64,000 nucleotides of DNA from Trichlorobacter ammonificans. Lineage in GTDB: Bacteria; Desulfobacterota; Desulfuromonadia; Geobacterales; Pseudopelobacteraceae. The position numbers were made by a program, and so were the translations under genes. The notes beneath the pieces are model-generated. The model did not search any database. It was not told where the DNA came from and worked only from the letters and a program-made list of their open reading frames with translations. Positions 1 through 64,000 of this stretch are shown here, one piece after another (position 1 is the first letter of the stretch; every line of letters begins with the position of its first letter). The DNA is taken from contig NZ_OW150024.1 in NCBI RefSeq assembly GCF_933509905.1, forward strand, positions 2,220,001-2,284,000, in the 5' to 3' direction.

Positions 1-1655
1 TGCAGCGGCAGTTCGTTCATGGTGCAAACTCCGGCCGGGCAGCGCCGCTCCCGCAGGTGGGCCTCATACTCCTCACGAAACCAGTGCAGGGTGGACAGCA
101 CCGGGTTGGGAGCCGCCGCCCCCAGCCCACAGAGCGAGGTGTCCTTGACCATCCGGCAGAGTTTCTCAAGGTTTTCCAGATCAACCGTCGTGGCGCTGCC
201 GTTGCAGATCCGGGAAAGCAGCCGGTAAATCTCGATGGTACCGGCACGGCAGGGAACGCATTTGCCGCAGCTCTCATCAAGACAGAACTCCATGAAGAAG
301 CGGGCCACGTCCACCATGCAACTCCCTTCTCCCATCACGATCAGCCCGCCGGACCCCATGATGGAACCCAGCTCCTGCAGATGTTCGTAATCCACCGGCG
401 TGTCCAGCCTGGATGCCGGAATGCAGCCGCCGCTGGGGCCGCCGGTCTGGGCAGCCTTGAAGGCCGCACCGCCGGAGAGACCGCCGCCGATATCGTAAAC
501 GATTTCCCGCAGGCTGATCCCCATCGGCACTTCGATCAGGCCGGTGTTCACCACTTCGCCACAGAGCGCAAACACCTTCGTGCCGCGGCTCTTGCCGAGG
601 CCCGCGGCGGCAAAGGCCTCGGGTCCCATGCCGAATATGGCGGGAATGTTGCCGAAGGTTTCAACGTTATTGATCAGGGTGGGACAACCCCAGAGGCCGG
701 ACTGGGCCGGATAGGGAGGACGGATGCGCGGCTGCCCCCGACGCCCCATGATGGAAGCCAGCAGCGCCGTCTCTTCGCCGCAGACGAACGCTCCGGCACC
801 GATCCGGATATCCACCCGGAAGCTGAAGCTGGAATCCAGTACCCGGCTGCCCAGCACCCCCAGCCGCTCCGCGTCGCGGATCGCCGTCTGCAAGCGCTTG
901 GCTGCCAGCGGGTATTCGCCCCGGACATAGAGATACCCCTGCTCCGCCCCCACGGCGTAGCCGGCGATGGCCATTCCCTCCAAGATGCGGTGCGGGTCCG
1001 ACTCCATCAGTGAACGGTCCATGTAGGCGCCGGGGTCCCCCTCGTCGCCGTTCGCCACCACGAATGTGCGGGGACCGTTTTCCTTGCGTACCAGGTGCCA
1101 CTTCAGGCCCGTGGGATAGCCGCCGCCGCCGCGCCCCCGCAGCCCACTGACGGTAACCCCGTCGCAGACCTCCTCCGGGGTCATCTCGTGCAGCACCTGA
1201 GCCAAGGCTTCGTAGCCGCCATGGCCGATGTACTGGCGGATATCCTCGGGATCGATCCGGCCGCTGCCGGCCAGCACCACCCGCAGTTGACGACTGAAAA
1301 ACGGAAAATCGGGCGGCAGCAAGTTGTGTTCGGGCAGAGAGCTGGCACGAAGATGGCAGTCCAGAATCGTTACCGCCAACTCCGGGGTAACCCGCTCATA
1401 GAACAGCTCAGGATGCTCCGGACGCTGCACGGTCAGCAACGGTCCCCTGCTACAGGGCCCCAGGCAGCCGGTTCCTACCACCGCAAGCTCGGCCGGAGTG
1501 CCGGATTCCGCCAGCCGCTGCCGCAGCGCCGCCACCACGGCCTCGCTGCCGGCGGCCATGCAGGGAGTACCGCAGCAGACCAGCAACCGCAACTTCATCG
1601 TGTCGCGCCGCTGCCGCTCCAGCTCCGCCAGCTCAATCAGCTCAGCTCTGTTCAT
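1..1655 (-). CDS. hoxF: HoxF, diaphorase FMN/Fe-S subunit of NAD-reducing hydrogenase (3' end cut by window edge)
   Basis: NAD-binding flavin subunit that passes electrons between NAD(H) and the hydrogenase module. About 551 codons are visible from an ATG at 1655, and the frame is still open at base 1. The N-terminus has a thioredoxin-like [2Fe-2S] domain (CCGTPC, then [12 protein letters not shown]). It is followed by the NuoF-type core with [16 protein letters not shown] (NADH/FMN site), [14 protein letters not shown], and near the edge [13 protein letters not shown], which provides Cys ligands of the [4Fe-4S] cluster. The linker around residues 120-150 and the N-terminal domain resemble cyanobacterial HoxF more than NuoF. 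The start overlaps the hoxE stop by 14 bases, so the two are cotranscribed. HndC or FdsB type diaphorases are the alternative. The hydrogenase subunits would lie left of the window. Confidence 0.85.
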
Positions 1656-2154
1656 CGCCCGCCTCCAGCACCCGTCGTATCCGTTCGCTGGCCCCCTGCG
1701 GCGTCTCCGGCCCGTGCACCCGATCGTCAAGCGTCATCATGGGTGCCAGGCTGCAGTTCCCCAGACAGCGGGCTGTTCCCAGGGACAATTTGCCGTCCGC
1801 CGTGGTCTGGCCGGCCCTGACGCCGTACGCACGTTCAAGGGACGTCACGATTTCACCCGCTCCCTTCACGTAGCAGGCGGTCCCGGTGCAGACGATACAG
1901 GTGTGGTCGCCTTTCGGACGCAGACTGAAGAAATGATAAAAGGTGGCCACACCAAACACCTGACTCTCCGGCAGTTTCAGACTGGCGGCAATATGGGCCA
2001 GTAGCTCACGACTCAGGAACCCGAACGCCTCCTGGGCCGTATGCAGCACCTCGATCAGAGCGTCCGGCTGGTACTGCAACCGCTTCATGGCCCGGTCCAC
2101 CAGCTTGAGCCGCGGGTCTGCGGCAAGGTCGACGCGTTCATGATGGTCGGACAT
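1642..2154 (-). CDS. hoxE: HoxE, 24-kDa-type [2Fe-2S] thioredoxin-fold subunit
   Basis: Small electron-transfer subunit of the bidirectional NAD-linked hydrogenase, homologous to NuoE. The protein is 170 aa, normal for HoxE/NuoE. The four cluster cysteines sit in [10 protein letters not shown] plus the upstream Cys (CIVC) and in [11 protein letters not shown] near residue 130. The N-terminal helical region ([15 protein letters not shown]) and the [12 protein letters not shown] stretch are typical of the family. A good ribosome site (GGGAGGAAACCA) precedes the ATG. It is first in the visible operon and overlaps hoxF. A NuoE of complex I is the alternative; the HoxF-like partner and the absence of other nuo genes here favour Hox. 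Confidence 0.85.
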
Positions 2155-2340
2155 TGGTTTCCTCCCGGTGCATCTGCGCTGAATACATCTTTATTACATA
2201 GCGCACATACGCGAAAAGTCAAAGCGTAGTGACCGCTGGTGCTCAGTCGGAACAAACTGCCAAACCGGATTCAAATCACTGCCAAAGCAAATCGCGCGCT
2301 ACAATAACTTTAGGGTACAATCCAGGGTACACATGGCAAT

Positions 2341-2370
2341 AAAAAAGGGACTCGCCATTACGCAAGTCCC
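2341..2370 (-). terminator. Rho-independent terminator of tRNA-fMet
   Basis: On the minus strand a GGGACT/AGTCCC stem (with further partial pairing in GCG/CG) is followed directly by a run of six T. It lies ten bases downstream of the tRNA 3' end. Confidence 0.75.
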
Positions 2371-2380
2371 TGAATTTGTT

Positions 2381-2457
<77 letters not shown>

Positions 2458-2553
2458 TCAATTGAAGAATTTGTTTTATAGACCGTTTCAAGGCCTTCGT
2501 CAACAGTTTTTTATCCTTACTTACATCAACAGCAACAATCAGTTTAAGATTAT

Positions 2554-3012
2554 TCAGCTTTTCTGCTTCATGCCGGCAAAAAAACGCTCCACCGCCTCAT
2601 CGAGGCTGCCCCGTTGTCCCGCTGCCGATTGATCCAGCCGGGGAGCTGCTGCGCTAGCCGGCACCGCTTCTACTGCCGCCGGCACTTGAGGGTCATCGCC
2701 CGAAGCAGCAGCACTGATGGCCACCTCCGGCTTCGCGGCAGTGGCCATCAGTGCTGTAATCTTATCATCGAATTCGCCGTTTTTCAGCCGGCGCATCATC
2801 TCCTTGTGCTGTTCCTTCATCAGGTCTTCTACGACCGCCTCAAGATTGTCGATCTTGAGAATATCGGCATAACTGGTTTTGCGGGAGCAGAGAATGACGC
2901 CGGCACGGTAGAGCAGGGTGACGATATGCGGGTTGCGCAGCCCGCTGTCTTCGGTCTGGACGTGGTAGACTTCGCCCTTGTACGTGACGTTATGATTGTA
3001 GCCGAGCAGCAT
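2554..3012 (-). CDS. Conserved hypothetical protein
   Basis: 152 aa, function not recognised. The first ~90 residues are compact (MLLGYNHNVTYKGEVYHVQT..., then LYRAGVILCSRKTSYADIL and a charged helix ending EQHKEMMRRL) and look like a folded domain. The tail is Ala/Pro-rich and low complexity until a last helix (DEAVERFFAGMKQK). There is no signal peptide or membrane segment. It starts four bases after the GerMN gene stop and so is probably third in the murI operon. Confidence 0.7.
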   Translation of the reverse strand: MLLGYNHNVTYKGEVYHVQTEDSGLRNPHIVTLLYRAGVILCSRKTSYADILKIDNLEAVVEDLMKEQHKEMMRRLKNGEFDDKITALMATAAKPEVAISAAASGDDPQVPAAVEAVPASAAAPRLDQSAAGQRGSLDEAVERFFAGMKQKS

Positions 3013-3016
3013 GGCG

Positions 3017-3625
3017 CTACCGTGGTGCTACCCGTACCGGAGGGGCAAGCGGCCGCACCGGCGACTGGTGGGGCGCCTCCAGCTCATAGTTGGGCTCCAG
3101 TGGTTCGGAAAGATCGAGATGCCTCAGACGCGAACGGGGATCGCCGTCGATGGTTATCCTGACCTGACGGACTTCCGGCAGATTGGCACAGATGGTGTTG
3201 ACGATGGCGTAGACCGCCAGCATTTCCGACGAGCTGCCCGAAGGCAGATTTTCGGAAAAAACCCGATCAAGATCGACGGTGACCGTATCCCCCGCCAGGG
3301 TGACGTCGTTGATGCTGGTCCATTCCGGCAGCAGGTCGTCAAAGTCCCCTACCGGACCGCTGAACAGCTCGTCCAGCAGTGAGCGGGCACAGTCCGTGGG
3401 TGTGGAGCAGCGCTCCGTTTCGCGCGCTTCCCGCGCCAACCGCCCCTCGTGATCGGCAAAGAACAGCACCACCTTGCGAACCGCTGCCGTCCCCTGCTGG
3501 GCCGGCGGCACGGTGGGCAGCACGGAGGCCTGCCGGTATTTCTGCAGGAACAGCCCTCCGAAGACCACGACGGCAAGGAGGAAGGGAACGATGATATCGG
3601 CACCAATCCGTCGTTTGTGTTTCAT
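3017..3625 (-). CDS. GerMN-domain membrane-anchored protein
   Basis: 202 aa. The start chosen is the ATG that overlaps the murI stop (ATGA); an in-frame ATG 36 bases upstream lies inside murI and is less likely. Residues 9-28 (ADIIVPFLLAVVVFGGLFLQ) are a signal anchor, so the rest lies outside the cytoplasmic membrane. The GerMN domain follows (VRKVVLFFADHEGRL ... TVTVDLDRVFSENLPSGSSSE ... YAIVNTICANLPEVRQVRITIDG). GerMN domains occur in GerM and other envelope proteins linked to peptidoglycan. Operon position behind glutamate racemase fits a cell-wall role, which is inference. Confidence 0.85.
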   Translation of the reverse strand: MKHKRRIGADIIVPFLLAVVVFGGLFLQKYRQASVLPTVPPAQQGTAAVRKVVLFFADHEGRLAREARETERCSTPTDCARSLLDELFSGPVGDFDDLLPEWTSINDVTLAGDTVTVDLDRVFSENLPSGSSSEMLAVYAIVNTICANLPEVRQVRITIDGDPRSRLRHLDLSEPLEPNYELEAPHQSPVRPLAPPVRVAPR

Positions 3626-4461
3626 GATTTCACGTCCTTCTCGCCTAACGGCAGGCGACACTCCTCCAGGGAAACCTGGTAGACGTCCCCCAGCCTGCCC
3701 CCCAGGAAACGGTTGCCGATCCTGATGAACCCTGCGGGGACATCGGTAACGAAGTAGTGGTTGTTCCCCTGCTCTTCAACCGGGCGCAGCATGTTTTTCT
3801 CCGTGAGGATTCTGCTGACCGTGCGGGCCGTTTCCTCCGCCGAGTCCACCAGGGTGACCTGCGGCCCCATGACCGCGGCAATGGTCTTCTTGAGCAGCGG
3901 ATAATGGGTGCATCCCAGCACCAGGGTATCGACGCCGGTCTGGCGCAGCTCCTCAAGGTACGTCACGGCGGTGAGGCGGGCAATCTCGTTATCGACCCAC
4001 CCCTCTTCGGCCAGCGGCACAAACAGGGGACAGGCGCGGGCCAGTACCGACAGCTCGGGATTCAAGCGTTTGATGGCACGGCTATAGGCACTGCTGCGGA
4101 TGGTACCGGCAGTGCCGATGACGCCGACGACACCGTTTCTGGTCACCTCCGCCGCCCGCTTGGCCCCCGGCTCGATCACCCCTACCACCGGAATCGGCAG
4201 CATACGCCGCAGGGTGGGCAAGGCCACCGCTGAGGCCGTGTTGCAGGCAACCACCAGCAGCTTGATATCGCGGGTCACCAGGAAAGAGGCGATCTCCTGG
4301 GAGTAACGGATGACGGTGTCCGGCGATTTGGTACCGTAGGGAACCCGTGCCGTGTCACCGAAATAGATGGTGTCTTCCTGGGGAAGTGCCCGCATGACCT
4401 CCCGCAGCACCGTCAGCCCCCCCACGCCGGAATCGAATATGCCTATGGCCTGCCAGGACAT
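3622..4461 (-). CDS. murI: Glutamate racemase MurI
   Basis: Makes D-glutamate for peptidoglycan. It is 279 aa, near the usual ~265-285. The N-terminal substrate loop IGIFDSGVGGLTVL is present, as are both catalytic cysteine motifs: VVACNTASA (about residue 73) and VLGCTHYPLL (about residue 185). No clear Shine-Dalgarno precedes the ATG, and a TATAAT box lies only five bases upstream, so translation may be leaderless. It leads an operon with the GerMN protein and the 2554-3012 gene. Confidence 0.96.
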   Translation of the reverse strand: MSWQAIGIFDSGVGGLTVLREVMRALPQEDTIYFGDTARVPYGTKSPDTVIRYSQEIASFLVTRDIKLLVVACNTASAVALPTLRRMLPIPVVGVIEPGAKRAAEVTRNGVVGVIGTAGTIRSSAYSRAIKRLNPELSVLARACPLFVPLAEEGWVDNEIARLTAVTYLEELRQTGVDTLVLGCTHYPLLKKTIAAVMGPQVTLVDSAEETARTVSRILTEKNMLRPVEEQGNNHYFVTDVPAGFIRIGNRFLGGRLGDVYQVSLEECRLPLGEKDVKS

Positions 4462-4466
4462 GCCGT

Positions 4467-4472
4467 ATTATA
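4467..4472 (-). promoter_or_regulatory. -10 box (TATAAT) directly upstream of murI
   Basis: A perfect TATAAT on the minus strand with five bases between it and the murI ATG. Transcription would then start at or next to the ATG. The -35 region is poor, but a direct repeat TGTAAC-AAAA-TGTAAC lies about 17-30 bases upstream. Confidence 0.4.
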
Positions 4473-4644
4473 CCCCATTCATCCGTTACATTTTGTTACA
4501 TTCAGAGCAATGGAGAACTATATACGCTTTTTATCGCCCCAGGCAAGGGGATTAAACCGCCCAGAACCACCCGCGCCCCGGGTGAGAACGGCTTGACGCC
4601 CCTGCAGGCGATGCTCTAAGCTACTCAGTCGGAGGAAAACGCGT

Positions 4645-5595
4645 ATGCCGCACGAACTGACGCTGGGAGTCAGCGCCTGCCTGCTGGGTCAGGCGGTCCG
4701 CTACGATGGCGGCCACAAGCACGACCGCTATGTCACCGACCTGCTGGGGCGCTATTTCGAGCTGCTGCCGGTCTGTCCGGAGGTGGAGTGTGGCATGCCG
4801 ATTCCCCGCGAACCGATGCGGCTCGAAGGGGATCCGGTTGCGCCGCGCCTGATGACCATCCGCAGCCGCGTGGATATGACCGAACGAATGCAGACCTACT
4901 GCAGTGGTAAGGTGGCGGAGCTTGCCGCCGGAAAGCTGTGCGGTTTCATCTTCAAAAAGGACTCCCCCAGTTCCGGTCTGTACCGGGTCAAGGTCTACGT
5001 CGACGGCGGCATGCCCCGCAAGCAGGGGAGCGGCCTGTTCGCCGCTGCCGTGCGCCACTCCCTCCCCTTGCTTCCCCTGGAGGAGGAGGGGCGTCTGAAC
5101 TCCCCCGATATCCGCGAGAATTTTTTGGGGCGGGTATTCGGTTACCATCGCCTGACCACGTTCCTGGCAGGTTCCCCCTCGCCGGGCGAGCTGGTTGCCT
5201 TCCATACGGTCCACAAACTGCTGCTGATGGCGCACAGTCCGCAACTGTACCGGGAAACCGGTCGCCTGGTGGCGGGATGCGGCGAGCACCCCCTGCCGGA
5301 ACTGCTCGCCGCCTACGCGGAGTTGTTCATGCGGGCCCTGTCGCTGCATGCCACCCGCCGGAAGCAGACCAACGTGCTCCAGCACCTGGCGGGTTATTTT
5401 AAACGTGCATTATCAACCGACGACAAGAAGGAGCTGCAGGAACTGATCTCCCGCTACCGTACCGGCCTGACGCCGCTGGTGGCCCCACTGACCCTACTGA
5501 AGCACTATGTCAGGAAATATGACGCGACCTACCTCCAGGGACAGGTGTACCTCGACCCCTACCCGGCGGAGCTGATGCTGCGCAACCACGTCTAA
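4645..5595 (+). CDS. DUF523 + DUF1722 (YbgA-like) protein
   Basis: 316 aa. Residues 5-150 are DUF523, with GVSACLLGQAVRYDG, PVCPEVECGMPIPRE and IFKKDSPSSGLYRVKVY; the conserved cysteines (C12, C47, C52) could bind a metal or cluster. Residues 165-310 are the helical DUF1722 domain (FLGRVFGYHRL, FHTVHKLLLMAHSP, LQHLAGYFKRALS). Fused proteins of this type are widespread and sometimes lie near photolyase genes, but no function is settled. A clear ribosome site (GGAGGAAAA) supports the start. It is a single gene, divergent from murI and upstream of hrcA. Confidence 0.85.
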   Translation: MPHELTLGVSACLLGQAVRYDGGHKHDRYVTDLLGRYFELLPVCPEVECGMPIPREPMRLEGDPVAPRLMTIRSRVDMTERMQTYCSGKVAELAAGKLCGFIFKKDSPSSGLYRVKVYVDGGMPRKQGSGLFAAAVRHSLPLLPLEEEGRLNSPDIRENFLGRVFGYHRLTTFLAGSPSPGELVAFHTVHKLLLMAHSPQLYRETGRLVAGCGEHPLPELLAAYAELFMRALSLHATRRKQTNVLQHLAGYFKRALSTDDKKELQELISRYRTGLTPLVAPLTLLKHYVRKYDATYLQGQVYLDPYPAELMLRNHV

Positions 5596-5631
5596 AGCGG
5601 CTTTTAACCGCTCCTGTCCCGCAAATCTCCC

Positions 5632-5660
5632 TTGACAAATAACCGGGCACTCATTACCTT
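5632..5660 (+). promoter_or_regulatory. Putative sigma70 promoter of hrcA operon
   Basis: A perfect TTGACA at 5632-5637, then 17 bases, then a weak -10 (TACCTT, 5655-5660). The predicted start falls just before the CIRCE operator, the usual arrangement for HrcA control. Confidence 0.55.
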
Positions 5661-5668
5661 TGCTGTCA

Positions 5669-5695
5669 TTAGCACTCTTTGGTTGCGAGTGCTAT
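5669..5695 (+). promoter_or_regulatory. CIRCE operator (HrcA binding site)
   Basis: TTAGCACTC - 9 bases - GAGTGCTAT, the canonical 9-9-9 CIRCE palindrome with one mismatch at the outermost base. It sits between the promoter and the hrcA start, so HrcA represses its own operon here. Confidence 0.95.
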
Positions 5696-5712
5696 TTTTA
5701 TGAGGGTGAGCC

Positions 5713-6744
5713 ATGGATGTAAGCCTCTCACAGCGTAGCAGACAGATTCTCGAAGCCATTGTTGAGGATTATATCACCACCGCGGAACCGGTGGGCAGTT
5801 CGGCGGTGGCCCGGCGGCACGCCATGGCGCTGTCACCGGCAACAGTCCGCAACGTCATGGCCAGCCTTGAAGAGCTGGGACTGCTCGCCTCACCCCACAC
5901 CTCCGCCGGCCGGATTCCCACCGACAAGGGATTCCGGTTCTACGTGGACAGCCTCGTCTCGCTCCGCCAGATCACGCACCGGGAAAAACGCCAGATCCTC
6001 AAGCACTACCGCGAAACCGGCGGCAACCTGACCGACCTGCTGCGGGAAACCAGCCGTACCCTGTCGGCGCTGTCCAATTACACCGGCATTGTCATGGCAC
6101 CCCGCTTTACCCAGGGTGTTTTTCGTCACATCGAGTTCATCAAGCTTTCCGCCGGCAGACTGCTGGCCATTCTGGTGGCTGGCAACGGCGCCATTCAGAA
6201 CCGGATCATCGAAACCGATCAGGAGTTTTCCTCCGAAGACCTGGTCCGGATGGGCAACTACCTGAACAGCATGCTGGAGGGGCTGACCATCAGCCAGGTA
6301 CGCGACCGGGTACTGACGGAGATGGCATCGGACAAGAGCTGCTACGACCGGCTGATGGCCGACGCCCTTTCTCTCTCCCGCCAGGCGCTCCCCGACGAGC
6401 AGGACGAGCTGTACATTGCGGGACAGTCCCGCATTTTCGAGCACCCCGAGTTTGCCGACGTGGCCAAAATGCGGGAGATTTTCAAGGCGTTCGAAGAGAA
6501 GGGACGACTGGTGGGACTACTGGAAGGCTGCATGAATGCCCGCGGCGTCCAGATTTTCATCGGCTCTGAAACGCCGCTGAAGGAAATGACCGGCATGAGC
6601 CTGATCACTTCCACCTACATGACCGATGACAACACCATCGGCCTGCTGGGAGTGGTGGGCCCCACCCGCATGGGCTACTCCAATGTCATCCCGATCGTGG
6701 ACTATACCGCACGCCTGGTCAGCAGACTGCTGACCAGAGAGTAA
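5713..6744 (+). CDS. hrcA: Heat-inducible transcription repressor HrcA
   Basis: 343 aa, full length. The N-terminal winged helix (RQILEAIVEDYITTAEPVGS, then ATVRNVMASLEELGLL) recognises CIRCE. The central GAF-like domain and the C-terminal segment (GPTRMGYSNVIPIVDYTARL) are conserved in the family. It is first gene of the hrcA-grpE-dnaK-dnaJ operon behind a CIRCE element, giving feedback through the chaperone load. Confidence 0.97.
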   Translation: MDVSLSQRSRQILEAIVEDYITTAEPVGSSAVARRHAMALSPATVRNVMASLEELGLLASPHTSAGRIPTDKGFRFYVDSLVSLRQITHREKRQILKHYRETGGNLTDLLRETSRTLSALSNYTGIVMAPRFTQGVFRHIEFIKLSAGRLLAILVAGNGAIQNRIIETDQEFSSEDLVRMGNYLNSMLEGLTISQVRDRVLTEMASDKSCYDRLMADALSLSRQALPDEQDELYIAGQSRIFEHPEFADVAKMREIFKAFEEKGRLVGLLEGCMNARGVQIFIGSETPLKEMTGMSLITSTYMTDDNTIGLLGVVGPTRMGYSNVIPIVDYTARLVSRLLTRE

Positions 6745-6779
6745 CCAATCACCATAGCAAGAGAGGATACTGAATTTTC

Positions 6780-7328
6780 ATGAGCGACGTGAACGGCACG
6801 GAAGAGCGACTCGCCGAAGCGGCGGTTGAACAGGCTGAAGCAACACCGGACGAACGGATCGGCATGCTGGAGGAGGCGCTGGCCGCCAAGGAGCAGGAGG
6901 CACGGGAAAACTGGGACCGTTTCCTGCGGGAGCGGGCCGACCTCGAGAATTTCAGGAAGCGCGCTTCCCGGGAAAAGGAAGAGTTGCTCAATTACGGAGT
7001 CAAGTCGCTGGTGGAAGAGGTGCTGCCGGTGGTGGACAACCTGGAGCGCGCCCTTGACCATGCCAACGAGGACGGTCTGCCGGCCCTGGTGGAAGGGGTT
7101 CGGATGACCCACACCCTGCTGATGAGCGCCCTGAAGAAGTTCGGAGTCAGCGTTGTGGAGGGGGGCAGCGGCACCCCCTTCGATCCGGCGTTTCACCAGG
7201 CCATGTCACAGGTGCCGACCGGCGACTACCCGGCCAACGCCATCGTGCAGGAGTTTCAGAAAGGCTACCTGCTCAAGGACCGTCTAGTCCGGCCGGCCAT
7301 GGTGTCGGTGGCCTGCGCTCCCAAATAA
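6780..7328 (+). CDS. grpE: GrpE nucleotide exchange factor
   Basis: 182 aa co-chaperone that releases ADP from DnaK. It has a long N-terminal coiled coil (residues 20-75, with [20 protein letters not shown]) and a C-terminal beta domain with [20 protein letters not shown] and the [19 protein letters not shown] signature. It starts 35 bases after hrcA. Confidence 0.97.
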
Positions 7329-7339
7329 TTTTTGCGTGG

Positions 7340-7362
7340 TCCCCCTTGTTTTTTCGGGGGGC
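7340..7362 (+). other. Hairpin between grpE and dnaK
   Basis: A CCCCC/GGGGG stem closed over a T-rich loop. It is not followed by a U-run, so it is more likely an mRNA processing or stability element than a terminator. Confidence 0.35.
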
Positions 7363-7413
7363 TCTGCTTAGTTTCATACCAGGAACGATTCTCACGGAAG
7401 GAGATTTGAAACA

Positions 7414-9339
<1,926 letters not shown>

Positions 9340-9367
9340 GCAGCACAGCTGCCCGTTTCAGCGAGTT

Positions 9368-9398
9368 TGCAGGGGCCCACGACACGTGCGCCCCTGCA
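9368..9398 (+). other. Hairpin between dnaK and dnaJ
   Basis: A perfect eight-base stem TGCAGGGG/CCCCTGCA in the 89-base gap. There is no T-run, so it probably tunes dnaJ expression or stabilises the dnaK mRNA end rather than terminating. Confidence 0.45.
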
Positions 9399-9428
9399 GC
9401 CGTATTCCGACCAACAAGGAAACCAACC

Positions 9429-10556
9429 GTGGCTAACGGCGAAAAGCGTGATTACTACGAGGTGCTCGGCGTCCATAAAAATGCCTCCGAGACCGAGATC
9501 AAGAAAGCCTTCCGCAAACTGGCGATCCAGTACCATCCGGACAAAAACCCCGGCGATGCGGCTGCAGAAGAGAAGTTCAAGGAAGCGACCGAGGCCTATG
9601 AAGTACTCTCCGACGCTCAGAAGCGGGCACAGTACGACCAGTTCGGCCATGCCGGCGTTTCCGGTGCCGGCGGCTACTCCAGCGGCTTCGGCGGCTTCGG
9701 GGCCGGCACCCCCTTTGGTGACATTTTCGGCGATATCTTCGGCGATATTTTCGGTGGTGGCGGTGGCCGCCGTACCCAGGGACGGCGGGGGGACGACCTG
9801 CTCTACAACTTGGAAATATCCTTCGAGGAGGCGGCCTTCGGCTGCGAGAAGAAGATCGAGGTACCCTTTGCCAAACGGTGCGGCACCTGCAGCGGCTCCG
9901 GCGCCAAGCCGGGCACCGACCCCAAGATCTGCCCCACCTGTCGGGGCGCCGGCCAGGTCCGCTACCAGCAGGGCTTTTTCAGTGTCAGCAAGACCTGCGG
10001 CACCTGCAGCGGCGAAGGCAAGGTGGTGGACGATCCCTGTCCCGACTGCCGCGGCCGGGGCAGCGTCCGGGATACCAAGAACCTGTCGGTCAAGATTCCG
10101 GCCGGCGTCGAAACCGGCTCACGCCTGAAGCTGACCGGCGAGGGGGGGCAGGGGGTCAAGGGAGGCCCCAACGGCGATCTCTATGTCGCCATTTCGGTTA
10201 AAGAGCACCCGATCTTTCAACGGGAGGACACCAACGTCCTCTGCGAGATTCCGGTCAGCTTCGTACAGGCCGCCCTGGGCTGCGAAATCGAAGTGCCGAC
10301 CCTTGACGGCAAGGTATCCATGAAGATTCCGGACGGCACGCAGTCCGGCAAGATTTACCGCCTGCGGGGCAAGGGGATACCATCGCTGCAGGGGTACGGC
10401 CGCGGCGACCAGCTGGTGATCGTCAAGGTGGAAACCCCCACCAATCTGAACAAGAAGCAGAAGGAACTGCTGGAAGAGTTTGCAAAAATCAGCGGTGAAG
10501 AGGCCCATCCCATGAAAAAGTCCTTTCTGGACAAAGTGATGGACTTCATCAGCTAA
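9429..10556 (+). CDS. dnaJ: Chaperone DnaJ (Hsp40)
   Basis: 375 aa class A J-protein that stimulates DnaK ATPase. It contains the J-domain with YHPDKNPGD (residues 34-42), then a Gly/Phe region with a GDIF triplication around residues 97-110. Four CxxCxGxG zinc repeats follow ([32 protein letters not shown]), then the C-terminal substrate domains. The start codon is GTG with AAGGA upstream. Confidence 0.98.
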
Positions 10557-10594
10557 ACGTGGCAGATGTGTGAACAGCCCTGACGGGAGGAGCC

Positions 10595-10930
10595 ATGGAA
10601 AAAGAGCAGGTACTGGAAAAAACCGTTGAGGCGTTACGCCCCTTCGAAACACAGAACCTGATGACCACCATCCAGAACCTGACCCTGCAGCAGATATTTT
10701 CCAACTGGGTTATTCTACTGTCCTTGGCAGCATTGCTGTTTTTCGGTATCTACAAGCGCTCGAAGACCGTACTGCTGACCGTTTTCTCCCTGGTGGCACT
10801 GACGATCATGGTCAAGGTTGCCATACCGCCCGAGGGGCAGGAGATGTCCCTGAAGTCCGTTCTCCCCTTTGTGGGATTCGGCCTCGGCATCGGCGGCGTC
10901 ATTGTCTATTTTACCTTTATCAAGGACTGA
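10595..10930 (+). CDS. Small integral membrane protein, unknown function
   Basis: 111 aa with three predicted membrane helices: about 34-53 (FSNWVILLSLAALLFFGIY), 58-78 and 88-108. The N-terminus is charged and probably cytoplasmic. It has a GGGAGGAG ribosome site and lies 38 bases after dnaJ, four bases before the diheme cytochrome gene. The pair is likely cotranscribed and may work together at the membrane. No family recognised. Confidence 0.75.
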   Translation: MEKEQVLEKTVEALRPFETQNLMTTIQNLTLQQIFSNWVILLSLAALLFFGIYKRSKTVLLTVFSLVALTIMVKVAIPPEGQEMSLKSVLPFVGFGLGIGGVIVYFTFIKD

Positions 10931-10934
10931 TCAC

Positions 10935-11246
10935 ATGAAGATTGAAAAAAAGGACCTGTGGTTCATTGCGCTGATCGTGGTGGTTGTCGGCATCTTCCTG
11001 GCCATCTCCGGCAAGGAGAAAACCAAGGTGGTCCCCCGTAACGATACCCATAAGGAAGTGTACGAGGTTGCCTACCGCAACGCCCCCGGCCCCGATGCCT
11101 CCATTTTCAAGCGGGCCTTCTTCAAGCCGGCAAAGAAAGAGGCGGAGAAGAGTTGCGAACCCTGCCACGACGCCCGCGGCATCAAGCTGCCCCCCGATCA
11201 TCCGCCCAAGCACCGCTGTCTGTTCTGCCACAAACTGGTGCCGTAA
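10935..11246 (+). CDS. Small diheme c-type cytochrome, membrane anchored
   Basis: 103 aa. An N-terminal anchor (residues 8-25, LWFIALIVVVVGIFLAIS) holds the protein on the periplasmic side. Two heme c sites, CEPCH and CLFCH, lie close together near the C-terminus, separated by a basic/proline stretch, a motif seen in NapC/NirT-associated and Geobacter small cytochromes. The start chosen is the ATG just before the anchor. It is cotranscribed with the preceding membrane protein and followed by a strong terminator. Confidence 0.85.
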   Translation: MKIEKKDLWFIALIVVVVGIFLAISGKEKTKVVPRNDTHKEVYEVAYRNAPGPDASIFKRAFFKPAKKEAEKSCEPCHDARGIKLPPDHPPKHRCLFCHKLVP

Positions 11247-11252
11247 GCTGCA

Positions 11253-11297
11253 AGAAGAGAGGGCCGGCGCCCATGGGGGGCCGGCCCTCTCTTCTTT
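11253..11297. terminator. Bidirectional Rho-independent terminator
   Basis: A long near-perfect stem (AAGAGAGGGCCGG/CCGGCCCTCTCTT) with A-rich 5' and T-rich 3' flanks (TTCTTTTC). It lies between the convergent cytochrome gene and the lipoprotein gene at 11322. Confidence 0.85.
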
Positions 11298-11321
11298 TCT
11301 ATCTGCCAGCTATCTGTGCTG

Positions 11322-12527
11322 TCAGCGCATATTGATACGTTGTTGCAGCATCCGAACCGCCAGAATTGCCTCAGCCCCCCCCACCGGGTCGTTGATGCGG
11401 AATTCCCCCGACAGCTCTCCTTCCATGATGCCGCGGGTGGTCATGTTGAGCACGGCATTGTAGAAGGGAGAGGTGGGCTTGACATCCGGGAAGGGTGAAC
11501 GGTCCTGACCGAAGAAGGCGGTGGCCAGCTTCTCGTCGCCGGTCAGCTTGATCAGTACATCTTCAAGGATAAAGGCCATCTCGCCACGGGTCACCGGCTC
11601 ATCGGCCTTGAACAGGTAGGCACGGGTGGTTTCGTCGGCCTTCGGCTCCAGGCCGCGCACTTTCCACTTCATGATGGTGAGTATCTCGCTCTTGAACGGA
11701 TGAGTGAGGATGTCCGCGGGGGTGAATTCCGCCTGCATCCTGGCAAGCTGGGACTTGACCGGAATCCGGCCGGCAAACAGCTTCTCCAGCTTTAATTCAT
11801 CGATCAGCAGCGCGGCCAGATCACCACGGCTGACGCTTTCCTGCACGGCGATCTTCCGCCCAACGTCTCCCACGGTGATGCCACCCATGGCCCGCACGAT
11901 TTTGGCGGTCTTTTTCCAGGCCCGGTCGGCCGGTTCATTCCACTTGCCGTCCTTGCGGGCAGCCAGGGTATCGCGGAAGGTATCCTCAGCCTTACGGAAC
12001 TCATACGCTTCGAGATAGGCCAGCCCCATGAAATAGGTGGCTGCTTCCTTGCCCCGGTAGTAGTCCAGGAGTTTCTCGTCAACCTTTTGATCCAACGCTT
12101 CCCGCCAGGCGCTCCGGGCCCGTTCCAGCCACCCGTCCCCTTTGAGCAGGGTATTCACCCGGACGACGGCAACCAGGTTCTCGAAGCGGTCGTTCTCGGT
12201 TTCGGCCAGCTTGCGCCCTTTTTCGAGAAACTCCCGTGCCCGGTCCATCTCAACCTTTCTGAAGCCGGCATCGGCCTGGGAGCGGGCCTTGAGAGCATGG
12301 GCAACGGCCACCCCGGACCAGGCGGCAGAAAACTGCTCATCACAGTAGACGGCACGGTCGAACTTTGACGTCGCCTCGTCGACCTTGCCCGCTTCAAGGG
12401 CTTCCATTCCCTGGAGATAGTGGTAGCGGGGATTGTCCGCGGGAGCGGTACAGCGGTTTACCGGCGCGGCACAGCCGGCACACAGCGTGACAATGGCAAG
12501 CACCATCAGCAACCAGATTCGTTTCAT
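11322..12527 (-). CDS. TPR / S-layer-homology (SLH) lipoprotein
   Basis: 401 aa. The ATG at 12527 is chosen because AAGGAG lies six bases upstream; an in-frame ATG 24 bases earlier has no such site. A lipoprotein signal ends in IVTLCAGC. Residues ~30-200 contain TPR-like helices (YHYLQGMEALEAGKVDEATSK-type repeats, FMGLAYLEAYEFRKAEDTF). The C-terminal half carries SLH-like segments (VTRGEMAFILEDVLIKL, FPDVKPTSPFYNAVLNMTTRGIM). Such proteins usually sit at the outer membrane or cell surface. It is a single-gene unit, convergent with the cytochrome operon. Confidence 0.8.
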   Translation of the reverse strand: MKRIWLLMVLAIVTLCAGCAAPVNRCTAPADNPRYHYLQGMEALEAGKVDEATSKFDRAVYCDEQFSAAWSGVAVAHALKARSQADAGFRKVEMDRAREFLEKGRKLAETENDRFENLVAVVRVNTLLKGDGWLERARSAWREALDQKVDEKLLDYYRGKEAATYFMGLAYLEAYEFRKAEDTFRDTLAARKDGKWNEPADRAWKKTAKIVRAMGGITVGDVGRKIAVQESVSRGDLAALLIDELKLEKLFAGRIPVKSQLARMQAEFTPADILTHPFKSEILTIMKWKVRGLEPKADETTRAYLFKADEPVTRGEMAFILEDVLIKLTGDEKLATAFFGQDRSPFPDVKPTSPFYNAVLNMTTRGIMEGELSGEFRINDPVGGAEAILAVRMLQQRINMR

Positions 12528-12679
12528 AGGCATCTCCTTTTCATTCGACATTGGGTGGGGGAACCGAACAACGGCTTCGCGCCCTCTGCGGGAGGACAGC
12601 AGACAGACCGGACAGCTCGCTCCCGTACGACACTATACACCACTATACCAGACTCCGAGGCATTGAAAAGGGGAGCCGC

Positions 12680-13222
12680 TTAACCGCCGAACTCGCGCAG
12701 CCATCCTTCAAAGACCGCCACCTTGTCCTGGCCGAAGCGAGCCAGGCTTTTTCGAATATTCTCCACGGTCTTTTCTTCTTCAAGCCGCTCCGGGTTTTTG
12801 GAAAAGAAGAGATCGGCGTAGCAGATGATCCGTTCGGCCAGGCTCTGGGGAAGCATATCACGGGGGGGAAGCGGCAACCCCTGACCGGTAATGTCGCCAA
12901 CCGTCAGGCCGACGCCGGTGTGCCGTTCAGAGATCAAAGCGTGGAGCGGCAGCCCTTCTGCCTCGAGAATTTCACGGCCCAGCAGGCCGTGACGAATGTA
13001 CGGCTCACTCCCGCTGCAGCCGATATCCGGGGCATCCACACGGCAGACGCCGATATCGTGCAGGTAGGCGGCCTCGATCACCAACCGCCGGGTCTCCGCG
13101 TCGGCCCCCGCCGCAGCACAGGCGGCCAGTGCCTTGCCGGCGATCATCCTGCCGTGGGTCATCAGGATCGACGTGGTCCGGGGGCTACAGTAGCGCTTCA
13201 GCAGCTCTTCCACCGCCTGCAT
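12680..13222 (-). CDS. HD-domain phosphohydrolase (HDIG type)
   Basis: 180 aa. H23 in LMTHGRMIAGKA, the metal motif HDIG at residues 55-58, H78 (YIRHGLLGREIL) and H100 (ISERHTGVGLT) form an HD-type metal site. The length and the DIGCSGSEPYIRHG stretch match the small archaeal/bacterial HDIG family (TIGR00295-like). The substrate is unknown. It starts two bases before the mscS-type gene stop, at the end of the rimI-pyrK-pyrD-mscS operon. Confidence 0.85.
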   Translation of the reverse strand: MQAVEELLKRYCSPRTTSILMTHGRMIAGKALAACAAAGADAETRRLVIEAAYLHDIGVCRVDAPDIGCSGSEPYIRHGLLGREILEAEGLPLHALISERHTGVGLTVGDITGQGLPLPPRDMLPQSLAERIICYADLFFSKNPERLEEEKTVENIRKSLARFGQDKVAVFEGWLREFGG

Positions 13223-13224
13223 GG

Positions 13225-14775
13225 CTACCTCCTTCCAAAAAAAGACTTCAGGACACTCAGATAGTCCGCCCGGCGGCGATCACTATCCTGCTCCGTCCGC
13301 TGTGCGGCATGTTCCCGGATCCCCCCCCGGTGCCGTTCCAGCGCCTCGCTCAACTGCTCCAGCAACCTCTCGTTCCGCTGCAACAGTTCCGCCAGTGCCT
13401 GCTTCGGCACCTCCGCCAGCATACACTCGCTGACGGCCCGCACCGTGGCCCGGCGCGGCTCGCCGGTCAGAAGCGACATTTCGCCGAACATCCGTCCCCG
13501 CTCCAGCAACGCCACCTGGCGGTCATCCGCCAGCACCTCCAGGCTGCCGCTCAGGACGAAAAAGAGCGAACTCCCCTCGTCTCCCTGACGCACCGCTGCC
13601 TCGCCGGGGGCAAACACCCGCAACAGCGCCCCGTCGGCCAGCAGCTGAGCCTCGCCATCGCTTAACGCGCTGAACAGATGACTCTGGCGCAGACCGTCCA
13701 GCAGTTCCTGACGGGAAAAGGGAAACGGTTCTCGGGGAGTTGCGGTGACGATCTGACGATGGGGGAACGGAAACCCCCAGCCGGCCCGATGCACGGCGTA
13801 CCACGCCTTGGTCTGGAGCGCATCGAAGGTGATGCCTCGCTGCACCGGGTCGGCAATCCAGAACTTGAGCAGATAGACGATGCTGCTGTCGGCCAGGGTC
13901 TGCAACCGTACCACCGGCTGTGGTTCGTCCAGCACCCGCGGTTCATCCCGCAGTATCTTCAGCAGCAGGCTGCGTGCCTGTTCCGGCGGCAGTTCGTAGG
14001 GCAGGCCGATGGTCAGGGTCTGGGCGGCCCGCTCGGCTGCGGGAACGAGACTGCTGCCGTGGGTGGTAATGATGCTCTGTACCGCCACGCTGTTAGGCAC
14101 CAGCACCTGGTTGTTATCCAGGGTGCGCAGGGTGATGTAACGGAAACCGACGTTGACGATCTCGCCGAACAGGTTTTTTTCCGGGATGGTGATCCAGGTT
14201 CCCCGGCCCATCAAAGGATCGATTTGCACGGAAAAGCCGTGGAAGGCGTTGGAAAGGGTGGTCTGCATCGCAAAGGCGATGGCTGCCGTCAGCACGGTGG
14301 TGGTGGTGATCACTGCGGAGAGATCTACCTGGAAAACGAGACGAAGGGAGGCGATGGCCGCCACCAGGTAGACCGCCAGACGGATGGCGTCCCGCAACAG
14401 CATCGGCACCTCGCCGTGCCGACGCAGGGCAAGTGCCATGTCCACCAGCAGGTAGATGACCAGTCTGGCCAGACAGACCAGAACGATGACGCTCTGCAGC
14501 CGTGCCAGGATCAGGCGGTAGTTGGGAAAGTCGGTCAGCGTGGCTTCGAAGTAGAGCAACAGCAGACCGAGGAGGGAGAGCTTGATGGTGCCGGCAACTT
14601 GAGAAGGGCAGGGCCTGCGACGAATCCGTCCCACCACCGCCACTACGGTGAAGAAGAGGATCACCCCCACCAGCACCACCAGCTTGTTTACCAGAAAATA
14701 GTTGATGTCGACCAGGGAGAGTATCCCTTCACTCCCCTGCGAACCGGCCGGTATCGGTGCCTGCGCCGCTGCCAT
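13225..14775 (-). CDS. MscS-family channel with C-terminal cyclic-nucleotide-binding domain
   Basis: 516 aa. The N-terminal half has about five membrane helices, then the MscS pore/beta region (TTTVLTAAIAFAMQTTLSNAFHG, LMGRGTWITIPEKNLFGEIVNVGFRYITLRTLDNNQVLVPN). Residues ~365-485 form a CRP-type domain with a phosphate-binding cassette FGEMSLLTGEPRRATVRA that keeps the Gly, Glu and Arg needed for cyclic-nucleotide binding. This is the bCNG branch of the MscS superfamily, where ligand rather than tension may gate the pore. It follows pyrD with a 12-base gap. Confidence 0.9.
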   Translation of the reverse strand: MAAAQAPIPAGSQGSEGILSLVDINYFLVNKLVVLVGVILFFTVVAVVGRIRRRPCPSQVAGTIKLSLLGLLLLYFEATLTDFPNYRLILARLQSVIVLVCLARLVIYLLVDMALALRRHGEVPMLLRDAIRLAVYLVAAIASLRLVFQVDLSAVITTTTVLTAAIAFAMQTTLSNAFHGFSVQIDPLMGRGTWITIPEKNLFGEIVNVGFRYITLRTLDNNQVLVPNSVAVQSIITTHGSSLVPAAERAAQTLTIGLPYELPPEQARSLLLKILRDEPRVLDEPQPVVRLQTLADSSIVYLLKFWIADPVQRGITFDALQTKAWYAVHRAGWGFPFPHRQIVTATPREPFPFSRQELLDGLRQSHLFSALSDGEAQLLADGALLRVFAPGEAAVRQGDEGSSLFFVLSGSLEVLADDRQVALLERGRMFGEMSLLTGEPRRATVRAVSECMLAEVPKQALAELLQRNERLLEQLSEALERHRGGIREHAAQRTEQDSDRRRADYLSVLKSFFGRR

Positions 14776-14787
14776 GGTCGCGCTCCC

Positions 14788-15702
14788 CTAGCTCTGCAAT
14801 GCTCCGACCAGTTCCCGGACAGAGGGGATATTCCGCTCTGCCAGCCACGTTTCCATCTCCTGCGCAATCTGCTGCGCCGCCCCCGGATTGACGAAGCTGG
14901 CGGTGCCCACCTGCACGGCGGTGGCTCCGGCCAGCATGAATTCCAGGGCGTCGGTGGCCGACATAATGCCGCCGATCCCGATCACCGGCACCTTCACGGC
15001 ACGGGCCACCTGCCAGACCATGCGCAACGCCACCGGCTTGATGGCCGGTCCGGAGAGGCCGCCGGTCACATTGGCCAGCACCGGCCGGCGCCGTTCCAGG
15101 TCGATGGCCATGCCGGTCAGGGTGTTGATCACCGACAGGGCATCGGCCCCGGCATCCTCACAGGCCCGGGCCATGGCCACGATATCGGTGACGTTGGGGG
15201 ACAGTTTGACGATCAGCGGCTTGCTCGTGGCAGCGCGGCAGGCGGCGGTCACCGCTGAAGCAGCGGCGGGGTCGGTACCGAAGACGATCCCCCCCTGCTT
15301 GACGTTGGGACAGGAGATATTCACCTCCAGGCCCGCCACCTCGGGAACGGCGTCCAGGCGAGCGGCCAGCTCGGCGTACTCCTCGGGGGTGTTGCCGAAG
15401 AAATTGGCGATGGCCGGGGTGTTCACCGTACGCAGGAACGGAGCTTTTTGGGCGATGAAAGCATCGATCCCCACGTTTTGCAGGCCGATGGCATTGAGCA
15501 TGCCGCCAGGGGTTTCCACGATGCGGGGGGTGGGGTTGCCGGCACGGGGCTTTATGGACAGCCCCTTGGTGACAAAGGCGCCGATGGATTCCAGATCGAC
15601 GTACTCCTTGAACTCCTCGCCGTACCCGAAGGTACCGGAGGCGGTCATCACCGGGTTGCGCAACCTGAGACCCGCAATCTCGACTGACAGATCAGGCTTC
15701 AT
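14788..15702 (-). CDS. pyrD: Dihydroorotate dehydrogenase B, catalytic subunit
   Basis: 304 aa FMN enzyme of pyrimidine synthesis. The motif [11 protein letters not shown] carries the catalytic cysteine typical of class 1B. FMN-phosphate loops [19 protein letters not shown] and VQVGTASF are present, and [13 protein letters not shown] lies near the N-terminus. It overlaps pyrK by 11 bases, matching the 1B heterotetramer that uses NAD+. Confidence 0.97.
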
Positions 15703-16525
15703 GGCAGGCCTCCTCCCACTTCAGGACGTTCGCGTCGAACACCGGCCCTTCGGTGCAGACGCAGCGGTAGTCGGGGGTTTCTGCGCTGTGGTTCGTTCCC
15801 TGGCAGACGCAGCCCAGACAGGCCCCCATGCCGCAGGCCATATATCCCTCCAGGGAGACCTGACAGGGAACAGTGCGCCGGGCCGCAATGGCCGCCACCG
15901 CCTTCAGCATGCCGTGGGGACCGCAGGCGAATATCCGGCCCCGATTGCCGGTCACCTCCAGGCGCTGTTCCAGCACCCGGGTCACCAGCCCCCGTTCACC
16001 CAGTGAACCGTCCTCGGTGGCCACGTAGCACTCCACTCCCAACCGCTCGAACTCGGTGATGCAGAGCAGGTCGTCCTTGGTGCGGCCGCCGGCAAAGAGA
16101 CGCACCGGTGCCTCCGCCGCCAGCTCCCGGGCCAGCAGGTAGAGGGGCGCCAGCCCCACCCCGCCGCCGACGATCAGCTTTTCCTCGCCGGCAGGACCGT
16201 TGTCGAAGCCGCTGCCCAGGGGTCCCAGCACGTCCAGCAGATCGGTCTCGTGCAGGTCGGCCAGCATGGCGGTGCCCTTGCCCACCACCCGGTACAGGAT
16301 CTCCAGGTAGGGCTGCGGAGCAGCGCCCGTGTAGGCCGGCTGCAGCACCCCCACATCAAAGACACCGAAGGGACGGCGGATCAGCGGGTCGATGGAGCGA
16401 TTCACCCGCACCATGACGAACTGTCCGGGCCGGGCGGCGGTCATCTCGGGGGGGGCGGTCATCCGCATCCGCCAGTAGCCGGGGGACACCTCGGCGTTAT
16501 CCAGAATCATTGCCGTGAACTGCAT
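15692..16525 (-). CDS. pyrK: Dihydroorotate dehydrogenase electron-transfer subunit PyrK
   Basis: 277 aa FAD/[2Fe-2S] subunit that hands electrons from PyrD to NAD+. The FAD motif RPFGVFD is at about residue 50 ([10 protein letters not shown]), [13 protein letters not shown] binds NAD, and the cluster ligands are in [16 protein letters not shown] plus a final Cys in YRCVCTEG. It lies between rimI (19-base overlap) and pyrD. Confidence 0.96.
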
Positions 16526-16980
16526 GCTGCACCATCCTCCTCGCTGAGGGTTTTCTCCATGACAACCGCATCGATCCCCTGCTCGTAGTACCCCTTGCGG
16601 AGACCGGCACCCACAAAGCCGAACCGCTCATACAGGGCACGCGCCGGCAGACTGGTGGCCCGCACCTCCAGCCGCAGGACCGCTGCCCCCCGCACCGCCG
16701 CCTCCCGGCAGGCCCAGCTCAGCAGGAGAGCACCGATACCGCTGCGCTGCATGGTCGGCAGTACCGCCACATCCAGGATTTCCGCCTCGTCCAGCAGCAC
16801 GCTCAGACAGAGGTAGCCGGCAATCGCTCCTGCCTCGGTGACGGCCACAACTGCCGCGGCGCGGGGCGAGGCCAGCTCGGCCAGAAAATGGTCGCGGTTC
16901 CAAGGGCGGGGAAAACAATCCCGCTCGATGGTCAGCACGGCATCGAGGTCTGCCTCGGTCATGGGGCGGATGGCGATCAT
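16507..16980 (-). CDS. rimI: Ribosomal-protein-alanine N-acetyltransferase RimI-like (GNAT)
   Basis: 157 aa GNAT acetyltransferase. Residues follow the RimI pattern: IRPMTEADLDAVLTIERDCFPRPW, the acetyl-CoA loop QRSGIGALLLSWA and RLEVRATSLPARALYERFGF, then YYEQGIDAVVMEKTL. The ATG at 16980 is chosen; a frame extension to 17019 runs into the tRNA terminator. The Shine-Dalgarno is weak. It is first gene of the rimI-pyrK-pyrD operon; its promoter must overlap the terminator region just upstream, or it depends on readthrough. Confidence 0.88.
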   Translation of the reverse strand: MIAIRPMTEADLDAVLTIERDCFPRPWNRDHFLAELASPRAAAVVAVTEAGAIAGYLCLSVLLDEAEILDVAVLPTMQRSGIGALLLSWACREAAVRGAAVLRLEVRATSLPARALYERFGFVGAGLRKGYYEQGIDAVVMEKTLSEEDGAACSSRQ

Positions 16981-17017
16981 CGGCCGGAGAATATCGCCTG
17001 ACCGGGCGGTCGTAAAC

Positions 17018-17049
17018 AAAAAAAGGCGTCTGCTGAATGCAAACGCCTG
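17018..17049 (-). terminator. Terminator of tRNA-Gln
   Basis: On the minus strand AGGCGT/ACGCCT around a TTGCATTCAGCAG loop, followed by seven T. It lies between the tRNA and rimI. Confidence 0.75.
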
Positions 17050-17059
17050 AATTTTTTAT

Positions 17060-17134
17060 TGGCAGGGGTGCCAGGATTCGAACCTAGGAATGCCGGAATC
17101 AAAATCCGGTGCCTTACCGCTTGGCGACACCCCT
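17060..17134 (-). tRNA. tRNA-Gln (anticodon TTG)
   Basis: A 75-nt cloverleaf with encoded CCA. The acceptor stem AGGGGTG/CACCCCT, the anticodon loop TTTTGAT and the T-arm GGTTCGAATCC are all intact. Confidence 0.96.
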
Positions 17135-17208
17135 GCAGCGGTTGATCCTTATAGCAGACCGCCGGTATCCCGTCAAGACTTTCCTGCAACGCCTCCGACT
17201 CCGCCCTC

Positions 17209-17991
17209 TCATGCTCCCGTAAAACGGGCCGGGCGTTTTTCCAGGAAGGCGCTCATCCCTTCCTTCTGGTCCTCTGTACCGAAACTCACGGCAAACAGTT
17301 CGGCCTCGTAGCGGCAGGCCTGGGTCAGCTCCATCTCCACGCCGTTCATCACCGCCTCCTTGCAAAGCCGCAGGGCCAGCGGACTCTTGGCGGCCAGCTT
17401 GCGCGCCAGTTCACGGGCCGTGGCCATCAGTTCCGCGGCCGGCACCACCCGGTTCACCAGGCCGATGCGGTACGCCTCCTGCGCATCGATCATATCGCCG
17501 GTCAGGATCATCTCCAGCGCTCTCCCCTTCCCCACCAGCCGGGGCAGCCGCTGGCTGCCGCCAAAACCGGGCAGGATACCGATGTTCACCTCGGGCTGAC
17601 CGAAACGGGCCGTTTCCGCGGCGATCCTGATGTCGCAGCTCATGGCCAGCTCGCAGCCGCCACCCAGGGCATAGCCGTTCACCGCCGCGATGACCGGGGT
17701 CCCCCCCTGTTCGATGGCGCTGCAGAGCCCCTGGGCCAACTGTGCCAGCTCCCGCGCCTCCAGCGGCCCCATATCCCGCAGCAGGGCGATGTCGCCGCCG
17801 GCGATGAACGCCTTCTCGCCGGCGCCGGTGATGATGATCGCTCGCACCTCTTTCGCGGCGTTCATGGTGCGCACGGCATCGTCCAGCTCCCGCAGCGTTA
17901 CGGTGGTCATGGCATTCATCGCCGACGGCCGGTTGACGGTGATGGTGGCCACCCCTTCCGACAGCTCGGTCAACAGGGTCTCGTAGCTCAT
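17209..17991 (-). CDS. Enoyl-CoA hydratase/isomerase (crotonase family)
   Basis: 260 aa, full crotonase length. The oxyanion-hole motifs KAFIAGGDIALL and NGYALGGGCELAMSCDIRIA are present. Catalytic glutamates are at FGQPEVNIGILPGFGGSQRLPRL, as in true hydratases, and NGVEMELTQACRYEAELFA lies near the C-terminus. The start at 17991 follows AAAGGAG; the longer open frame upstream has no ribosome site. It is a single gene upstream of tRNA-Gln. 3-Hydroxybutyryl-CoA dehydratase (crotonase) is the likely role. Confidence 0.92.
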   Translation of the reverse strand: MSYETLLTELSEGVATITVNRPSAMNAMTTVTLRELDDAVRTMNAAKEVRAIIITGAGEKAFIAGGDIALLRDMGPLEARELAQLAQGLCSAIEQGGTPVIAAVNGYALGGGCELAMSCDIRIAAETARFGQPEVNIGILPGFGGSQRLPRLVGKGRALEMILTGDMIDAQEAYRIGLVNRVVPAAELMATARELARKLAAKSPLALRLCKEAVMNGVEMELTQACRYEAELFAVSFGTEDQKEGMSAFLEKRPARFTGA

Positions 17992-18139
17992 TGTCGCGCT
18001 CCTTTCGGTATCGGGCTGCTTGCCATTTGCTGCCTGCCCAATTATACTTATCCCGCTTCCGAAGTCCATGCCGTACCCCGCTTGTTTGCGGTAACTGCCG
18101 ACCCGGACCAATCTTCCCCGTACAGGACACCTGACAACC

Positions 18140-18943
18140 ATGATGCCGTGCCGCACTGCTTTGCTGCTTCTGATCGCCGCCGTTCTTTTCATCGTCCCCC
18201 GCCCTTCGACCGCCGCCGCCTCCCCCGAGGTGTCGGTGCCGATCCTGCTCTACCACCGCCTCGGCCCGGTGGTGGCCGACGGCATGACCATGAAGACCCA
18301 GGTCTTTGAAGCACAGATGAAGTATCTGCACGACAACGGCTACAGAGTAATCCCGCTGCGCCAGTTGGTGGCCTGGTACCAGGGCAAGGGTCCGGCTCCT
18401 GCCCCCAAATCGGTGGTCATTGTTGAGGACGATGCCCACAAATCGGTCTACAGCGACATGCTGCCGGTCATCCGCAAATACCGGTATCCGGTGACCATCT
18501 TCGTCTATCCTTCGGCCATTTCCAACGCCAAGTACGCCATGACCTGGGATCAGTTGCGCGAGCTGAAGAAGAGCGGCCTGTTCGACATCCAGTCCCACAC
18601 CTACTGGCACCCCAACTTCAAACGAGAGCGGAAGAAGCTGGCACCGGCCGCCTACGACAAGCTGGTAATGGAGCAGTTGACCAAATCGAAGAAGAAGCTG
18701 GAGCAGGAAGTAGGGGGACCGGTTGACCTGCTGGCCTGGCCCTTCGGCATCTACGACGACCACCTGCTGCAGAAGGCCAGGGAGGCCGGGTACATCGGCA
18801 CCTTCTCCATCGAGCGCCGACACGCCACCGCCAAGGAAAAGCTGGCCATTCTGCCCCGCTATCTCCTGGTGAATGCCGATAGCGACAAGGCGTTTGTGCA
18901 GCTTTTGCAGGGAAATGCCGTCAAAAGAAACGTGGCCTATTGA
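18140..18943 (+). CDS. Secreted polysaccharide deacetylase (NodB fold)
   Basis: 267 aa with a signal peptide ending near residue 26 (FIVPRPSTAAA). The NodB domain starts VPILLYHRLGPVV. The usual TFDDG motif reads IVEDDAHKS: both aspartates remain but Gly is replaced. The zinc histidines are in SHTYWHPN and the third motif is LLAWPFGIYDD. It probably trims N-acetyl groups from an extracellular or periplasmic glycan. Its stop overlaps the TTG start of the Cys-rich miniprotein. Confidence 0.85.
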   Translation: MMPCRTALLLLIAAVLFIVPRPSTAAASPEVSVPILLYHRLGPVVADGMTMKTQVFEAQMKYLHDNGYRVIPLRQLVAWYQGKGPAPAPKSVVIVEDDAHKSVYSDMLPVIRKYRYPVTIFVYPSAISNAKYAMTWDQLRELKKSGLFDIQSHTYWHPNFKRERKKLAPAAYDKLVMEQLTKSKKKLEQEVGGPVDLLAWPFGIYDDHLLQKAREAGYIGTFSIERRHATAKEKLAILPRYLLVNADSDKAFVQLLQGNAVKRNVAY

Positions 18944-19113
18944 GTAACGCCGATCCGCCGAAGAAACATCCCTGCCCCGACTGCCGCTTCTGCCAGTGGT
19001 GCTCCGATGACCGCTGCCGCCGCTGCCGTAACGAGAACTGCTGCCGCCGGCAACTGTCCCTGCGGGAACAGATCGAGCTGTACGAGCGGATAAACAAAAA
19101 GCCGGAAACCTGA
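18940..19113 (+). CDS. Cys-rich miniprotein, unknown function
   Basis: 57 aa from a TTG start that overlaps the deacetylase stop (TTGA), suggesting translational coupling. The core CPDCRFCQWCSDDRCRRC plus RNENCC gives eight cysteines in about 26 residues, followed by a charged helix (LREQIELYERINKK). Paired CxxC spacing suggests a small zinc or Fe-S fold. The stop codon lies in the loop of a terminator. The reading is supported by codon pattern and position, not by a recognised family. Confidence 0.65.
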   Translation: MSNADPPKKHPCPDCRFCQWCSDDRCRRCRNENCCRRQLSLREQIELYERINKKPET

Positions 19114-19128
19114 GGTTTCCGGCTTTTT
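19096..19128 (+). terminator. Rho-independent terminator overlapping the miniprotein stop
   Basis: A perfect stem AAAAAGCCGGAAACC/GGTTTCCGGCTTTTT with the TGA stop as the three-base loop. It is symmetrical, so it can also act for proC transcription from the other side. Confidence 0.9.
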
Positions 19129-19166
19129 CATGTACGCTCGCCCGCACCAGCCTTCGGCTGGTGCGC

Positions 19167-19988
19167 CTACAACAGCTTGATACCCGCCAGATCCCTGGAA
19201 CGCTTTACCGCCGCATCCACCGCATCCATGATCAGACCGTGGAACCGGCCGTTCTCCAGGGTATGCAGTGCCGAGATGGTGGTCCCCCCCGGCGAGGTGA
19301 CCCGGTCGCGCAGCACTGCCGGATGATCGCCGCTCTCCTGCACCAGCTTCGCCGCCCCCAGCAGGGTCTGTACCGCCAGGGCCAGGGCCGTGTCGCGGGA
19401 CAGACCGTTCTTGACCCCGGCGTCGGCCAGGGCCTCGATGAAGGAGAAGGCGTAGGCCGGCCCGCTGCCGGAAACACCGGTCACCGCATCCATCTGGCGC
19501 TCGGTGATGGTGGCCACGGTGCCGACGGTCAGGAACAGTTCGCGGGCGAGGTCCAGGTCGGCAGCATCGGCACGGCGGCCGGCGCAGATGGCGGTGGCGC
19601 CGCTTAAGACCAGGGCCGGGGTGTTGGGCATGGCCCGGACGATACGGGTGCCGTTCTGCAGCGACTCCTCGATGGAAATCGTGGAAATGCCGGCCATGAT
19701 GGAGATCACCAGCTTGTCGGCGGAAACGCTGCCGTCAAGGCCGGAGAGCACGCTGGCCGCGACTTGCGGCTTGACCGCAAGCACGACCATCTGGGAGGCG
19801 GCCGCGGCGGCGGTATTCTCCTCAACCGCCTTCACCTTGAGGGTTTCGGCCAAAAACGCCCGCCGCCCGGCGGCCGGTTCCGCCACGATGATCCTGCCCG
19901 GCGACATCCCGCCCGCCAGCAGTCCCTTGATCAGGGCCTCCGCCATGTTGCCGCCGCCGATGAAGCCGATAGTCGTATCGAACAGCAT
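19167..19988 (-). CDS. proC: Pyrroline-5-carboxylate reductase ProC
   Basis: 273 aa, last step of proline synthesis. The Rossmann motif IGFIGGGNMAEALIKGLL opens the protein, VRAMPNTPALV and the signature VSGSGPAYAFSFIEAL follow, and TSPGGTTISALHTLE lies near the C-terminus. It is last in the hpnJ-hpnK-DMT-proC run, one base after the DMT gene. A GCACCAGCC/GGCTGGTGC hairpin lies at its 3' end. Confidence 0.97.
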   Translation of the reverse strand: MLFDTTIGFIGGGNMAEALIKGLLAGGMSPGRIIVAEPAAGRRAFLAETLKVKAVEENTAAAAASQMVVLAVKPQVAASVLSGLDGSVSADKLVISIMAGISTISIEESLQNGTRIVRAMPNTPALVLSGATAICAGRRADAADLDLARELFLTVGTVATITERQMDAVTGVSGSGPAYAFSFIEALADAGVKNGLSRDTALALAVQTLLGAAKLVQESGDHPAVLRDRVTSPGGTTISALHTLENGRFHGLIMDAVDAAVKRSRDLAGIKLL

Positions 19989-19989
19989 C

Positions 19990-20430
19990 TCACACCCCTC
20001 CGTTTGCCTCGATCCGAGGCGCTGCCGTCACCGCAGTCTCTTCCTTCTTGTCCGCGGTGCTGCTCTTGGTAATCATGATCACGCCGACACAGACCAGGGT
20101 GATGCCGGCCCAGCGCAGCGGCGATATCTGTTCATGCAGCAAATACTTGGCCAGGATCGCCACCAGCACGTAGTTGAGCGCCTGCATCGGCAAGGCCACC
20201 GACAGGTCTTCCCAGGAAAGCACCGCCAGCCAGAGGAAAAAGAAGAGCGCCAGCATGGCGGTGCCCACCACGATCTTCCACTCGGTCATGGCCCGCAAGG
20301 CCACCTCCAGGATGCCACGCAGGTTCATGGCCGACAAGTCCCCCAGCTGCTTCATCCCCTTGGCCAGCAGGATGTCCCCCACCGTACCGGCGGTGACGGC
20401 CAGCAGCATGATCACAACGGTTTTAAGCAT
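19990..20430 (-). CDS. EamA/DMT-type small transporter
   Basis: 146 aa from the ATG at 20430, which overlaps the hpnK stop by eight bases. Four membrane helices are visible: VVIMLLAVTAGTVGDILLA, VVGTAMLALFFFLWLAVLS, ALPMQALNYVLVAILAKYLL and RWAGITLVCVGVIMIT. This half-size EamA/SMR arrangement works as a dimer. Next to hopanoid genes it could move a lipid or sugar-lipid intermediate, as ArnE/F-like proteins do; that is inference. Confidence 0.8.
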   Translation of the reverse strand: MLKTVVIMLLAVTAGTVGDILLAKGMKQLGDLSAMNLRGILEVALRAMTEWKIVVGTAMLALFFFLWLAVLSWEDLSVALPMQALNYVLVAILAKYLLHEQISPLRWAGITLVCVGVIMITKSSTADKKEETAVTAAPRIEANGGV

Positions 20431-21289
20431 CGCGTTTTTCCTCGCTCCGATAATTGCATAGGGTAATATCCAGTTCCCGCAGCCGCTGCCGCACCCGGGG
20501 GCTGACAAGCGCCCTCAGTTCGTCCTCGTGCCGGTACTCCGGCATCCGGCGACTGATCTCCTCGTCCGGCAGGCAACCGGGATGAAAGTAGATTTCCGTC
20601 AGCCCCGGATTTAGCTGCTCCAGTATGGCCAGCAGATAGCTTTCCGTCATCCGGCCCGAATTGAGTAGTCCCTTGACCTCTGCTGCGCAGACGATGTTCA
20701 GGCGCTGTAAGTTGGGCTGCGCATTGCTGGAGAGCGCCCCGAAAACCAGTCGTTCTACCGCCTTGCCCGCTACCCGGCTGCGGTCATGGGCCAGATTGCG
20801 GAGCAGCCGCTCACGGGTGATTCTGAAGCTGGTGATGCCGTGCAGAGGCATCAGTTCCTGCAGCAGCGCGAAAACCGTGGGGTGCATCTGGATGTTCAGG
20901 TGTCCGTCGATGTGGGAGAGCGGGAGGCCGGTTTCCTTGATTTTCAGGATCTGGGCCTCGATTTCGGCCCGGAGCTGCTTGCGGATGCTGCAATCAAAAA
21001 AAAGCCGCATGCCGACCGCCACCGGGTTGTCCGGAAAACAGCCGTCAGCGCCCAGCAGGCCAGGTATCTGTTCCGGGGGCAACACCGGCCTGCCCTGCAC
21101 CAAGGTCAGGTGCAGCCCCACCTGCAGGTCGGGATTGCGCCGGGCGATCTCCACCGCTTCGTCAAAGGCTCCGCCGCCGGCCATGAGCGAAGCCTGGGTC
21201 AGGATACCCTCCCGCCAGGCGGTCTCCACCGCCCGGTTGACGCCGGAGGACAGCCCGAAATCGTCGGCATTGACAACCAGACGCCTCAC
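20423..21289 (-). CDS. hpnK: Hopanoid-associated deacetylase HpnK (YdjC/ChbG family)
   Basis: 288 aa. Metal-binding motifs of the YdjC fold are present: VVNADDFGLSSGVNRAV at the N-terminus, GLHLTLVQGRPV, HIDGHLNIQMHP and EIYFHPG. HpnK proteins remove the acetyl group from N-acetylglucosaminyl bacteriohopanetetrol. Assignment rests on the family plus its place 22 bases after hpnJ. ChbG-type chitooligosaccharide deacetylase is the alternative in isolation. Confidence 0.87.
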   Translation of the reverse strand: MRRLVVNADDFGLSSGVNRAVETAWREGILTQASLMAGGGAFDEAVEIARRNPDLQVGLHLTLVQGRPVLPPEQIPGLLGADGCFPDNPVAVGMRLFFDCSIRKQLRAEIEAQILKIKETGLPLSHIDGHLNIQMHPTVFALLQELMPLHGITSFRITRERLLRNLAHDRSRVAGKAVERLVFGALSSNAQPNLQRLNIVCAAEVKGLLNSGRMTESYLLAILEQLNPGLTEIYFHPGCLPDEEISRRMPEYRHEDELRALVSPRVRQRLRELDITLCNYRSEEKRDA

Positions 21290-21311
21290 AGGCCCCTGCC
21301 CGAAGAGGTAC

Positions 21312-22736
21312 TCAGCATGCCGCCTGGTTGCGCCGCTTGCGCATATAGTCGAGGTACTGACGGCCTTCCCTGATCAGCTTGCGCCGCTCCTCGCCGTCCA
21401 CGATCATCTTGCCGATGCTGCGCAGGATGTACTTGGGACGGAAGTAGAACTTGTCGTAGAACTCCTCCACCGAGTTGAAAATTTCGGCGTTGGAGAGGTG
21501 CGGGTAGTTGATCACGCACTTCTGGTGGCCAGTATCGTCGATGAAGTCGTCGGAAGCAATCCAGCCCTGTTCCTTCGCCATGGCGTAGAACTCGGTGCCG
21601 GGATAGGGGGAGGCCAGGGAAGCCTGGATGGAATTGAGGTCGAGCTGCTTGGCGTACTCGATGGTTTCGCGGATGGTGTCCCGGGTCTCCCCCGGCAGCC
21701 CCATGATGAAGGCGCCGTGCACCGACAGGCCCAGGCGCTTGCAGTCCCTGGTAAACTTGATCGCCTGCTCCTTGGTGACCCCCTTCTTGATGTTCTTCAG
21801 GATCTGCTCGCTGCCGGTCTCGTACCCTACCACCACGTGGCGCAGGCCGGCCTCCCGCATGATCTTCAGGGTCTCGTAGTCGCAGTTGGCCCGGGCGTTG
21901 ATGGTCCAGGAGATTCCCAGCGGCTTGAGCAGGGTGGCCACTTGGCGGGCATGCTCCCGGTTGGCGGTAAAGGTGTCGTCGTCAAAGGACAGCTCCCGCA
22001 TCTCCGGGATGTTGTCCACGATCCACTTCACCTCCTCGTACACATTCTGCGGGCTGCGGGTACGCATCCGCTGGCCGGAGAAGGTCTGGGGCCAGAGGCA
22101 GTAGATGCACTTGGAGGGGCAGCCGCGGCTGGAGTAGATGGAGACGTAGGGACTCTTGAAGTGGGGGATGACATATTCGGCAATCGGCAAATCCCGACGA
22201 TAGACCGGCGCCACGAACGGCAGGGCGTCCAGATCCTCGATGGGGGGGCGGTCCGGGGTGTGGACGGTTTTGCCGTCCCGGATGAAGCTGATGCCGTCAA
22301 CCCGCTCCCACTCCCGCCCTTCGCACAGCTCTTTGGTTGAGTAATCGAACTCGCCGCGGCAGACGATGTCGATGGCCCCCTTGCCCGCTTTCAGCGACTC
22401 CTCCGGCAGGATGGTGACATGGGGACCGGTCAGCACGGTGACGATCCCGGGCTTCGCCTCCTTGATCCGGCGGGCAGTTTCAATGTCAATGGCCAGGGTG
22501 GGGGTGGAGGTGTACATCACCACCATATCGAAATTTCGGGCAATCTCCAGACAGGCGTTCAGGTCAAGCTTTTGCACCGGCGCGTCGACCACCCGCGCCC
22601 CCTCGATCATACCGGCGGGAAAACAGAGCCAGGTGGGATACCAGAAGGAGGTCACCTCCCGGGAAGCCTGGTAGCGGGCACCGGCGCCGCCGTCAAAGTC
22701 GTCGAAGGTGGGGGGATTCAGAAAAAGCGGTTTCAT
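21312..22736 (-). CDS. hpnJ: Hopanoid-associated B12-binding-type radical SAM protein HpnJ
   Basis: 474 aa. The N-terminal cobalamin-binding-like region is followed by a radical SAM core with CPSKCIYCLW (CxxxCxxC cluster) at about residue 205, then YETGSEQILKNIKKG and FIMGLPGET. Opening residues MKPLFLNPPTFDDFDGGAGARYQ are the HpnJ signature. HpnJ is required for the cyclitol-ether head group of bacteriohopanepolyols. The start at 22736 has AGGAG five bases upstream; an earlier in-frame ATG has none. hpnI, the glycosyltransferase that should precede it, is not next to it. Confidence 0.92.
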   Translation of the reverse strand: MKPLFLNPPTFDDFDGGAGARYQASREVTSFWYPTWLCFPAGMIEGARVVDAPVQKLDLNACLEIARNFDMVVMYTSTPTLAIDIETARRIKEAKPGIVTVLTGPHVTILPEESLKAGKGAIDIVCRGEFDYSTKELCEGREWERVDGISFIRDGKTVHTPDRPPIEDLDALPFVAPVYRRDLPIAEYVIPHFKSPYVSIYSSRGCPSKCIYCLWPQTFSGQRMRTRSPQNVYEEVKWIVDNIPEMRELSFDDDTFTANREHARQVATLLKPLGISWTINARANCDYETLKIMREAGLRHVVVGYETGSEQILKNIKKGVTKEQAIKFTRDCKRLGLSVHGAFIMGLPGETRDTIRETIEYAKQLDLNSIQASLASPYPGTEFYAMAKEQGWIASDDFIDDTGHQKCVINYPHLSNAEIFNSVEEFYDKFYFRPKYILRSIGKMIVDGEERRKLIREGRQYLDYMRKRRNQAAC

Positions 22737-22814
22737 CACAACTCCTTGATTGTTCGTCAAAAAATCAGAATAGGTGTATGTGATGGGAATGTCAAGAACC
22801 CTGCCGAATGACCA

Positions 22815-22845
22815 TAAAAAAAGGGACAGCCGGCAGGCTGTCCCC
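22815..22845 (-). terminator. Terminator of the ComEA-like gene
   Basis: On the minus strand GGGGACAGCC-TG-CCGGCTGTCCC followed by seven T, directly after the 22873-23271 gene. Confidence 0.85.
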
Positions 22846-22872
22846 TGTGATAGGTTACCGGCAGAGCCGGGG

Positions 22873-23271
22873 CTATTTCTTTTTGGGATCGGGCTTCACG
22901 GCCTTGTCGTCTTTCTTCACCTGCTTGGCGATGATCCGGTCCTTGATCTTCTCGTAGACCGGCTCCGGAATCACCTTGCGGGAGACCAGTTGCGCCTTGT
23001 TGGCGTAGGGGCGGTTAACCACGATCTTGGCGATATAGGCGTCGCCCAGGCCGGGGATCGCCTTCAACTCCGCATCCGAGGCACTGTTGATGTCCACCGG
23101 CTCCTGTTTTTCTCCCTTTTTGGCCTCCGCCGCCTTGGCCGGTTCAACCTTGGACGCAGCCGGTGTGGCAGGTTTTGCGGCCGGCTTGGCCGGCTCCGCG
23201 GCAACGGCAAGGGCGGCGGACAACAGCAGGGCACAGGCGGCGCAGCAGAGTCTGGTCACAATCTGTTTCAT
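22873..23271 (-). CDS. Secreted ComEA-like helix-hairpin-helix protein
   Basis: 132 aa. The signal peptide ends near ALAVAAEP. An Ala/Lys/Pro-rich linker (residues 24-58) leads to an HhH domain, VDINSASDAELKAIPGLGDAYIAKIV, the DNA-binding pattern of ComEA. A Lys/Asp-rich tail follows. The start at 23271 has GGAGG upstream. It may bind DNA in the periplasm for uptake, but many such proteins are uncharacterised. It has its own terminator. Confidence 0.85.
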   Translation of the reverse strand: MKQIVTRLCCAACALLLSAALAVAAEPAKPAAKPATPAASKVEPAKAAEAKKGEKQEPVDINSASDAELKAIPGLGDAYIAKIVVNRPYANKAQLVSRKVIPEPVYEKIKDRIIAKQVKKDDKAVKPDPKKK

Positions 23272-23496
23272 GGGAGCTACCTCCGTACGGGGTTGGTTGA
23301 GCATGCCGGGGTGCAGTTTTAGCAGGGGAAACCGGCTGCTGTCAATCAACGAATGGAGACGAAATCGTCAATGGCATCACACCGTTACCCACGGGAACCG
23401 CCATGGCCTCCAAACGGGACACGCCATCCTTGACAACGCCGGACTTCTGGTGTTTTCTGCCATCCGAAATGAGATGGAACCGCGAGGAGGAGACGC

Positions 23497-24747
23497 ATGG
23501 AAACAGTGCAGCCGTCGAACGGGAGCACCCTGCGGACGGTATTCAGCCTGCCGGTTATCGTGGCGGCCCTGGGCTATTTTGTCGACATCTACGACCTGGT
23601 GCTGTTCAGCATCGTGCGGGTGCCCAGCCTGAAGGCCCTGGGACTGACCGGCCAGGAGCTGGTGGACCAGGGGGTCTTCCTGCTCAACATGCAGATGGCC
23701 GGCATGCTGATCGGCGGCATCATCTGGGGGGTACTGGGTGACCGCAAGGGGCGGCTCAAGATCATGTTCGGCTCCATCTTCCTCTACTCGGTGGCCAACC
23801 TTGCCAACGGCATGGTCAGCTCCATCGAAGCCTACGCCACCCTGCGCTTCATTGCCGGCATCGGTCTGGCCGGCGAACTGGGGGCCGGCATCACCCTGGT
23901 CAGCGAGGTGCTGCACAAAAACGTGCGGGGCTACGGCACCATGATCGTCGCCTCGGTGGGGGTCTCCGGCGCCATCCTGGCCAACGTCATCGCCAAGTCC
24001 TACGACTGGCGCACCGCCTTCATCATCGGCGGCATCCTGGGGCTGTTGCTGCTGGCCCTGCGCTTCGGGGTGGCCGAGTCCGGCATGTTCCGCGGCATGG
24101 AGAGCCAGGCCCGGCTGCGCAAGGGGAGTTTTCTCTCCCTCTTCACCAGCCGCGACCGCTTCGGACGGTTCTACCACGCCATCATGATCGGCCTTCCCTC
24201 TTGGTTCGTGGTGGGGGTGCTGATCACCTTTTCCCCGGAATTCGCCCGGATGCTGGGGGTGCAGGGAACCATCTCCGCCGGCAATGCCGTGATGTACTGC
24301 TACATCGGCCTGGTGGCCGGCGACCTGATGAGCGGCCTGTTAAGCCAGCTGCTGCGCAGCCGCAAGAAAGTGGTGCTGCTCTTTCTGCTGCTGACCGTGG
24401 CGGCGGTGGGGATCTACTTCACCGCCAGCGGCGTTTCCGAAGCCACCTTCTACGCCATCTGCGGCCTGCTGGGCTTCGGCATCGGCTACTGGGCCGTCTT
24501 CGTCACCATTGCCGCCGAGCAGTTCGGCACCAACCTGCGGGCCACCGTGGCCACCTCGGTTCCCAACTTCGTGCGCGGCATGACCGTGCCGATCACCACC
24601 CTCTTCCTGGCGCTGCGCAACCAGTTCGGCCTGCAGCAGGGAGCGATCATGGTGGGGGTGCTGAGCCTGGCCATTGCGCTCTTCTCCCTGTGGCGCCTGG
24701 AGGAAACCTTTCATAAGGATCTGGATTATTTCGAGGAATTTCTCTAG
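23497..24747 (+). CDS. MFS transporter (metabolite:H+ symporter type)
   Basis: 416 aa with about twelve membrane helices. The signature between helices 2 and 3 reads GVLGDRKGRLKIMFG, and FIAGIGLAGELGAGITLVSE matches the sugar/aromatic-acid:H+ symporter motif in helix 4-5. The substrate cannot be read from sequence; an organic acid is likely. GAGGAGGAG precedes the ATG. It is monocistronic and divergent from the ComEA-like gene. Confidence 0.88.
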   Translation: METVQPSNGSTLRTVFSLPVIVAALGYFVDIYDLVLFSIVRVPSLKALGLTGQELVDQGVFLLNMQMAGMLIGGIIWGVLGDRKGRLKIMFGSIFLYSVANLANGMVSSIEAYATLRFIAGIGLAGELGAGITLVSEVLHKNVRGYGTMIVASVGVSGAILANVIAKSYDWRTAFIIGGILGLLLLALRFGVAESGMFRGMESQARLRKGSFLSLFTSRDRFGRFYHAIMIGLPSWFVVGVLITFSPEFARMLGVQGTISAGNAVMYCYIGLVAGDLMSGLLSQLLRSRKKVVLLFLLLTVAAVGIYFTASGVSEATFYAICGLLGFGIGYWAVFVTIAAEQFGTNLRATVATSVPNFVRGMTVPITTLFLALRNQFGLQQGAIMVGVLSLAIALFSLWRLEETFHKDLDYFEEFL

Positions 24748-24833
24748 GCCGGGCCGTGCGCTTGCCCCTTGCCGACGGCGGGGCTGCCATGCTATACAAC
24801 TACACCGCTTTTGACAGGTTATTGAAAGCCTGA

Positions 24834-24897
24834 GGTTGCTCAACAATAGTCGGATCGTCGCATCCACCGGAAGGCAGACGGCTGTTTTTCAGCACCC
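24834..24897 (-). repeat. Repeat family A, short internally deleted copy
   Basis: Begins GGTTGCTCAACAATAGTC and ends GGCTGTTTTTCAGCACC. These are the two ends of the 118-119 base elements at 34431 and 58910 in reverse orientation, with the middle lost. It lies between the MFS gene and the 24934 gene. Confidence 0.75.
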
Positions 24898-24933
24898 TTT
24901 TCAAAGACATCACACGGAGAGGAACCAGCAGAC

Positions 24934-25314
24934 ATGAGTCATCAACGCAAACCGGAAATCACCTTCAACTACATCTACAACTACAACTACAATCCCGTGT
25001 ACACCAACGGCGTCCAGGGGGGCTTCACTCCCCGCGGCGAGCTGGTCATGAACTTCTACCAGGAGCGGCCGGCCCTGCCCAAGGAACTGACCCATGAAAT
25101 CACCCCGGAAGGCGGCATCGGCGCCCTGACCGAGTCCGACCCCAAGAACCTGAACAGCCTGATGGTCCGTTTCATCGAAAGCGGCGTCACCATGAACTTC
25201 CAGACCGCCGCCATGATCCACGCCTGGCTGGGGGAGCAGTTGACCCAGATGCAGGCGGCCATGAAGGCCCAGCAGGAGTTCCTGGAAGGCGGCGCTGCCC
25301 AGGAAAGCAACTAA
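24934..25314 (+). CDS. Conserved hypothetical protein, DUF3467-like
   Basis: 126 aa, soluble. The N-terminus is Tyr/Asn-rich (FNYIYNYNYNPVYTNG), then GGFTPRGELVMNFYQERPALPKE and a C-terminal segment GVTMNFQTAAMIHAWLGEQL. The order (small beta part, 'nf' strand, then a helix lining up bases like PETAKRL-type ends) recalls DUF3467, but identity is not certain. It has its own ribosome site (GGAGAGGA) and terminator. Confidence 0.65.
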   Translation: MSHQRKPEITFNYIYNYNYNPVYTNGVQGGFTPRGELVMNFYQERPALPKELTHEITPEGGIGALTESDPKNLNSLMVRFIESGVTMNFQTAAMIHAWLGEQLTQMQAAMKAQQEFLEGGAAQESN

Positions 25315-25343
25315 CCCCGCGTTTGCGTGATTGTTGAAATCAG

Positions 25344-25378
25344 ACGGCCCGTTGCCTGCGCAACGGGCCGTTTTGCTT
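25344..25378 (+). terminator. Rho-independent terminator of the 24934 gene
   Basis: ACGGCCCGTTGC/GCAACGGGCCGT perfect stem with a short loop, then TTTTGCTTT. Confidence 0.9.
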
Positions 25379-25403
25379 TGGCTGCCACCAGTGCCCCCAG
25401 GGC

Positions 25404-25750
25404 CGTACCGGTATCCGCTCCTCGGTGTACCACGTAATCCTGCGAGGTAACGTAAGGCAGGACATCTTCTGCGACGACGCGCAGCGTTACCGCCACCGCG
25501 TTCATGCGTTCTGCCTGATGACGAATCAAGATTCATCTGCTGCTTCAGGTGGCCGACGTTCCGTTGTCACGCATCATGCAAAACCTCACCTTCCACTACA
25601 CCCGTTGGGTTAACTGGCGACAGGGAAAATCAGGGCACCTCTTTCAGGGAAGGTACAAGGCGGTTCTGGTCGATGCCGATGAGTATCTGCTGGAACTTGT
25701 GCGCTACCTGCACCTCAATCCGGTCCGTTCCGGTAGTTCTGCTCGATGTT
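25404..25750 (+). pseudogene. Broken REP-associated / Y1 (IS200-like) transposase
   Basis: Matches the usual start of this family (YHVILRGNVRQDIFCDDAQRYR), then jumps straight to HRVHAFCLMTN, losing about 15-20 residues. An extra base at the HUH site (the usual NHVHLLLQ reads NQDSS) shifts the frame. The rest continues in another frame as VADVPLSRIMQNLTFHYTRW, GHLFQGRYKAVLVDADEYLL and YLHLNPVRSG before the C-terminus is lost. Two frame states and a destroyed catalytic motif show it is inactive. Confidence 0.85.
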
Positions 25751-25754
25751 TGTC

Positions 25755-25783
25755 AAAAAAAGCCGCCTGGGGGTGCAGGCGGC
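25755..25783 (-). terminator. Terminator downstream of the decaheme cytochrome gene
   Basis: On the minus strand GCCGCCTG-CACCC-CCAGGCGGC then seven T. It overlaps the end of the transposase remnant. Confidence 0.8.
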
Positions 25784-25795
25784 AAGAATTCTCCA

Positions 25796-25832
25796 TCTGC
25801 GCCGACCAGGCACAGGGCCTGGTCGGCGCAGA
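25796..25832. other. Perfect 16-base inverted repeat
   Basis: TCTGCGCCGACCAGGC - ACAGG - GCCTGGTCGGCGCAGA between the cytochrome stop and its terminator. No T-run. It could be an mRNA 3' stabiliser or a REP target linked to the neighbouring REP-type transposase remnant. Confidence 0.7.
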
Positions 25833-25843
25833 TGTTATACAAA

Positions 25844-28123
25844 CTACTGGTGCGCTACATCAGCCGCAGCAGATCTTCCGCTGCTGTGGCAGGTCATGCA
25901 GGCGTTAACATTCAGGTTAGCGTGCGCTTGTGCGTGGCTGCCGTCATGACAGGTGATGCAAGCGTTGGCGGTAGGTGTTGTACGCCAGTTGGCAGCATTA
26001 GCCGGTGCTCCGGTTCCTTCAACATGGCAGGCTTGACAGTTGTTGGCGTTGGCCGGGAAGACAACACCTCCAAACTGAACCTGATTTAAGATGTAGGAAC
26101 CAGGGCTGGATGTGTTCTGATGTATTTTGTGAATCACATACTCAAAACTTGCACTGTCGTTGACTGCACTGCCGTTGTAGTTGCCGTTGTCGCTGGTATC
26201 GGCGGTGTGGCAGGTTACGCAAAGCTCGATATCATAACCGCGGTGCATCAGTTTACCGGCATGGCATTTGTTGCAGGTATCCATGCTGACAATGTTGCGG
26301 GTTTCCGTTACTTTTGCTCCATTGGGCACGAAGTCCAGGAAAGCGGCCTTTTTCATCTTAGCGCCAGCGAGCGCCATGGTCACGCGGTGGGTTTTGGTTG
26401 CATCAAAGGTAGTAAAATTTGCCGCATAGGCAGCAGGTAACGGAAGCGTCATAGCTCCACTATATCCAACAGAGGTGGATCTTGGATCAACGTTTGCTGT
26501 CGTAAGAGGCATTTTGATATTGCCCGGCACACTGCTGTTGTTCAGCTCAAAGGTGTAGCTGAACTGACCTTTGGCAGCATCAACAATGGCATAGGTACCG
26601 GCTGTGTCGGCAGTTGCCTGCAGCACGGGAGCTGAGCCAGCCTGCTTGGTACGGAAACGGTTGGTGTAGCTTACCCATTTGGTTGCACCGTTGGCCCCCT
26701 TGACCAGCTTGACCAGCGTAAACTGAGGATAGGGGCCGCCGCCTGAAGTTTTATCGACAAACCCCTCCAGAGTGGTCACGGGCTGATCATTATTGGTTAC
26801 CGTGAAGAATGCGGTAACTTTGCCGGTTACATCATCAATTTTTACACTGGTGATGGTTGACTGCATGGTGCGCTTGGTTGCATCAGTGGTTGCCGGCAGT
26901 TTGGCAGGGTGGACGTTGACGATGTCTGCAGCCTTGTGGCAGAGGGCACAGGCCTGATCGCTGGAAGCAGAACCGCCAACGTGACCGGCGCCGGTCGCCC
27001 AGTTGATACCGTCATGGCATGAACCGCAGGTTGCGCGGCTGGGGGTGGTTGTCCAGTTGTCGCCCTGCGGCGTTGCGGCGCCCTTGGAATGACACTTGGC
27101 GCAGTTTCTGATGTCCTGGGGGTACTTGACCTTCTCGAAATTCATGGCCGGAACATTGACAGCCGCATCTTCGAAGTTATAGCCGGTTTTTGACAACTTG
27201 GTACCCATATGGATCTTGTGAATAAACGTGGTGAAGCTGCCAACTGCAAAACCGTTGATGATGTTGGTGTTCTTGCCGTCATAATTACCATTGGCATCCA
27301 CTGCTGCTTCTTTTAAGCCATACTTGATCTGCTCGTTGTGGCAAACCACGCAGTATCTGGGATCCTGACGGGTAGCATGGTGAGCTGCAAAGCGTGTGGT
27401 GCCGCTGTGACATTCATAACAGGACTCTTTCGTAACAATGTCACGTCGGCTGTCCGCATCTGTCACCACCTTGCCGGTGGCGGGGATGAAGTCAATCACC
27501 CGTTCGTAAGGAGTTTTTAACGCATCTGCCCAGTCAGTGTTGGCAAGTCTGCTGGAAACGGCCACGACAAGACGGTGGGTCAGGTTTGGATCATATGACA
27601 GGTCACCCAGATCGGCTTTCCGCTTGTCTCCAGAATCGACAAGTGCGTCGGCAAGCCCCTTAACGGTTTTGATGTCAAGCTTGAAGGTGTACTCATAGGT
27701 GCCATCACCGTTGTCAACCAGTTTTCCGTCTCGTTCCACGCTGGGATATTTACCGGATTTCTGGTCGGCTGCAATGACGTTGTAATTGATCCACTGGCTG
27801 GGAACTCCGTCTTTGGCCGGCACCAGCTTGGCTATGGCGAAGCTCATATTGGCGATCGGTATGCCCGTTACCGGTTTACCGTTTGCTGTCACCTTGAACT
27901 TGACCACCGGCGGGCTGTTGATGGTGGGAACACCGATTATGCCACTGTCTTGGTCAAATGAGAGATTCGACCACTCTGTCGGTGTTAAGGCTGCTACCGA
28001 GATCGTAGCACCGGCATCCTTGCCGTCTTTTCCGCTTGCGCCATCTTTACCGTCTGAGCAACCGCCCAGCAGCAATGCAGCGGACGCCACCAAACACAGA
28101 AAACTCTTAGATCCAATCCACAT
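25844..28123 (-). CDS. OmcA/MtrC-family decaheme c-type cytochrome lipoprotein
   Basis: 759 aa. A lipoprotein signal (ASAALLLGGC) puts it at the outer membrane. Ten heme sites are present: CYECH, CVVCH, CAKCH, CGSCH and CALCH in the first half, then CNKCH, CVTCH, CQACH, CITCH and CMTCH at the C-terminus, in the two-pentaheme plan with beta domains between. Paired IHKIHMG/IHKIHQN motifs follow the family pattern. It probably transfers electrons at the cell surface. Start 28123 has GGGAG six bases upstream; two in-frame ATGs lie just before. Codon use is less GC-biased than its neighbours, and with the AraC gene it may be a transferred pair. Confidence 0.93.
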   Translation of the reverse strand: MWIGSKSFLCLVASAALLLGGCSDGKDGASGKDGKDAGATISVAALTPTEWSNLSFDQDSGIIGVPTINSPPVVKFKVTANGKPVTGIPIANMSFAIAKLVPAKDGVPSQWINYNVIAADQKSGKYPSVERDGKLVDNGDGTYEYTFKLDIKTVKGLADALVDSGDKRKADLGDLSYDPNLTHRLVVAVSSRLANTDWADALKTPYERVIDFIPATGKVVTDADSRRDIVTKESCYECHSGTTRFAAHHATRQDPRYCVVCHNEQIKYGLKEAAVDANGNYDGKNTNIINGFAVGSFTTFIHKIHMGTKLSKTGYNFEDAAVNVPAMNFEKVKYPQDIRNCAKCHSKGAATPQGDNWTTTPSRATCGSCHDGINWATGAGHVGGSASSDQACALCHKAADIVNVHPAKLPATTDATKRTMQSTITSVKIDDVTGKVTAFFTVTNNDQPVTTLEGFVDKTSGGGPYPQFTLVKLVKGANGATKWVSYTNRFRTKQAGSAPVLQATADTAGTYAIVDAAKGQFSYTFELNNSSVPGNIKMPLTTANVDPRSTSVGYSGAMTLPLPAAYAANFTTFDATKTHRVTMALAGAKMKKAAFLDFVPNGAKVTETRNIVSMDTCNKCHAGKLMHRGYDIELCVTCHTADTSDNGNYNGSAVNDSASFEYVIHKIHQNTSSPGSYILNQVQFGGVVFPANANNCQACHVEGTGAPANAANWRTTPTANACITCHDGSHAQAHANLNVNACMTCHSSGRSAAADVAHQ

Positions 28124-28147
28124 GCACATCTCCCTTCGCATTCCTTA

Positions 28148-28171
28148 AGTAGTTTTACGCATGTCACTACT
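28148..28171 (-). promoter_or_regulatory. Inverted repeat upstream of the decaheme gene, possible operator
   Basis: AGTAGT - 12 bases - ACTACT, 25 bases before the cytochrome ATG, in the gap between araC-type and cytochrome genes. The position suits a regulator site; the binding protein is unknown. Confidence 0.4.
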
Positions 28172-28224
28172 ATGCTCTGATTTACGGGCAGGCGGTAATA
28201 ACTACAGGTTTTTGACTGGTAATT

Positions 28225-29103
28225 TTATGCAGATGTGGAAATTGATTTGAAGGCGGAAGGGGTTTTACCGGTAAGTTTCTTAAACACTTTTGTGAAGTAG
28301 GAGTGTTCTTCAAACCCGAGCTCAAAGGCGATTTCCTTGATCGTGAAGTTTGAATAAAGGAGGAGTCTTTTGGCTTCAGCGATCAGGCGCTCGTCAATAA
28401 CATCGGAAAGGCATTTCCCGGTGTAAAGCTTGACGACATCTCCTATTTTACGGGGCGAAAGCCCTAACTGAGTTGCATAGAAGCTAACGGTATGTTCGGA
28501 CTTAAACTTTTTCTCGATGAGCAGATTGAGACTGTTCCAGATACCGAGGGTGCGGGTGAAATCGTGGGGCACTATATCGGAGTGCAGCAGCCGCAGTTCT
28601 TCAAGTTTGACGATGAAAGCAGCAAGCAAGTGCCGGAGAGCTTGTAGATGATACGGGTCGGCAGATTTACATTCTGAAGATATTAAAGAAAAGTAGCTTT
28701 CTATGCCGGACGACTGTTCGGTGTTTAAATGTAAGGCCGTATGTCCGGCAAAGGGGGAGAACAGTAGATGTGATTCGTTAGGCAGAAACTCTTCCTTGAA
28801 TCTGATGGTACATCCGAGGCAATCGGGAGCCGGAAAAAGTCGGTGGACGCGGCCTTGGGGAATGACAAGCAGCGTCTGGGCAGGATGTTCGATGATATCC
28901 CCGTCAAGCAGATGTTCAGCGGACCCTTGCCGCACCCAGATAATCTCATGATATGAATGCCGGTGGGGTGATTTGACATTGAGGTTTAATTCTGTTGCCA
29001 ACTCCTTGTCCAATTCAAAAAAATGAAACTGGTCGCACATTTCCTCAAACTTAATTACGATGTGCGGGTCAGATATATCGGTTGCACGGTCCATGTAAAA
29101 CAT
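28225..29103 (-). CDS. AraC-family transcriptional regulator
   Basis: 292 aa. Residues 30-120 form a cupin-like sensor domain (PHRHSYHEIIWVRQGSAEH, LLVIPQGRVHRL). The C-terminal ~100 residues are the double helix-turn-helix (SFYATQLGLSPRKIGDVVK and FTIKEIAFELGFEEHSYFTKVFKKLTGKTPS). It lies directly upstream of the decaheme cytochrome in the same direction, so it is the likely local regulator. The AT content is above the window average. Confidence 0.9.
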   Translation of the reverse strand: MFYMDRATDISDPHIVIKFEEMCDQFHFFELDKELATELNLNVKSPHRHSYHEIIWVRQGSAEHLLDGDIIEHPAQTLLVIPQGRVHRLFPAPDCLGCTIRFKEEFLPNESHLLFSPFAGHTALHLNTEQSSGIESYFSLISSECKSADPYHLQALRHLLAAFIVKLEELRLLHSDIVPHDFTRTLGIWNSLNLLIEKKFKSEHTVSFYATQLGLSPRKIGDVVKLYTGKCLSDVIDERLIAEAKRLLLYSNFTIKEIAFELGFEEHSYFTKVFKKLTGKTPSAFKSISTSA

Positions 29104-29308
29104 GTAGCAAACGCCTCATAGAATGTGAAGAGGCTCCTTCAGACAACGCAAACAAAGCAAGCAAAATCAGTTATTTACAACACCACTCGTCGTAATACTG
29201 CGAGAAAGGACACAAAATAAAAAAGAAGCTCCCTGCGGCAGCGGATCGGGGAATGCACTATGAATACCGATCTTCAGGTCGGGATCGACGGAGTGTTGGC
29301 CAAAGCCG

Positions 29309-29911
29309 TCAGCCGTTCAGCAGTTTCACCGTGGCCCGCCCATCCGGGTAGTAGTCGATGATGTTCAGGCAGCCGTAGTTCTGCTCGATGTTGAACATGT
29401 TCACCAGCGGTGCGCCGATGGCATGGAGTAGGATCACCCGGTTCACCCCGCCATGCCCCACCAGCAGGATCTCCTGCCCCCGGTGGCGCTCCACCACCTC
29501 CCGCACCACCGGCATCACCCGCGCATCCACATCCAGCAGGTTTTCCCCCTGGGTCACCCGGTAGTTCACCAGATCGTTCAGGCGGGCCTGCCATTCCTCG
29601 GGCCAGCGGCTCTGAATCTCCTGCCAGGTCAGCCCCTCCCAGATGCCGATGTTCAGCTCCCGCAGTTCGGGGCGGAACACCGGCTGAATGGCGAACTGCC
29701 CGCAGATGATCTCCGCGCCGGTGCGGCAGCGGGTCAGGTCGCTGGAGTAGCAGGCGGAGATACGGCTGTCGCTCAGGCGGTCTTTCAATTGATGGTACTG
29801 CTCAACCCCCAGGTCGGTGAGGGCAACGTCGGTCTGGCCGTTGTAGCGGCGCTCTTCATGTCCTTCCACCTGGCCGTGGCGGATCAGGTAGATGCGGGTG
29901 GACGGGGTCAT
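29309..29911 (-). CDS. cobC: Histidine phosphatase, probable alpha-ribazole phosphatase CobC
   Basis: 200 aa phosphoglycerate-mutase-like fold. The catalytic motif is YLIRHGQVEGHEERRYNG; the second His is in LLVGHGGVNRVIL and the acid in ELNIGIWEGLTWQEI. The YNGQTDVALTDLG stretch fits the CobC branch. The cobU-cobT operon is only 3 kb away but on the other strand, so the B12 role is an inference. Confidence 0.75.
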   Translation of the reverse strand: MTPSTRIYLIRHGQVEGHEERRYNGQTDVALTDLGVEQYHQLKDRLSDSRISACYSSDLTRCRTGAEIICGQFAIQPVFRPELRELNIGIWEGLTWQEIQSRWPEEWQARLNDLVNYRVTQGENLLDVDARVMPVVREVVERHRGQEILLVGHGGVNRVILLHAIGAPLVNMFNIEQNYGCLNIIDYYPDGRATVKLLNG

Positions 29912-29922
29912 AGGTTCCTCGC

Positions 29923-30408
29923 TTACTTACCGCAGCATTTCTTGTACTTCAGCCCACTGCCGCAGGTACAGGGATCGTTGCGGCCCACCTTGCTGACGAT
30001 GATCGGCTGGTTCTTGACCATCACGCCGTCCGCAAAGTACCAGCGGCCGTCCTGCCTGAGAAACCGGCTGTTCTCGTGATGGGCCCGTGCGGCACCCCCC
30101 TGCTCCCGGAAGCGGGCGATGAATTCAACCTGACCGACGTCGTCCGTGGGTCCCCCCTTGTCGGTGGCCACGATCTGCAGCCCCAGCCACTCAGAGCTTT
30201 CGGCCCAGGCCCTGGTGCCGTCATGGTCGTAGTTCTGGCGATGGTCGGGATGGGTGCTTTCGAAGACAAAGTCCATCTCGGTGGTGGCGTAGGCCGCATA
30301 GCGGGCCCGCATCAGCGCTTCCGCCGTTTCGGCGGGGCGGAGGTTTTTGATGATCGGCAGGCAGCAATCGGTGTAGCTGCTGCCGCTGCCGCAGGGACAG
30401 CTGCTCAT
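29923..30408 (-). CDS. YchJ-family protein with SEC-C zinc motifs
   Basis: 161 aa. Two SEC-C motifs flank the protein: [13 protein letters not shown] at the N-terminus and [14 protein letters not shown] at the C-terminus. The middle is the YchJ-like NTF2-type domain ([24 protein letters not shown]). The start at 30408 overlaps the thioesterase stop (ATGA). The function is unknown; zinc binding is expected. Confidence 0.9.
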
Positions 30409-30893
30409 GACTGATTCTCCTTCTTGATGGTGATGCAGAGGCACTGCCCCTCGGCAAACAGGGTGTCGCCGCAGAACAGGCGGCCGTGCACCATGATTTT
30501 GCGCCCTTCAACCGATACCACCCGGCTCTCCAGGGTAACGACCTTCTGAATGGGCAGCATGGCCCGGAAGCTGATGTTGAGGTTCCCCACCACAATGGCG
30601 TAGCCGGCGGCCCAGGCGGCCAGCCCCAGGCCCTCGTCCATCACCGCCGCCACGGCGCCGCCGTGGGCGTGACCGGGAGGCCCCTCGGTCTCGGGACCGA
30701 ACCAGATGCGGGCGTGCAGGTGCTGCTCGGCGTCGCGGAAGTACCGGACCCGGAAACGGTCGCCGTCCGGCTGTCCCGATACGAACCGGAGGGAATCCCC
30801 CACCAGGGAGGGGGCATCGAAAAGGGTCCAGTCCGGTGCGCCGCTCAGGTCAACTGCCGCACCGGCTGCATGTTCTTCGGATGATGCCGTCAC
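30405..30893 (-). CDS. PaaI/YbgC-type hotdog thioesterase
   Basis: 162 aa. The hotdog signature [21 protein letters not shown] contains the conserved Gly and Asp/Glu of acyl-CoA thioesterases, followed by the second beta part [19 protein letters not shown]. It leads a two-gene operon with the YchJ protein. The substrate is unknown. Confidence 0.88.
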
Positions 30894-31043
30894 TGAATCG
30901 TCTCCTTCAAAAAAAATCGTCCCCGGTGTGCCGCGGACGGTGCAGCATAGCAGACTGCGTGCTGCGAATAAAGGGGGAACGGTTCGGTGCCGACTATGCT
31001 ATACTTAATGTGCTGGCAGACTCCATGAGAGGAGGTGGCGGTC

Positions 31044-31211
31044 ATGAAAGGAATGACGATGATGACGATGCCCCACATGCCGCGGCGCATGACGATGATG
31101 CCGATGATCGCCCGGCACGAAGCCATGATCCGGCGTATGCCCAACCATAATGTTCATGTCATCACCCATCACGGCAAGATGATGCTGGGACGCAAAGGCC
31201 GGACGAAATAG
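31044..31211 (+). CDS. Met/His-rich miniprotein, unknown function
   Basis: 55 aa with a strong ribosome site (GAGGAGG) and a TATACT -10-like box about 40 bases upstream. Fourteen of 55 residues are Met and six are His, in MxM and MxxM patterns (MKGMTMMTMPHMPRRMTMM), then HNVHVITHHGKMM and a basic tail. Such spacing can bind Cu(I) or Ag(I). No membrane helix or signal peptide is evident. It is followed by a strong hairpin. Chance ORF cannot be excluded. Confidence 0.5.
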   Translation: MKGMTMMTMPHMPRRMTMMPMIARHEAMIRRMPNHNVHVITHHGKMMLGRKGRTK

Positions 31212-31234
31212 TCCCTGCGTGCCCCGAACGAGAA

Positions 31235-31260
31235 ACGGCCCGGAACTTTTTCCGGGCCGT
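31235..31260. terminator. Hairpin terminator between convergent genes
   Basis: ACGGCCCGGAA/TTCCGGGCCGT with a short T-rich loop between the miniprotein and the AcuI-type gene. No long U-run follows on either strand, so strength is uncertain. Confidence 0.6.
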
Positions 31261-31274
31261 TGTCCGTTCAGGAC

Positions 31275-32273
31275 TCAAGGCAGTTTCACCACGGTGCGCC
31301 CCCGGGCGCCGCCGGCCAGCATGGCACGTATCGCCTCCTCCAGCCCGTCAAGGCCGACCTCGTGCACCGCAGCCCCCAGGTTGTCCAGCTTCCAGTCCGT
31401 GGCCAGCCGCTGCCAGACCTGGCGGCGCGGTGCCATGGGGCACTGCACCGAATCGATCCCCAGAAGGCTCACCCCCCGCAGGATAAAGGGAAACACAGTG
31501 ACGTTCAGTTCCGCCGATGCCACCAGGCCGCAGCAGGTGACGGTACCGCCGTAGCGGGTGGACTTGAGGGTCGCACTCAGGGTGGTGCCCCCCACCACAT
31601 CCACCACCCCGGCCCACCGCTCCTTCAGAAGCGGCCGCTCGGCCCCCTGCAACAACTCGTCGCGGTGGATCACCGCAGCAGCCCCCAGCCCTTTCAGCAA
31701 CTCCTCCTCCGCCATTTTTCCGGTGGCGGCGGTGACCCGGTACCCGGCTTTGGCCAGCAAGGCAACGGCGATGCTGCCCACCCCGCCGCTGGCGCCGGTG
31801 ACCAGGATATCCCCCTGGTCCGGAGTCACGCCGCCTGCCACCAGTTTCAGCACCGACAGGGCCGCGGTGAACCCGGCGGTGCCCAGCGCCATGCTTTCCC
31901 GCAGCGAAAGCCCATCCGGCAGCGGCACCACCCAGGCGGACGGTACCCGGATATACTGGCCAAAGCCGCCGCTGGTGTTCATCCCCAGGTCGTAGCCGGT
32001 GACCAGCACCTCCGCCCCCACCGGGAAGCTGCCGTCGCTGCAGGCGGCCACCGTGCCGGCGGCGTCGATGCCGGGGGTGTGAGGAAAGTTTTTGGTGACC
32101 CCGGGATTGCCGGTGGCGGACAGGGCATCCTTGTAGTTGAGGGAGGACCAGGCCACCCGGATCAGCACCTCTCCGGACGGCAGGTCGGCAACCGCACGCC
32201 GGCCGATCCGGCGGCTGAACTGTTTGGGAGCGGTCTCTTCAACGATCAGGGCTGTGAAGCTGGTGGATTCCAT
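31275..32273 (-). CDS. YhdH/YhfP-type quinone oxidoreductase (AcuI, acryloyl-CoA reductase family)
   Basis: 332 aa zinc-independent medium-chain reductase. The NADPH-binding motif is ILVTGASGGVGSIAVALLAKAGY, and the family signatures SSLNYKDALSATGNPGVTKNFPHTPGIDAAG and TGYDLGMNTSGGFGQYIRVP are intact. AcuI enzymes reduce acryloyl-CoA to propionyl-CoA with NADPH. It is monocistronic, divergent from the cobalamin operon. Confidence 0.9.
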   Translation of the reverse strand: MESTSFTALIVEETAPKQFSRRIGRRAVADLPSGEVLIRVAWSSLNYKDALSATGNPGVTKNFPHTPGIDAAGTVAACSDGSFPVGAEVLVTGYDLGMNTSGGFGQYIRVPSAWVVPLPDGLSLRESMALGTAGFTAALSVLKLVAGGVTPDQGDILVTGASGGVGSIAVALLAKAGYRVTAATGKMAEEELLKGLGAAAVIHRDELLQGAERPLLKERWAGVVDVVGGTTLSATLKSTRYGGTVTCCGLVASAELNVTVFPFILRGVSLLGIDSVQCPMAPRRQVWQRLATDWKLDNLGAAVHEVGLDGLEEAIRAMLAGGARGRTVVKLP

Positions 32274-32354
32274 GGTTTCTTCCCCCCGTATCCGGCAAAC
32301 GTCGGTATTGCCTGTGCCTACGATAGAGCTCGCCGGCTGTATCCGTCAATCAGT

Positions 32355-32383
32355 TTGACATTTGCGGACCCCATTGCTACAAC
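32355..32383 (+). promoter_or_regulatory. Promoter of the cobalamin-riboswitch operon
   Basis: TTGACA at 32355-32360, 17 bases, then TACAAC at 32378-32383. The predicted start (about 32390) is just ahead of the aptamer. Confidence 0.65.
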
Positions 32384-32485
32384 GGGTCACTATTCGCGTC
32401 GGACCAGGGGAAGGAGGTGCAAATCCTCCGCTGTCCCGCAGCCGTAACAGGAACTGTTTCCTGAAGCCGGAATGCCTGCCCGATG
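32384..32485 (+). promoter_or_regulatory. Cobalamin (AdoCbl-type) riboswitch aptamer
   Basis: Carries the conserved B12-box chain in order: AGGGGAA, GGAGGTGCAAATCCTCC, GCTGTCCCGCAGCCGTAA, a short variable hairpin AGGAACTGTTTCCTG, and AAGCCGGAATGCCTGCC. It lies in the leader of cobU. The expression platform is most likely the terminator at 32698; a repeat element is inserted between the two. Confidence 0.93.
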
Positions 32486-32501
32486 CATGCTTTACCGAAG
32501 A

Positions 32502-32631
32502 CTTGAAAACGTGATGAGGAAGGCCGGATACGAGGCGCATGGAGCGCAGCGACTGAGACATACCATGCCAGGTAGTCGAGGAAGCGAGCACCACGCAACG
32601 AAGTAGACGGCCTCCGCAGTAGTTTTTCAAG
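32502..32631 (+). repeat. Repeat family C, palindromic element in the riboswitch leader
   Basis: About 130 bases with imperfect terminal inverted repeats: CTTGAAAACGTGATGAGGAAGG at the left against CTTGAAAAACTACTGCGGAGG read from the right. The inside is GC-rich with no coding frame of its own. It is MITE-like and sits between the B12 aptamer and its terminator. Confidence 0.65.
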
Positions 32632-32671
32632 GCTTTGGTGCGGAACCTCCGTGGAAAGAGGGGCCAAAGCC
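32631..32671 (+). other. Hairpin in cobU leader
   Basis: GGCTTTGG/CCAAAGCC with an inner CCTC/GAGG pair, right after the repeat element. It may be the antiterminator arm or a separate stem of the riboswitch expression platform. Confidence 0.45.
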
Positions 32672-32697
32672 GTGGTGATTTCATACATGGTTTTCGT

Positions 32698-32730
32698 GCC
32701 CCTGTTCCGGTTGTCGGAGCAGGGGCTTTT
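32698..32730 (+). terminator. Riboswitch-controlled terminator upstream of cobU
   Basis: GCCCCTG-T-TCCG/CGGA-G-CAGGGGC stem followed by TTTTCATTT, 79 bases before the cobU start. The position suits transcription attenuation by the cobalamin aptamer. Confidence 0.8.
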
Positions 32731-32808
32731 CATTTCAGCCCCCTGCCGCCTCACGGCGATAGCTGCGCTGATCCCATCCGTGATCCGGCAGGGGAAACAG
32801 GAGCACCC

Positions 32809-33339
32809 ATGTCACGCATTATCCTCGTCACCGGCGGCGCCCGCAGCGGCAAAAGCGGCTTCGCGGAACACCTGGCCCTCTCCCACGGCGCTCCCCGCTG
32901 TTATCTGGCCACGGCCCAAGCCTGGGACAAGGAGATGCAAGAGCGGATCGAACGGCACCGGAAACGGCGGAACGATGGCTGGCAGACCGTGGAGGAGCCG
33001 CTGCAGCTGGCCTCTACCCTGACCCGGCTGGACGGCGGCTGCCGGGTAATCCTGGTGGACTGCGTGACCCTCTGGCTGACCAACCTGCTGCTGGCCCGTG
33101 AGCAGGAGCCCGATGCCGAGGAGCAGATCATTGCCCTGGTTCGCGACCTGACGGAACAGCTGCGCCGGATGACCACCCCGGTGATTCTGGTGACCAACGA
33201 GGTGGGATCGGGAATCGTGCCGGAGAACCGGCTGGCCCGCCTGTTCCGCGACCTGGCCGGCCGGGCCAATCAACTGCTGGCTGCTGCCGCCGATGAGGTG
33301 CAGGTCGTGATCAGCGGCTTGCCGCTCAAACTGAAGTAA
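32809..33339 (+). CDS. cobU: Adenosylcobinamide kinase / guanylyltransferase CobU
   Basis: 176 aa. The P-loop is TGGARSGKSGFAEHLA at residues 8-15. CYLATAQAWDKEMQERIERHRKRR contains the GTP/guanylylation histidine region, and VDCVTLWLTNLL and VTNEVGSGIVPENRLARLFRDLAG are family motifs. It activates cobinamide as the GDP ester for lower-ligand attachment. First gene behind the riboswitch. Confidence 0.96.
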   Translation: MSRIILVTGGARSGKSGFAEHLALSHGAPRCYLATAQAWDKEMQERIERHRKRRNDGWQTVEEPLQLASTLTRLDGGCRVILVDCVTLWLTNLLLAREQEPDAEEQIIALVRDLTEQLRRMTTPVILVTNEVGSGIVPENRLARLFRDLAGRANQLLAAAADEVQVVISGLPLKLK

Positions 33340-33381
33340 CGCTGCCCTGCCCCATTACCACAGCCCCACGAGGAGACTCCC

Positions 33382-34428
33382 ATGCTTACTTCCACCCTTT
33401 CAGCCATTACTCCCCTTGATGCAGCATTTCTCGCCAGCATCCAGGCCCGCCTGGACAACAAGACCAAGCCCCTGGGCTCCCTGGGACGGCTGGAGGAGTT
33501 CGCCTGCCGCATCTGCGCCATCCACGGCAGCGACACGCCGGACCTTGCAAAAAAGGTAATCTTCACCTTTGCCGCGGACCACGGCATCACCGAGGAAGGG
33601 GTATCCCTCTATCCCCGGGAGGTGACGGCCCAGATGGTGCTGAACTTCCTGCGGGGCGGGGCCGGGGTCAACGTGCTGGCCCGCCATGCCGGGGCCGAGG
33701 TGCGGGTGGTGGATGTGGGGGTTGACCACGACTTCGGTGACTGTCCGGGGCTGATCCATGCCAAGGTGGCCCGGGGCACCCGCAACTTTGCCAGGGGACC
33801 GGCCATGACCCGTGACGAACTGGCGGCGGCCCTTGTCGTGGGCATCAGGCTGGCCGACCAGTGCAAGGCCGAAGGGATCGGCCTGGTGGGAACCGGCGAG
33901 ATGGGGATCGGCAACACCAGCCCCTCCTCGGCCATCATCGCCGCCATCGGCGGCTTCACGCCGGAACAGGTGACCCACCGCGGCACCGGCATCGGCGACG
34001 AGGCACTGCGGGTCAAAATCACTGCCATCGGGAACGGGCTGGAGCTGAACCGGCCGGACCCGGCCGACCCCCTGGAGGTGCTGCAGAAGGTGGGCGGCCT
34101 GGAAATCGCGGCCATTGCCGGGCTGGTGCTGGGCTGCGCCGCCAACCGGATTCCGGTGATCGCGGACGGCTTCATCTCCACCGCCGGGGCGCTCATCGCC
34201 AGTGAACTCACCCCCCATGTGAAAGAGTACCTCTTTGCGGCCCACGAATCGGTGGAGGTGGGACATCGCTTCATGCTGGAGCGGATCGGCATCCGGCCGA
34301 TCCTGAATCTGGACCTGCGCCTGGGGGAAGGGACCGGCGGAGCCCTGGCCATGCCGCTTCTGGAAGCCGGAGTAAAGATCCTGGCCGAGATGGCGACGTT
34401 TGAACAGGCCGGCGTCACCGGCCATTAA
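33382..34428 (+). CDS. cobT: Nicotinate-nucleotide--dimethylbenzimidazole phosphoribosyltransferase CobT
   Basis: 348 aa, full length. [48 protein letters not shown] and [14 protein letters not shown] are CobT signatures, and the catalytic Glu lies in the C-terminal [21 protein letters not shown]. It makes the alpha-ribotide of the lower ligand base, probably a benzimidazole supplied by the next gene. Confidence 0.97.
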
Positions 34429-34430
34429 GC

Positions 34431-34548
34431 GGTTGTTGAAAACAGCCATCTCGCCGCCGTCCTCAAAAGCCCCTGTGTGCGGTGTAGCGCTGCTACGCCT
34501 CCGTGGGGCTTTTTGCGGGTGCGACGATCTGACTATTTCTGAACAACC
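34431..34548 (+). repeat. Repeat family A, full copy (118 bases)
   Basis: Ends GGTTGTTGAAAACAGCC and CTATTTCTGAACAACC are imperfect inverted repeats. The body matches the 58910 copy almost base for base (TCTCGCCGCCGTCCTC, CCTGTGTGCGGTGT, GTGCGACGATCTGACTATT). It starts two bases after the cobT stop and carries no gene. Confidence 0.85.
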
Positions 34549-34582
34549 TTACGTTTGTTAACAATGTGTTAATGGAGCGTCC

Positions 34583-35893
34583 ATGAAAACCCAGCTTGAG
34601 CAGGCCCGCGAGGGGATCGTTACCCCCCAGATGCAGCAGGTGGCGGACAACGAAGGGGTCTGCGCCGAGCAGGTCCGCAGCGGCGTGGCTGCCGGCACCA
34701 TCGTCATCCCCTGGAACCACAACCGCAAGCCGGCGCGGGTGGCCGGCATCGGCGCGGGGTTGCGCACCAAGGTGAACGCCTCCATCGGCACCTCCTCCGA
34801 CATCATCGATTATGCCGCTGAAGTCAGAAAGGCTCTGGCTGCCCAGGAAACCGGGGCCGACACCCTGATGGAACTGTCGGTGGGCGGCGACCTGGACCGG
34901 GTGCGGCAGGAGGTGATCGCCGCCGTTGACCTGCCGGTGGGCAATGTGCCGCTCTACCAGGCGTTCTGCGAAGCGGCCCGCAAATACGGCGATCCCAACC
35001 GGCTTGACCCGGAGGAGCTGTTCGACCTGATCGAGCGCCAGTGTGCCGACGGCATGGCCTTCATGGCGGTGCACTGCGGCATCAACTTCTGCACCATTGA
35101 ACGCCTGAAAAAGCAGGGCTACCGCTACGGCGGCCTGGTCAGCAAGGGGGGAGTCTCCATGGTGGCCTGGATGCTGGCCAACAACCGGGAAAACCCGCTC
35201 TATGAGCAGTTTGACCGGGTGGCGGCCATCCTGAAAAAGTATGACACGGTACTGTCGCTGGGGAACGGCCTGCGGGCCGGGGCGATCCACGATTCATCGG
35301 ACCGGGCCCAGATTCAGGAGCTGCTTTTCAACTGCGAACTGGCCGAGCTGGGGCGGGAGATGGGCTGCCAGATGCTGGTGGAGGGACCGGGCCATGTGCC
35401 GCTGGATGAGATCGAGGGGAATATCAAGCTGCAGAAGCGGATGAGCGGCAACGCCCCCTACTACATGCTGGGGCCGATCCCCACCGACGTGGCTCCCGGC
35501 TTCGACCACATCACCGCCGCCATCGGCGCGGCCCAGTCCAGCCGCTTCGGGGCCGACCTGATCTGCTACATCACCCCGGCTGAGCACCTGGCCCTGCCCA
35601 CGGAGCAGGACGTGCGGGACGGGGTCAAGGCAGCCCGCATCGCCGCCTATATTGGGGACATGAACAAATACCCGGAACGGATGCGGCAGCGGGACAAGGA
35701 GATGTCCAAGGCCCGCCGCGACCTGGACTGGCAGAAGCAGTTCGAGTTGGCCCTGTTCCCGGAGGATGCCCGGGCCATCCGGGCCGGCCGCACCCCGGAG
35801 GATGAGGCCACCTGCACCATGTGCGGCGACTTCTGCGCCTCCCGGGGGGCGGGCAAACTGTTTGCCGCCGACCTGCGGGGCGACAAAGCCTGA
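34583..35893 (+). CDS. bzaF: ThiC-superfamily radical SAM enzyme, probable 5-hydroxybenzimidazole synthase BzaF
   Basis: 436 aa, the short ThiC architecture. The C-terminal cluster motif is CTMCGDFCAS, and the substrate loops TKVNASIGTSSD, VEGPGHVPLDEIE and YYMLGPIPTDVAPGFDHIT are present. BzaF and ThiC share fold and substrate (aminoimidazole ribotide) but give 5-hydroxybenzimidazole or the thiamin pyrimidine. BzaF is preferred because the gene follows cobU-cobT behind a B12 riboswitch, has no TPP riboswitch, and differs from usual ThiC at MELSVGGDLD and GLVSKGGVSMVAWML. No bzaC methyltransferase is seen nearby, so the product would stay 5-hydroxy. A true ThiC remains possible. Confidence 0.75.
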   Translation: MKTQLEQAREGIVTPQMQQVADNEGVCAEQVRSGVAAGTIVIPWNHNRKPARVAGIGAGLRTKVNASIGTSSDIIDYAAEVRKALAAQETGADTLMELSVGGDLDRVRQEVIAAVDLPVGNVPLYQAFCEAARKYGDPNRLDPEELFDLIERQCADGMAFMAVHCGINFCTIERLKKQGYRYGGLVSKGGVSMVAWMLANNRENPLYEQFDRVAAILKKYDTVLSLGNGLRAGAIHDSSDRAQIQELLFNCELAELGREMGCQMLVEGPGHVPLDEIEGNIKLQKRMSGNAPYYMLGPIPTDVAPGFDHITAAIGAAQSSRFGADLICYITPAEHLALPTEQDVRDGVKAARIAAYIGDMNKYPERMRQRDKEMSKARRDLDWQKQFELALFPEDARAIRAGRTPEDEATCTMCGDFCASRGAGKLFAADLRGDKA

Positions 35894-35954
35894 TGACAGG
35901 GTACCCGGCCGCTGGTATCATACTCTGCCACGATCCCGCAGCCGAAGGAACGCC

Positions 35955-36998
35955 ATGACCACTCCCGTTGAAACATCCCTGCATCGGACCCTGCCCCTGA
36001 CCGACGACCTGAAGGCCCGCCGGCGCTACATGGTTGTCGATGAACCGGTTGCCGGCAACTTCCGCTTCGGCCTGTTGCTGGAAGATCTGGACATCATGGC
36101 GGAGCAGGCCGCCCTGGGGTACGCCCGCAGCATCCACCCCGACGCCAAGGTGGTCACCGCCGCCATCGACAACATCATTGTCCGTCATGTGGTGGATATC
36201 GACCGGGACATCCAGATCGATGCCCGGATCAACCAGGTGGGACGCTCCTCCATGGTGGTGGGGATGCGGGTGGAGCATGCCGGCAACCCGCCCACCCATA
36301 TCGCCTCCTGCTACTTCACCATGGTGGCCCGGGGTGGCGAGGCGGCGGAAGAAAGCCGCGTGCTGCCCCCGCTTGAGTATCGGGACGAGCTGGAGCAGCG
36401 CCGGGCCGAGAAGGCCCTGAAGGAGCGGGAACTGTACCGCCAGCAGCAGGCTGCCCTGAAGGAGCCCCCCAGCCGCGAGGAGTACGAGCTTTTGCAACGG
36501 CTGCACCTGGCCCAGGACGATCCCGGCTTCAGCGGTCTCAAGGCTGACCGTCTGGTGGTGGATGCCTGGGAGCGGATGTACCCGGAGCAGGAGTACGTGC
36601 CGCACCGCATCTTCGGCGGCTACATTATCCGCCGGGCCTACGAACTCTCCTCCATCTGCGCCGAGCTGGTGGCCCCCAACCGGCCGATCATTGCGGCGGT
36701 CAACCGGATCAACTTCTTTCATCCGGTCCGGCTGGGGGACAAACTGCACTACACCTGCCGGGTGGTCTACACCGACGAAAGCTTCATCTGCGTCGAAGCC
36801 GGCATCGAGCGGGTCAGCCGCGACCGCACCAGCAAGGCCCTCTCCAACTCCTGCCTGTTCACCTTTGTCAACGTGGACAGCGACCTGCGCCACCAGCCGG
36901 TGCCTCCCATCTACCCCACCACCTATGCCGAGGATGCCCGCTACCTGGCGGCACACCGCAGCCACCGAGCCATGGCCGGGCACTACGCCCTGATCTGA
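35955..36998 (+). CDS. Two-domain hotdog acyl-CoA thioesterase
   Basis: 347 aa. Two hotdog folds are visible: residues ~40-130 (AALGYARSIHPDAKVVTAAID ... SMVVGMRVEHAG) and ~215-330 (RIFGGYIIRRAYELSSICAEL ... FFHPVRLGDKLHYTCRVVY). The BFIT/ACOT9 type of tandem acyl-CoA hydrolase has this layout. A charged linker (RRAEKALKERELYRQQQAALK) joins them. It lies 61 bases after bzaF but has no obvious role in B12 synthesis. Confidence 0.87.
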   Translation: MTTPVETSLHRTLPLTDDLKARRRYMVVDEPVAGNFRFGLLLEDLDIMAEQAALGYARSIHPDAKVVTAAIDNIIVRHVVDIDRDIQIDARINQVGRSSMVVGMRVEHAGNPPTHIASCYFTMVARGGEAAEESRVLPPLEYRDELEQRRAEKALKERELYRQQQAALKEPPSREEYELLQRLHLAQDDPGFSGLKADRLVVDAWERMYPEQEYVPHRIFGGYIIRRAYELSSICAELVAPNRPIIAAVNRINFFHPVRLGDKLHYTCRVVYTDESFICVEAGIERVSRDRTSKALSNSCLFTFVNVDSDLRHQPVPPIYPTTYAEDARYLAAHRSHRAMAGHYALI

Positions 36999-37012
36999 AG
37001 TATGGACGGAGA

Positions 37013-37198
37013 TCAGGATATTTCCGCCGGCTCCTCCCGGATAAAGAGCAGAAACGCCATGGCCGGCCGCCGGCTGCTCTCCCGCATGGCGAACTGCATG
37101 CCGTCGAACCGCCAGCCTTTGGCGGTCCACTCGTTCAACGCCTCTTCAATGGCCTCTTCCGTCACATTGGACAGCTCGACAACCTTGTACTGCAGCAT
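37013..37198 (-). CDS. DUF4177-family small protein
   Basis: 61 aa from ATG 37198 (GTGGGG upstream; a GTG two codons earlier is possible). The pattern LQYKVVELSN...EALNEWTAKGWRFDGMQFA...RPAMAFLLFIRE is typical of DUF4177, a short alpha/beta domain of unknown function. Monocistronic. Confidence 0.85.
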   Translation of the reverse strand: MLQYKVVELSNVTEEAIEEALNEWTAKGWRFDGMQFAMRESSRRPAMAFLLFIREEPAEIS

Positions 37199-37296
37199 GG
37201 TCACCCCACAGCTTTTTTATTGACACGACATAAAAAATACACTAAATGGATAGTTCCTTTCCGGCGGAAGTTCAGCCGGTTGTCATCCACCCAGAT

Positions 37297-37373
37297 GGCT
37301 GCTTAGCTCAGTTGGTTAGAGCATACGCTTCATACGCGTGCGGTCCGGGGTTCGAGTCCCTGAGCAGCCACCA
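37297..37373 (+). tRNA. tRNA with CAT anticodon, probably elongator tRNA-Met
   Basis: A 77-nt cloverleaf with encoded CCA. The acceptor GGCTGCT pairs with AGCAGCC and the anticodon loop is TTCATAC. The first pair is G:C, so it is not the initiator. A lysidine-modified tRNA-Ile2 is the alternative. An integrase remnant follows at once. Confidence 0.9.
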
Positions 37374-37406
37374 AAACTTAGTCCGGCATAGTCCGTTGCA
37401 GTACAG

Positions 37407-37440
37407 AAGCCCTTGAGAAATCAAGGGCTTTTTCTTTTTT
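37407..37440 (+). terminator. Terminator after tRNA-Met
   Basis: AGCCCTTGA/TCAAGGGCT stem with AAA loop, then TTTTTCTTTTTT. Confidence 0.88.
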
Positions 37441-37441
37441 A

Positions 37442-37735
37442 TTGTCCGCCGTTGTCCGTATTACTCTACCCGAATCCAGAATCCGTATCGGCGCCATGCC
37501 CCTTGAAGAGGTGAAGGCGCCGGACCCGCTCAAGGCGCTGCAACGAGTCGAGGCGAGAGGATTGCTTGAAACCGCCCACCGTGTCAAGACCATCATCGCT
37601 CAGGTACTGCGCCATGCCATCGTCCACGGACGACGGGCGGATCGTGACTGCACGGCAGACGTGAAAGGCGCGATCCGTGCCGCATTGAGCAAGGTGATGC
37701 TTGCAGGAAAGGGGCTCAACGTCATATTCTCTTGA
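37442..37735 (+). pseudogene. Remnant of a tyrosine-recombinase (phage/island) integrase
   Basis: A 97-codon open stretch. The readable part, PLEEVKAPDPLKALQRVEARGLLETAHRVKTIIAQVLRHAIVHGRRADRDCTAD, matches the core-binding domain of P4-type integrases. It lacks the N-terminal Arm-binding domain and the catalytic R-H-R-Y domain. Its position 70 bases from a tRNA 3' end is the usual attachment site, so this is a scar of a past integration. Confidence 0.8.
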
Positions 37736-38021
37736 AACGAACAACATGGCTCATGACGGTGCCACAATGCGCCACGGCTCTGATCTCACCGTGTTTATTG
37801 GTGATTTATCGAATTCACCAGAACACAAGGCAGTTTTCGGAGCCTTCGTTTGTCCAGGCAGACCAGAGGACGACAGTGGCTCGCGCCCAACTGTTTCTGT
37901 CCAAGAAATCAATTGGATAGCCTTATCCTGTCCCCTTTTTCTCGTCAAGTTGTCCCTCGGAGCGCTGCTTCGTCGACAGCTGCGGATATTCTGGTATACT
38001 CGGCTCGGGAGAGTTCAGACG
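37736..38021. other. Stretch without a supportable gene
   Basis: Several short frames on both strands but none with a ribosome site or family pattern. Composition is less GC-rich than the flanks. Probably debris of the element that used the tRNA site. Confidence 0.5.
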
Positions 38022-38399
38022 ATGAGAACCGCCGTTACCATAGCTCTGTTCTGCGCCGGCGGCGGGCTGGCCCGGTACTATCTTTCCGGCTGGATCTACA
38101 GCCTGGCGGGGCGGGAGTTCCCCTGGGGGACGCTGGCGGTGAACGTGATCGGCGCCTTCTGTATCGGCGTGGTCATGGAGTTGGGAATGCGCGGCACCCT
38201 GCTGCCCGAAACGTTGCGGGTCGGGATCGCGGTCGGCTTTCTGGGCGGCTTGACCACCTTTTCCACCTTCAGCTACGAAACCTTCACCCTGCTGCGGGAC
38301 GGGCAGTTTCTGGCGGCCTTCGCCAATGTGCTGGTCAGCGTGCTGATCTGTCTCCTCTGCACCTGGCTCGGTATCGTAACGGTGCGGTCGCTCACCTGA
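38022..38399 (+). CDS. crcB: Fluoride exporter CrcB/FluC
   Basis: 125 aa with four membrane helices. Family motifs are GGGLARYYLSGWI, WGTLAVNVIGAFCIGV (with the conserved Asn) and GFLGGLTTFSTFSYETF (phenylalanine box and central Na+ site). It works as a dual-topology dimer. The ATG at 38022 lies after GGGAGAG. No fluoride riboswitch is seen upstream. Paired with DUF190. Confidence 0.95.
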   Translation: MRTAVTIALFCAGGGLARYYLSGWIYSLAGREFPWGTLAVNVIGAFCIGVVMELGMRGTLLPETLRVGIAVGFLGGLTTFSTFSYETFTLLRDGQFLAAFANVLVSVLICLLCTWLGIVTVRSLT

Positions 38400-38411
38400 C
38401 GGAGGCTCGGC

Positions 38412-38753
38412 ATGACAAAACTGATCGGCGAGCAGCAGTTGATGCGGATTTTCATCGGCGAGGGGGATCGCCACGGTCAGCGGCCGCTCTACGAGGCGCT
38501 GGTGGAACTGCTGCGGTGCGAAGGAGTTGCCGGCGTCACCGTGGTGCGGGGGATTTGCGGTTTCGGTGCCAATCGGATTTTTCACACTCAAAAGCTGCTG
38601 GATCTCTCCGCCGACCTGCCGATTATCGTCGAGGCGGTGGACAGTCCGGAGGCGATCAGCGCCGTCATGCCGCAGATCGATGCCATGATGAGCGGCGGCA
38701 TGATCACCCTGGAGAAGGCCACGGTCATCCGTTACAGCCACAAGAAGCCATGA
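38412..38753 (+). CDS. DUF190 protein
   Basis: 113 aa PII-like fold. LMRIFIGEGDRHGQRPLYEALVELLRCEGVAGVTVVRGICGFG and DLPIIVEAVDSPE are the DUF190 signatures. DUF190 genes are often next to crcB, as here (12 bases apart), and may sense a small ligand for fluoride export. Confidence 0.92.
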   Translation: MTKLIGEQQLMRIFIGEGDRHGQRPLYEALVELLRCEGVAGVTVVRGICGFGANRIFHTQKLLDLSADLPIIVEAVDSPEAISAVMPQIDAMMSGGMITLEKATVIRYSHKKP

Positions 38754-38770
38754 ACCGGGAGGGGGAGAAG

Positions 38771-40021
38771 ATGAGCATACGATTCGTCTGTCTGTCGTCA
38801 ACGGGAGCATTGCTGCTGCTGGCGTCGTCGGTGATGGCCGCCGAGAAGCCGCATCCGCCCTACCCCCACTACTGGATGAGCATTGCCACCTCGAACCAGA
38901 GCATACCGGGCATGTCGGAACAGATGGCCGGCATGGCCGCTCGGTTCGGCGGACGTGGTGCGGCCTTCGGACCGCGACGGGAACTGCTGCTGCAGCTTGA
39001 AACCCCTCGGGTGGTGCAGGAGCCGAAGGCCGACCACCTGATCCCGCCGGGACAAAAGATGGGTGAGCGTCTTCCCCTGGTGACGCCGGTACAGGAAAAA
39101 ACCGACTACCGGCCGGAACGGGGCGAACGGGAGAAGCCGGAACAGATTGAAAAGCCCAAGGTGCGGATGCTGATCTACTGGGGCTGCGGTGATACCGTGC
39201 CCAAGGGGCAGCCACGGGTGGTCGATACCGCCACCATGTCCCCGGCCGAGTTCGGTCGCGCCCTTGCCGGCCGCAGCGCCAGTCCGCAGACACCGCCCCT
39301 GCCGCGTAAAGGCTGGACCTATGCCGATTGGCCCAACGCCGATGATCGCCAGGACATCCCCAAGGATGCCTCGCTTCTGGGCAGCCACCAGGTCAAGGGG
39401 AATTACCTGCCGGACATATCGTTCGCCCTGGACCAGAAACGGGATTTCATGGTGCCGGTGGAATTTTCCACCATGAACCGTACCGCTGCCGGAGCCTGGC
39501 AGTTCCAGTGGAAGGCCATTCCCACGGCCAGTGCCTACTTTGCCACCGCCATGGGGCATAACCAGAAAACCGGAGAGACCATTGTCTGGTCAGCCAGCGA
39601 CGTTCCCGAAACCGGTTTCGGCCTGATGGGCTACCTCACCAACGGCGACGTGCAACGATTTCTGAAAGATCGGGTCATCATGCCGGCCAGCCGCACCAAC
39701 TGTACCATCCCAGCCGGTGTGTTCGGCGAGGTCGAGGGGGTCATGCTCCAGTTCATCGCCTACGGAGAAGAGTTGAATATTGTGCATCCGCCGCGGCCGA
39801 AGGATCCGAAACAGCCCTGGAATCCCCAGTGGTCGGTGAAGGTGCGACTCAAGTCCACCGCCTCCTCGCCGCTCATGGCTGCCGACGGGGAACAGGAAGA
39901 TGCGCGCCGCCGCCCGGCCAAGCGCTCCGATGGCGACGACGAGCGTCAGGAACCGTCGTCCCGTCCCGAAAAACCGGCTGGGGGAGTGCTGGACGGTTTC
40001 AAGGGACTACTCGGCTTCTGA
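38771..40021 (+). CDS. Secreted protein of unknown function
   Basis: 416 aa. The start at 38771 has GGAGGGGGAG just upstream; an in-frame ATG at 38750 overlaps the DUF190 stop. The signal peptide ends at SSVMAAEK. There is an N-terminal Pro/Arg-rich region, then a central beta-rich domain (VRMLIYWGCGDTVPKGQPRVVD, SYFATAMGHNQKTGETIVWSASD-type strands) and an acidic/basic low-complexity tail. The GCG in YWGCG and the NCTIPAGVF stretch are the only other cysteines. The protein resembles uncharacterised periplasmic proteins; no function claimed. Confidence 0.78.
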   Translation: MSIRFVCLSSTGALLLLASSVMAAEKPHPPYPHYWMSIATSNQSIPGMSEQMAGMAARFGGRGAAFGPRRELLLQLETPRVVQEPKADHLIPPGQKMGERLPLVTPVQEKTDYRPERGEREKPEQIEKPKVRMLIYWGCGDTVPKGQPRVVDTATMSPAEFGRALAGRSASPQTPPLPRKGWTYADWPNADDRQDIPKDASLLGSHQVKGNYLPDISFALDQKRDFMVPVEFSTMNRTAAGAWQFQWKAIPTASAYFATAMGHNQKTGETIVWSASDVPETGFGLMGYLTNGDVQRFLKDRVIMPASRTNCTIPAGVFGEVEGVMLQFIAYGEELNIVHPPRPKDPKQPWNPQWSVKVRLKSTASSPLMAADGEQEDARRRPAKRSDGDDERQEPSSRPEKPAGGVLDGFKGLLGF

Positions 40022-40264
40022 ACCGCAAAATCTGCTGGAACTTGGCGGAACCGGTATGTTAAGCTGCTGCAATTGATGACGGCCACTGGCAACGGGGCCG
40101 ATCCTCAGGAAACCTCGTTCAGCACTACCGACATACCGCCTGGATTTGCACCATGGAACCGGGACGGACGGCAACAGAACGCCACACTGTCACGCTTTCG
40201 CCGACAGTTTGTCCATAGAACGCACCGTCCGCACAGATGGTGCGTTTTTTCGTTTGGAGCGATG
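40022..40264 (+). promoter_or_regulatory. panB leader region
   Basis: A 243-base gap with no gene. It should hold the panB promoter and leader. It contains several GC-rich stems and ends in the terminator at 40219-40250. A pan-type RNA leader is possible but I cannot confirm its consensus. Confidence 0.4.
40219..40250 (+). terminator. Terminator just upstream of panB
   Basis: AACGCACC/GGTGCGTT stem then TTTT, ending 14 bases before the panB ATG. It can end upstream transcripts or act as an attenuator for the pan operon. Confidence 0.75.
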
Positions 40265-41065
40265 ATGAAAAAGAACGTCACCATACCCGAACTGTTGCAG
40301 ATGAAGCGGGAAGGACACAGAATCGCCGTCCTGACCGCCTACGACTACCCCACGGCCCGCCTGCTGGACGGTGCCGGGGTCGATGTCCTGCTGGTGGGGG
40401 ATTCCGTCGGTGTGGTGGTTGCCGGCCACGAGAATACGCTGCCGGTCACCATGGAGGAGCTGCTCTACCATGTGAAGGCGGTGGTCCGCGCCAAGCCCAA
40501 GGCGCTGGTGGTGGCCGACATGCCGTTTATGTCCTGCCAGGCCGGTGAAGCCGAAGCCTTGAAGAACTGCGGCCGGATGCTACAGGAAGGGGGCGCCCAG
40601 GCGGTCAAGATCGAAGGTGGCGTGAACATGGCACCGATCATCCGCTCCGTGACCGGGATGGACATTCCGGTGATGGGGCATGTGGGGCTGACCCCCCAGT
40701 CGGTGCACCGCATGGGGGGCTACCGGGTGCAGGGGCGCAAGGACCAGGCGGAGCGGATCGTCGAGGATGCCCTGGCGGTGCAGGAGGCCGGTGCCTTTGC
40801 CGTGGTGCTGGAGGGAATTCCGGCAAAACTGGCGGCCCGCATTACCGACATGCTGGAGATTCCCACCATCGGCATCGGTGCCGGTCCCTACTGCTCCGGC
40901 CAAGTGCTGGTGATCCACGACATTCTCGGCCTGTGCGAGAAATATTCCCCCAAGTTTGTCAAGCGCTATGCCGACCTCTCACCGCTCATCACCGAAGCGG
41001 CACGACAGTATGTGTCAGACGTGAAAGATGGTATCTTCCCCACCGAGGAGCACTCGTTCACATGA
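40265..41065 (+). CDS. panB: 3-methyl-2-oxobutanoate hydroxymethyltransferase PanB
   Basis: 266 aa. [28 protein letters not shown], the [21 protein letters not shown] motif and [21 protein letters not shown] mark PanB. The second of two adjacent ATGs (40265) has better spacing to GGAG; the first is 40262. First gene of panB-panC-panP. Confidence 0.97.
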
Positions 41066-41913
41066 AGTTGATCCATGACGTGCAGGAGATGCAGCAGACC
41101 GCCCTGGCGCTCAGACGACAGGGGAAGCGTATCTCCTTCGTTCCTACCATGGGTTTTCTGCACGAGGGACACGCCTCGCTGTTGCGGGAAGGACGGCGGC
41201 AGGGGGATGTTCTGGTGCTCTCCATCTTCGTCAACCCGACCCAGTTCGGCCCCACCGAGGACCTTGACCGCTACCCCCGCAACCTGGCTGGAGACTGCGC
41301 CTTGGCCGAAGCCTGCGGCACGGACATCGTCTTTGCACCAACGGCCGCAGCGATGTACCCGCCCGGCTTCCAGACCACGGTCTCTCTAGGGCCGCTCACC
41401 GCCCCCCTCTGCGGGGCCAGTCGCCCCGGCCATTTCAACGGTGTGGCGGTGGTGGTGACCAAGCTCTTCGGCATCGTGCAGCCGGATATCGCCTTGTTCG
41501 GTAAGAAGGATTTCCAGCAGCTTGCCGTCATCCGGCGGATGACGGCCGACCTGAACCTGCCGGTGGAGATCATCGGCATGCCGATTGTCCGGGAACCGGA
41601 CGGCCTGGCTATGTCGTCGCGCAACAGCTACCTGTCGCCGGAAGAACGGCAGCAGGCCCTCTGCCTCTACCGGGCACTGCTGGCGGTGCGCGAGCTGTTC
41701 GAGCGGGGAGAAACTTCGGCGGAGCTGCTGCTGACGGCGGCCCGTGCGCAGATCGGGGCGACTTCCGCTGCGGTGATCGACTACCTCGAACTGCGGGACG
41801 GCATCACCCTGGAGCCGGTTGCGCAGGCCATCAACGGCACCCTGCTGGCCCTGGCGGTGAAGATCGGCTCCACCCGTCTCATCGACAACACCGTGCTGGG
41901 AGAGGAGCTCTGA
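41062..41913 (+). CDS. panC: Pantothenate synthetase PanC
   Basis: 283 aa. The HIGH-type motif [46 protein letters not shown] and [13 protein letters not shown] are all intact. It ligates pantoate and beta-alanine. It overlaps panB by four bases and panP by one. Confidence 0.98.
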
Positions 41914-43526
41914 TGCCCAACAAGGCCCGCGCTACCCTGGAAACCCTCTACCGGATTTTCACCGTACCGGAGGCCCCGGACTCCACCCTCGGCAGCATCG
42001 ATCACGCGATCACCGACGATGTGGCCGGGTTCCTGCGCAATCATATCGTTGCCGTCGAACGCCCCCTGGAGGAGATCGAAGCCAGCTTCTCCTCCTGCGC
42101 CATCCCCGAAGAGCCGACCTATGTTTCCGACTACACCGAGTTCGTCAAGGAGAACCTGGTGGCCCAGTCGGTGCACACTGCGGCCCCCGGCTTCGTGGGG
42201 CACATGACCTCGGCGCTTCCCTACTTCATGCTCCCCTTGGCGCGGCTCATGACCGCGCTTAACCAGAACCTGGTCAAGGTGGAGACCTCCAAGGCGTTCA
42301 CCCCCATGGAACGCCAGGTGCTGGCCATGCTGCACCACCTGATCTACCGCTGCCCCGACGACTTCTACCCTCCTTGGATGCATAACAGCCAGGCCGCCCT
42401 GGGGGCCTTCTGCTCCGGCGGCACCATCGCCAACATCACGGCGCTCTGGGTGGCCCGCAACCGCCTCTTTGCACCGGAAGGGGAGTTCCGCGGCATTGCC
42501 CAGGAGGGGCTGGCCCGGTCGCTGCGCCACCGGGGCATTGACGGCATCGCCGTGCTGGTCTCCGAGCGGGGACACTACTCCCTGGGCAAGGCAGCCGACC
42601 TGCTGGGGATCGGCCGCGACCATCTGATCAGGGTGCCGATCAACGAGCAGAACCGGATCGACCTGCAGGCGTTGCGCAACGAGTGCCGCCGCCTGCAGGA
42701 TCGGAACATCCGCCCCCTGGCCCTGGTGGGGATCGCCGGCACCACCGAAACCGGCAACGTGGACCCGTTGGGAGCCATGGCCGACCTGGCGGCCGAGCTG
42801 GGCTGCCACTTCCACGTGGATGCCGCCTGGGGCGGACCGACCCTCTTCTCCGACCGCCATCGCCATCTTCTGGCCGGTATCGAGCGGGCCGACTCGGTCA
42901 CCATCGACGCCCACAAGCAGCTCTACGTGCCGATGGGGGCCGGCATGGTGGTGTTCAAGGACCCCACCGCCGTCTCCGCCATCGAGCACCACGCCGCCTA
43001 CATCCTGCGCCACGGCTCCAAGGACCTGGGCAGTCATACCCTGGAAGGATCGCGTCCCGGCAAGGCACTGCTGGTGCATGCCGGTCTCTCCATCATCGGC
43101 CGCAAGGGGTATGAACTGCTCATCGACCTGGGGATAGAACGGGCCCGTACCTTTGCCGACCTGATCGACCGCCATCCCGACTTTGAGCTGACCAGCCGGC
43201 CGGAGTTGAACATCCTCACCTACCGCTACTGCCCGGCAGCCGTACAACAGCGCCTGGCCGAGGCCGACCCGGACGAGCGGGACCGGATCAACGGGCTGCT
43301 GGATCAGGTCTGCCAACTGCTGCAGAAATACCAGCGGGAGGCGGGCAAGACCTTTGTCTCCCGTACCCGGCTGCGGATCAGCCGCTACGGCGGCGAGATC
43401 ACCGTGCTGCGCAGCGTGCTGGCCAACCCCCTGACCACGGACGAAATCCTGGCCTCGGTGCTGGAGGAACAGTGCGAGATTGTCCGGCAGCCGGAAATTC
43501 ACGCCTTGCTGGAGCAGATTGGATAA
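41913..43526 (+). CDS. panP: PLP-dependent aspartate 1-decarboxylase PanP
   Basis: 537 aa group II decarboxylase. The PLP lysine is in TIDAHKQLYVPMGAGM; HVDAAWGGP carries the PLP-binding Asp and VGIAGTTETGNVDP is conserved. In this family PanP makes beta-alanine from aspartate and replaces pyruvoyl PanD. The gene overlaps panC (TGATG), which makes a glutamate or tyrosine decarboxylase role unlikely. Confidence 0.9.
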   Translation: MPNKARATLETLYRIFTVPEAPDSTLGSIDHAITDDVAGFLRNHIVAVERPLEEIEASFSSCAIPEEPTYVSDYTEFVKENLVAQSVHTAAPGFVGHMTSALPYFMLPLARLMTALNQNLVKVETSKAFTPMERQVLAMLHHLIYRCPDDFYPPWMHNSQAALGAFCSGGTIANITALWVARNRLFAPEGEFRGIAQEGLARSLRHRGIDGIAVLVSERGHYSLGKAADLLGIGRDHLIRVPINEQNRIDLQALRNECRRLQDRNIRPLALVGIAGTTETGNVDPLGAMADLAAELGCHFHVDAAWGGPTLFSDRHRHLLAGIERADSVTIDAHKQLYVPMGAGMVVFKDPTAVSAIEHHAAYILRHGSKDLGSHTLEGSRPGKALLVHAGLSIIGRKGYELLIDLGIERARTFADLIDRHPDFELTSRPELNILTYRYCPAAVQQRLAEADPDERDRINGLLDQVCQLLQKYQREAGKTFVSRTRLRISRYGGEITVLRSVLANPLTTDEILASVLEEQCEIVRQPEIHALLEQIG

Positions 43527-43549
43527 CTCTGTACGGAATGCATCTATCG

Positions 43550-43586
43550 GCCCCTGATGGCGTACCGCCCTCAGGGGCTTTCTTTA
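43550..43586 (+). terminator. Terminator of the pan operon
   Basis: GCCCCTGA/TCAGGGGC with GGGCGG-type loop pairing, then TTTCTTT. Confidence 0.85.
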
Positions 43587-43613
43587 TGGCCGAAGCGTGC
43601 TATGCTGATATCC

Positions 43614-44852
43614 ATGAACACCATCACTCTTCATACCGCCTCCTGGCTGTTCAACCCCGGCCGACCCCCGATCCCCGGCGGTGCGCTGGCGGTGCGGGAC
43701 GGGCGCATCCTGGAGACGGGCACGGCGGAGGAACTGACCAGCCGCTACGGTGCGGCCCAACGGATCGACTATCCCGGCTGCGTGCTGCTGCCCGGCTTCG
43801 TCAACGCCCATATCCATCTGGAGTTGACCCACTTTCCGGCCTGGCGCCTGCGGGGCGGGCTCGACTATCACCCCCGCACCTTTGCGGATTGGCTGGTGCA
43901 GATGGTCAAGGTGCGGCGGGGGGTAGCGCCGGAGGAGGTGCTGGCATCCCTGAAGGCCGGTATCGAGACCTCGCTGTGGGCAGGCACCACCTGCGTCGGC
44001 GACATCATCACGAGCCCTGAACTGCTGCAGGCATACCAGGGCGCGCCTGGCTCCAATAGGCTGTATCTTGAGCTGATAGGACAGGATACGTCACTTTTTT
44101 CCGGGCGGTTGCAGAAGGCGCTGGATGCCCTGAAAACCTTTGACGCATCGCACCATCCCGGCCTTTCTCCCCATGCCCCCTATACCCTGAACGGGGCCGT
44201 TCTTCCCGCCATTGCGGAAGCGGCCCGCCGGGGAGAGTACCCGTTGTCCCTGCATCTGGCCGAGTCAACGGCTGAAGACACGCTGCTGTTCGACTCCACC
44301 GGTCCCCTGGCCGAACTGCTCTACCCCCTGGTGGGCTGGAGCGATTTCCTGCCGCCCCCCCGCCGCACCACGCCGGCCCGGTTCTTTGATGCCGCCGGTC
44401 TGCTGGGACCGCAAACCCTGGCGGTGCACTGCGTGCATCTGACCCCTGCCGACGGGGTCCTGCTGAAAGAACGGGGGGTGACCATCTGCCTCTGCCCCCG
44501 CAGCAACGAACGGCTGGCCGTGGGGACCGCGCCGGTGCACCTGTTCAGGAAACTGGACATTCCCCTCTGCCTGGGCACCGATTCCCTGGCCAGCAACGAT
44601 TCGCTGTCGCTGTGGGATGAAATCCGTTTTGCCTTGGACATATACCGCGGCGAACTGTCACCCGACGACCTGCTGGTCATGGCCACCAGCGGCGGGGCCG
44701 CCGGGCTGGGGCTGGCCGATGCGGTCGGCTCCCTTGAGCCGGGCAAGCGGGCCGATTTTCAGGTGGTGGAACTGGACGGCGCCTGCACGGTGCAGCGGCT
44801 GCTCAGCCACGGGAAACTGCAGGCGGTGCTGGTGGGTGGCGTGGAACGCTGA
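43614..44852 (+). CDS. Amidohydrolase (cytosine deaminase/ATZ-TRZ type), possible aminofutalosine deaminase
   Basis: 412 aa. Metal motifs: NAHIHLELTHF, LSLHLAES, HCVHLTPADG and GTDSLASNDSLSLWDE. These make a mononuclear-metal deaminase of the 5'-deaminase class. In bacteria using the futalosine menaquinone route this family includes 6-amino-6-deoxyfutalosine deaminase; assignment here is a guess by family only. ATG 43614 is chosen; another lies 12 bases earlier and neither has a strong ribosome site. Confidence 0.78.
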   Translation: MNTITLHTASWLFNPGRPPIPGGALAVRDGRILETGTAEELTSRYGAAQRIDYPGCVLLPGFVNAHIHLELTHFPAWRLRGGLDYHPRTFADWLVQMVKVRRGVAPEEVLASLKAGIETSLWAGTTCVGDIITSPELLQAYQGAPGSNRLYLELIGQDTSLFSGRLQKALDALKTFDASHHPGLSPHAPYTLNGAVLPAIAEAARRGEYPLSLHLAESTAEDTLLFDSTGPLAELLYPLVGWSDFLPPPRRTTPARFFDAAGLLGPQTLAVHCVHLTPADGVLLKERGVTICLCPRSNERLAVGTAPVHLFRKLDIPLCLGTDSLASNDSLSLWDEIRFALDIYRGELSPDDLLVMATSGGAAGLGLADAVGSLEPGKRADFQVVELDGACTVQRLLSHGKLQAVLVGGVER

Positions 44853-44899
44853 GCTTCGGCGCACGGTGCATCACGATCTACTTCAGGAGCAGATGAAAG

Positions 44900-45688
44900 A
44901 TGGGACTTAGCCCCTCAGAACTGGATGAACTGCAAACGGCGGTACGGCTGCTGGAAACGCCGGGGCTGGCTACAAAGATCAGCAGCTTCGTGGGTACCCC
45001 CCTTGAAGCGGGGCTGAAAAAGCTGCCGGAGTCGTGGCACGGGACCATCAGTACCGCCACCCGGAAATCCATTGAAAAGGCGCTTGATGTGGCGCTGCTG
45101 ACCCTGGACCGGAAGGAGCGGACAGCCCCCGCCAACCTGCTGCACAAGGTGGCGGTGGGGGTGTCGGGAGCAGCGGGGGGCACCTTCGGTCTGGCGGCCC
45201 TTGCCGTGGAGCTGCCGGTCTCCACCACCATCATGTTGCGCTCCATTGCCGATATTGCCCGCAGCCAGGGGGAGGATCTGGGTTGTGCGGAAGCCCGCTT
45301 GCAGTGCGTCCAGGTGCTGGCCCTCGGTGGTCCGGCCACTGGTGACGACGGTGCGGAGACCAGCTATTTCGCGGCACGGGCAGCCCTCTCCAAGGCGGTC
45401 TCCGATGCCGCCGCCCATCTGACCCGCCACGGCCTCTCCCAGCAGGGCGCCCCCGCCCTGGTACGGCTGATCAGTCAGCTGAGTGCCCGCTTTTCCATTA
45501 TTGTCTCCGAGAAGGCGGCGGCTCAGGCGGTACCACTGGTGGGTGCCCTGGGCGGGGCGGCGATCAACACCCTGTTCATCGCTCACTTCCAGAACAGGGG
45601 ACAGGGGCATTTTACGGTCAGACGGCTCGAGCGGCTGCACGGCAAGGACGAGGTGCGCCGGCACTATGAGCGTCTGTCGCGGGACTGA
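44900..45688 (+). CDS. EcsC-family protein
   Basis: 262 aa. Hydrophobic core GVSGAAGGTFGLAALAVELPVSTTIMLRSIADIA and AAQAVPLVGALGGAAINTLFIAHFQNRGQGHFTVRRLE are EcsC family hallmarks. The role is unsettled; EcsC accompanies the Ecs ABC transporter in Bacillus, but no transporter is nearby. Likely monocistronic. Confidence 0.9.
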   Translation: MGLSPSELDELQTAVRLLETPGLATKISSFVGTPLEAGLKKLPESWHGTISTATRKSIEKALDVALLTLDRKERTAPANLLHKVAVGVSGAAGGTFGLAALAVELPVSTTIMLRSIADIARSQGEDLGCAEARLQCVQVLALGGPATGDDGAETSYFAARAALSKAVSDAAAHLTRHGLSQQGAPALVRLISQLSARFSIIVSEKAAAQAVPLVGALGGAAINTLFIAHFQNRGQGHFTVRRLERLHGKDEVRRHYERLSRD

Positions 45689-45777
45689 AGCGGTTTCGTT
45701 CTCCCTTTCCCCCGTCACCGCCTGGGTCCGCCCCGTGCTGACCCTCTGGGGCAGCAGAGACACCGAGAAAAATTTTC

Positions 45778-45819
45778 TTGACAGAACCACACTTATTTTA
45801 TATCTATATTTTTAATAGA
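45778..45819 (+). promoter_or_regulatory. Promoter and candidate operator of the Rrf2 gene
   Basis: TTGACA at 45778-45783, then 17 bases and TATCTA. The start of transcription would be only a few bases before the ATG. The palindrome TCTAT-ATTTTTA-ATAGA (45803-45819) covers it, and ATCTATAT recurs before cysK, so autoregulation is likely. Confidence 0.55.
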
Positions 45820-45820
45820 C

Positions 45821-46282
45821 ATGATCATTTCAAAAAAGACCACATACGCCCTGAAGGCGCTGCACTATCTGGCCGAGCAGCCAGGCGACCAACCGGTCCT
45901 GATTGCCGACTTGGCCAAGGCAGAGAATATTCCGAAGAAGTTTCTGGAGTTCATCCTGCTCTCCCTGCGCAAGGGGGGGATTCTGCAGAGCAGGATCGGC
46001 AAAGGGGGTGGCTACTCGCTGGCCCAGCCGGCGAACCGGATCAGCATCGGCTCGATCGTTCGCATCCTGGAGGGGGATACGGCGCCGGTTCCCTGCCTCG
46101 GCAGCAGCAAGAGTCGCTGCGATGAATGCCGGGATGAAGCCACCTGCGGCATCCGCCTGATCATGAGCGATGTGGACCGTGCCCTTTCTCAGGTACTGGA
46201 CTCTTTGACCCTGGCCGACATGGTGGAGCGCAGCGAGGCGGAGCGCAGCAAGCGCCGCAATATCGTTGACTTCAGCATATAA
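45821..46282 (+). CDS. Rrf2-family regulator (CymR/IscR type)
   Basis: 153 aa. Winged helix [20 protein letters not shown] with recognition helix [19 protein letters not shown], and [16 protein letters not shown]. Four cysteines near residue 91-110 ([18 protein letters not shown]) could bind an Fe-S cluster as in IscR. The gene sits 60 bases before cysK, so control of cysteine synthesis, as CymR does in Firmicutes, is the simplest reading. There is no Shine-Dalgarno in front of the ATG. Confidence 0.88.
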
Positions 46283-46307
46283 AAAATTTTTGCCTGAAAC
46301 ACCTAGT

Positions 46308-46323
46308 AAATCTATATGTAATT
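46308..46323 (+). promoter_or_regulatory. Candidate Rrf2 site before cysK
   Basis: AAATCTATATGTAATT shares ATCTATAT and the trailing TAAT with the site in front of the rrf2 gene. It lies about 20 bases before the cysK ATG. Confidence 0.45.
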
Positions 46324-46341
46324 CCAGAAAGGACACGAGCC

Positions 46342-47295
46342 ATGAGCAGAATATTCCCCGACAACTCGCAATCAATCGGCAACACCCCGCTCGTCAAACT
46401 GAACCACGTTACCGAAGGGGCCAAGGCAACCGTCCTGGCCAAGATTGAGGGACGCAACCCGGCCTATTCGGTCAAATGCCGCATCGGCGCCAACCTGATC
46501 TGGGACGCCGAGAAGCGCGGCGTCCTCAAGCCCGGCGTGGAGATCATCGAACCCACCTCCGGCAACACCGGCATTGCCCTGGCCTACGTGGCCGCGGCCC
46601 GTGGCTACAAGCTGACCCTGACCATGCCGGAGACCATGAGTATCGAGCGCCGCCGGGTGCTGGCAGCCCTGGGGGCCAACCTGATCCTCACCCCCGGCGC
46701 CGAAGGGATGAAGGGGGCCATCAACCGGGCCGAGGAGATCGCCGCTTCCGATCCCCAGAAATATTTCATCCCCCAGCAGTTCAAGAACCCGGCCAACCCG
46801 GAGATCCACGAACTGACCACCGGGCCGGAGATCTGGAACGACACCGACGGCGGCGTTGACGTGCTGGTTTCCGGGGTCGGCACCGGCGGCACCATTTCCG
46901 GGGTATCCCGCTACATCAAGAACATCAAGGGGAAGAAGATCGTTTCCGTTGCCGTGGAGCCGAAGGAGAGCCCGGTGATCAGCCAGCATCTGGCCGGCCA
47001 GCCGCTGCAGCCCGCGCCCCACAAGATCCAGGGGATCGGCGCCGGATTTATCCCTGAGACCCTTGACCTGTCCGTGGTGGACCGGGTGGAACAGGTGGAG
47101 AGTGCCGAGGCGATCGAATTCGCCAAGCGGCTGGCCAGGGAGGAGGGACTGCTGGTGGGTATCTCCAGCGGTGCCGCCGCAGCCGCAGCCGTCCGCCTGG
47201 CCTTTCTGGAAGAATTTGCCGGCACGACCATTGTGGTGGTGCTTCCCGACGGCGCAGAACGCTATCTCTCAACCGCGCTCTTCGAGGGACTGTAA
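46342..47295 (+). CDS. cysK: Cysteine synthase A (O-acetylserine sulfhydrylase)
   Basis: 317 aa. PLP lysine in [12 protein letters not shown], the substrate loop [19 protein letters not shown], and the PLP-phosphate site [15 protein letters not shown]. It makes cysteine from O-acetylserine and sulfide. Its stop overlaps the yezD start (TAATG). Confidence 0.97.
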
Positions 47296-47477
47296 TGGAG
47301 GGTACCCGGCCCGACCCTTGGAATCGGGAGGTGGAACGGCTGGTGCGGGAAACGCTGTCCTCCCTCCGGTTCGGCACCGTCACGCTGGTGGTGCAGGACG
47401 GCCGGGTGATCCAGGTTGACAAGAGCGAGAAGATTCGTGTTATCCGAACCGGTCATATTGACGGCAGTGGAATCTGA
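47295..47477 (+). CDS. yezD: YezD-family small protein (DUF2292)
   Basis: 60 aa. The pattern VRETLSSLRFGTVTLVVQDGRVIQVDKSEKIR is the DUF2292 core. Such genes often lie with sulfate/cysteine genes; here it overlaps the cysK stop, so the link to sulfur metabolism is by context. Confidence 0.9.
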   Translation: MEGTRPDPWNREVERLVRETLSSLRFGTVTLVVQDGRVIQVDKSEKIRVIRTGHIDGSGI

Positions 47478-47480
47478 ACC

Positions 47481-47771
47481 ATGAACATCCGCAGGACCAT
47501 CATCGTGCATGGCCTGGTGCAGGGGGTTTCCTTCCGCAAACAGAGCCAGCAAGCCGCACGGCAACTCGGCGTAAACGGCTGGGTGCGCAACCGCTCCGAC
47601 GGCACTGTGGAAGCCTGCCTGGAAGGTTCGGAGACCGCCGTTGCCGCCCTGATTGCCTGGTGTCACGCCGGCCCGAAGAACGGGATTGTCACCGACGTCC
47701 GGGTGACCGACAGTGGTGATCCCGAGGGACATGACGATTTCGTGATCCGCGAGGATCATAGGGCCGCCTGA
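47481..47771 (+). CDS. acyP: Acylphosphatase
   Basis: 96 aa. The phosphate loop GLVQGVSFRKQSQQAA keeps the catalytic Arg, and GWVRNRSDGTVEACLEG contains the catalytic Asn. It hydrolyses carboxyl phosphates. It follows yezD by three bases and ends the rrf2-cysK run. Confidence 0.94.
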   Translation: MNIRRTIIVHGLVQGVSFRKQSQQAARQLGVNGWVRNRSDGTVEACLEGSETAVAALIAWCHAGPKNGIVTDVRVTDSGDPEGHDDFVIREDHRAA

Positions 47772-47838
47772 ACAGGCCACGGTATGGTATGGCTGCCTGT
47801 CGGAACGACCCGCTGAACCGGAAACATACGCTGACTGA

Positions 47839-47900
47839 CTGGAAAACCGGAGGTCAAATGGAGCCGCGGCAACACGCCCGGCTCTGTTTGACCTCTTTTC
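47839..47900 (+). promoter_or_regulatory. Stem-loop/terminator unit 1
   Basis: A small stem CTGG-AAAA-CCGG (47839-47850) followed at once by AGGTCAAA..GAGCC/GGCTC..TTTGACCT and CTTTTC. The first unit of a three-member family (see 48041 and 50579). It may simply terminate the acyP transcript. Confidence 0.6.
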
Positions 47901-48040
47901 GTTTCCACACAACAGAGGCGGCATGGGTAGCCTCTCAACATTACCCTTGGCACAACTCCAAGCAATCGCCAACGTGCTCGGCTACTGACCGCAAGGAGCT
48001 GTTACCGCAGCAGTAACACCGCTGTACCACCATACGCTGA
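47901..48040. other. Gap between hairpin units 1 and 2
   Basis: No supportable gene. There is a GTTAC-CGCAGCA-GTAAC hairpin at 48001-48017. Units 1 and 2 share upstream words (CCGCTG, CATACGCTGAC), as if a segment had been duplicated. Confidence 0.5.
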
Positions 48041-48097
48041 CCAGAAAAACTGGAGGCCGGAGAACCTGCTTATTGCAACAGGATTTCCGGCCTTTTT
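48041..48097 (+). promoter_or_regulatory. Stem-loop/terminator unit 2
   Basis: CCAG-AAAAA-CTGG small stem, then AGGCCGGA..CCTG/CAGG..TTCCGGCCT and TTTTTC. The small-stem pairs differ from unit 1 but remain complementary. It lies 68 bases before the propeller-lipoprotein start. Confidence 0.65.
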
Positions 48098-48164
48098 CTA
48101 TGATGAAACAATTCAACCATCTTCGGTTTTACCGGAGAGGAGATCACGCAAGGAGGTTTTACAG

Positions 48165-49808
48165 ATGAAGAAGTTCACCAAGATGGCAGTGGCAGTCATG
48201 GCTGTCTCCGCTCTCGCCGTGACCGGCTGCGGCAGTTCCGGATCCGGGTCCGGCCCGGCAGCGGCAGTGAAGACGGTAACCATTAACGGCCAGGTGTCGG
48301 GTGTTGCCATTCCGGCTGCCGCAACCAAGTCGGCGGCCGGGGCGGTCGGTACCGTCACCGCCCTTGACGCGGCAACCGGCAAGGTCATCAGCTCACCCGC
48401 CACCGCCGACATCAGCGCTGACGGCAGCTTCAGCATCAAGATCGCTCCGCCCGCCGGCCAGACAACCGTTGTGCTGAAGGCAACCGTGAACGGCAGCAGC
48501 TATCGCCTGCTTATCACCGAGCAGCTTGCTGCCGACGCGACCGTTTCCGGCAAGCTGGTCGGTCCCGACTCCGAAAGCACCGCCGCCCTTGTCCTGACCG
48601 ACGACGACAAAATCAAGACCGGCGTCGATGTGCAGAAGACCCTTGAGCGGACCAGGTACGGCTACGTCATCAACACCGGTGGCGGCAAGGGAGCGGGTAT
48701 CTCGGTCATCGACCGGGCCAGCACGGCAGTTGTCAAGACCATCAACTTTACGTTTGCTCCGTCCTCCAACCACTTCGGCAACATCACCGCCGACGGCAAG
48801 GAACTGTGGCTCTGCACCAACAAGACCGGCGCAGCCGGTGACGTGAACGTCTTCGACCTGGACAAGCTGCGGGACGTTTCCTCCGTCACCGCGGAGAACA
48901 AGGCCACCTTCATCATCAAGTCCTGGGAAGGGGTCGGGTGCGGCGTACAGAACACCCAGTCCCCCAGCGGCCAGTATATCTTCATCTCCTCCGACCAGTC
49001 CCCCAAGGGGATCAACGTCTTTGACGTGCAGAAAAAGTGGTATCTGGGCAACATTGCCAACGAAAACACCGCCCCTCACGTTGGTGCGATTTCCAGCGAC
49101 AACAAGACCTACTACACCACCACTGCCGGCAACTCCCATACGGTGGCCTACGACATCGAGCATCTTGGCCATATCGCCACCACCGAGTCCGCCATTGCGC
49201 CTGAAACCAGGAGAAAACTTGAACTGCCCAAGGTGCTGGACATTGACTTCGGCTATGGCAACCTCCACGCCCTGAGGCTGCATCCCGGCCAGAAACACCT
49301 CTTTGTTGGCAACAACACCTGGCCGGTTCCGGCGGGCAAAACCAACACCTCCGGCACAAACGTCATCGATCTGACCACCAGGAAGATCATCGCCAGGATT
49401 GACGGCCGCCCCCACAACTACGCCGTATCGCCGGACGTGAAGTATCTGCTCTCCACCGAGCTCCCGGGACAGGATTGCGACGTGGCGATCCTCCCGACGC
49501 TCGAAACAGGTAATCGCTTGCAGTTCATCGACATTGCCACCCTGCTTGCCGCAACTCCGGATGTAAGCAAGCTCAAGGCTATCTACCATTTCTACACGCC
49601 GAACGAAGGCGGCAGCCACGCCGCCTGGGACTTGACCACCGGTATCCTCTACTACTCCATCTACGCCAACGCCGACGGCCAGGGGTATCTCTACGCCCTC
49701 AACACCGCCGGTCTGTCGGCGGCAACCCCCAGTGTTGTCCAGTTGAGCAAGACCAAGATCGGCTGGAGCCCCCACGGGGTCTCCTTCCCCGGCGTCAACG
49801 GCGACTAG
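48165..49808 (+). CDS. Beta-propeller lipoprotein
   Basis: 547 aa with a lipobox ALAVTGCG and a Gly/Ser linker. Residues ~38-130 look like a carboxypeptidase-regulatory-like or FnIII-type beta domain. From ~160 a WD40/YVTN-like propeller follows, with repeats of the form 'YVINTGGGKGAGISVIDRAS', 'NHFGNITADGKELWLCTNK' and 'PSGQYIFISSDQ'. Cysteines are scarce, and no heme motif is seen. It is probably a surface or periplasmic scaffold or metallo-binding protein. The ribosome site is AAGGAGG. Confidence 0.8.
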   Translation: MKKFTKMAVAVMAVSALAVTGCGSSGSGSGPAAAVKTVTINGQVSGVAIPAAATKSAAGAVGTVTALDAATGKVISSPATADISADGSFSIKIAPPAGQTTVVLKATVNGSSYRLLITEQLAADATVSGKLVGPDSESTAALVLTDDDKIKTGVDVQKTLERTRYGYVINTGGGKGAGISVIDRASTAVVKTINFTFAPSSNHFGNITADGKELWLCTNKTGAAGDVNVFDLDKLRDVSSVTAENKATFIIKSWEGVGCGVQNTQSPSGQYIFISSDQSPKGINVFDVQKKWYLGNIANENTAPHVGAISSDNKTYYTTTAGNSHTVAYDIEHLGHIATTESAIAPETRRKLELPKVLDIDFGYGNLHALRLHPGQKHLFVGNNTWPVPAGKTNTSGTNVIDLTTRKIIARIDGRPHNYAVSPDVKYLLSTELPGQDCDVAILPTLETGNRLQFIDIATLLAATPDVSKLKAIYHFYTPNEGGSHAAWDLTTGILYYSIYANADGQGYLYALNTAGLSAATPSVVQLSKTKIGWSPHGVSFPGVNGD

Positions 49809-49839
49809 GCACACCTATCCGGCTTCAGAAACAAAGGTC

Positions 49840-49862
49840 GGCTGTCCCGACGGGGCAGCCGG
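49840..49862 (+). terminator. Weak hairpin after the propeller lipoprotein
   Basis: GGCTGTCCC/GGGGCAGCC followed by CTGTTTGT. A modest terminator at best. Confidence 0.45.
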
Positions 49863-49912
49863 CCCTGTTTGTCACCTGCACCTGGGCAGAGGAAACAAAG
49901 GAATTTATCGAA

Positions 49913-50482
49913 ATGAACATACAGCGTATCAAAATAGCCGCAACCGCTCTGCTGTCGGCCCTGTTGCTTCTGGCCGGCTGCGGCGGCGGAGGCGGTACCC
50001 CGGCCCCCACACAGCCGCCCACCGTTGCCGCCCCCACCGGCGTAACGGCCACCGGCGGCACAAACCAGGTAACGCTTGCCTGGAACCCGATCAACGAGGC
50101 CGACTCCTACACCATCTACTGGTCATCAACGCTGCCGTTGACGAAAGCCAACGGCACCAGAATAGAAGGGGCCGTTTCTCCGTATCTCCACAGCGTTACG
50201 GTGAGCCAAACCTACTACTATTTCGTAACCGCCGTTAAAAACGGCGTGGAAAGTGAACCGTCGGCACAGGCGTCAACGGTCTCCGCCCACAACGGCGAAG
50301 CCCTCTACGCCACCAATTGCAGCGGCTGCCACGGTCCCCTTGCCGCTCCCACCTTTCATGATCGCACCTTTGCGGGAATCAAGGCAGCCATAGCCGCAAA
50401 CAGGGGCGGGATGGGCGTTTTGAGCAGCCTGACCGACACCGAGATTGCCAACATCGTGCTCGTACTGCCCAACCATCATTAA
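49913..50482 (+). CDS. Lipoprotein with fibronectin-III domain and monoheme cytochrome c domain
   Basis: 189 aa. Lipobox LLLLAGCG, Gly-rich linker, an FnIII domain (PTGVTATGGTNQVTLAWNPINEADSYTIYWSS) and a C-terminal class I cytochrome c with CSGCH and a distal Met candidate in GGMGVLSSL. An outer-membrane electron carrier is likely. It sits between the propeller lipoprotein and the rhodanese lipoprotein. Confidence 0.85.
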   Translation: MNIQRIKIAATALLSALLLLAGCGGGGGTPAPTQPPTVAAPTGVTATGGTNQVTLAWNPINEADSYTIYWSSTLPLTKANGTRIEGAVSPYLHSVTVSQTYYYFVTAVKNGVESEPSAQASTVSAHNGEALYATNCSGCHGPLAAPTFHDRTFAGIKAAIAANRGGMGVLSSLTDTEIANIVLVLPNHH

Positions 50483-50578
50483 AATATAATATCTATTGAT
50501 GTTATATTTTTTAATTGACGAACCCGTAGCGCCGATGGTAGGGTGTCACCATCTCTGACGGCATCATCCAACGACCGA

Positions 50579-50646
50579 CCGGACAAACCGGAGGTCAAGG
50601 AACATGCGGCCACCGCCGCCCCTGTTTCTTGACCTCCGGTTTTTTT
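50579..50646 (+). promoter_or_regulatory. Stem-loop/terminator unit 3
   Basis: CCGG-ACAAA-CCGG small stem, then AGGTCAAG..GAAC/GTTTC..CTTGACCT and TTTTTTT. Here the terminator stem extends through the 3' CCGG (CCGGAGGTCAAG/CTTGACCTCCGG), so the small stem and the terminator are mutually exclusive. It lies 53 bases before the rhodanese ATG. Confidence 0.7.
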
Positions 50647-50698
50647 GTTGCAGCACCGTCCGCCGTCGATACTTCAACCAGAAAAAGGAGACCCCCTG

Positions 50699-51688
50699 AT
50701 GAAACTGCGCACTGTACGAGGCATTGTCGGCTCCCTGATGGCGCTTGTCGCCGTGACGGCACTGTTTGGCTGCGGCAGCAGCAGCGAAAGTACCGCTGCC
50801 GCCGTGACCCCGCCGCCGGCCACGGTGGCCAAGGCGGTGGAAACCTTCACCACCACCGACGCCCTGGCCGCCAGCCAGCAGAATGTCCTGATCGTCGATG
50901 TCCGTTCCGCGGCCAACTACGCCGCCGGCCATATCCCCGGCGCCATCCGCAACACCGTGTCGATCAACTCGACCACGGCCTCCGCAACCGGTTCGGCGGG
51001 CACCCTGGGACTGACCCAGGCGGAGTTCGTCTCCCTGGCCAATACCCTGGGCATCACCCCCTCCACCAAGGTGGTGGCCTACGATACCGACAACAGCTCG
51101 TCGGTGGGGCGTTTCGTCTGGACCCTGCTCCGCTATGGCCATAAGAATGTCGCCATCCTTGACGGCGGTTACCAAAAATGGGTGGCGGAAAAACGCCCCA
51201 CCACCACAACGGCCACCCTGCCCACGGCGAATACCGTCTCCTACGCAGTATCGAGCGTTGCGGACATCGACGTGAGCGCCGACTACGTTCTGTCGAAGAT
51301 CAATACGCCGGGTTACGTTATCTGGGATTCCCGCAGCGTCCTCGAATATATCGGCTACGACCTGCGGACCAACCCCCGGGGGGGCCATATCCCCTATGCC
51401 GTCAGCCTCGACTGGACCAACCTGCAGACCCAGGATGCAAACGGCGTCTCTGTACTGAAGAGCAGTACTGAAATCCTGGAGCTGCTGAAGGAGCACGGCA
51501 TTACCCCGGACAAGGAGATCATCATCTACTGCCAGGCCGGGGTCCGCTCTTCCTACTCCTCCGACACCCTGCTGGGTCTGGGTTTCACCAAGGTGAAGAA
51601 CTACACCGGCTCGTGGGGGGAATGGAGTGCGGCGCTGAAGTCCGACGGCAGCTACAAGTATCCGGTTTCCACCGGCACCAATCCGTAA
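50699..51688 (+). CDS. Rhodanese-like lipoprotein (ExtH-like)
   Basis: 329 aa. Lipobox TALFGCG, then two rhodanese domains. The first (VDVRSAANYAAGHIPGAIR) lacks the active Cys. The second carries CQAGVRSS. The start at 50699 has AAGGAG eight bases upstream. It recalls the lipoprotein rhodanese ExtH of Geobacter, next to a beta-barrel gene as here. Likely sulfur or selenium transfer at the outer membrane; the acceptor is unknown. A CCGGTCCG/CGGACCGG hairpin follows at 51704-51741. Confidence 0.85.
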   Translation: MKLRTVRGIVGSLMALVAVTALFGCGSSSESTAAAVTPPPATVAKAVETFTTTDALAASQQNVLIVDVRSAANYAAGHIPGAIRNTVSINSTTASATGSAGTLGLTQAEFVSLANTLGITPSTKVVAYDTDNSSSVGRFVWTLLRYGHKNVAILDGGYQKWVAEKRPTTTTATLPTANTVSYAVSSVADIDVSADYVLSKINTPGYVIWDSRSVLEYIGYDLRTNPRGGHIPYAVSLDWTNLQTQDANGVSVLKSSTEILELLKEHGITPDKEIIIYCQAGVRSSYSSDTLLGLGFTKVKNYTGSWGEWSAALKSDGSYKYPVSTGTNP

Positions 51689-51755
51689 ACCACCAACATC
51701 ACACCGGTCCGGCCGCACCATCCCGCCTGCGGTCGGACCGGCACAGGAGACCATC

Positions 51756-52595
51756 GTGAAAAAGAGACTGTACCTGCTCATGTTTATCGCCGCGGCCTTC
51801 CTTGCCACCGCGGCAAGCGCCTTTGCCGGTGCCTGGACCGCTCCGCAGGGGGCGTTTTACGACAAGGCCGCATTCAACTATTTCTACTCCCACGAGACCT
51901 TTTCCGAAAACGGCCACCGTAAAGGGACCGCCAACAACGGCCGGTTCACCGACTACAACCTCAGCAACTACTTCGAATACGGCCTGCTGGACTCCCTGAC
52001 CCTGATCAACTCCATCACCTACAAGTGGCTGGAGAACAAGGACAACGCCTACCGTACCGAAGGACACGGCGTGGGGGATGTGGACCTGGGTCTGCGCTAC
52101 AAGCTGCTGGATCATGAGAAAATCGGCATCGTCTCGACCCAGCTGCTGGTCAAGATCCCCGGTCCCTATGGCCAGGGCGATCCCCTGCCCCTGGGCAACG
52201 GCCAGTTCGACACCGAACTGCGGCTTCTGTACGGCCGTTCCCTCTATCCCCTGATCCCCGGCTACGGCAACCTGGAGCTGGGCTACCGCTTCCGGGCCGA
52301 AGCACCGTCCGACGAACTGCGCTACCTGGTGGAGTTCGGGATCGATATTACCAAGGAGCTGTATACCCGCGCCAAGCTGGACGGCACCTTCAGCATCGAC
52401 AACGGCAAGAAGCGGGACAGCAACGGCAACCCCACGGCCACCAACAACTTCGACCTGGGCAAGCTGGACCTGACCGTCGGCTACAAGGTGGCCCCCACCT
52501 GGGGTATCGAAGCCTCCTACGTGCCGACCATCTACGGACAGAACACCGCCGCCGGCGCAACCTACACCCTGGCGGTCTACTTCAAGACGCCGTAA
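51756..52595 (+). CDS. Outer-membrane beta-barrel protein
   Basis: 279 aa. Signal peptide ends TAASAFAGAW. Alternating amphipathic strands with aromatic ends (SLTLINSITYKWL, YRFRAEAPSDELRYLVEFGIDI, YTLAVYFKTP) fit a small barrel of about 12 strands. The final Phe-Lys-Thr-Pro is not the classical C-terminal aromatic. It probably forms a pore for the preceding lipoproteins, as ExtI does in Geobacter, though it is shorter. Confidence 0.8.
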   Translation: MKKRLYLLMFIAAAFLATAASAFAGAWTAPQGAFYDKAAFNYFYSHETFSENGHRKGTANNGRFTDYNLSNYFEYGLLDSLTLINSITYKWLENKDNAYRTEGHGVGDVDLGLRYKLLDHEKIGIVSTQLLVKIPGPYGQGDPLPLGNGQFDTELRLLYGRSLYPLIPGYGNLELGYRFRAEAPSDELRYLVEFGIDITKELYTRAKLDGTFSIDNGKKRDSNGNPTATNNFDLGKLDLTVGYKVAPTWGIEASYVPTIYGQNTAAGATYTLAVYFKTP

Positions 52596-52721
52596 TACCA
52601 ATTCCATATCAAAGCGTCTTCTTCGTTGGCTCGTCATCGGCTCCGGTGGCGTACTGTCGTGTACGCCTTCGTCGCCGATTTCCTCGCCGCCTGGAATCCA
52701 TCTTTGATCTGGAATTGGTAT
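52595..52721 (+). repeat. Repeat family B, copy 1
   Basis: About 127 bases with inverted ends ATACCAATTCCATATCAAAG and CTTTGATCTGGAATTGGTAT. The body is 80-90% alike with the 56906 copy (GCGTCTTCTTCGTTGGCTCG, TCGCCGATTTCCTC, CGCC..GGAATCC). The 52596-52923 gap holds this element, a hairpin and little else. Confidence 0.85.
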
Positions 52722-52732
52722 AAGGTCACGAT

Positions 52733-52766
52733 CCTCCCATCCCTTGCCGTCGGCAGGGATGGGAGG
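52733..52766 (+). other. Long hairpin after repeat B
   Basis: CCTCCCATCCC-TTGCC-GTC-GGCA-GGGATGGGAGG. There is no T-run. It may terminate weakly or stabilise the barrel mRNA. Confidence 0.5.
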
Positions 52767-52923
52767 AAGCATCGTCCCGACCGGCAGCAGTATCGTAATT
52801 ACAGATCAATACTATCAAATCATGCGATAATGCTCATTTGACTTCCCGTTACGTGCTTTGGTACCGTACCAACAACGGTCCGCCGACCGGACCTGTTCGA
52901 ACACCATCGAGGTTATCCGTTTC

Positions 52924-54747
52924 ATGACGACATCTGTTACCGCATATCTGCGCGCAACCTGCGCGGAACAGATCAACGCCGTCACCGCCGGCTGCACCCA
53001 GTGCGGCGAATGCGTCCGCGACTGCGCTTTTCTGCAAAAATACGGCACCCCCGCCACCATTGCCGCCGCCTTCGACAGCAGCGATGCCGCCAGCCTGTCC
53101 CGGCCGTTCGAATGCAGCCTCTGCGGGCTTTGCACCGCGGTTTGCCCGGAACAGCTGGACCTGGATCGTCTTTTCCTGGAGATGCGGCGGGAGGCGGTGG
53201 ACCGGGGATTCGGCAGCTTTCCGGAGCATGCCCCGCTGAAGACCTATGAGCGGCTGGGCACCTCCCGCCGTTTCACCCTCTACCGCCTGCCCGAACAGTG
53301 CACCACGGTCTTTTTTCCCGGCTGCTCCCTGCCCGGCACCCGCCCCGAAGCGGTGAAGCGGCTCTTTGCCGACCTGCGGAACATCGACCCGGCCCTGGGG
53401 ATCGTGTTCGACTGCTGCCTGAAGCCGTCCCACAGCCTGGGGCGGGAGCAGTACGTGGAAGCCATGTTCGCCGAGATGCGGGACTGGCTCCTGACCCACG
53501 GGGTACGGGAGGTGCTGGTGGCCTGCCCCAACTGCCAGGTGATGTTCGAGACCTTCGGCGGCGACCTGCAGGTGCGCACCGTCTGGGAACTACTGGCGGA
53601 ACAGCCGGCAGCGCCGGAACAGCTCACCGGCACGGTGACGGTGCACGACCCCTGCGTTATCCGGCACAGCGGCCGGGCCCAGCGTGCGGTCCGGTCCCTT
53701 CTGGAACGCCGGGGACTCACGGTTGAGGAGATGCCCCACAGCGGCCGCACCACCCTCTGCTGCGGCCAGGGGGGCGGCGTCAACCTGCTGGACCCGGACC
53801 TGGCCGGTTCCTGGGCCCGCCTGCGGACAACGGAAGCGGACGGGCGGCGGCTCATCTCCTACTGCGCCGCCTGCGTGCAGACCCTGGGGGCCGCCACCCC
53901 GGCCAGCCACCTGGCCGACCTGCTCTATACGCCGGAGCAGACCCTTGCCGGCAGCGTGAAGGGGGCAACCGCACCGTTCACCTACCTGAACCGGCTGCTG
54001 CTCAAGCGGAGCTTCACCACCATGAAAGGATTCGCCGTGACCCGGGAACGGACTTTTATACCAGAAGAACAGCGCCCCGCCGGACGGGCCTGGAAACCGC
54101 TGCTGCTGCTCGGCCTGCTGATTGCCGCCATCACTGCCGTCCACCTGTCCGGCGCCGGCCAGTACCTGCAACAGGACCGTTTGAGGGTGCTGATTGAGTC
54201 GTACGGCCCCCTGGCGCCGGCCATCTACATCCTGATCTACGCCCTGGCTCCGGTGCTGTTCCTGCCCGGACTGCCGCTCACCATTGCCGGTGGTATCCTC
54301 TTCGGCCCCATCTGGGGTGTGGTCTATGCCATCACCGGCGCCACCATCGGTGCCTCCCTGGCCTTTCTGGTGGCCCGCTACGGCGCCCGGGACTGGGTGG
54401 CCGCCAAACTGACCGGCCCCAAATGGCAGAAACTGGACCAAGAGGTGGCCCGCCACGGCTGGAAGGTGGTGGCCTTTACCCGGCTGATCCCGGCCTTCCC
54501 CTTCAACCTGCTCAACTACGCTTTCGGCCTCACCAGCATACCGTTCCCGCAGTACGCGGTGACCAGCTTCCTCTGCATGCTGCCGGCCTGCATCGCCTTT
54601 ATCGTCTTTTCCAGCTCCCTGCCGGACCTGATCCGCGGCAAGGTCTCCCCCGCCGCCCTGCTGGGGCTGCTGCTCATCGCCGCGGTCTCGCTGCTGCCGG
54701 TGCTCTACCGGCGCTGGAAAAAACAGCCGGAAACGGCCAGCGAATGA
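52924..54747 (+). CDS. Fusion of HdrD/GlpC-like Fe-S reductase and TVP38/VTT membrane protein
   Basis: 607 aa. Residues ~22-90 hold two ferredoxin-type clusters (CTQCGECVRDC and CSLCGLCTAVC). Residues ~130-330 hold two CCG-type domains (FFPGCSLPGT with DCCLKPSHS; VHDPCVIRHSG with CCGQGGG and YCAACVQ). From ~395 a VTT/DedA-like part begins with about six helices and FLPGLPLTIAGGILFGPIWGVVYAITGATIGASLAFLVARYG, then FTRLIPAFPFNLLNYAFGL. A cytoplasmic Fe-S thiol/disulfide reductase is thus tied to a membrane protein. The following glycosyltransferase start overlaps the stop. Function unassigned. Confidence 0.85.
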   Translation: MTTSVTAYLRATCAEQINAVTAGCTQCGECVRDCAFLQKYGTPATIAAAFDSSDAASLSRPFECSLCGLCTAVCPEQLDLDRLFLEMRREAVDRGFGSFPEHAPLKTYERLGTSRRFTLYRLPEQCTTVFFPGCSLPGTRPEAVKRLFADLRNIDPALGIVFDCCLKPSHSLGREQYVEAMFAEMRDWLLTHGVREVLVACPNCQVMFETFGGDLQVRTVWELLAEQPAAPEQLTGTVTVHDPCVIRHSGRAQRAVRSLLERRGLTVEEMPHSGRTTLCCGQGGGVNLLDPDLAGSWARLRTTEADGRRLISYCAACVQTLGAATPASHLADLLYTPEQTLAGSVKGATAPFTYLNRLLLKRSFTTMKGFAVTRERTFIPEEQRPAGRAWKPLLLLGLLIAAITAVHLSGAGQYLQQDRLRVLIESYGPLAPAIYILIYALAPVLFLPGLPLTIAGGILFGPIWGVVYAITGATIGASLAFLVARYGARDWVAAKLTGPKWQKLDQEVARHGWKVVAFTRLIPAFPFNLLNYAFGLTSIPFPQYAVTSFLCMLPACIAFIVFSSSLPDLIRGKVSPAALLGLLLIAAVSLLPVLYRRWKKQPETASE

Positions 54748-55493
54748 CCGGTGCCATCCCCGACATCGCCCTGATCATTCCAGCCCGGAATGAGGAGGCA
54801 GCCCTGCCGGCGGTACTCGCCCAGGTACCGGCGGAAATCCGCCGGGTGCTGGTGGTGAATAACGGCTCAACGGACCGGACCGCTGCCGTGGCCCGGGAAC
54901 ACGGGGCCGACGTGATCCATGAACCTCGTGCCGGGTACGGCAGCGCCTGCTTGGCGGGCCTCGCGGCCCTGGCGGACACCCCGCCGGAGATCGTCGCCTT
55001 TGTGGATGCCGACGGCAGCGACGACCTGGCCAGCCTGCCGGCCCTGATCGCCCCGGTTGTGGCCGGCGAGTACGACTTCATGCTGGGGCGTCGGATTCCG
55101 GTGGAGAGCGGAGCATTAAGCCCGCAGCAGCGGTTCGGTCACTGGCTGGCCACCGGCCTGATCCGGCTGTTCTGGAACCACCATTTTCTCGACCTGGGAC
55201 CGATGCGGGTCATCCGCTGGGACGCCCTGCAGCGGCTGAACATGGCCGACCGCGCATTCGGCTGGACCGTGGAGATGCAGGTACGGGCGGTCACGCAGGG
55301 GTTGTCCATCGGCGAACTCGATGTTCCCTATCGCCAGCGCTGCGCCGGTGTTTCCAAGATCAGCCGCACCATCAGCGGCACGGTCAGGGCCGGCAGCACC
55401 ATTCTCTGGGTCATCGGCCGGGAGCTGCTGCGCAACCTTCAGCAGACGCCGCGGCGCGGCGCACAGCCCGTGACCGTCAAATCATCATCCTAG
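54744..55493 (+). CDS. GT2 glycosyltransferase (dolichyl-phosphate glucose/mannose synthase type)
   Basis: 249 aa. IALIIPARNEEAALPAVL, VVNNGSTDRTAAVAREHG, AYGSA-type EPRAGYGSACLAGL and the DADGSDD metal motif define a DPM1/DPG-like GT-A enzyme. QRFGHWLATGLIRLFWNHHFLDLGPMRVIRWDAL is the acceptor part. It probably glycosylates a polyprenyl phosphate. Tightly coupled to the Fe-S/VTT gene (four-base overlap), a pairing also known near selenium/arsenic genes. Confidence 0.85.
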   Translation: MTGAIPDIALIIPARNEEAALPAVLAQVPAEIRRVLVVNNGSTDRTAAVAREHGADVIHEPRAGYGSACLAGLAALADTPPEIVAFVDADGSDDLASLPALIAPVVAGEYDFMLGRRIPVESGALSPQQRFGHWLATGLIRLFWNHHFLDLGPMRVIRWDALQRLNMADRAFGWTVEMQVRAVTQGLSIGELDVPYRQRCAGVSKISRTISGTVRAGSTILWVIGRELLRNLQQTPRRGAQPVTVKSSS

Positions 55494-55506
55494 AAAGAAG
55501 ACCGAC

Positions 55507-56373
55507 ATGCATAGTGTGATACGTTTCATCCACCGCAGAGCAGCCGCGGCAGCAGTACCGTTCATTGCCCTATTGTTCCTGGCTTCAGCCGCGGCAGCAG
55601 CCGATCTGGGCCTGATCGAGCCCGCCACCCTTAAGGGGGCGGCAAACCGCTGGGTTGTCCTCGACGCCCGTCCCCCGGCGGAATGGGAGGCCGGCCATAT
55701 CCCCGGCGCCATCCCCTTTTCCTGGGAAACCTATACCCGCACCGACACCAAAGGGATCAAGTACAGCTCCTTTTCTCCCCAGGAACTGGCCGTCATTCTC
55801 GCCGGGCTGGGGATCGATGAGAAAACGCCGCTGGTAATCTACGGCGACGCCGACAAGAGCTGGGGGGGGGAAGGGTACAACGCCTGGCTGTTCTCATGGC
55901 TGGGACACAAGGGGCCGATCCGGATTCTGAACGGCGGCATCCAGGCCTGGCGTGCCCAGGGGTTCTCGCTGACCAAAGGGGCGGAACGCCCCCTTCCCGC
56001 CAGGGCCCGCTACCAGGTTGACCTGAAGCCCCAGTACGCGATCAGTACCGAAGAGGTGCAGCAGGCCGGGGGGAACTACACCCTGGTGGATACCCGTTCA
56101 ACCCTTGAGTGGCTGAAAGGAAGGATTCCGGGGGCGGTGCACATCCCCTGGGACGACTTCTATACCGGCAAGGAGCGCCGCCCCCTGTCCCAGGCCGAAC
56201 TGAGGAAACTGCTGGCAAAACATGGTGTGAACCCCGGCAAGCCGGTGGTCTTCTACTGCCTGGGCGGGGTCCGTTCCGCCTATGCCTGGCTGGTTGCCCG
56301 GCTGGCCGGCCTGCCCGACGCCAGAAACTACAAGGGGGGCTGGGCTGCCTGGGAAAAGCGGGGCGGCCAATGA
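55507..56373 (+). CDS. Periplasmic two-domain rhodanese (thiosulfate sulfurtransferase type)
   Basis: 288 aa. Signal peptide ends ASAAAAADLG. First domain VVLDARPPAEWEAGHIPGAIP without the active Cys; second domain VDTRSTLEWLKGRIPGAVHIPW with active loop CLGGVRSA. It is the second rhodanese of the cluster, soluble where the first is a lipoprotein. Confidence 0.9.
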   Translation: MHSVIRFIHRRAAAAAVPFIALLFLASAAAAADLGLIEPATLKGAANRWVVLDARPPAEWEAGHIPGAIPFSWETYTRTDTKGIKYSSFSPQELAVILAGLGIDEKTPLVIYGDADKSWGGEGYNAWLFSWLGHKGPIRILNGGIQAWRAQGFSLTKGAERPLPARARYQVDLKPQYAISTEEVQQAGGNYTLVDTRSTLEWLKGRIPGAVHIPWDDFYTGKERRPLSQAELRKLLAKHGVNPGKPVVFYCLGGVRSAYAWLVARLAGLPDARNYKGGWAAWEKRGGQ

Positions 56374-56897
56374 CCACGCGGCAGCTGCGGATTGTTCCGG
56401 CGCTGCTGCTCGTTGCGGCACTGCTGGGCACTGCCTGGCCGCTTCCCGGCGCAGCAGCGCCGAAACCGGCGAAGCAGGCACCGGCACCGGTGGTCAGCGG
56501 CAAGAAGAAGCTGCTGTTCTTTGCCAAGAACCCCGCCACCTGGAAGATCGTCAAGGGGGGAGGCCACGCCAAGATGGTCTACCACGCCGCCAGCGGTGCC
56601 TTCACCCTGACTGCGGCGGGGCTGCGGCCCGACAGCGCCTATACCCTGATCCGTTTTGCCGGTGAGGCCCCGAAGGTGGAACTGCTGGCCGCCGGCGAGA
56701 GCGACCGCAAAGGCGGGCTGAAACTGGCCGGCACCTGGCACGACTGGACCAAAAAGTTCTGGATAGTGCCCACGAGCGATGTCAACGGCACCATCGGGGG
56801 GAGCGGCACCCTGACCGCCTGGCGGCCGAAGCTCTACCTGTTTGAGGAAAAGGAACTGGGGATTCCCTGTAACTGCCCGGAGCCGGACGAACCGTGA
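56370..56897 (+). CDS. Secreted protein of unknown function
   Basis: 175 aa from the ATG overlapping the rhodanese stop (ATGA). Signal peptide (VPALLLVAALLGTAWPLPGAAA), basic linker, then a beta-rich domain with GKKKLLFFAKNPATWKIVKGGGHAKMVYHAASGAFTLTAAGLRP and a C-terminal GIPCNCPEPDEP with two cysteines. The strand pattern recalls secreted superoxide-binding or CHRD-like beta-sandwiches, but I recognise no family. Confidence 0.75.
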   Translation: MTTRQLRIVPALLLVAALLGTAWPLPGAAAPKPAKQAPAPVVSGKKKLLFFAKNPATWKIVKGGGHAKMVYHAASGAFTLTAAGLRPDSAYTLIRFAGEAPKVELLAAGESDRKGGLKLAGTWHDWTKKFWIVPTSDVNGTIGGSGTLTAWRPKLYLFEEKELGIPCNCPEPDEP

Positions 56898-56905
56898 TGT
56901 CTCGA

Positions 56906-57027
56906 GCCGATTCCCTATCAAAGCGTCTTCTTCGTTGGCTCGTCATCGGCTCCTCGACGTATTGGCATATACGCCTGCGTCGCCGATTTCCTCACCGCCT
57001 TGAATCCATCTTCGATCTGGAATCGGC
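56906..57027 (+). repeat. Repeat family B, copy 2, abutting the GT2 start codon
   Basis: About 122 bases with ends GCCGATTCCCTATCAAAG and TTCGATCTGGAATCGGC. The body matches the 52595 copy. Its last base is directly before the ATG of the GT2 gene, so the element supplies the ribosome-binding region. Confidence 0.85.
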
Positions 57028-58509
57028 ATGAATGAGTTTCTTTCCTTACTGACGCGACTCTGCACCGTTGTCCACTTCACCGCGCTTTTGGGGCTGTGTT
57101 TGTACGGCCTGCATCGGCTCTGGCTGATCTGGTGTCTCGTTACCATGAAAAAGGAGGAGGCGCAGCCGGTCCCCTTCAACGCCGACGAGCAGCTTCCCCG
57201 GGTCACGGTGCAGTTGCCGCTCTACAACGAGCGGTTTGTGGCGGCACGCCTGCTGGATGCGGCGGCCCGGCTGGACTGGCCGTCCCACCGGCTGGAAATC
57301 CAGGTGCTGGACGATTCCGACGACGACACCGTGCTGCTGGTGGACGAGCGGGTTGCCCACTGGCAGCGGCAGGGGGTCGCCATCACCGTGGTGCGGCGGG
57401 ACGGACGGGAGGGGTACAAGGCCGGAGCCCTGGCTGCCGGCATGGCACAGGCGCGGGGGGAATTCATCGCCGTGTTCGATGCCGACTTCATTCCACCGGT
57501 TGATTTCTTAAAAGCCACCATCCCCTGGTTCCGGGATTCCGGTGTCGGCATGGTGCAGACCCGCTGGAGTTTCTGCAATACCGACCACTCCTGGTTTACC
57601 GGCATCCAGGCCCTGCTCTTGGGCCCCCATTTCAGTATCGAGCACCTGGTGCGCTATCGCCGGGGCTGGTTCTTCAACTTCAACGGCACCGCCGGAGTCT
57701 GGCGGCGCCGCGCCATCGAGACCGCCGGCGGCTGGCAGGCGGATACCGTCACCGAGGACCTGGACCTGAGCTACCGCGCCCAGCTGGCCGGTTGGCGCTT
57801 CATCTACCGGGAAGAGTACCGGGTGCCGTCGGAGCTGCCGGTGACCATGGCGGCCCTGCGCAGCCAGCAGCAGCGCTGGGCCAAGGGTTCGATCCAGACC
57901 GCCCGCAAGATTCTCCCCCGCCTGTTGCGGGCGCCGCTGCCCCTGGCGGTAAAGGCCGAGGCAGCGGCCCACCTGACTGCCAACATCTACTGGCTGCTGG
58001 GCCTGATCGTCATGGTGACCCTCTACCCCGCCGTGGTCTGGCGGGTGGGGATCGGCCTGCACCAGCTGCTGCGGATCGACCTGCCGCTCTTCCTGGCGGC
58101 CAGCGGCGCAATTTTAAGCTACTTCCTGCTCTATGCCCTGCGCAACGGCGGCGCCGGCCTGCGGCACGTGCTGCTGCTGCCGCTTCTGACCGCGGGCCTG
58201 GCCCCCGGCATTTCCCTGGCGGTGCTCAGCGGCCTGTTCCAGCGGGGGGGCGTGTTTGAGCGAACGCCGAAGTTCGGGGTGCGCGGACGGGAGCGGCTGC
58301 CGGGGCTGGCCTTTCTCTACCGCCAGAAGAGTGTGCCGTACATCGCGGTCAACCTGGCGCTCATTCTCTACGCGCTGCTGCCGATCTCCTTTGCCTGGCA
58401 GCGGGAGACCTGGTTCGCCCTGCCGCTGTTCATGGTATTCCCCCTCGGCTTTGCCGTGACCGCGGCCAAGGATATCGCCGAGACGCTGACACCCCGCAGC
58501 GCAGCCTGA
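57028..58509 (+). CDS. Processive GT2 glycosyltransferase (cellulose-synthase/CslA type)
   Basis: 493 aa. GT-A motifs: VQVLDDSDDDT, FDADFIPP, TEDLDLSYRAQLAGW and QQQRWAKGS (QxxRW), the pattern of processive beta-glycan synthases. There is one N-terminal helix and four to five helices after residue 310. It resembles the glucomannan/CslA-like bacterial group. The start codon follows repeat B without a clear Shine-Dalgarno. It may extend a glycan on the carrier made by the DPM1-like enzyme. Confidence 0.88.
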   Translation: MNEFLSLLTRLCTVVHFTALLGLCLYGLHRLWLIWCLVTMKKEEAQPVPFNADEQLPRVTVQLPLYNERFVAARLLDAAARLDWPSHRLEIQVLDDSDDDTVLLVDERVAHWQRQGVAITVVRRDGREGYKAGALAAGMAQARGEFIAVFDADFIPPVDFLKATIPWFRDSGVGMVQTRWSFCNTDHSWFTGIQALLLGPHFSIEHLVRYRRGWFFNFNGTAGVWRRRAIETAGGWQADTVTEDLDLSYRAQLAGWRFIYREEYRVPSELPVTMAALRSQQQRWAKGSIQTARKILPRLLRAPLPLAVKAEAAAHLTANIYWLLGLIVMVTLYPAVVWRVGIGLHQLLRIDLPLFLAASGAILSYFLLYALRNGGAGLRHVLLLPLLTAGLAPGISLAVLSGLFQRGGVFERTPKFGVRGRERLPGLAFLYRQKSVPYIAVNLALILYALLPISFAWQRETWFALPLFMVFPLGFAVTAAKDIAETLTPRSAA

Positions 58510-58563
58510 ACCGGCCCGCTGGCGGGAAACGGACCGGCGCAGACTGCGGCGCGGCCTGACACA

Positions 58564-58577
58564 TGAACATTTATTCA
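58564..58577 (+). promoter_or_regulatory. SmtB/ArsR-type operator
   Basis: TGAACA-TT-TATTCA, the 6-2-6 core of SmtB/ArsR sites, with flanking A/T. It lies 28 bases before the chosen ArsR start. Confidence 0.75.
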
Positions 58578-58604
58578 TATAAACAGTTCTGCCGGAAGAT
58601 CGTC

Positions 58605-58907
58605 ATGACCGTTCACGCGGAAACCATCTCCTACTGCGCCAGACGGCTGAAGGCCCTGTCCGACCCCACCCGCTGGGCCATCGTGGCGGCCCTGGCCGAC
58701 GGTCCCCGCCTGCTGGCCGACCTGCAGACCGAGCTGCAGATCGAGCAGACCTTGCTGTCCCATCATCTGAAGGTCCTGCGGGACGAGGAGCTGGTGGTGT
58801 CGATGCGGGAAGGCAGGCTGCTGCGCTGCCGACTGGCGGACGACGTCACCCTGCCGGCGGGGCGGCGTGGGATCGACCTGGGCTGCTGCCGCCTGGAACT
58901 CAATTGA
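58605..58907 (+). CDS. ArsR/SmtB-family regulator
   Basis: 100 aa from ATG 58605; an upstream in-frame ATG lies within the operator and is less likely. The winged helix is LKALSDPTRWAIVAALADGP, recognition helix IEQTLLSHHLKVLRDEELVVS, then MREGRLLRCRL. It lacks the CVC motif of the classical arsenic site but ends in a vicinal pair GCC (C94, C95), with C11 and C75 elsewhere, as in the Acidithiobacillus-type ArsR. Likely senses a thiophilic metal or metalloid. Its operator suggests autoregulation. Confidence 0.88.
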   Translation: MTVHAETISYCARRLKALSDPTRWAIVAALADGPRLLADLQTELQIEQTLLSHHLKVLRDEELVVSMREGRLLRCRLADDVTLPAGRRGIDLGCCRLELN

Positions 58908-58909
58908 CA

Positions 58910-59028
58910 GGTTGCTCAAAAACAGCCCTCTCGCCGCCGTCCTCGCCAGCCCCTGTGTGCGGTGTCGCGCTGCTACGCCTCCGCGGGGCTGGCTGCGGGT
59001 GCGACGATCTGACTATTTTTGAGCAACC
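58910..59028 (+). repeat. Repeat family A, full copy (119 bases)
   Basis: Perfect ends GGTTGCTCAAAAA and TTTTTGAGCAACC. The body matches the 34431 copy. It starts three bases after the arsR stop and separates it from the transporter genes. Confidence 0.9.
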
Positions 59029-59068
59029 CCGGCCTGACAATGCTGTTCAACGAGAAAGGAACTTCACC

Positions 59069-60079
59069 ATGAAATCCAGTCGCCTCATCACCATCATCTG
59101 CGCTCTGCTGGCCCTGACCGCCGGAGGGGTCTTCGCAGCCCAGACCGTCATCCAGTACGACTGCATCCCCAACTACGCCAACTGGGGCGGCGTGACCAAG
59201 GCCTACCAGCAGCGGACCGGCGTGGTGGTTCCTCCGGATATGAAGGGGTCCAGCCCCAGCATGGCCGCCCTGGAGGCAGAACGAAACAACCCCAAGGCCG
59301 ACTGCGTCTACTATTCCGGGGCCATCGGGTACCAGGCCGCCTCCAAGGGTCTCCACGACAGCTACAAGCCCAAAGGGTGGGAGAAAATCCCGGCCGGCCT
59401 GAAAGATCCCAACGGTACCTGGTGGACCGTGCATACCGGTCATATCGCCATCCTGGTGAACACCGCCGCGCTGAAGGGCAAGCCGGTCCCCCGCTCCTTT
59501 GCCGATCTGCTCAAGCCGATCTACCAGGGGATGGTGGTCTATGACGACCCGCGCTTCAACGGCACCGGCTTCACCTTCGTGGCCGGCATCAGCACCGTGC
59601 TGGGGGGCAAGGATCTCACCGCCGGATTCGACTATTTGAAGAAACTGGATGCCAACATCCTCAAGTACAACAAGGACAACATCTATAACGAACTGCTGCG
59701 GGGCGAGGTGCCGATCTGGATCAATGCCGACGGCAACGGCCTGAAGGCAAAGCATGTGGACAAAGGGAGCATCGAGGTGGTCATCCCGGCGGAGGGGACC
59801 ATCACCATGCCGCTGGTCATGGCGCTGGTCAAGGGGGCGCCCCGCAAGGAGGCGGCCCAGAACTACCTGGACTGGCTGCTCGGCGACGAGGCCCAGCGCC
59901 TGATGGCCGAATCGTTCTTCCAGCCGGTGATGCCGGTGAAACTGGACCCGGCGCTCCAGGCCAAGTTTCCTCCAAAAAGCGCTTATGCCAAGGCCAAAGT
60001 AATCCCCCTGGACCGGATGGCTGCCCAGGCCGACAACATCAAGAAACGTTGGGAACGCGAGATCGAGGGAGGCCGGTAA
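59069..60079 (+). CDS. ABC transporter periplasmic binding protein (COG1840-type)
   Basis: 336 aa. Signal peptide ends TAGGVFAAQTV. Type II binding fold with ADCVYYSGAIGYQAASKG, the ligand region GTWWTVHTGHIAILVNTAALKGKPVPRSFADLLKPIYQG and NAAQN-type YLDWLLGDEAQRL near the C-terminus. COG1840 proteins bind Fe3+, phosphonates or phosphosugars. Start 59069 has AAAGGA upstream. The regulator before it is ArsR, which may hint at an oxyanion or metal. Confidence 0.85.
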   Translation: MKSSRLITIICALLALTAGGVFAAQTVIQYDCIPNYANWGGVTKAYQQRTGVVVPPDMKGSSPSMAALEAERNNPKADCVYYSGAIGYQAASKGLHDSYKPKGWEKIPAGLKDPNGTWWTVHTGHIAILVNTAALKGKPVPRSFADLLKPIYQGMVVYDDPRFNGTGFTFVAGISTVLGGKDLTAGFDYLKKLDANILKYNKDNIYNELLRGEVPIWINADGNGLKAKHVDKGSIEVVIPAEGTITMPLVMALVKGAPRKEAAQNYLDWLLGDEAQRLMAESFFQPVMPVKLDPALQAKFPPKSAYAKAKVIPLDRMAAQADNIKKRWEREIEGGR

Positions 60080-60955
60080 GTGTCCGTTTCCGGCTGCCTG
60101 CCGGCGGAGCGGCGGCGCCCGAACGGGGCGCTGCTGCTCTGCCTCCCCCTGTTGCTGCTGGTGCTGGCGTTGCTGGCCTGGCCCCTGGCGCACCTCCTCC
60201 GGCAGAGCCTGCTGCTGACGGATGCTCCGGCAGCAGGGCTCACGCTGGCAAACTACCGGGAGCTGTTCGCCGTGCCCCGCTACCGTCATGCCCTGCTCTG
60301 GTCCCTGGAGCTTTCCCTGGCGGTGGCGGCCGGTTCCACCCTGCTCTGCCTGGCGCCGGCCTGGCTGTTCACCCGCTATGACTTTCGCGGCAAACGGCTC
60401 ATGCGCGCCGTCCTGACCCTGCCCATGACCTTTTCCGGCATGATCGTCGGCTTCCTGATGGTGATCATGCTGGGGCGAACCGGCTTCATCCCCCAGCTGC
60501 TGGAGGGGGTGACCGGCACACCCTCCCTGAGCGGCGCCGCCTACCGTTTTCCCGGCCTGATCCTGGCCTATCTCTACTTTGAGATCCCCCGGGCCACCCT
60601 GACCCTGGAATCGGCGCTGGCCAAGCTGGACAGCCGCCTGGAACAGGCGGCCCGCAGCCTGGGGGCCAATCGCCGGCAGCGGTTGTGCCTGGTGGTGCTG
60701 CCGCTCATCCGTCCGGCGCTGCTCTCCACCTTTGCGCTCACCTTCAGCGTCTCCCTGGGCTCCTTCGGCGTGCTGCTGGTGCTTTCCATCCGCCGCTTCA
60801 CCCTGCTTCCCCTGGAGATTTTCACCCAGTACATGGCCCCGCCCAGTGACCACGGCATTGCCGCCGCCATGTCACTGACGCTGCTGGCGGCGGCCTTCGG
60901 CACCGGCTACGGGCTGCGCCGCCTGGCGCGCCGCCAGGAGGCGGCCAATGGGTAA
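60080..60955 (+). CDS. ABC transporter permease 1
   Basis: 291 aa, GTG start directly behind the binding-protein stop (TAAGTG). Six membrane helices; the EAA loop is EQAARSLGANRRQRLCLVVLPLIRPALLSTF. PotB/AEP-permease type. Overlaps permease 2 by eight bases. Confidence 0.9.
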   Translation: MSVSGCLPAERRRPNGALLLCLPLLLLVLALLAWPLAHLLRQSLLLTDAPAAGLTLANYRELFAVPRYRHALLWSLELSLAVAAGSTLLCLAPAWLFTRYDFRGKRLMRAVLTLPMTFSGMIVGFLMVIMLGRTGFIPQLLEGVTGTPSLSGAAYRFPGLILAYLYFEIPRATLTLESALAKLDSRLEQAARSLGANRRQRLCLVVLPLIRPALLSTFALTFSVSLGSFGVLLVLSIRRFTLLPLEIFTQYMAPPSDHGIAAAMSLTLLAAAFGTGYGLRRLARRQEAANG

Positions 60956-61763
60956 CAAAACCGGTTTCATCCTCTGCCTGACCGTCACCGGCGGCCTGAT
61001 GGCCTTCATCCTGCTGCCGCTGGTGGTGGTCCTGTCGGGCTCCTTCCTCAACCCCTCCCTGGTGGGACTGTCCTCCGACCTCTGGTCCGGAGCACAGCAT
61101 GCCATCTTCGACTTCAGCGCTTTCGGCTACCTGATGGCAAGCTACGGCGACTGGGTACTCTTCAGCCTGCAACTGGCCGTTGCCTGCGTGCTTATCTGCC
61201 TGCTGACGGCGGTGCCGGCCGGCTACGCCCTGGCGCGTCATCCCTTTCCGGGCTCGCGGCTGGTGGAGGAGTTCGTGCTGCTGCCCCTCTCCCTGCCGGG
61301 CATCACCCTCTCCATCGGGCTTTTGACCGCCTACGGCGAACTGCGGGGCCCGTTGCTGGTGCTGTTCGGCCACCTGCTCTACACGCTCCCCTTCATGCTC
61401 AAGGTGGTGACCGCCACCCTGCGCAGCTTCGACGTGGAGCGGCTCGAAAACGCCGCCCGCACCATGGGGGCCTCCCGGTACCAGCGGCTGTTCCTGGTGG
61501 TGCTGCCCAACCTGCGGCACGCCATGATGGTGGGATCGCTGCTGGTGTTCGCCGTCTCCTGGGGGGAGTTCAACGTCAGCTTTCTGCTGAACCGCGGCCG
61601 CCCCCAGACCTTTCCGGCAGTGCTCTACGACACCTACACCAACCAGAGCATCCAGATCTCCAGCGCCGCCACCACCATCTTTCTCGCCATCGTCATCCCC
61701 GCCGTGCTGGCCATCCAGTGGCTTGGCGGCAAGGAATCCACGGACATGGAGCAGGGCGCATGA
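60948..61763 (+). CDS. ABC transporter permease 2
   Basis: 271 aa, six helices, EAA loop ENAARTMGASRYQRLFLVVLPNLRHAMMVG. PotC type partner. Its stop overlaps the ATPase start (ATGA). Confidence 0.9.
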   Translation: MGNKTGFILCLTVTGGLMAFILLPLVVVLSGSFLNPSLVGLSSDLWSGAQHAIFDFSAFGYLMASYGDWVLFSLQLAVACVLICLLTAVPAGYALARHPFPGSRLVEEFVLLPLSLPGITLSIGLLTAYGELRGPLLVLFGHLLYTLPFMLKVVTATLRSFDVERLENAARTMGASRYQRLFLVVLPNLRHAMMVGSLLVFAVSWGEFNVSFLLNRGRPQTFPAVLYDTYTNQSIQISSAATTIFLAIVIPAVLAIQWLGGKESTDMEQGA

Positions 61764-62800
61764 ACCTACCGATAGCGGCACGCAACCTCAGAAAAACCTA
61801 CGGCACGGTCACGGCGGTGCATGATTTCAGCCACGACTTTGTGCCGGGCCGGATCACCACCATCCTGGGGCCCAGCGGCTCGGGCAAGTCAACGCTGCTG
61901 GCCATGCTGGCCGGACTGGCGAAACCGGACAGCGGCACCGTGCTGCTGGACGGCAAGAACATTACCGATCTACCGGCGGAGCGGCGCGACTTCGGTCTGG
62001 TCTTCCAGAACTACGCCCTTTTCCCCCACCTCACCGTGGTGGAGAACGTCGCCTTCGGCCTGCGGGTACGGGGTGTGGGACGGCCGGAGCGGCTGAAGCA
62101 GGCAACGGCGGCCCTGGAGAAGGTCCGGATAGCGCACCTGGCCCAGCGGCGTATTCATCAGATCTCCGGCGGCGAGCAGCAGCGGGCGGCCCTGGCCCGT
62201 GCCCTGGCCTTTCAGCCCCGGGTGCTGCTGCTGGACGAACCGTTGTCGGCCCTGGACGCCAAGTTACGGGAGGGGTTGCGGGAGGAGCTGGGACGCCTGC
62301 TGCGGGAATGCGACCTCACGACCGTGTACGTGACCCATGACCAGAGCGAGGCGATGGGCATGGGAGACCAGCTGCTCATCATGCGCGACGGCCGGATCGA
62401 GCAGTCCGGTTCCCCCCAGGAGGTCTACGCACGGCCCCGGACCCCCTTTGTAGCCTCATTTCTCGGTTCGGCCAACCTGCTCGACGGCCACTGCCTGCCC
62501 GACGGCAACGGGGTGACGCTGCGGCTTTCCTTCGGCGAGTTCACCCTGCCGCCGGCACCAGCGGCCGGCCCCTGCCGGGTGGTGGTCCGGCCGGAGGACA
62601 TTGCCGTTGCCGATGACGGCCCGGTGCGGGGCGAGGTCCTGACCGCCGTCTTCCTGGGCAGTCAGGTACGGCTGACCGTGGCCCTGGCCGGAACAACACT
62701 GACCGTGGACACGTCCAACGACATCGCTCCTACCCCCGGTAGCAGCATTGCGCTGCGGTTTCAGCACAGGAAGTTCCATCTCCTGCAGCCGGAGGTGTGA
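61760..62800 (+). CDS. ABC transporter ATPase (with TOBE domain)
   Basis: 346 aa. Walker A GPSGSGKSTLL, signature ISGGEQQRAALARAL, Walker B LLLDEPLSALDAKL, switch His in VTHDQSEA, and a C-terminal TOBE domain (GEVLTAVFLGSQVRLTVAL, VVRPEDIAV). Last gene of the importer, convergent with the GT87 gene. Confidence 0.93.
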   Translation: MNLPIAARNLRKTYGTVTAVHDFSHDFVPGRITTILGPSGSGKSTLLAMLAGLAKPDSGTVLLDGKNITDLPAERRDFGLVFQNYALFPHLTVVENVAFGLRVRGVGRPERLKQATAALEKVRIAHLAQRRIHQISGGEQQRAALARALAFQPRVLLLDEPLSALDAKLREGLREELGRLLRECDLTTVYVTHDQSEAMGMGDQLLIMRDGRIEQSGSPQEVYARPRTPFVASFLGSANLLDGHCLPDGNGVTLRLSFGEFTLPPAPAAGPCRVVVRPEDIAVADDGPVRGEVLTAVFLGSQVRLTVALAGTTLTVDTSNDIAPTPGSSIALRFQHRKFHLLQPEV

Positions 62801-62815
62801 GCAGGCTGACGGACG

Positions 62816-64000
62816 CTAACGGCGTGGTGTCATGCGCCCGAGCAGCCAGGCCGCCACCGGCGCCCCGAAGACGGCTGCCGCCACCCAGGCGCGTTCCTGC
62901 CAGTTCCCTTCAATGAAGTAGGATAGCTGCACCTGGTAAGCCAGGAACACGGACCAGCAGAGGGTCAGGCCCGCCGGACCGGCGCTGAACGGCAGCAGGG
63001 CCGCCAGACAGAGGGCGTACCAGGGATGCAGGGTGGGAGTGAGCAGCAGGAAGGCCAGGGCCACACCGTAGCAGGCGGTCAGTGTTGCCCTGAGCCGCTC
63101 CGCCGGTGAACCGGCCGTGCGCAGCCGCCGGAACAGCCGGAACGTGCTGCCGCCGACAACGCCGAGGAACAGGCCGATCAGCACCAGCCGGGCGATGGTG
63201 CCGGAGCCGGTTGCGGCCCGCAGGGTGCGAAAGGCAAAGCCGGAGAACTCCCAGTGGCGGGCATAGCTGTCCAGGCTGCCCAGAATCGCCGCTATTGATG
63301 GGAGAAACGGCACCACCAGCAGCAGCACCCCAGCCAGGCCGCCCGCGACAAAGAGCCACCGCCGTTGCCGCGGCACCGCCGCCAGTACCGGCGGGACCAG
63401 GGCAACGGGAAACAGCTTGACCAGCCCCGCCGCCGCCAGCAGTCCTCCGGCCGCCGGAACCCGCCAGCCCCCTCCCTTTCCCGCACCCGCCGCTGCCAGC
63501 AGTGCAAAGCTGGCCATCACCAGCGCCATCCCTGTGCCGTCCACGTGGCCGGAGGCAGCGATCTCCAGCAGCGGCAGCGGATGCCAGGCATAGAGCGCCG
63601 CCCGCCACAGCGGCAGCTCCAAGCGCTTCAGCATGACAACCAGCAAAGCGCACAGGCCCAGATCCAGCGCCACCAGCAGGCCTTTGAGACCGGTGAGCGT
63701 TCCTCCCAGGGCCGCTCCCCCGGCAAACAGCAACTGCGCGGCAGGCGGATAGATGGTGACATACTGTGGATGGTTGATCTGCGAATGAAGGGCGGTCAGC
63801 TCCGGCGGCGGAGTAACAACAGCGGGAGCTGCGGCGTAGGGATTGATCCCGTTCAGCAGGTTCAAAGCATCCCAGAGGTAGCGGTAGAGATCGTCGGACA
63901 ACTGCGGCGGCGCGAACAGAAACAGCAGGCGCATGGCAAGCGCACCAGTGATAATTACCTGCCATGACAGAGCGATCCTGCCTTTTTCACCCAGATAGAG
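62816..64000 (-). CDS. GT87/DUF2029-type polyprenol-dependent glycosyltransferase (5' end cut by window edge)
   Basis: At least 394 codons; the frame stays open to base 64000, where LYLGEKGRIALSWQVIITG precedes the first in-window Met. About ten helices. The loop LSDDLYRYLWDALNLLNGINPYAAAP with its Asp pair is the GT-C active region, and HPLPLLEIAASGHVDGTGMAL is also typical. These are mannosyltransferase-like enzymes using polyprenyl-phosphate sugars, which suits the DPM1-like synthase at 54744. The true start lies outside. Confidence 0.88.
   Translation of the reverse strand, partial: LYLGEKGRIALSWQVIITGALAMRLLFLFAPPQLSDDLYRYLWDALNLLNGINPYAAAPAVVTPPPELTALHSQINHPQYVTIYPPAAQLLFAGGAALGGTLTGLKGLLVALDLGLCALLVVMLKRLELPLWRAALYAWHPLPLLEIAASGHVDGTGMALVMASFALLAAAGAGKGGGWRVPAAGGLLAAAGLVKLFPVALVPPVLAAVPRQRRWLFVAGGLAGVLLLVVPFLPSIAAILGSLDSYARHWEFSGFAFRTLRAATGSGTIARLVLIGLFLGVVGGSTFRLFRRLRTAGSPAERLRATLTACYGVALAFLLLTPTLHPWYALCLAALLPFSAGPAGLTLCWSVFLAYQVQLSYFIEGNWQERAWVAAAVFGAPVAAWLLGRMTPRR

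Follow-up and report, generated by a model that had tools for sequence, protein, structure and literature searches.

A 24-nt hairpin overlapping terminators in sulfur-gene leaders of Geobacterales and its proposed partner, the DUF2292/OscA/YezD family

Described leader systems and the OscA family

In RAT antiterminators (BglG/LicT), a small imperfect hairpin shares sequence with the 5' arm of a terminator, against which it prevails only with the help of a protein. In ANTAR systems, proteins bind hairpins that precede the terminators of several leaders within a regulon, and the ANTAR RNA motif consists of two hexaloop stems. An element that occurs three times in the window, a stretch of 64,000 nt of Trichlorobacter ammonificans (contig NZ_OW150024.1, positions 2,220,001 to 2,284,000), resembles both. 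Like RAT, it is a small hairpin over the terminator 5' arm for which a protein is proposed to be required, but its sequence and size differ, its proposed partner is DUF2292/OscA, and its regulon concerns sulfur. Like ANTAR targets, it recurs ahead of terminators in more than one leader of a regulon, with protein binding at the element a proposal; it has one stem and an A-rich loop rather than dual hexaloops. The S-box (SAM-I riboswitch, RF00162) also lies in sulfur and methionine leaders with terminator control, but its model has 108 positions whereas the element has 24 nt and no Rfam match. A Cytobacillus locus has both, in the order S-box, yezD, element.

OscA of Pseudomonas reportedly goes back to Viti et al. 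2009. In the available parts of two papers, OscA, reported in 2009, is a small protein of the sulfur-starvation response and chromate resistance, oscA-sbp is tied to the sulfur-starvation response, and an RNA partner or mechanism is not described (PMC2996968, PMC3596284). The window protein belongs to the same family (NF033785, DUF2292), under the equivalog cut-off, and as far as those parts go sulfur starvation, the proposed signal here, is common to both. YezD of Bacillus subtilis is listed as unknown. No description of the element turned up in the open-licence literature searched; Geobacter and Pelobacter genome papers give multicopy intergenic sequences in supplements, and an earlier listing there, unexplained, is possible. 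PMC11109978 gives five riboswitch candidates from a Geobacter genome, two of them yjbM and nifV.

Three units of a conserved RNA class

The first-pass annotation of the window reported a small stem followed by the AGG(T/C)C of a strong terminator at 47839, 48041, and 50579, and the sequence bears this out. CTGG-AAAA-CCGG (47839-47850) runs into AGGTC (47851-47855) in unit 1, CCAG-AAAAA-CTGG (48041-48053) into AGGCC (48054-48058) in unit 2, and CCGG-ACAAA-CCGG (50579-50591) into AGGTC (50592-50596) in unit 3. Compared with shuffles, all three fold as strong terminators (z-scores of trimmed stretches of -5.7, -4.8, and -8.1 for units 1, 2, and 3; 0 of 200 shuffles match native stability). The words CCGCTG and CATACGCTGAC, said to be common to units 1 and 2, were found in both, and GCTGAC within CATACGCTGAC is a piece of the family consensus.

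Table 1. Features around the three units, in window coordinates. All three units are among the rows used to build covariance model (CM) R1.
Feature	Position	Strand	Basis
Rrf2-family regulator; cysK-like and DUF2292 genes lie downstream	45821..46282	+	PF02082
Cysteine synthase-like PLP enzyme	46342..47295	+	PF00291
DUF2292/OscA-YezD family protein, 60 aa, candidate RNA-binding antiterminator	47295..47477	+	PF10055, E 5e-16; co-occurrence and adjacency with element
Acylphosphatase, between DUF2292 gene and unit 1	47481..47771	+	PF00708
Unit 1 core hairpin, GAC-UGA-CUGG-AAAA-CCGG-AG-GUC	47833..47855	+	CM R1, 32 bits; sequence
Unit 1 terminator, stem AGGUC...GACCU, then T run	47851..47899	+	Fold; sequence
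Unit 2 core hairpin, CGC-UGA-CCAG-AAAAA-CUGG-AG-GCC, tandem with unit 1	48035..48058	+	CM R1, 40.1 bits
Unit 2 terminator, AGGCC...GGCCU, T run	48054..48097	+	Fold
Lipoprotein behind units 1 and 2 (propeller-type per first-pass annotation)	48165..49808	+	No Pfam match
Next gene downstream, lipoprotein-like, c-type cytochrome domain	49913..50482	+	PF13442
Unit 3 core hairpin, GAC-CGA-CCGG-ACAAA-CCGG-AG-GUC	50573..50596	+	CM R1, 35.8 bits
Unit 3 terminator, long stem AAACCGGAGGUC...GACCUCCGGUUU, T run	50585..50646	+	Fold
Rhodanese lipoprotein-like gene, behind unit 3	50699..51688	+	PF00581

The units are members of a conserved RNA class without a match in Rfam 15. At gathering score no Rfam 15 family matched them, and a lenient search returned eight matches, none of which reached gathering (best E 2). 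As no Rfam family fits, GEMM was dropped as a candidate, along with other riboswitches. The core of the element is X1X2X3-UGA-CCAG-ANAAA-CUGG-AG-GYC, with a single stem and a loop of 4-6 nt across 93 aligned rows, and its GYC doubles as the foot of the terminator stem.

Changes in the small stem had been said to keep pairing, and across homologues the stem covaries, with compensatory forms CCAG/CUGG, CCGG/CCGG, CUGG/CCAG, and UCAG/CUGA. When sites are chosen solely by [TC]GA, by spacing, and by AGGYC with a terminator, all four small-stem pairs form in 112 of 119, and small-stem position 3 is A-U in 77, G-C in 29, G-U in 2, and mismatched in 1 of 109 sequence-selected sites; these stem-blind counts cover the same loci, originally fetched by a pattern that loosely constrains the stem. 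At the 109 sites, in whose choice outer pairing played no part, the X2-Y pair is G-C in 85, A-U in 15, G-U in 7, and A.C in 2. In the 93-sequence alignment, two-sided changes occur at all seven pairs and there are 51 double-change cells where shuffling gives 15.0, with none of 500 shuffles attaining 51; rows of alignment A2 came from a scan requiring a paired small stem, and most of the 23 added rows from one requiring X2/X3 pairing, the others, mismatched ones included, being added by eye. The X1 pair forms in just 48 of the 93.

Pairing and covariation link X2X3 to the foot of the terminator, so copies in general, and not unit 3 alone, have available a hairpin that precludes the terminator fold. 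Mutually exclusive folds as in an attenuator, which the first-pass annotation attributed to the CCGG of unit 3, thus exist and are supported by covariation, but they are not special to that unit. The median energy is -5.4 kcal/mol for the extended hairpin and -25.1 kcal/mol for the terminator, and the hairpin is the more stable fold in 0 of 115 elements, in keeping with termination as the default state.

Distribution and target genes

The pattern GACYRGAMAMACYGGAGGYC, with at most one mismatch, has 6 matches in the T. ammonificans genome versus 0 for a reversed-pattern control; it matches 60 of 141 genomes of the order (162 matches versus 18 in the control, summed by hand). Four non-clustered matches in the T. 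ammonificans genome (L001, L005, L006, and L007) have no terminator, look coding by eye, and were rejected; the genome has seven element copies, which precede sulfur genes. Strong matches to the element occur in 61 of the 141 genomes of the order.

Of the scanned elements, 112 of 115 precede an ORF of at least 60 codons on the same strand starting within 350 nt (93 of 115 within 100 nt), with ORFs chosen mechanically. Elements are therefore not mainly 3'-end terminators of unrelated operons. As in an intrinsic-terminator attenuator, the terminator precedes, on the same strand, the start of a coding region, and an alternative, covarying fold excludes it. It is highly improbable that the stem is mere ornament on plain intrinsic terminators, or that the site is an operator in DNA: the terminators are real and the small stem is palindromic in DNA, but compensatory changes are unexpected for a DNA site and the elements sit in leaders.

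Envelope genes, the theme first seen in the window, find no support as the common denominator. Targets, taken from one representative scanned per cluster, are mostly sulfur genes. They include metK, O-acetylhomoserine sulfhydrylase, MetQ, SsuA-type ABC, and nitrogenase-like reductases, as well as nitrite/sulfite reductase-like proteins, DsrE, and rhodaneses. Homologues of the lipoprotein behind units 1 and 2 have two tandem units in Geomonas limicola and Geomonas silvestris and one in Geomesophilobacter sediminis.

The element is likewise coupled with DUF2292 outside the order, both in further families of the phylum and among Bacillota. Three matches in the phylum without DUF2292 (G283, G359, and G413) have no terminator behind them and sit in frames that stay free of stops for 428, 925, and 148 codons, respectively; such frames alone decide nothing, because real elements also lie in them. 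Among nine plasmid loci outside the phylum, the covariance model detects the element in Cytobacillus only (E 1.6e-5, with a SAM riboswitch upstream); a variant in Niallia, spotted by eye, is below its detection, and at two Novosphingobium, one Paenibacillus, and four Priestia loci with DUF2292 the model found no element. Viral contigs gave no pattern match to the element and no relative of the window DUF2292; a viral locus (L189) matched by Cytobacillus YezD was rejected because the similarity is fortuitous and falls within a longer protein that is unrelated. In some lineages, the hairpin has no terminator and is near the start codon, so control there may be translational.

DUF2292 as candidate partner

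The window DUF2292 protein scores 58.5 bits with PF10055 (gathering 22 bits). With NF033785, 'sulfur starvation response protein OscA', it scores 31 bits and Cytobacillus YezD 36.7 bits, both under the equivalog cut-off of 85; by these scores the two are related to OscA and are not called equivalogs.

Across the 141 genomes of the order, DUF2292 is present in 56 of 61 with a strong element versus 8 of 80 others (Fisher 2e-24), and within-genus permutation gave a mean of 36.2 and a maximum of 45, with 0 of 5,000 reaching 56 (genome and genus sets entered by hand from match lists). Conversely, a strong element is present at some site in 56 of the 64 genomes that carry DUF2292. An element lies within 120 nt after the stop codon of 45 of 93 distinct DUF2292 genes of the order, versus ∼0.3 expected from 28 matches in 1.14 Mb of reversed sequence; the definition of adjacency requires X2/X3 pairing, as does the control, and the fragment G108:C379 was left out. 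The median distance from stop to element is 49 nt in all adjacent cases, other lineages included. No scored element lies within 700 nt of 41 of the 93, about six of which have a degenerate copy by eye, and 2 lacked room. Outside the order, one locus (L176) has an element match at 680 nt that is probably due to chance.

The DUF2292 link, seen in many bacteria, suggests that the protein turns sulfur-scavenging genes on through the hairpin. By default, RNA polymerase would halt at the terminator whose stem starts AGGYC. The nucleotides just 5' of it could refold as the 24-nt hairpin X1X2X3-UGA-CCAG-loop-CUGG-AG-GYC, in which X2X3, and often X1, would capture GYC, and the leftover terminator hairpin would end several bases before the T run. 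The hairpin is weak alone, and therefore a partner is needed; we propose the small protein DUF2292 (OscA/YezD), whose gene is often directly upstream of the element. When sulfur is scarce, DUF2292 would accumulate, bind the hairpin, and allow read-through into sulfur-scavenging genes. Comparison provides the RNA, its covariation, the fold exclusion, the regulon, and the co-occurrence and adjacency of DUF2292, whereas binding, the ON direction, and the sulfur-starvation signal are what we infer. On this basis, the element is probably a protein-controlled attenuator of a sulfur-starvation regulon, at which OscA/DUF2292 would bind the hairpin and antiterminate sulfur-scavenging operons. If so, a 60-residue protein and a 24-nt RNA would read a sulfur regulon that includes nitrogenase-like enzymes.

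Alternatively, element and protein might co-occur because both belong to one sulfur regulon. If the hairpin were a minimal riboswitch for a sulfur metabolite (such as O-acetylserine, a thiol, or SAM), with DUF2292 merely co-regulated, then the placement in leaders, the exclusion of the terminator, the strong conservation shown by the unpaired UGA, by the A's of the loop, and by AG, and the presence of metK, metY, and MetQ among targets would all fit. We nevertheless regard a riboswitch as unlikely. Copies beside DUF2292 occur without terminators, 24 nt is very small for an aptamer, which counts against it, and adjacency and a phi of 0.81 tie DUF2292 to the element far more tightly than DsrE_2 or DUF2325 (both 0.21), the sole families compared, which also have members outside the element clusters. 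DUF2325 was rejected as partner for its weak correlation.

Five strong-element genomes have no DUF2292 above cut-off in a search to E<=10, with completeness of 98% (G008, five elements), 99% (G099), 99% (G103), 92% (G131), and 88% (G119). They count against our proposal, as do the 41 DUF2292 genes with no scored element nearby, the plasmid loci with DUF2292 at which the model found no element, and the lack of a recognised RNA-binding fold in DUF2292, for which an AlphaFold model of only moderate quality (pLDDT 67, two sequences) gave no Foldseek match at E<=0.001. The five genomes and the fold result would fit antitermination by another RNA-binding protein, with DUF2292 only sensing or modulating. 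This is quite unlikely, in that the families tried yielded no other candidate, CAT_RBD (PF03123) is absent from the T. ammonificans genome (G000), and its sole ANTAR gene, at 79 kb, is remote from the element cluster at 2268-2299 kb, and the element has no dual hexaloop.

For DUF2292/OscA/YezD as antiterminator, we see an even chance that it forms a new family of sequence-specific RNA-binding proteins with a 24-nt target, controlling sulfur scavenging in two or more phyla (Bacillota and the one that includes Geobacterales), feeding forward on its own operon, and having transcriptional and translational versions. A defined RNA target would give the OscA/YezD family a directly testable function. 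Among 91 DUF2292 sequences, R25, Q34, Q40, K43, K46, and R48 are each at least 80% conserved. The DUF2292/OscA gene neighbouring the units had gone unnamed in the first-pass annotation.

Structure and covariation of the element

The three units proposed by the first-pass annotation are present in the window at the positions it gave, and folding upheld the layout it had claimed, in which a 4-bp stem with an A-rich loop, measured here at 4–5 nt, directly abuts the AGG(T/C)C of a strong terminator. An Rfam search with units 1–3 returned no family. A family scan of 80 stretches and additional loci (criteria: stem, AGGYC and terminator) yielded 124 distinct matches, of which 115 have UGA, CGA or UCA before a C-starting stem; the other nine were left out of the set of 115 elements. 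Small-stem pairing, which Geobacterales homologues had been expected to retain, is indeed kept: when sites were anchored with no requirement on the stem, 112 of 119 formed all four pairs. Among 70 distinct cores, and among 93 that include distant and mismatched ones, the double-change cell total and covariation score exceed those of all 500 shuffles, and the 93-core alignment has double changes in 7 of 7 pairs. The variant at locus L097 (GGU...ACC) keeps both hairpin and its own terminator.

The middle nucleotide of the triplet 5′ of UGA (X2) is G with terminator foot GCC and A (or G, as a wobble) with foot GUC. Across the 115 elements, these pairs are G-C (92), A-U (14), G-U (7) and A·C (2), a Watson-Crick count equalled in 0 of 10,000 shuffles, which ignore relatedness although several copies are orthologues. 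X2 pairing excludes the terminator foot, and an antiterminator is therefore available in general. Computed energies favor the terminator in all 115.

Coordinates of elements and other features (window, or compared genomic locus, L)
Feature	Sequence	Position
DUF2292 gene (+)	window	47295-47477
Unit 1 core (+)	window	47833-47855
Unit 2 core (+)	window	48035-48058
Unit 3 core (+)	window	50573-50596
Tandem elements	window	47833-48058
Tandem elements	L031	4796-4911
Tandem elements	L033	4791-4909
Tandem elements	L097	5014-5113
Tandem elements	L174	1644-1704
Shared AT-rich promoter block	window	50480-50520
Shared AT-rich promoter block, upstream of each element	L008, L010, L004	
GC-rich hairpin, then CTGTTTG	window	49836-49864
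Weak covariance model match	L034	5376-5399
Cobalamin riboswitch (Rfam, above gathering score)	window	32367-32497

Distribution in Geobacterales and association with DUF2292

Of the 141 Geobacterales genomes, 60 contain pattern matches (162 in the summed table versus 18 in the reversed control). In the 3.06-Mb Trichlorobacter ammonificans genome, a pattern search added four good copies, none more than 31 kb from unit 1, ahead of genes for an O-acetylhomoserine sulfhydrylase, a MetQ-type transporter, a rhodanese (with ABC-transporter and cysK-like genes behind it) and a DsrE-family protein; the covariance model (CM) counts seven copies in total (E ≤ 0.05). Four of these units have in their promoter regions a common AT-rich block, in which ATTTTT(T)NATTGAC coincides with a −35-like TTGAC(A/G); an Rrf2/CymR-like regulator may bind there. 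The strong GC-rich hairpin between the lipoprotein and cytochrome genes of the window does not belong to the family.

First downstream ORFs, named by Pfam or NCBIfam from one representative of each larger cluster, include rhodaneses (15), NifH-like or other P-loop ATPases (15), metK (11), NifX-like proteins (8) and the window lipoprotein family (8 elements). Smaller clusters comprise ABC ATPases, OAH sulfhydrylase, DsrE, NifB-like, nitrite/sulfite reductase-like and Rrf2 genes; about 14 ORFs are single, some of them probably spurious. Sulfur metabolism is reported to involve nitrogenase-like enzymes (PMC12552129 and PMC11423573). The weak match in L034 (19 bits), close to where a hydroxylase-like gene begins, may be due to chance.

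Upstream of unit 1 lies a DUF2292 gene of 60 residues, placed near OscA (sulfur starvation response protein) by NCBIfam with a score below the equivalog cutoff. Strong elements (CM E ≤ 1e-5) and DUF2292 occur together in 56 of the 141 genomes, with DUF2292 alone in 8, neither in 72, and the element alone in 5, where DUF2292 was not recognized; within-genus permutation reached 56 shared genomes in 0 of 5000 trials. Relaxing the threshold to E ≤ 1e-3 gives 60, 4, 67 and 10, respectively. Co-occurrence with the element is far higher for DUF2292 (phi 0.81) than for the two control families, DsrE_2 and DUF2325 (0.21). In the DNA 3′ of 93 DUF2292 genes from the order, all distinct in sequence, an element lies within 120 nt in 45 and within 700 nt in 5 more; 41 have none within 700 nt and 2 stretches are too short. 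Because the same definition gave 28 occurrences in 1.14 Mb of reversed control, only ∼0.3 chance elements are expected within 120 nt.

Predicted mechanism and related systems

Termination would be the default state, the hairpin would take the terminator foot to allow antitermination, and the small protein encoded beside it would be the partner, with a starvation regulon as target. Protein-dependent antitermination fits this combination, and DUF2292 is the putative binding protein. A positive direction of control is suggested by the part that OscA plays when Pseudomonas responds to sulfur starvation, as described in PMC2996968 and PMC3596284. Tandem elements could sharpen the response.

RAT antitermination works in the way proposed here, but the T. 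ammonificans genome lacks a CAT_RBD protein; nor does the element resemble ANTAR. No description of this RNA, or of its pairing with DUF2292, was found in the open-licence literature, the comparison extending to two of the five candidate riboswitches (yjbM and nifV) that PMC11109978 reports from a Geobacter genome. The regulatory logic is known, and the RNA and protein family are apparently new.

Copies outside the order

The Cytobacillus spongiae plasmid (Bacillota) carries, in order, a SAM riboswitch, yezD, an element with terminator, phosphoadenylyl-sulfate reductase, a gene annotated as phosphate transporter, and sat. On a Niallia plasmid, a variant found by eye ∼20 nt after yezD has a compensatory stem change and a terminator; it falls below the CM reporting level and gave no match. 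The CM found no element at DUF2292 loci of Paenibacillus, Priestia (four loci) or Novosphingobium (two).

Within the phylum sample of 297 genomes (E ≤ 1e-3), the element is present in 10, DUF2292 in 19 and both in 7, four of them outside the order. Three of these four (G200, G262 and G333) have copies that lack a terminator but lie directly 3′ of DUF2292; the fourth, G166, has a terminator-bearing element before a metK-like ORF, 25 kb from its DUF2292 gene. No terminator follows the three element matches without DUF2292. Among DUF2292 loci of other families, the copy after the gene has a terminator in L167 and L168 and lacks one in L163, L165, L166, L169 and L170-L172; L178 has a copy before a cysK-like gene, and L177, L179, L180 and L181 have none after DUF2292. 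In L174, tandem copies follow DUF2292 and the second touches the start region. The terminator-less elements of these loci, L174 included, lie near the next gene's start codon, and a translational version is possible. DUF2292-like proteins of L178, L179 and L181, one distant family (f85), have two tandem domains.
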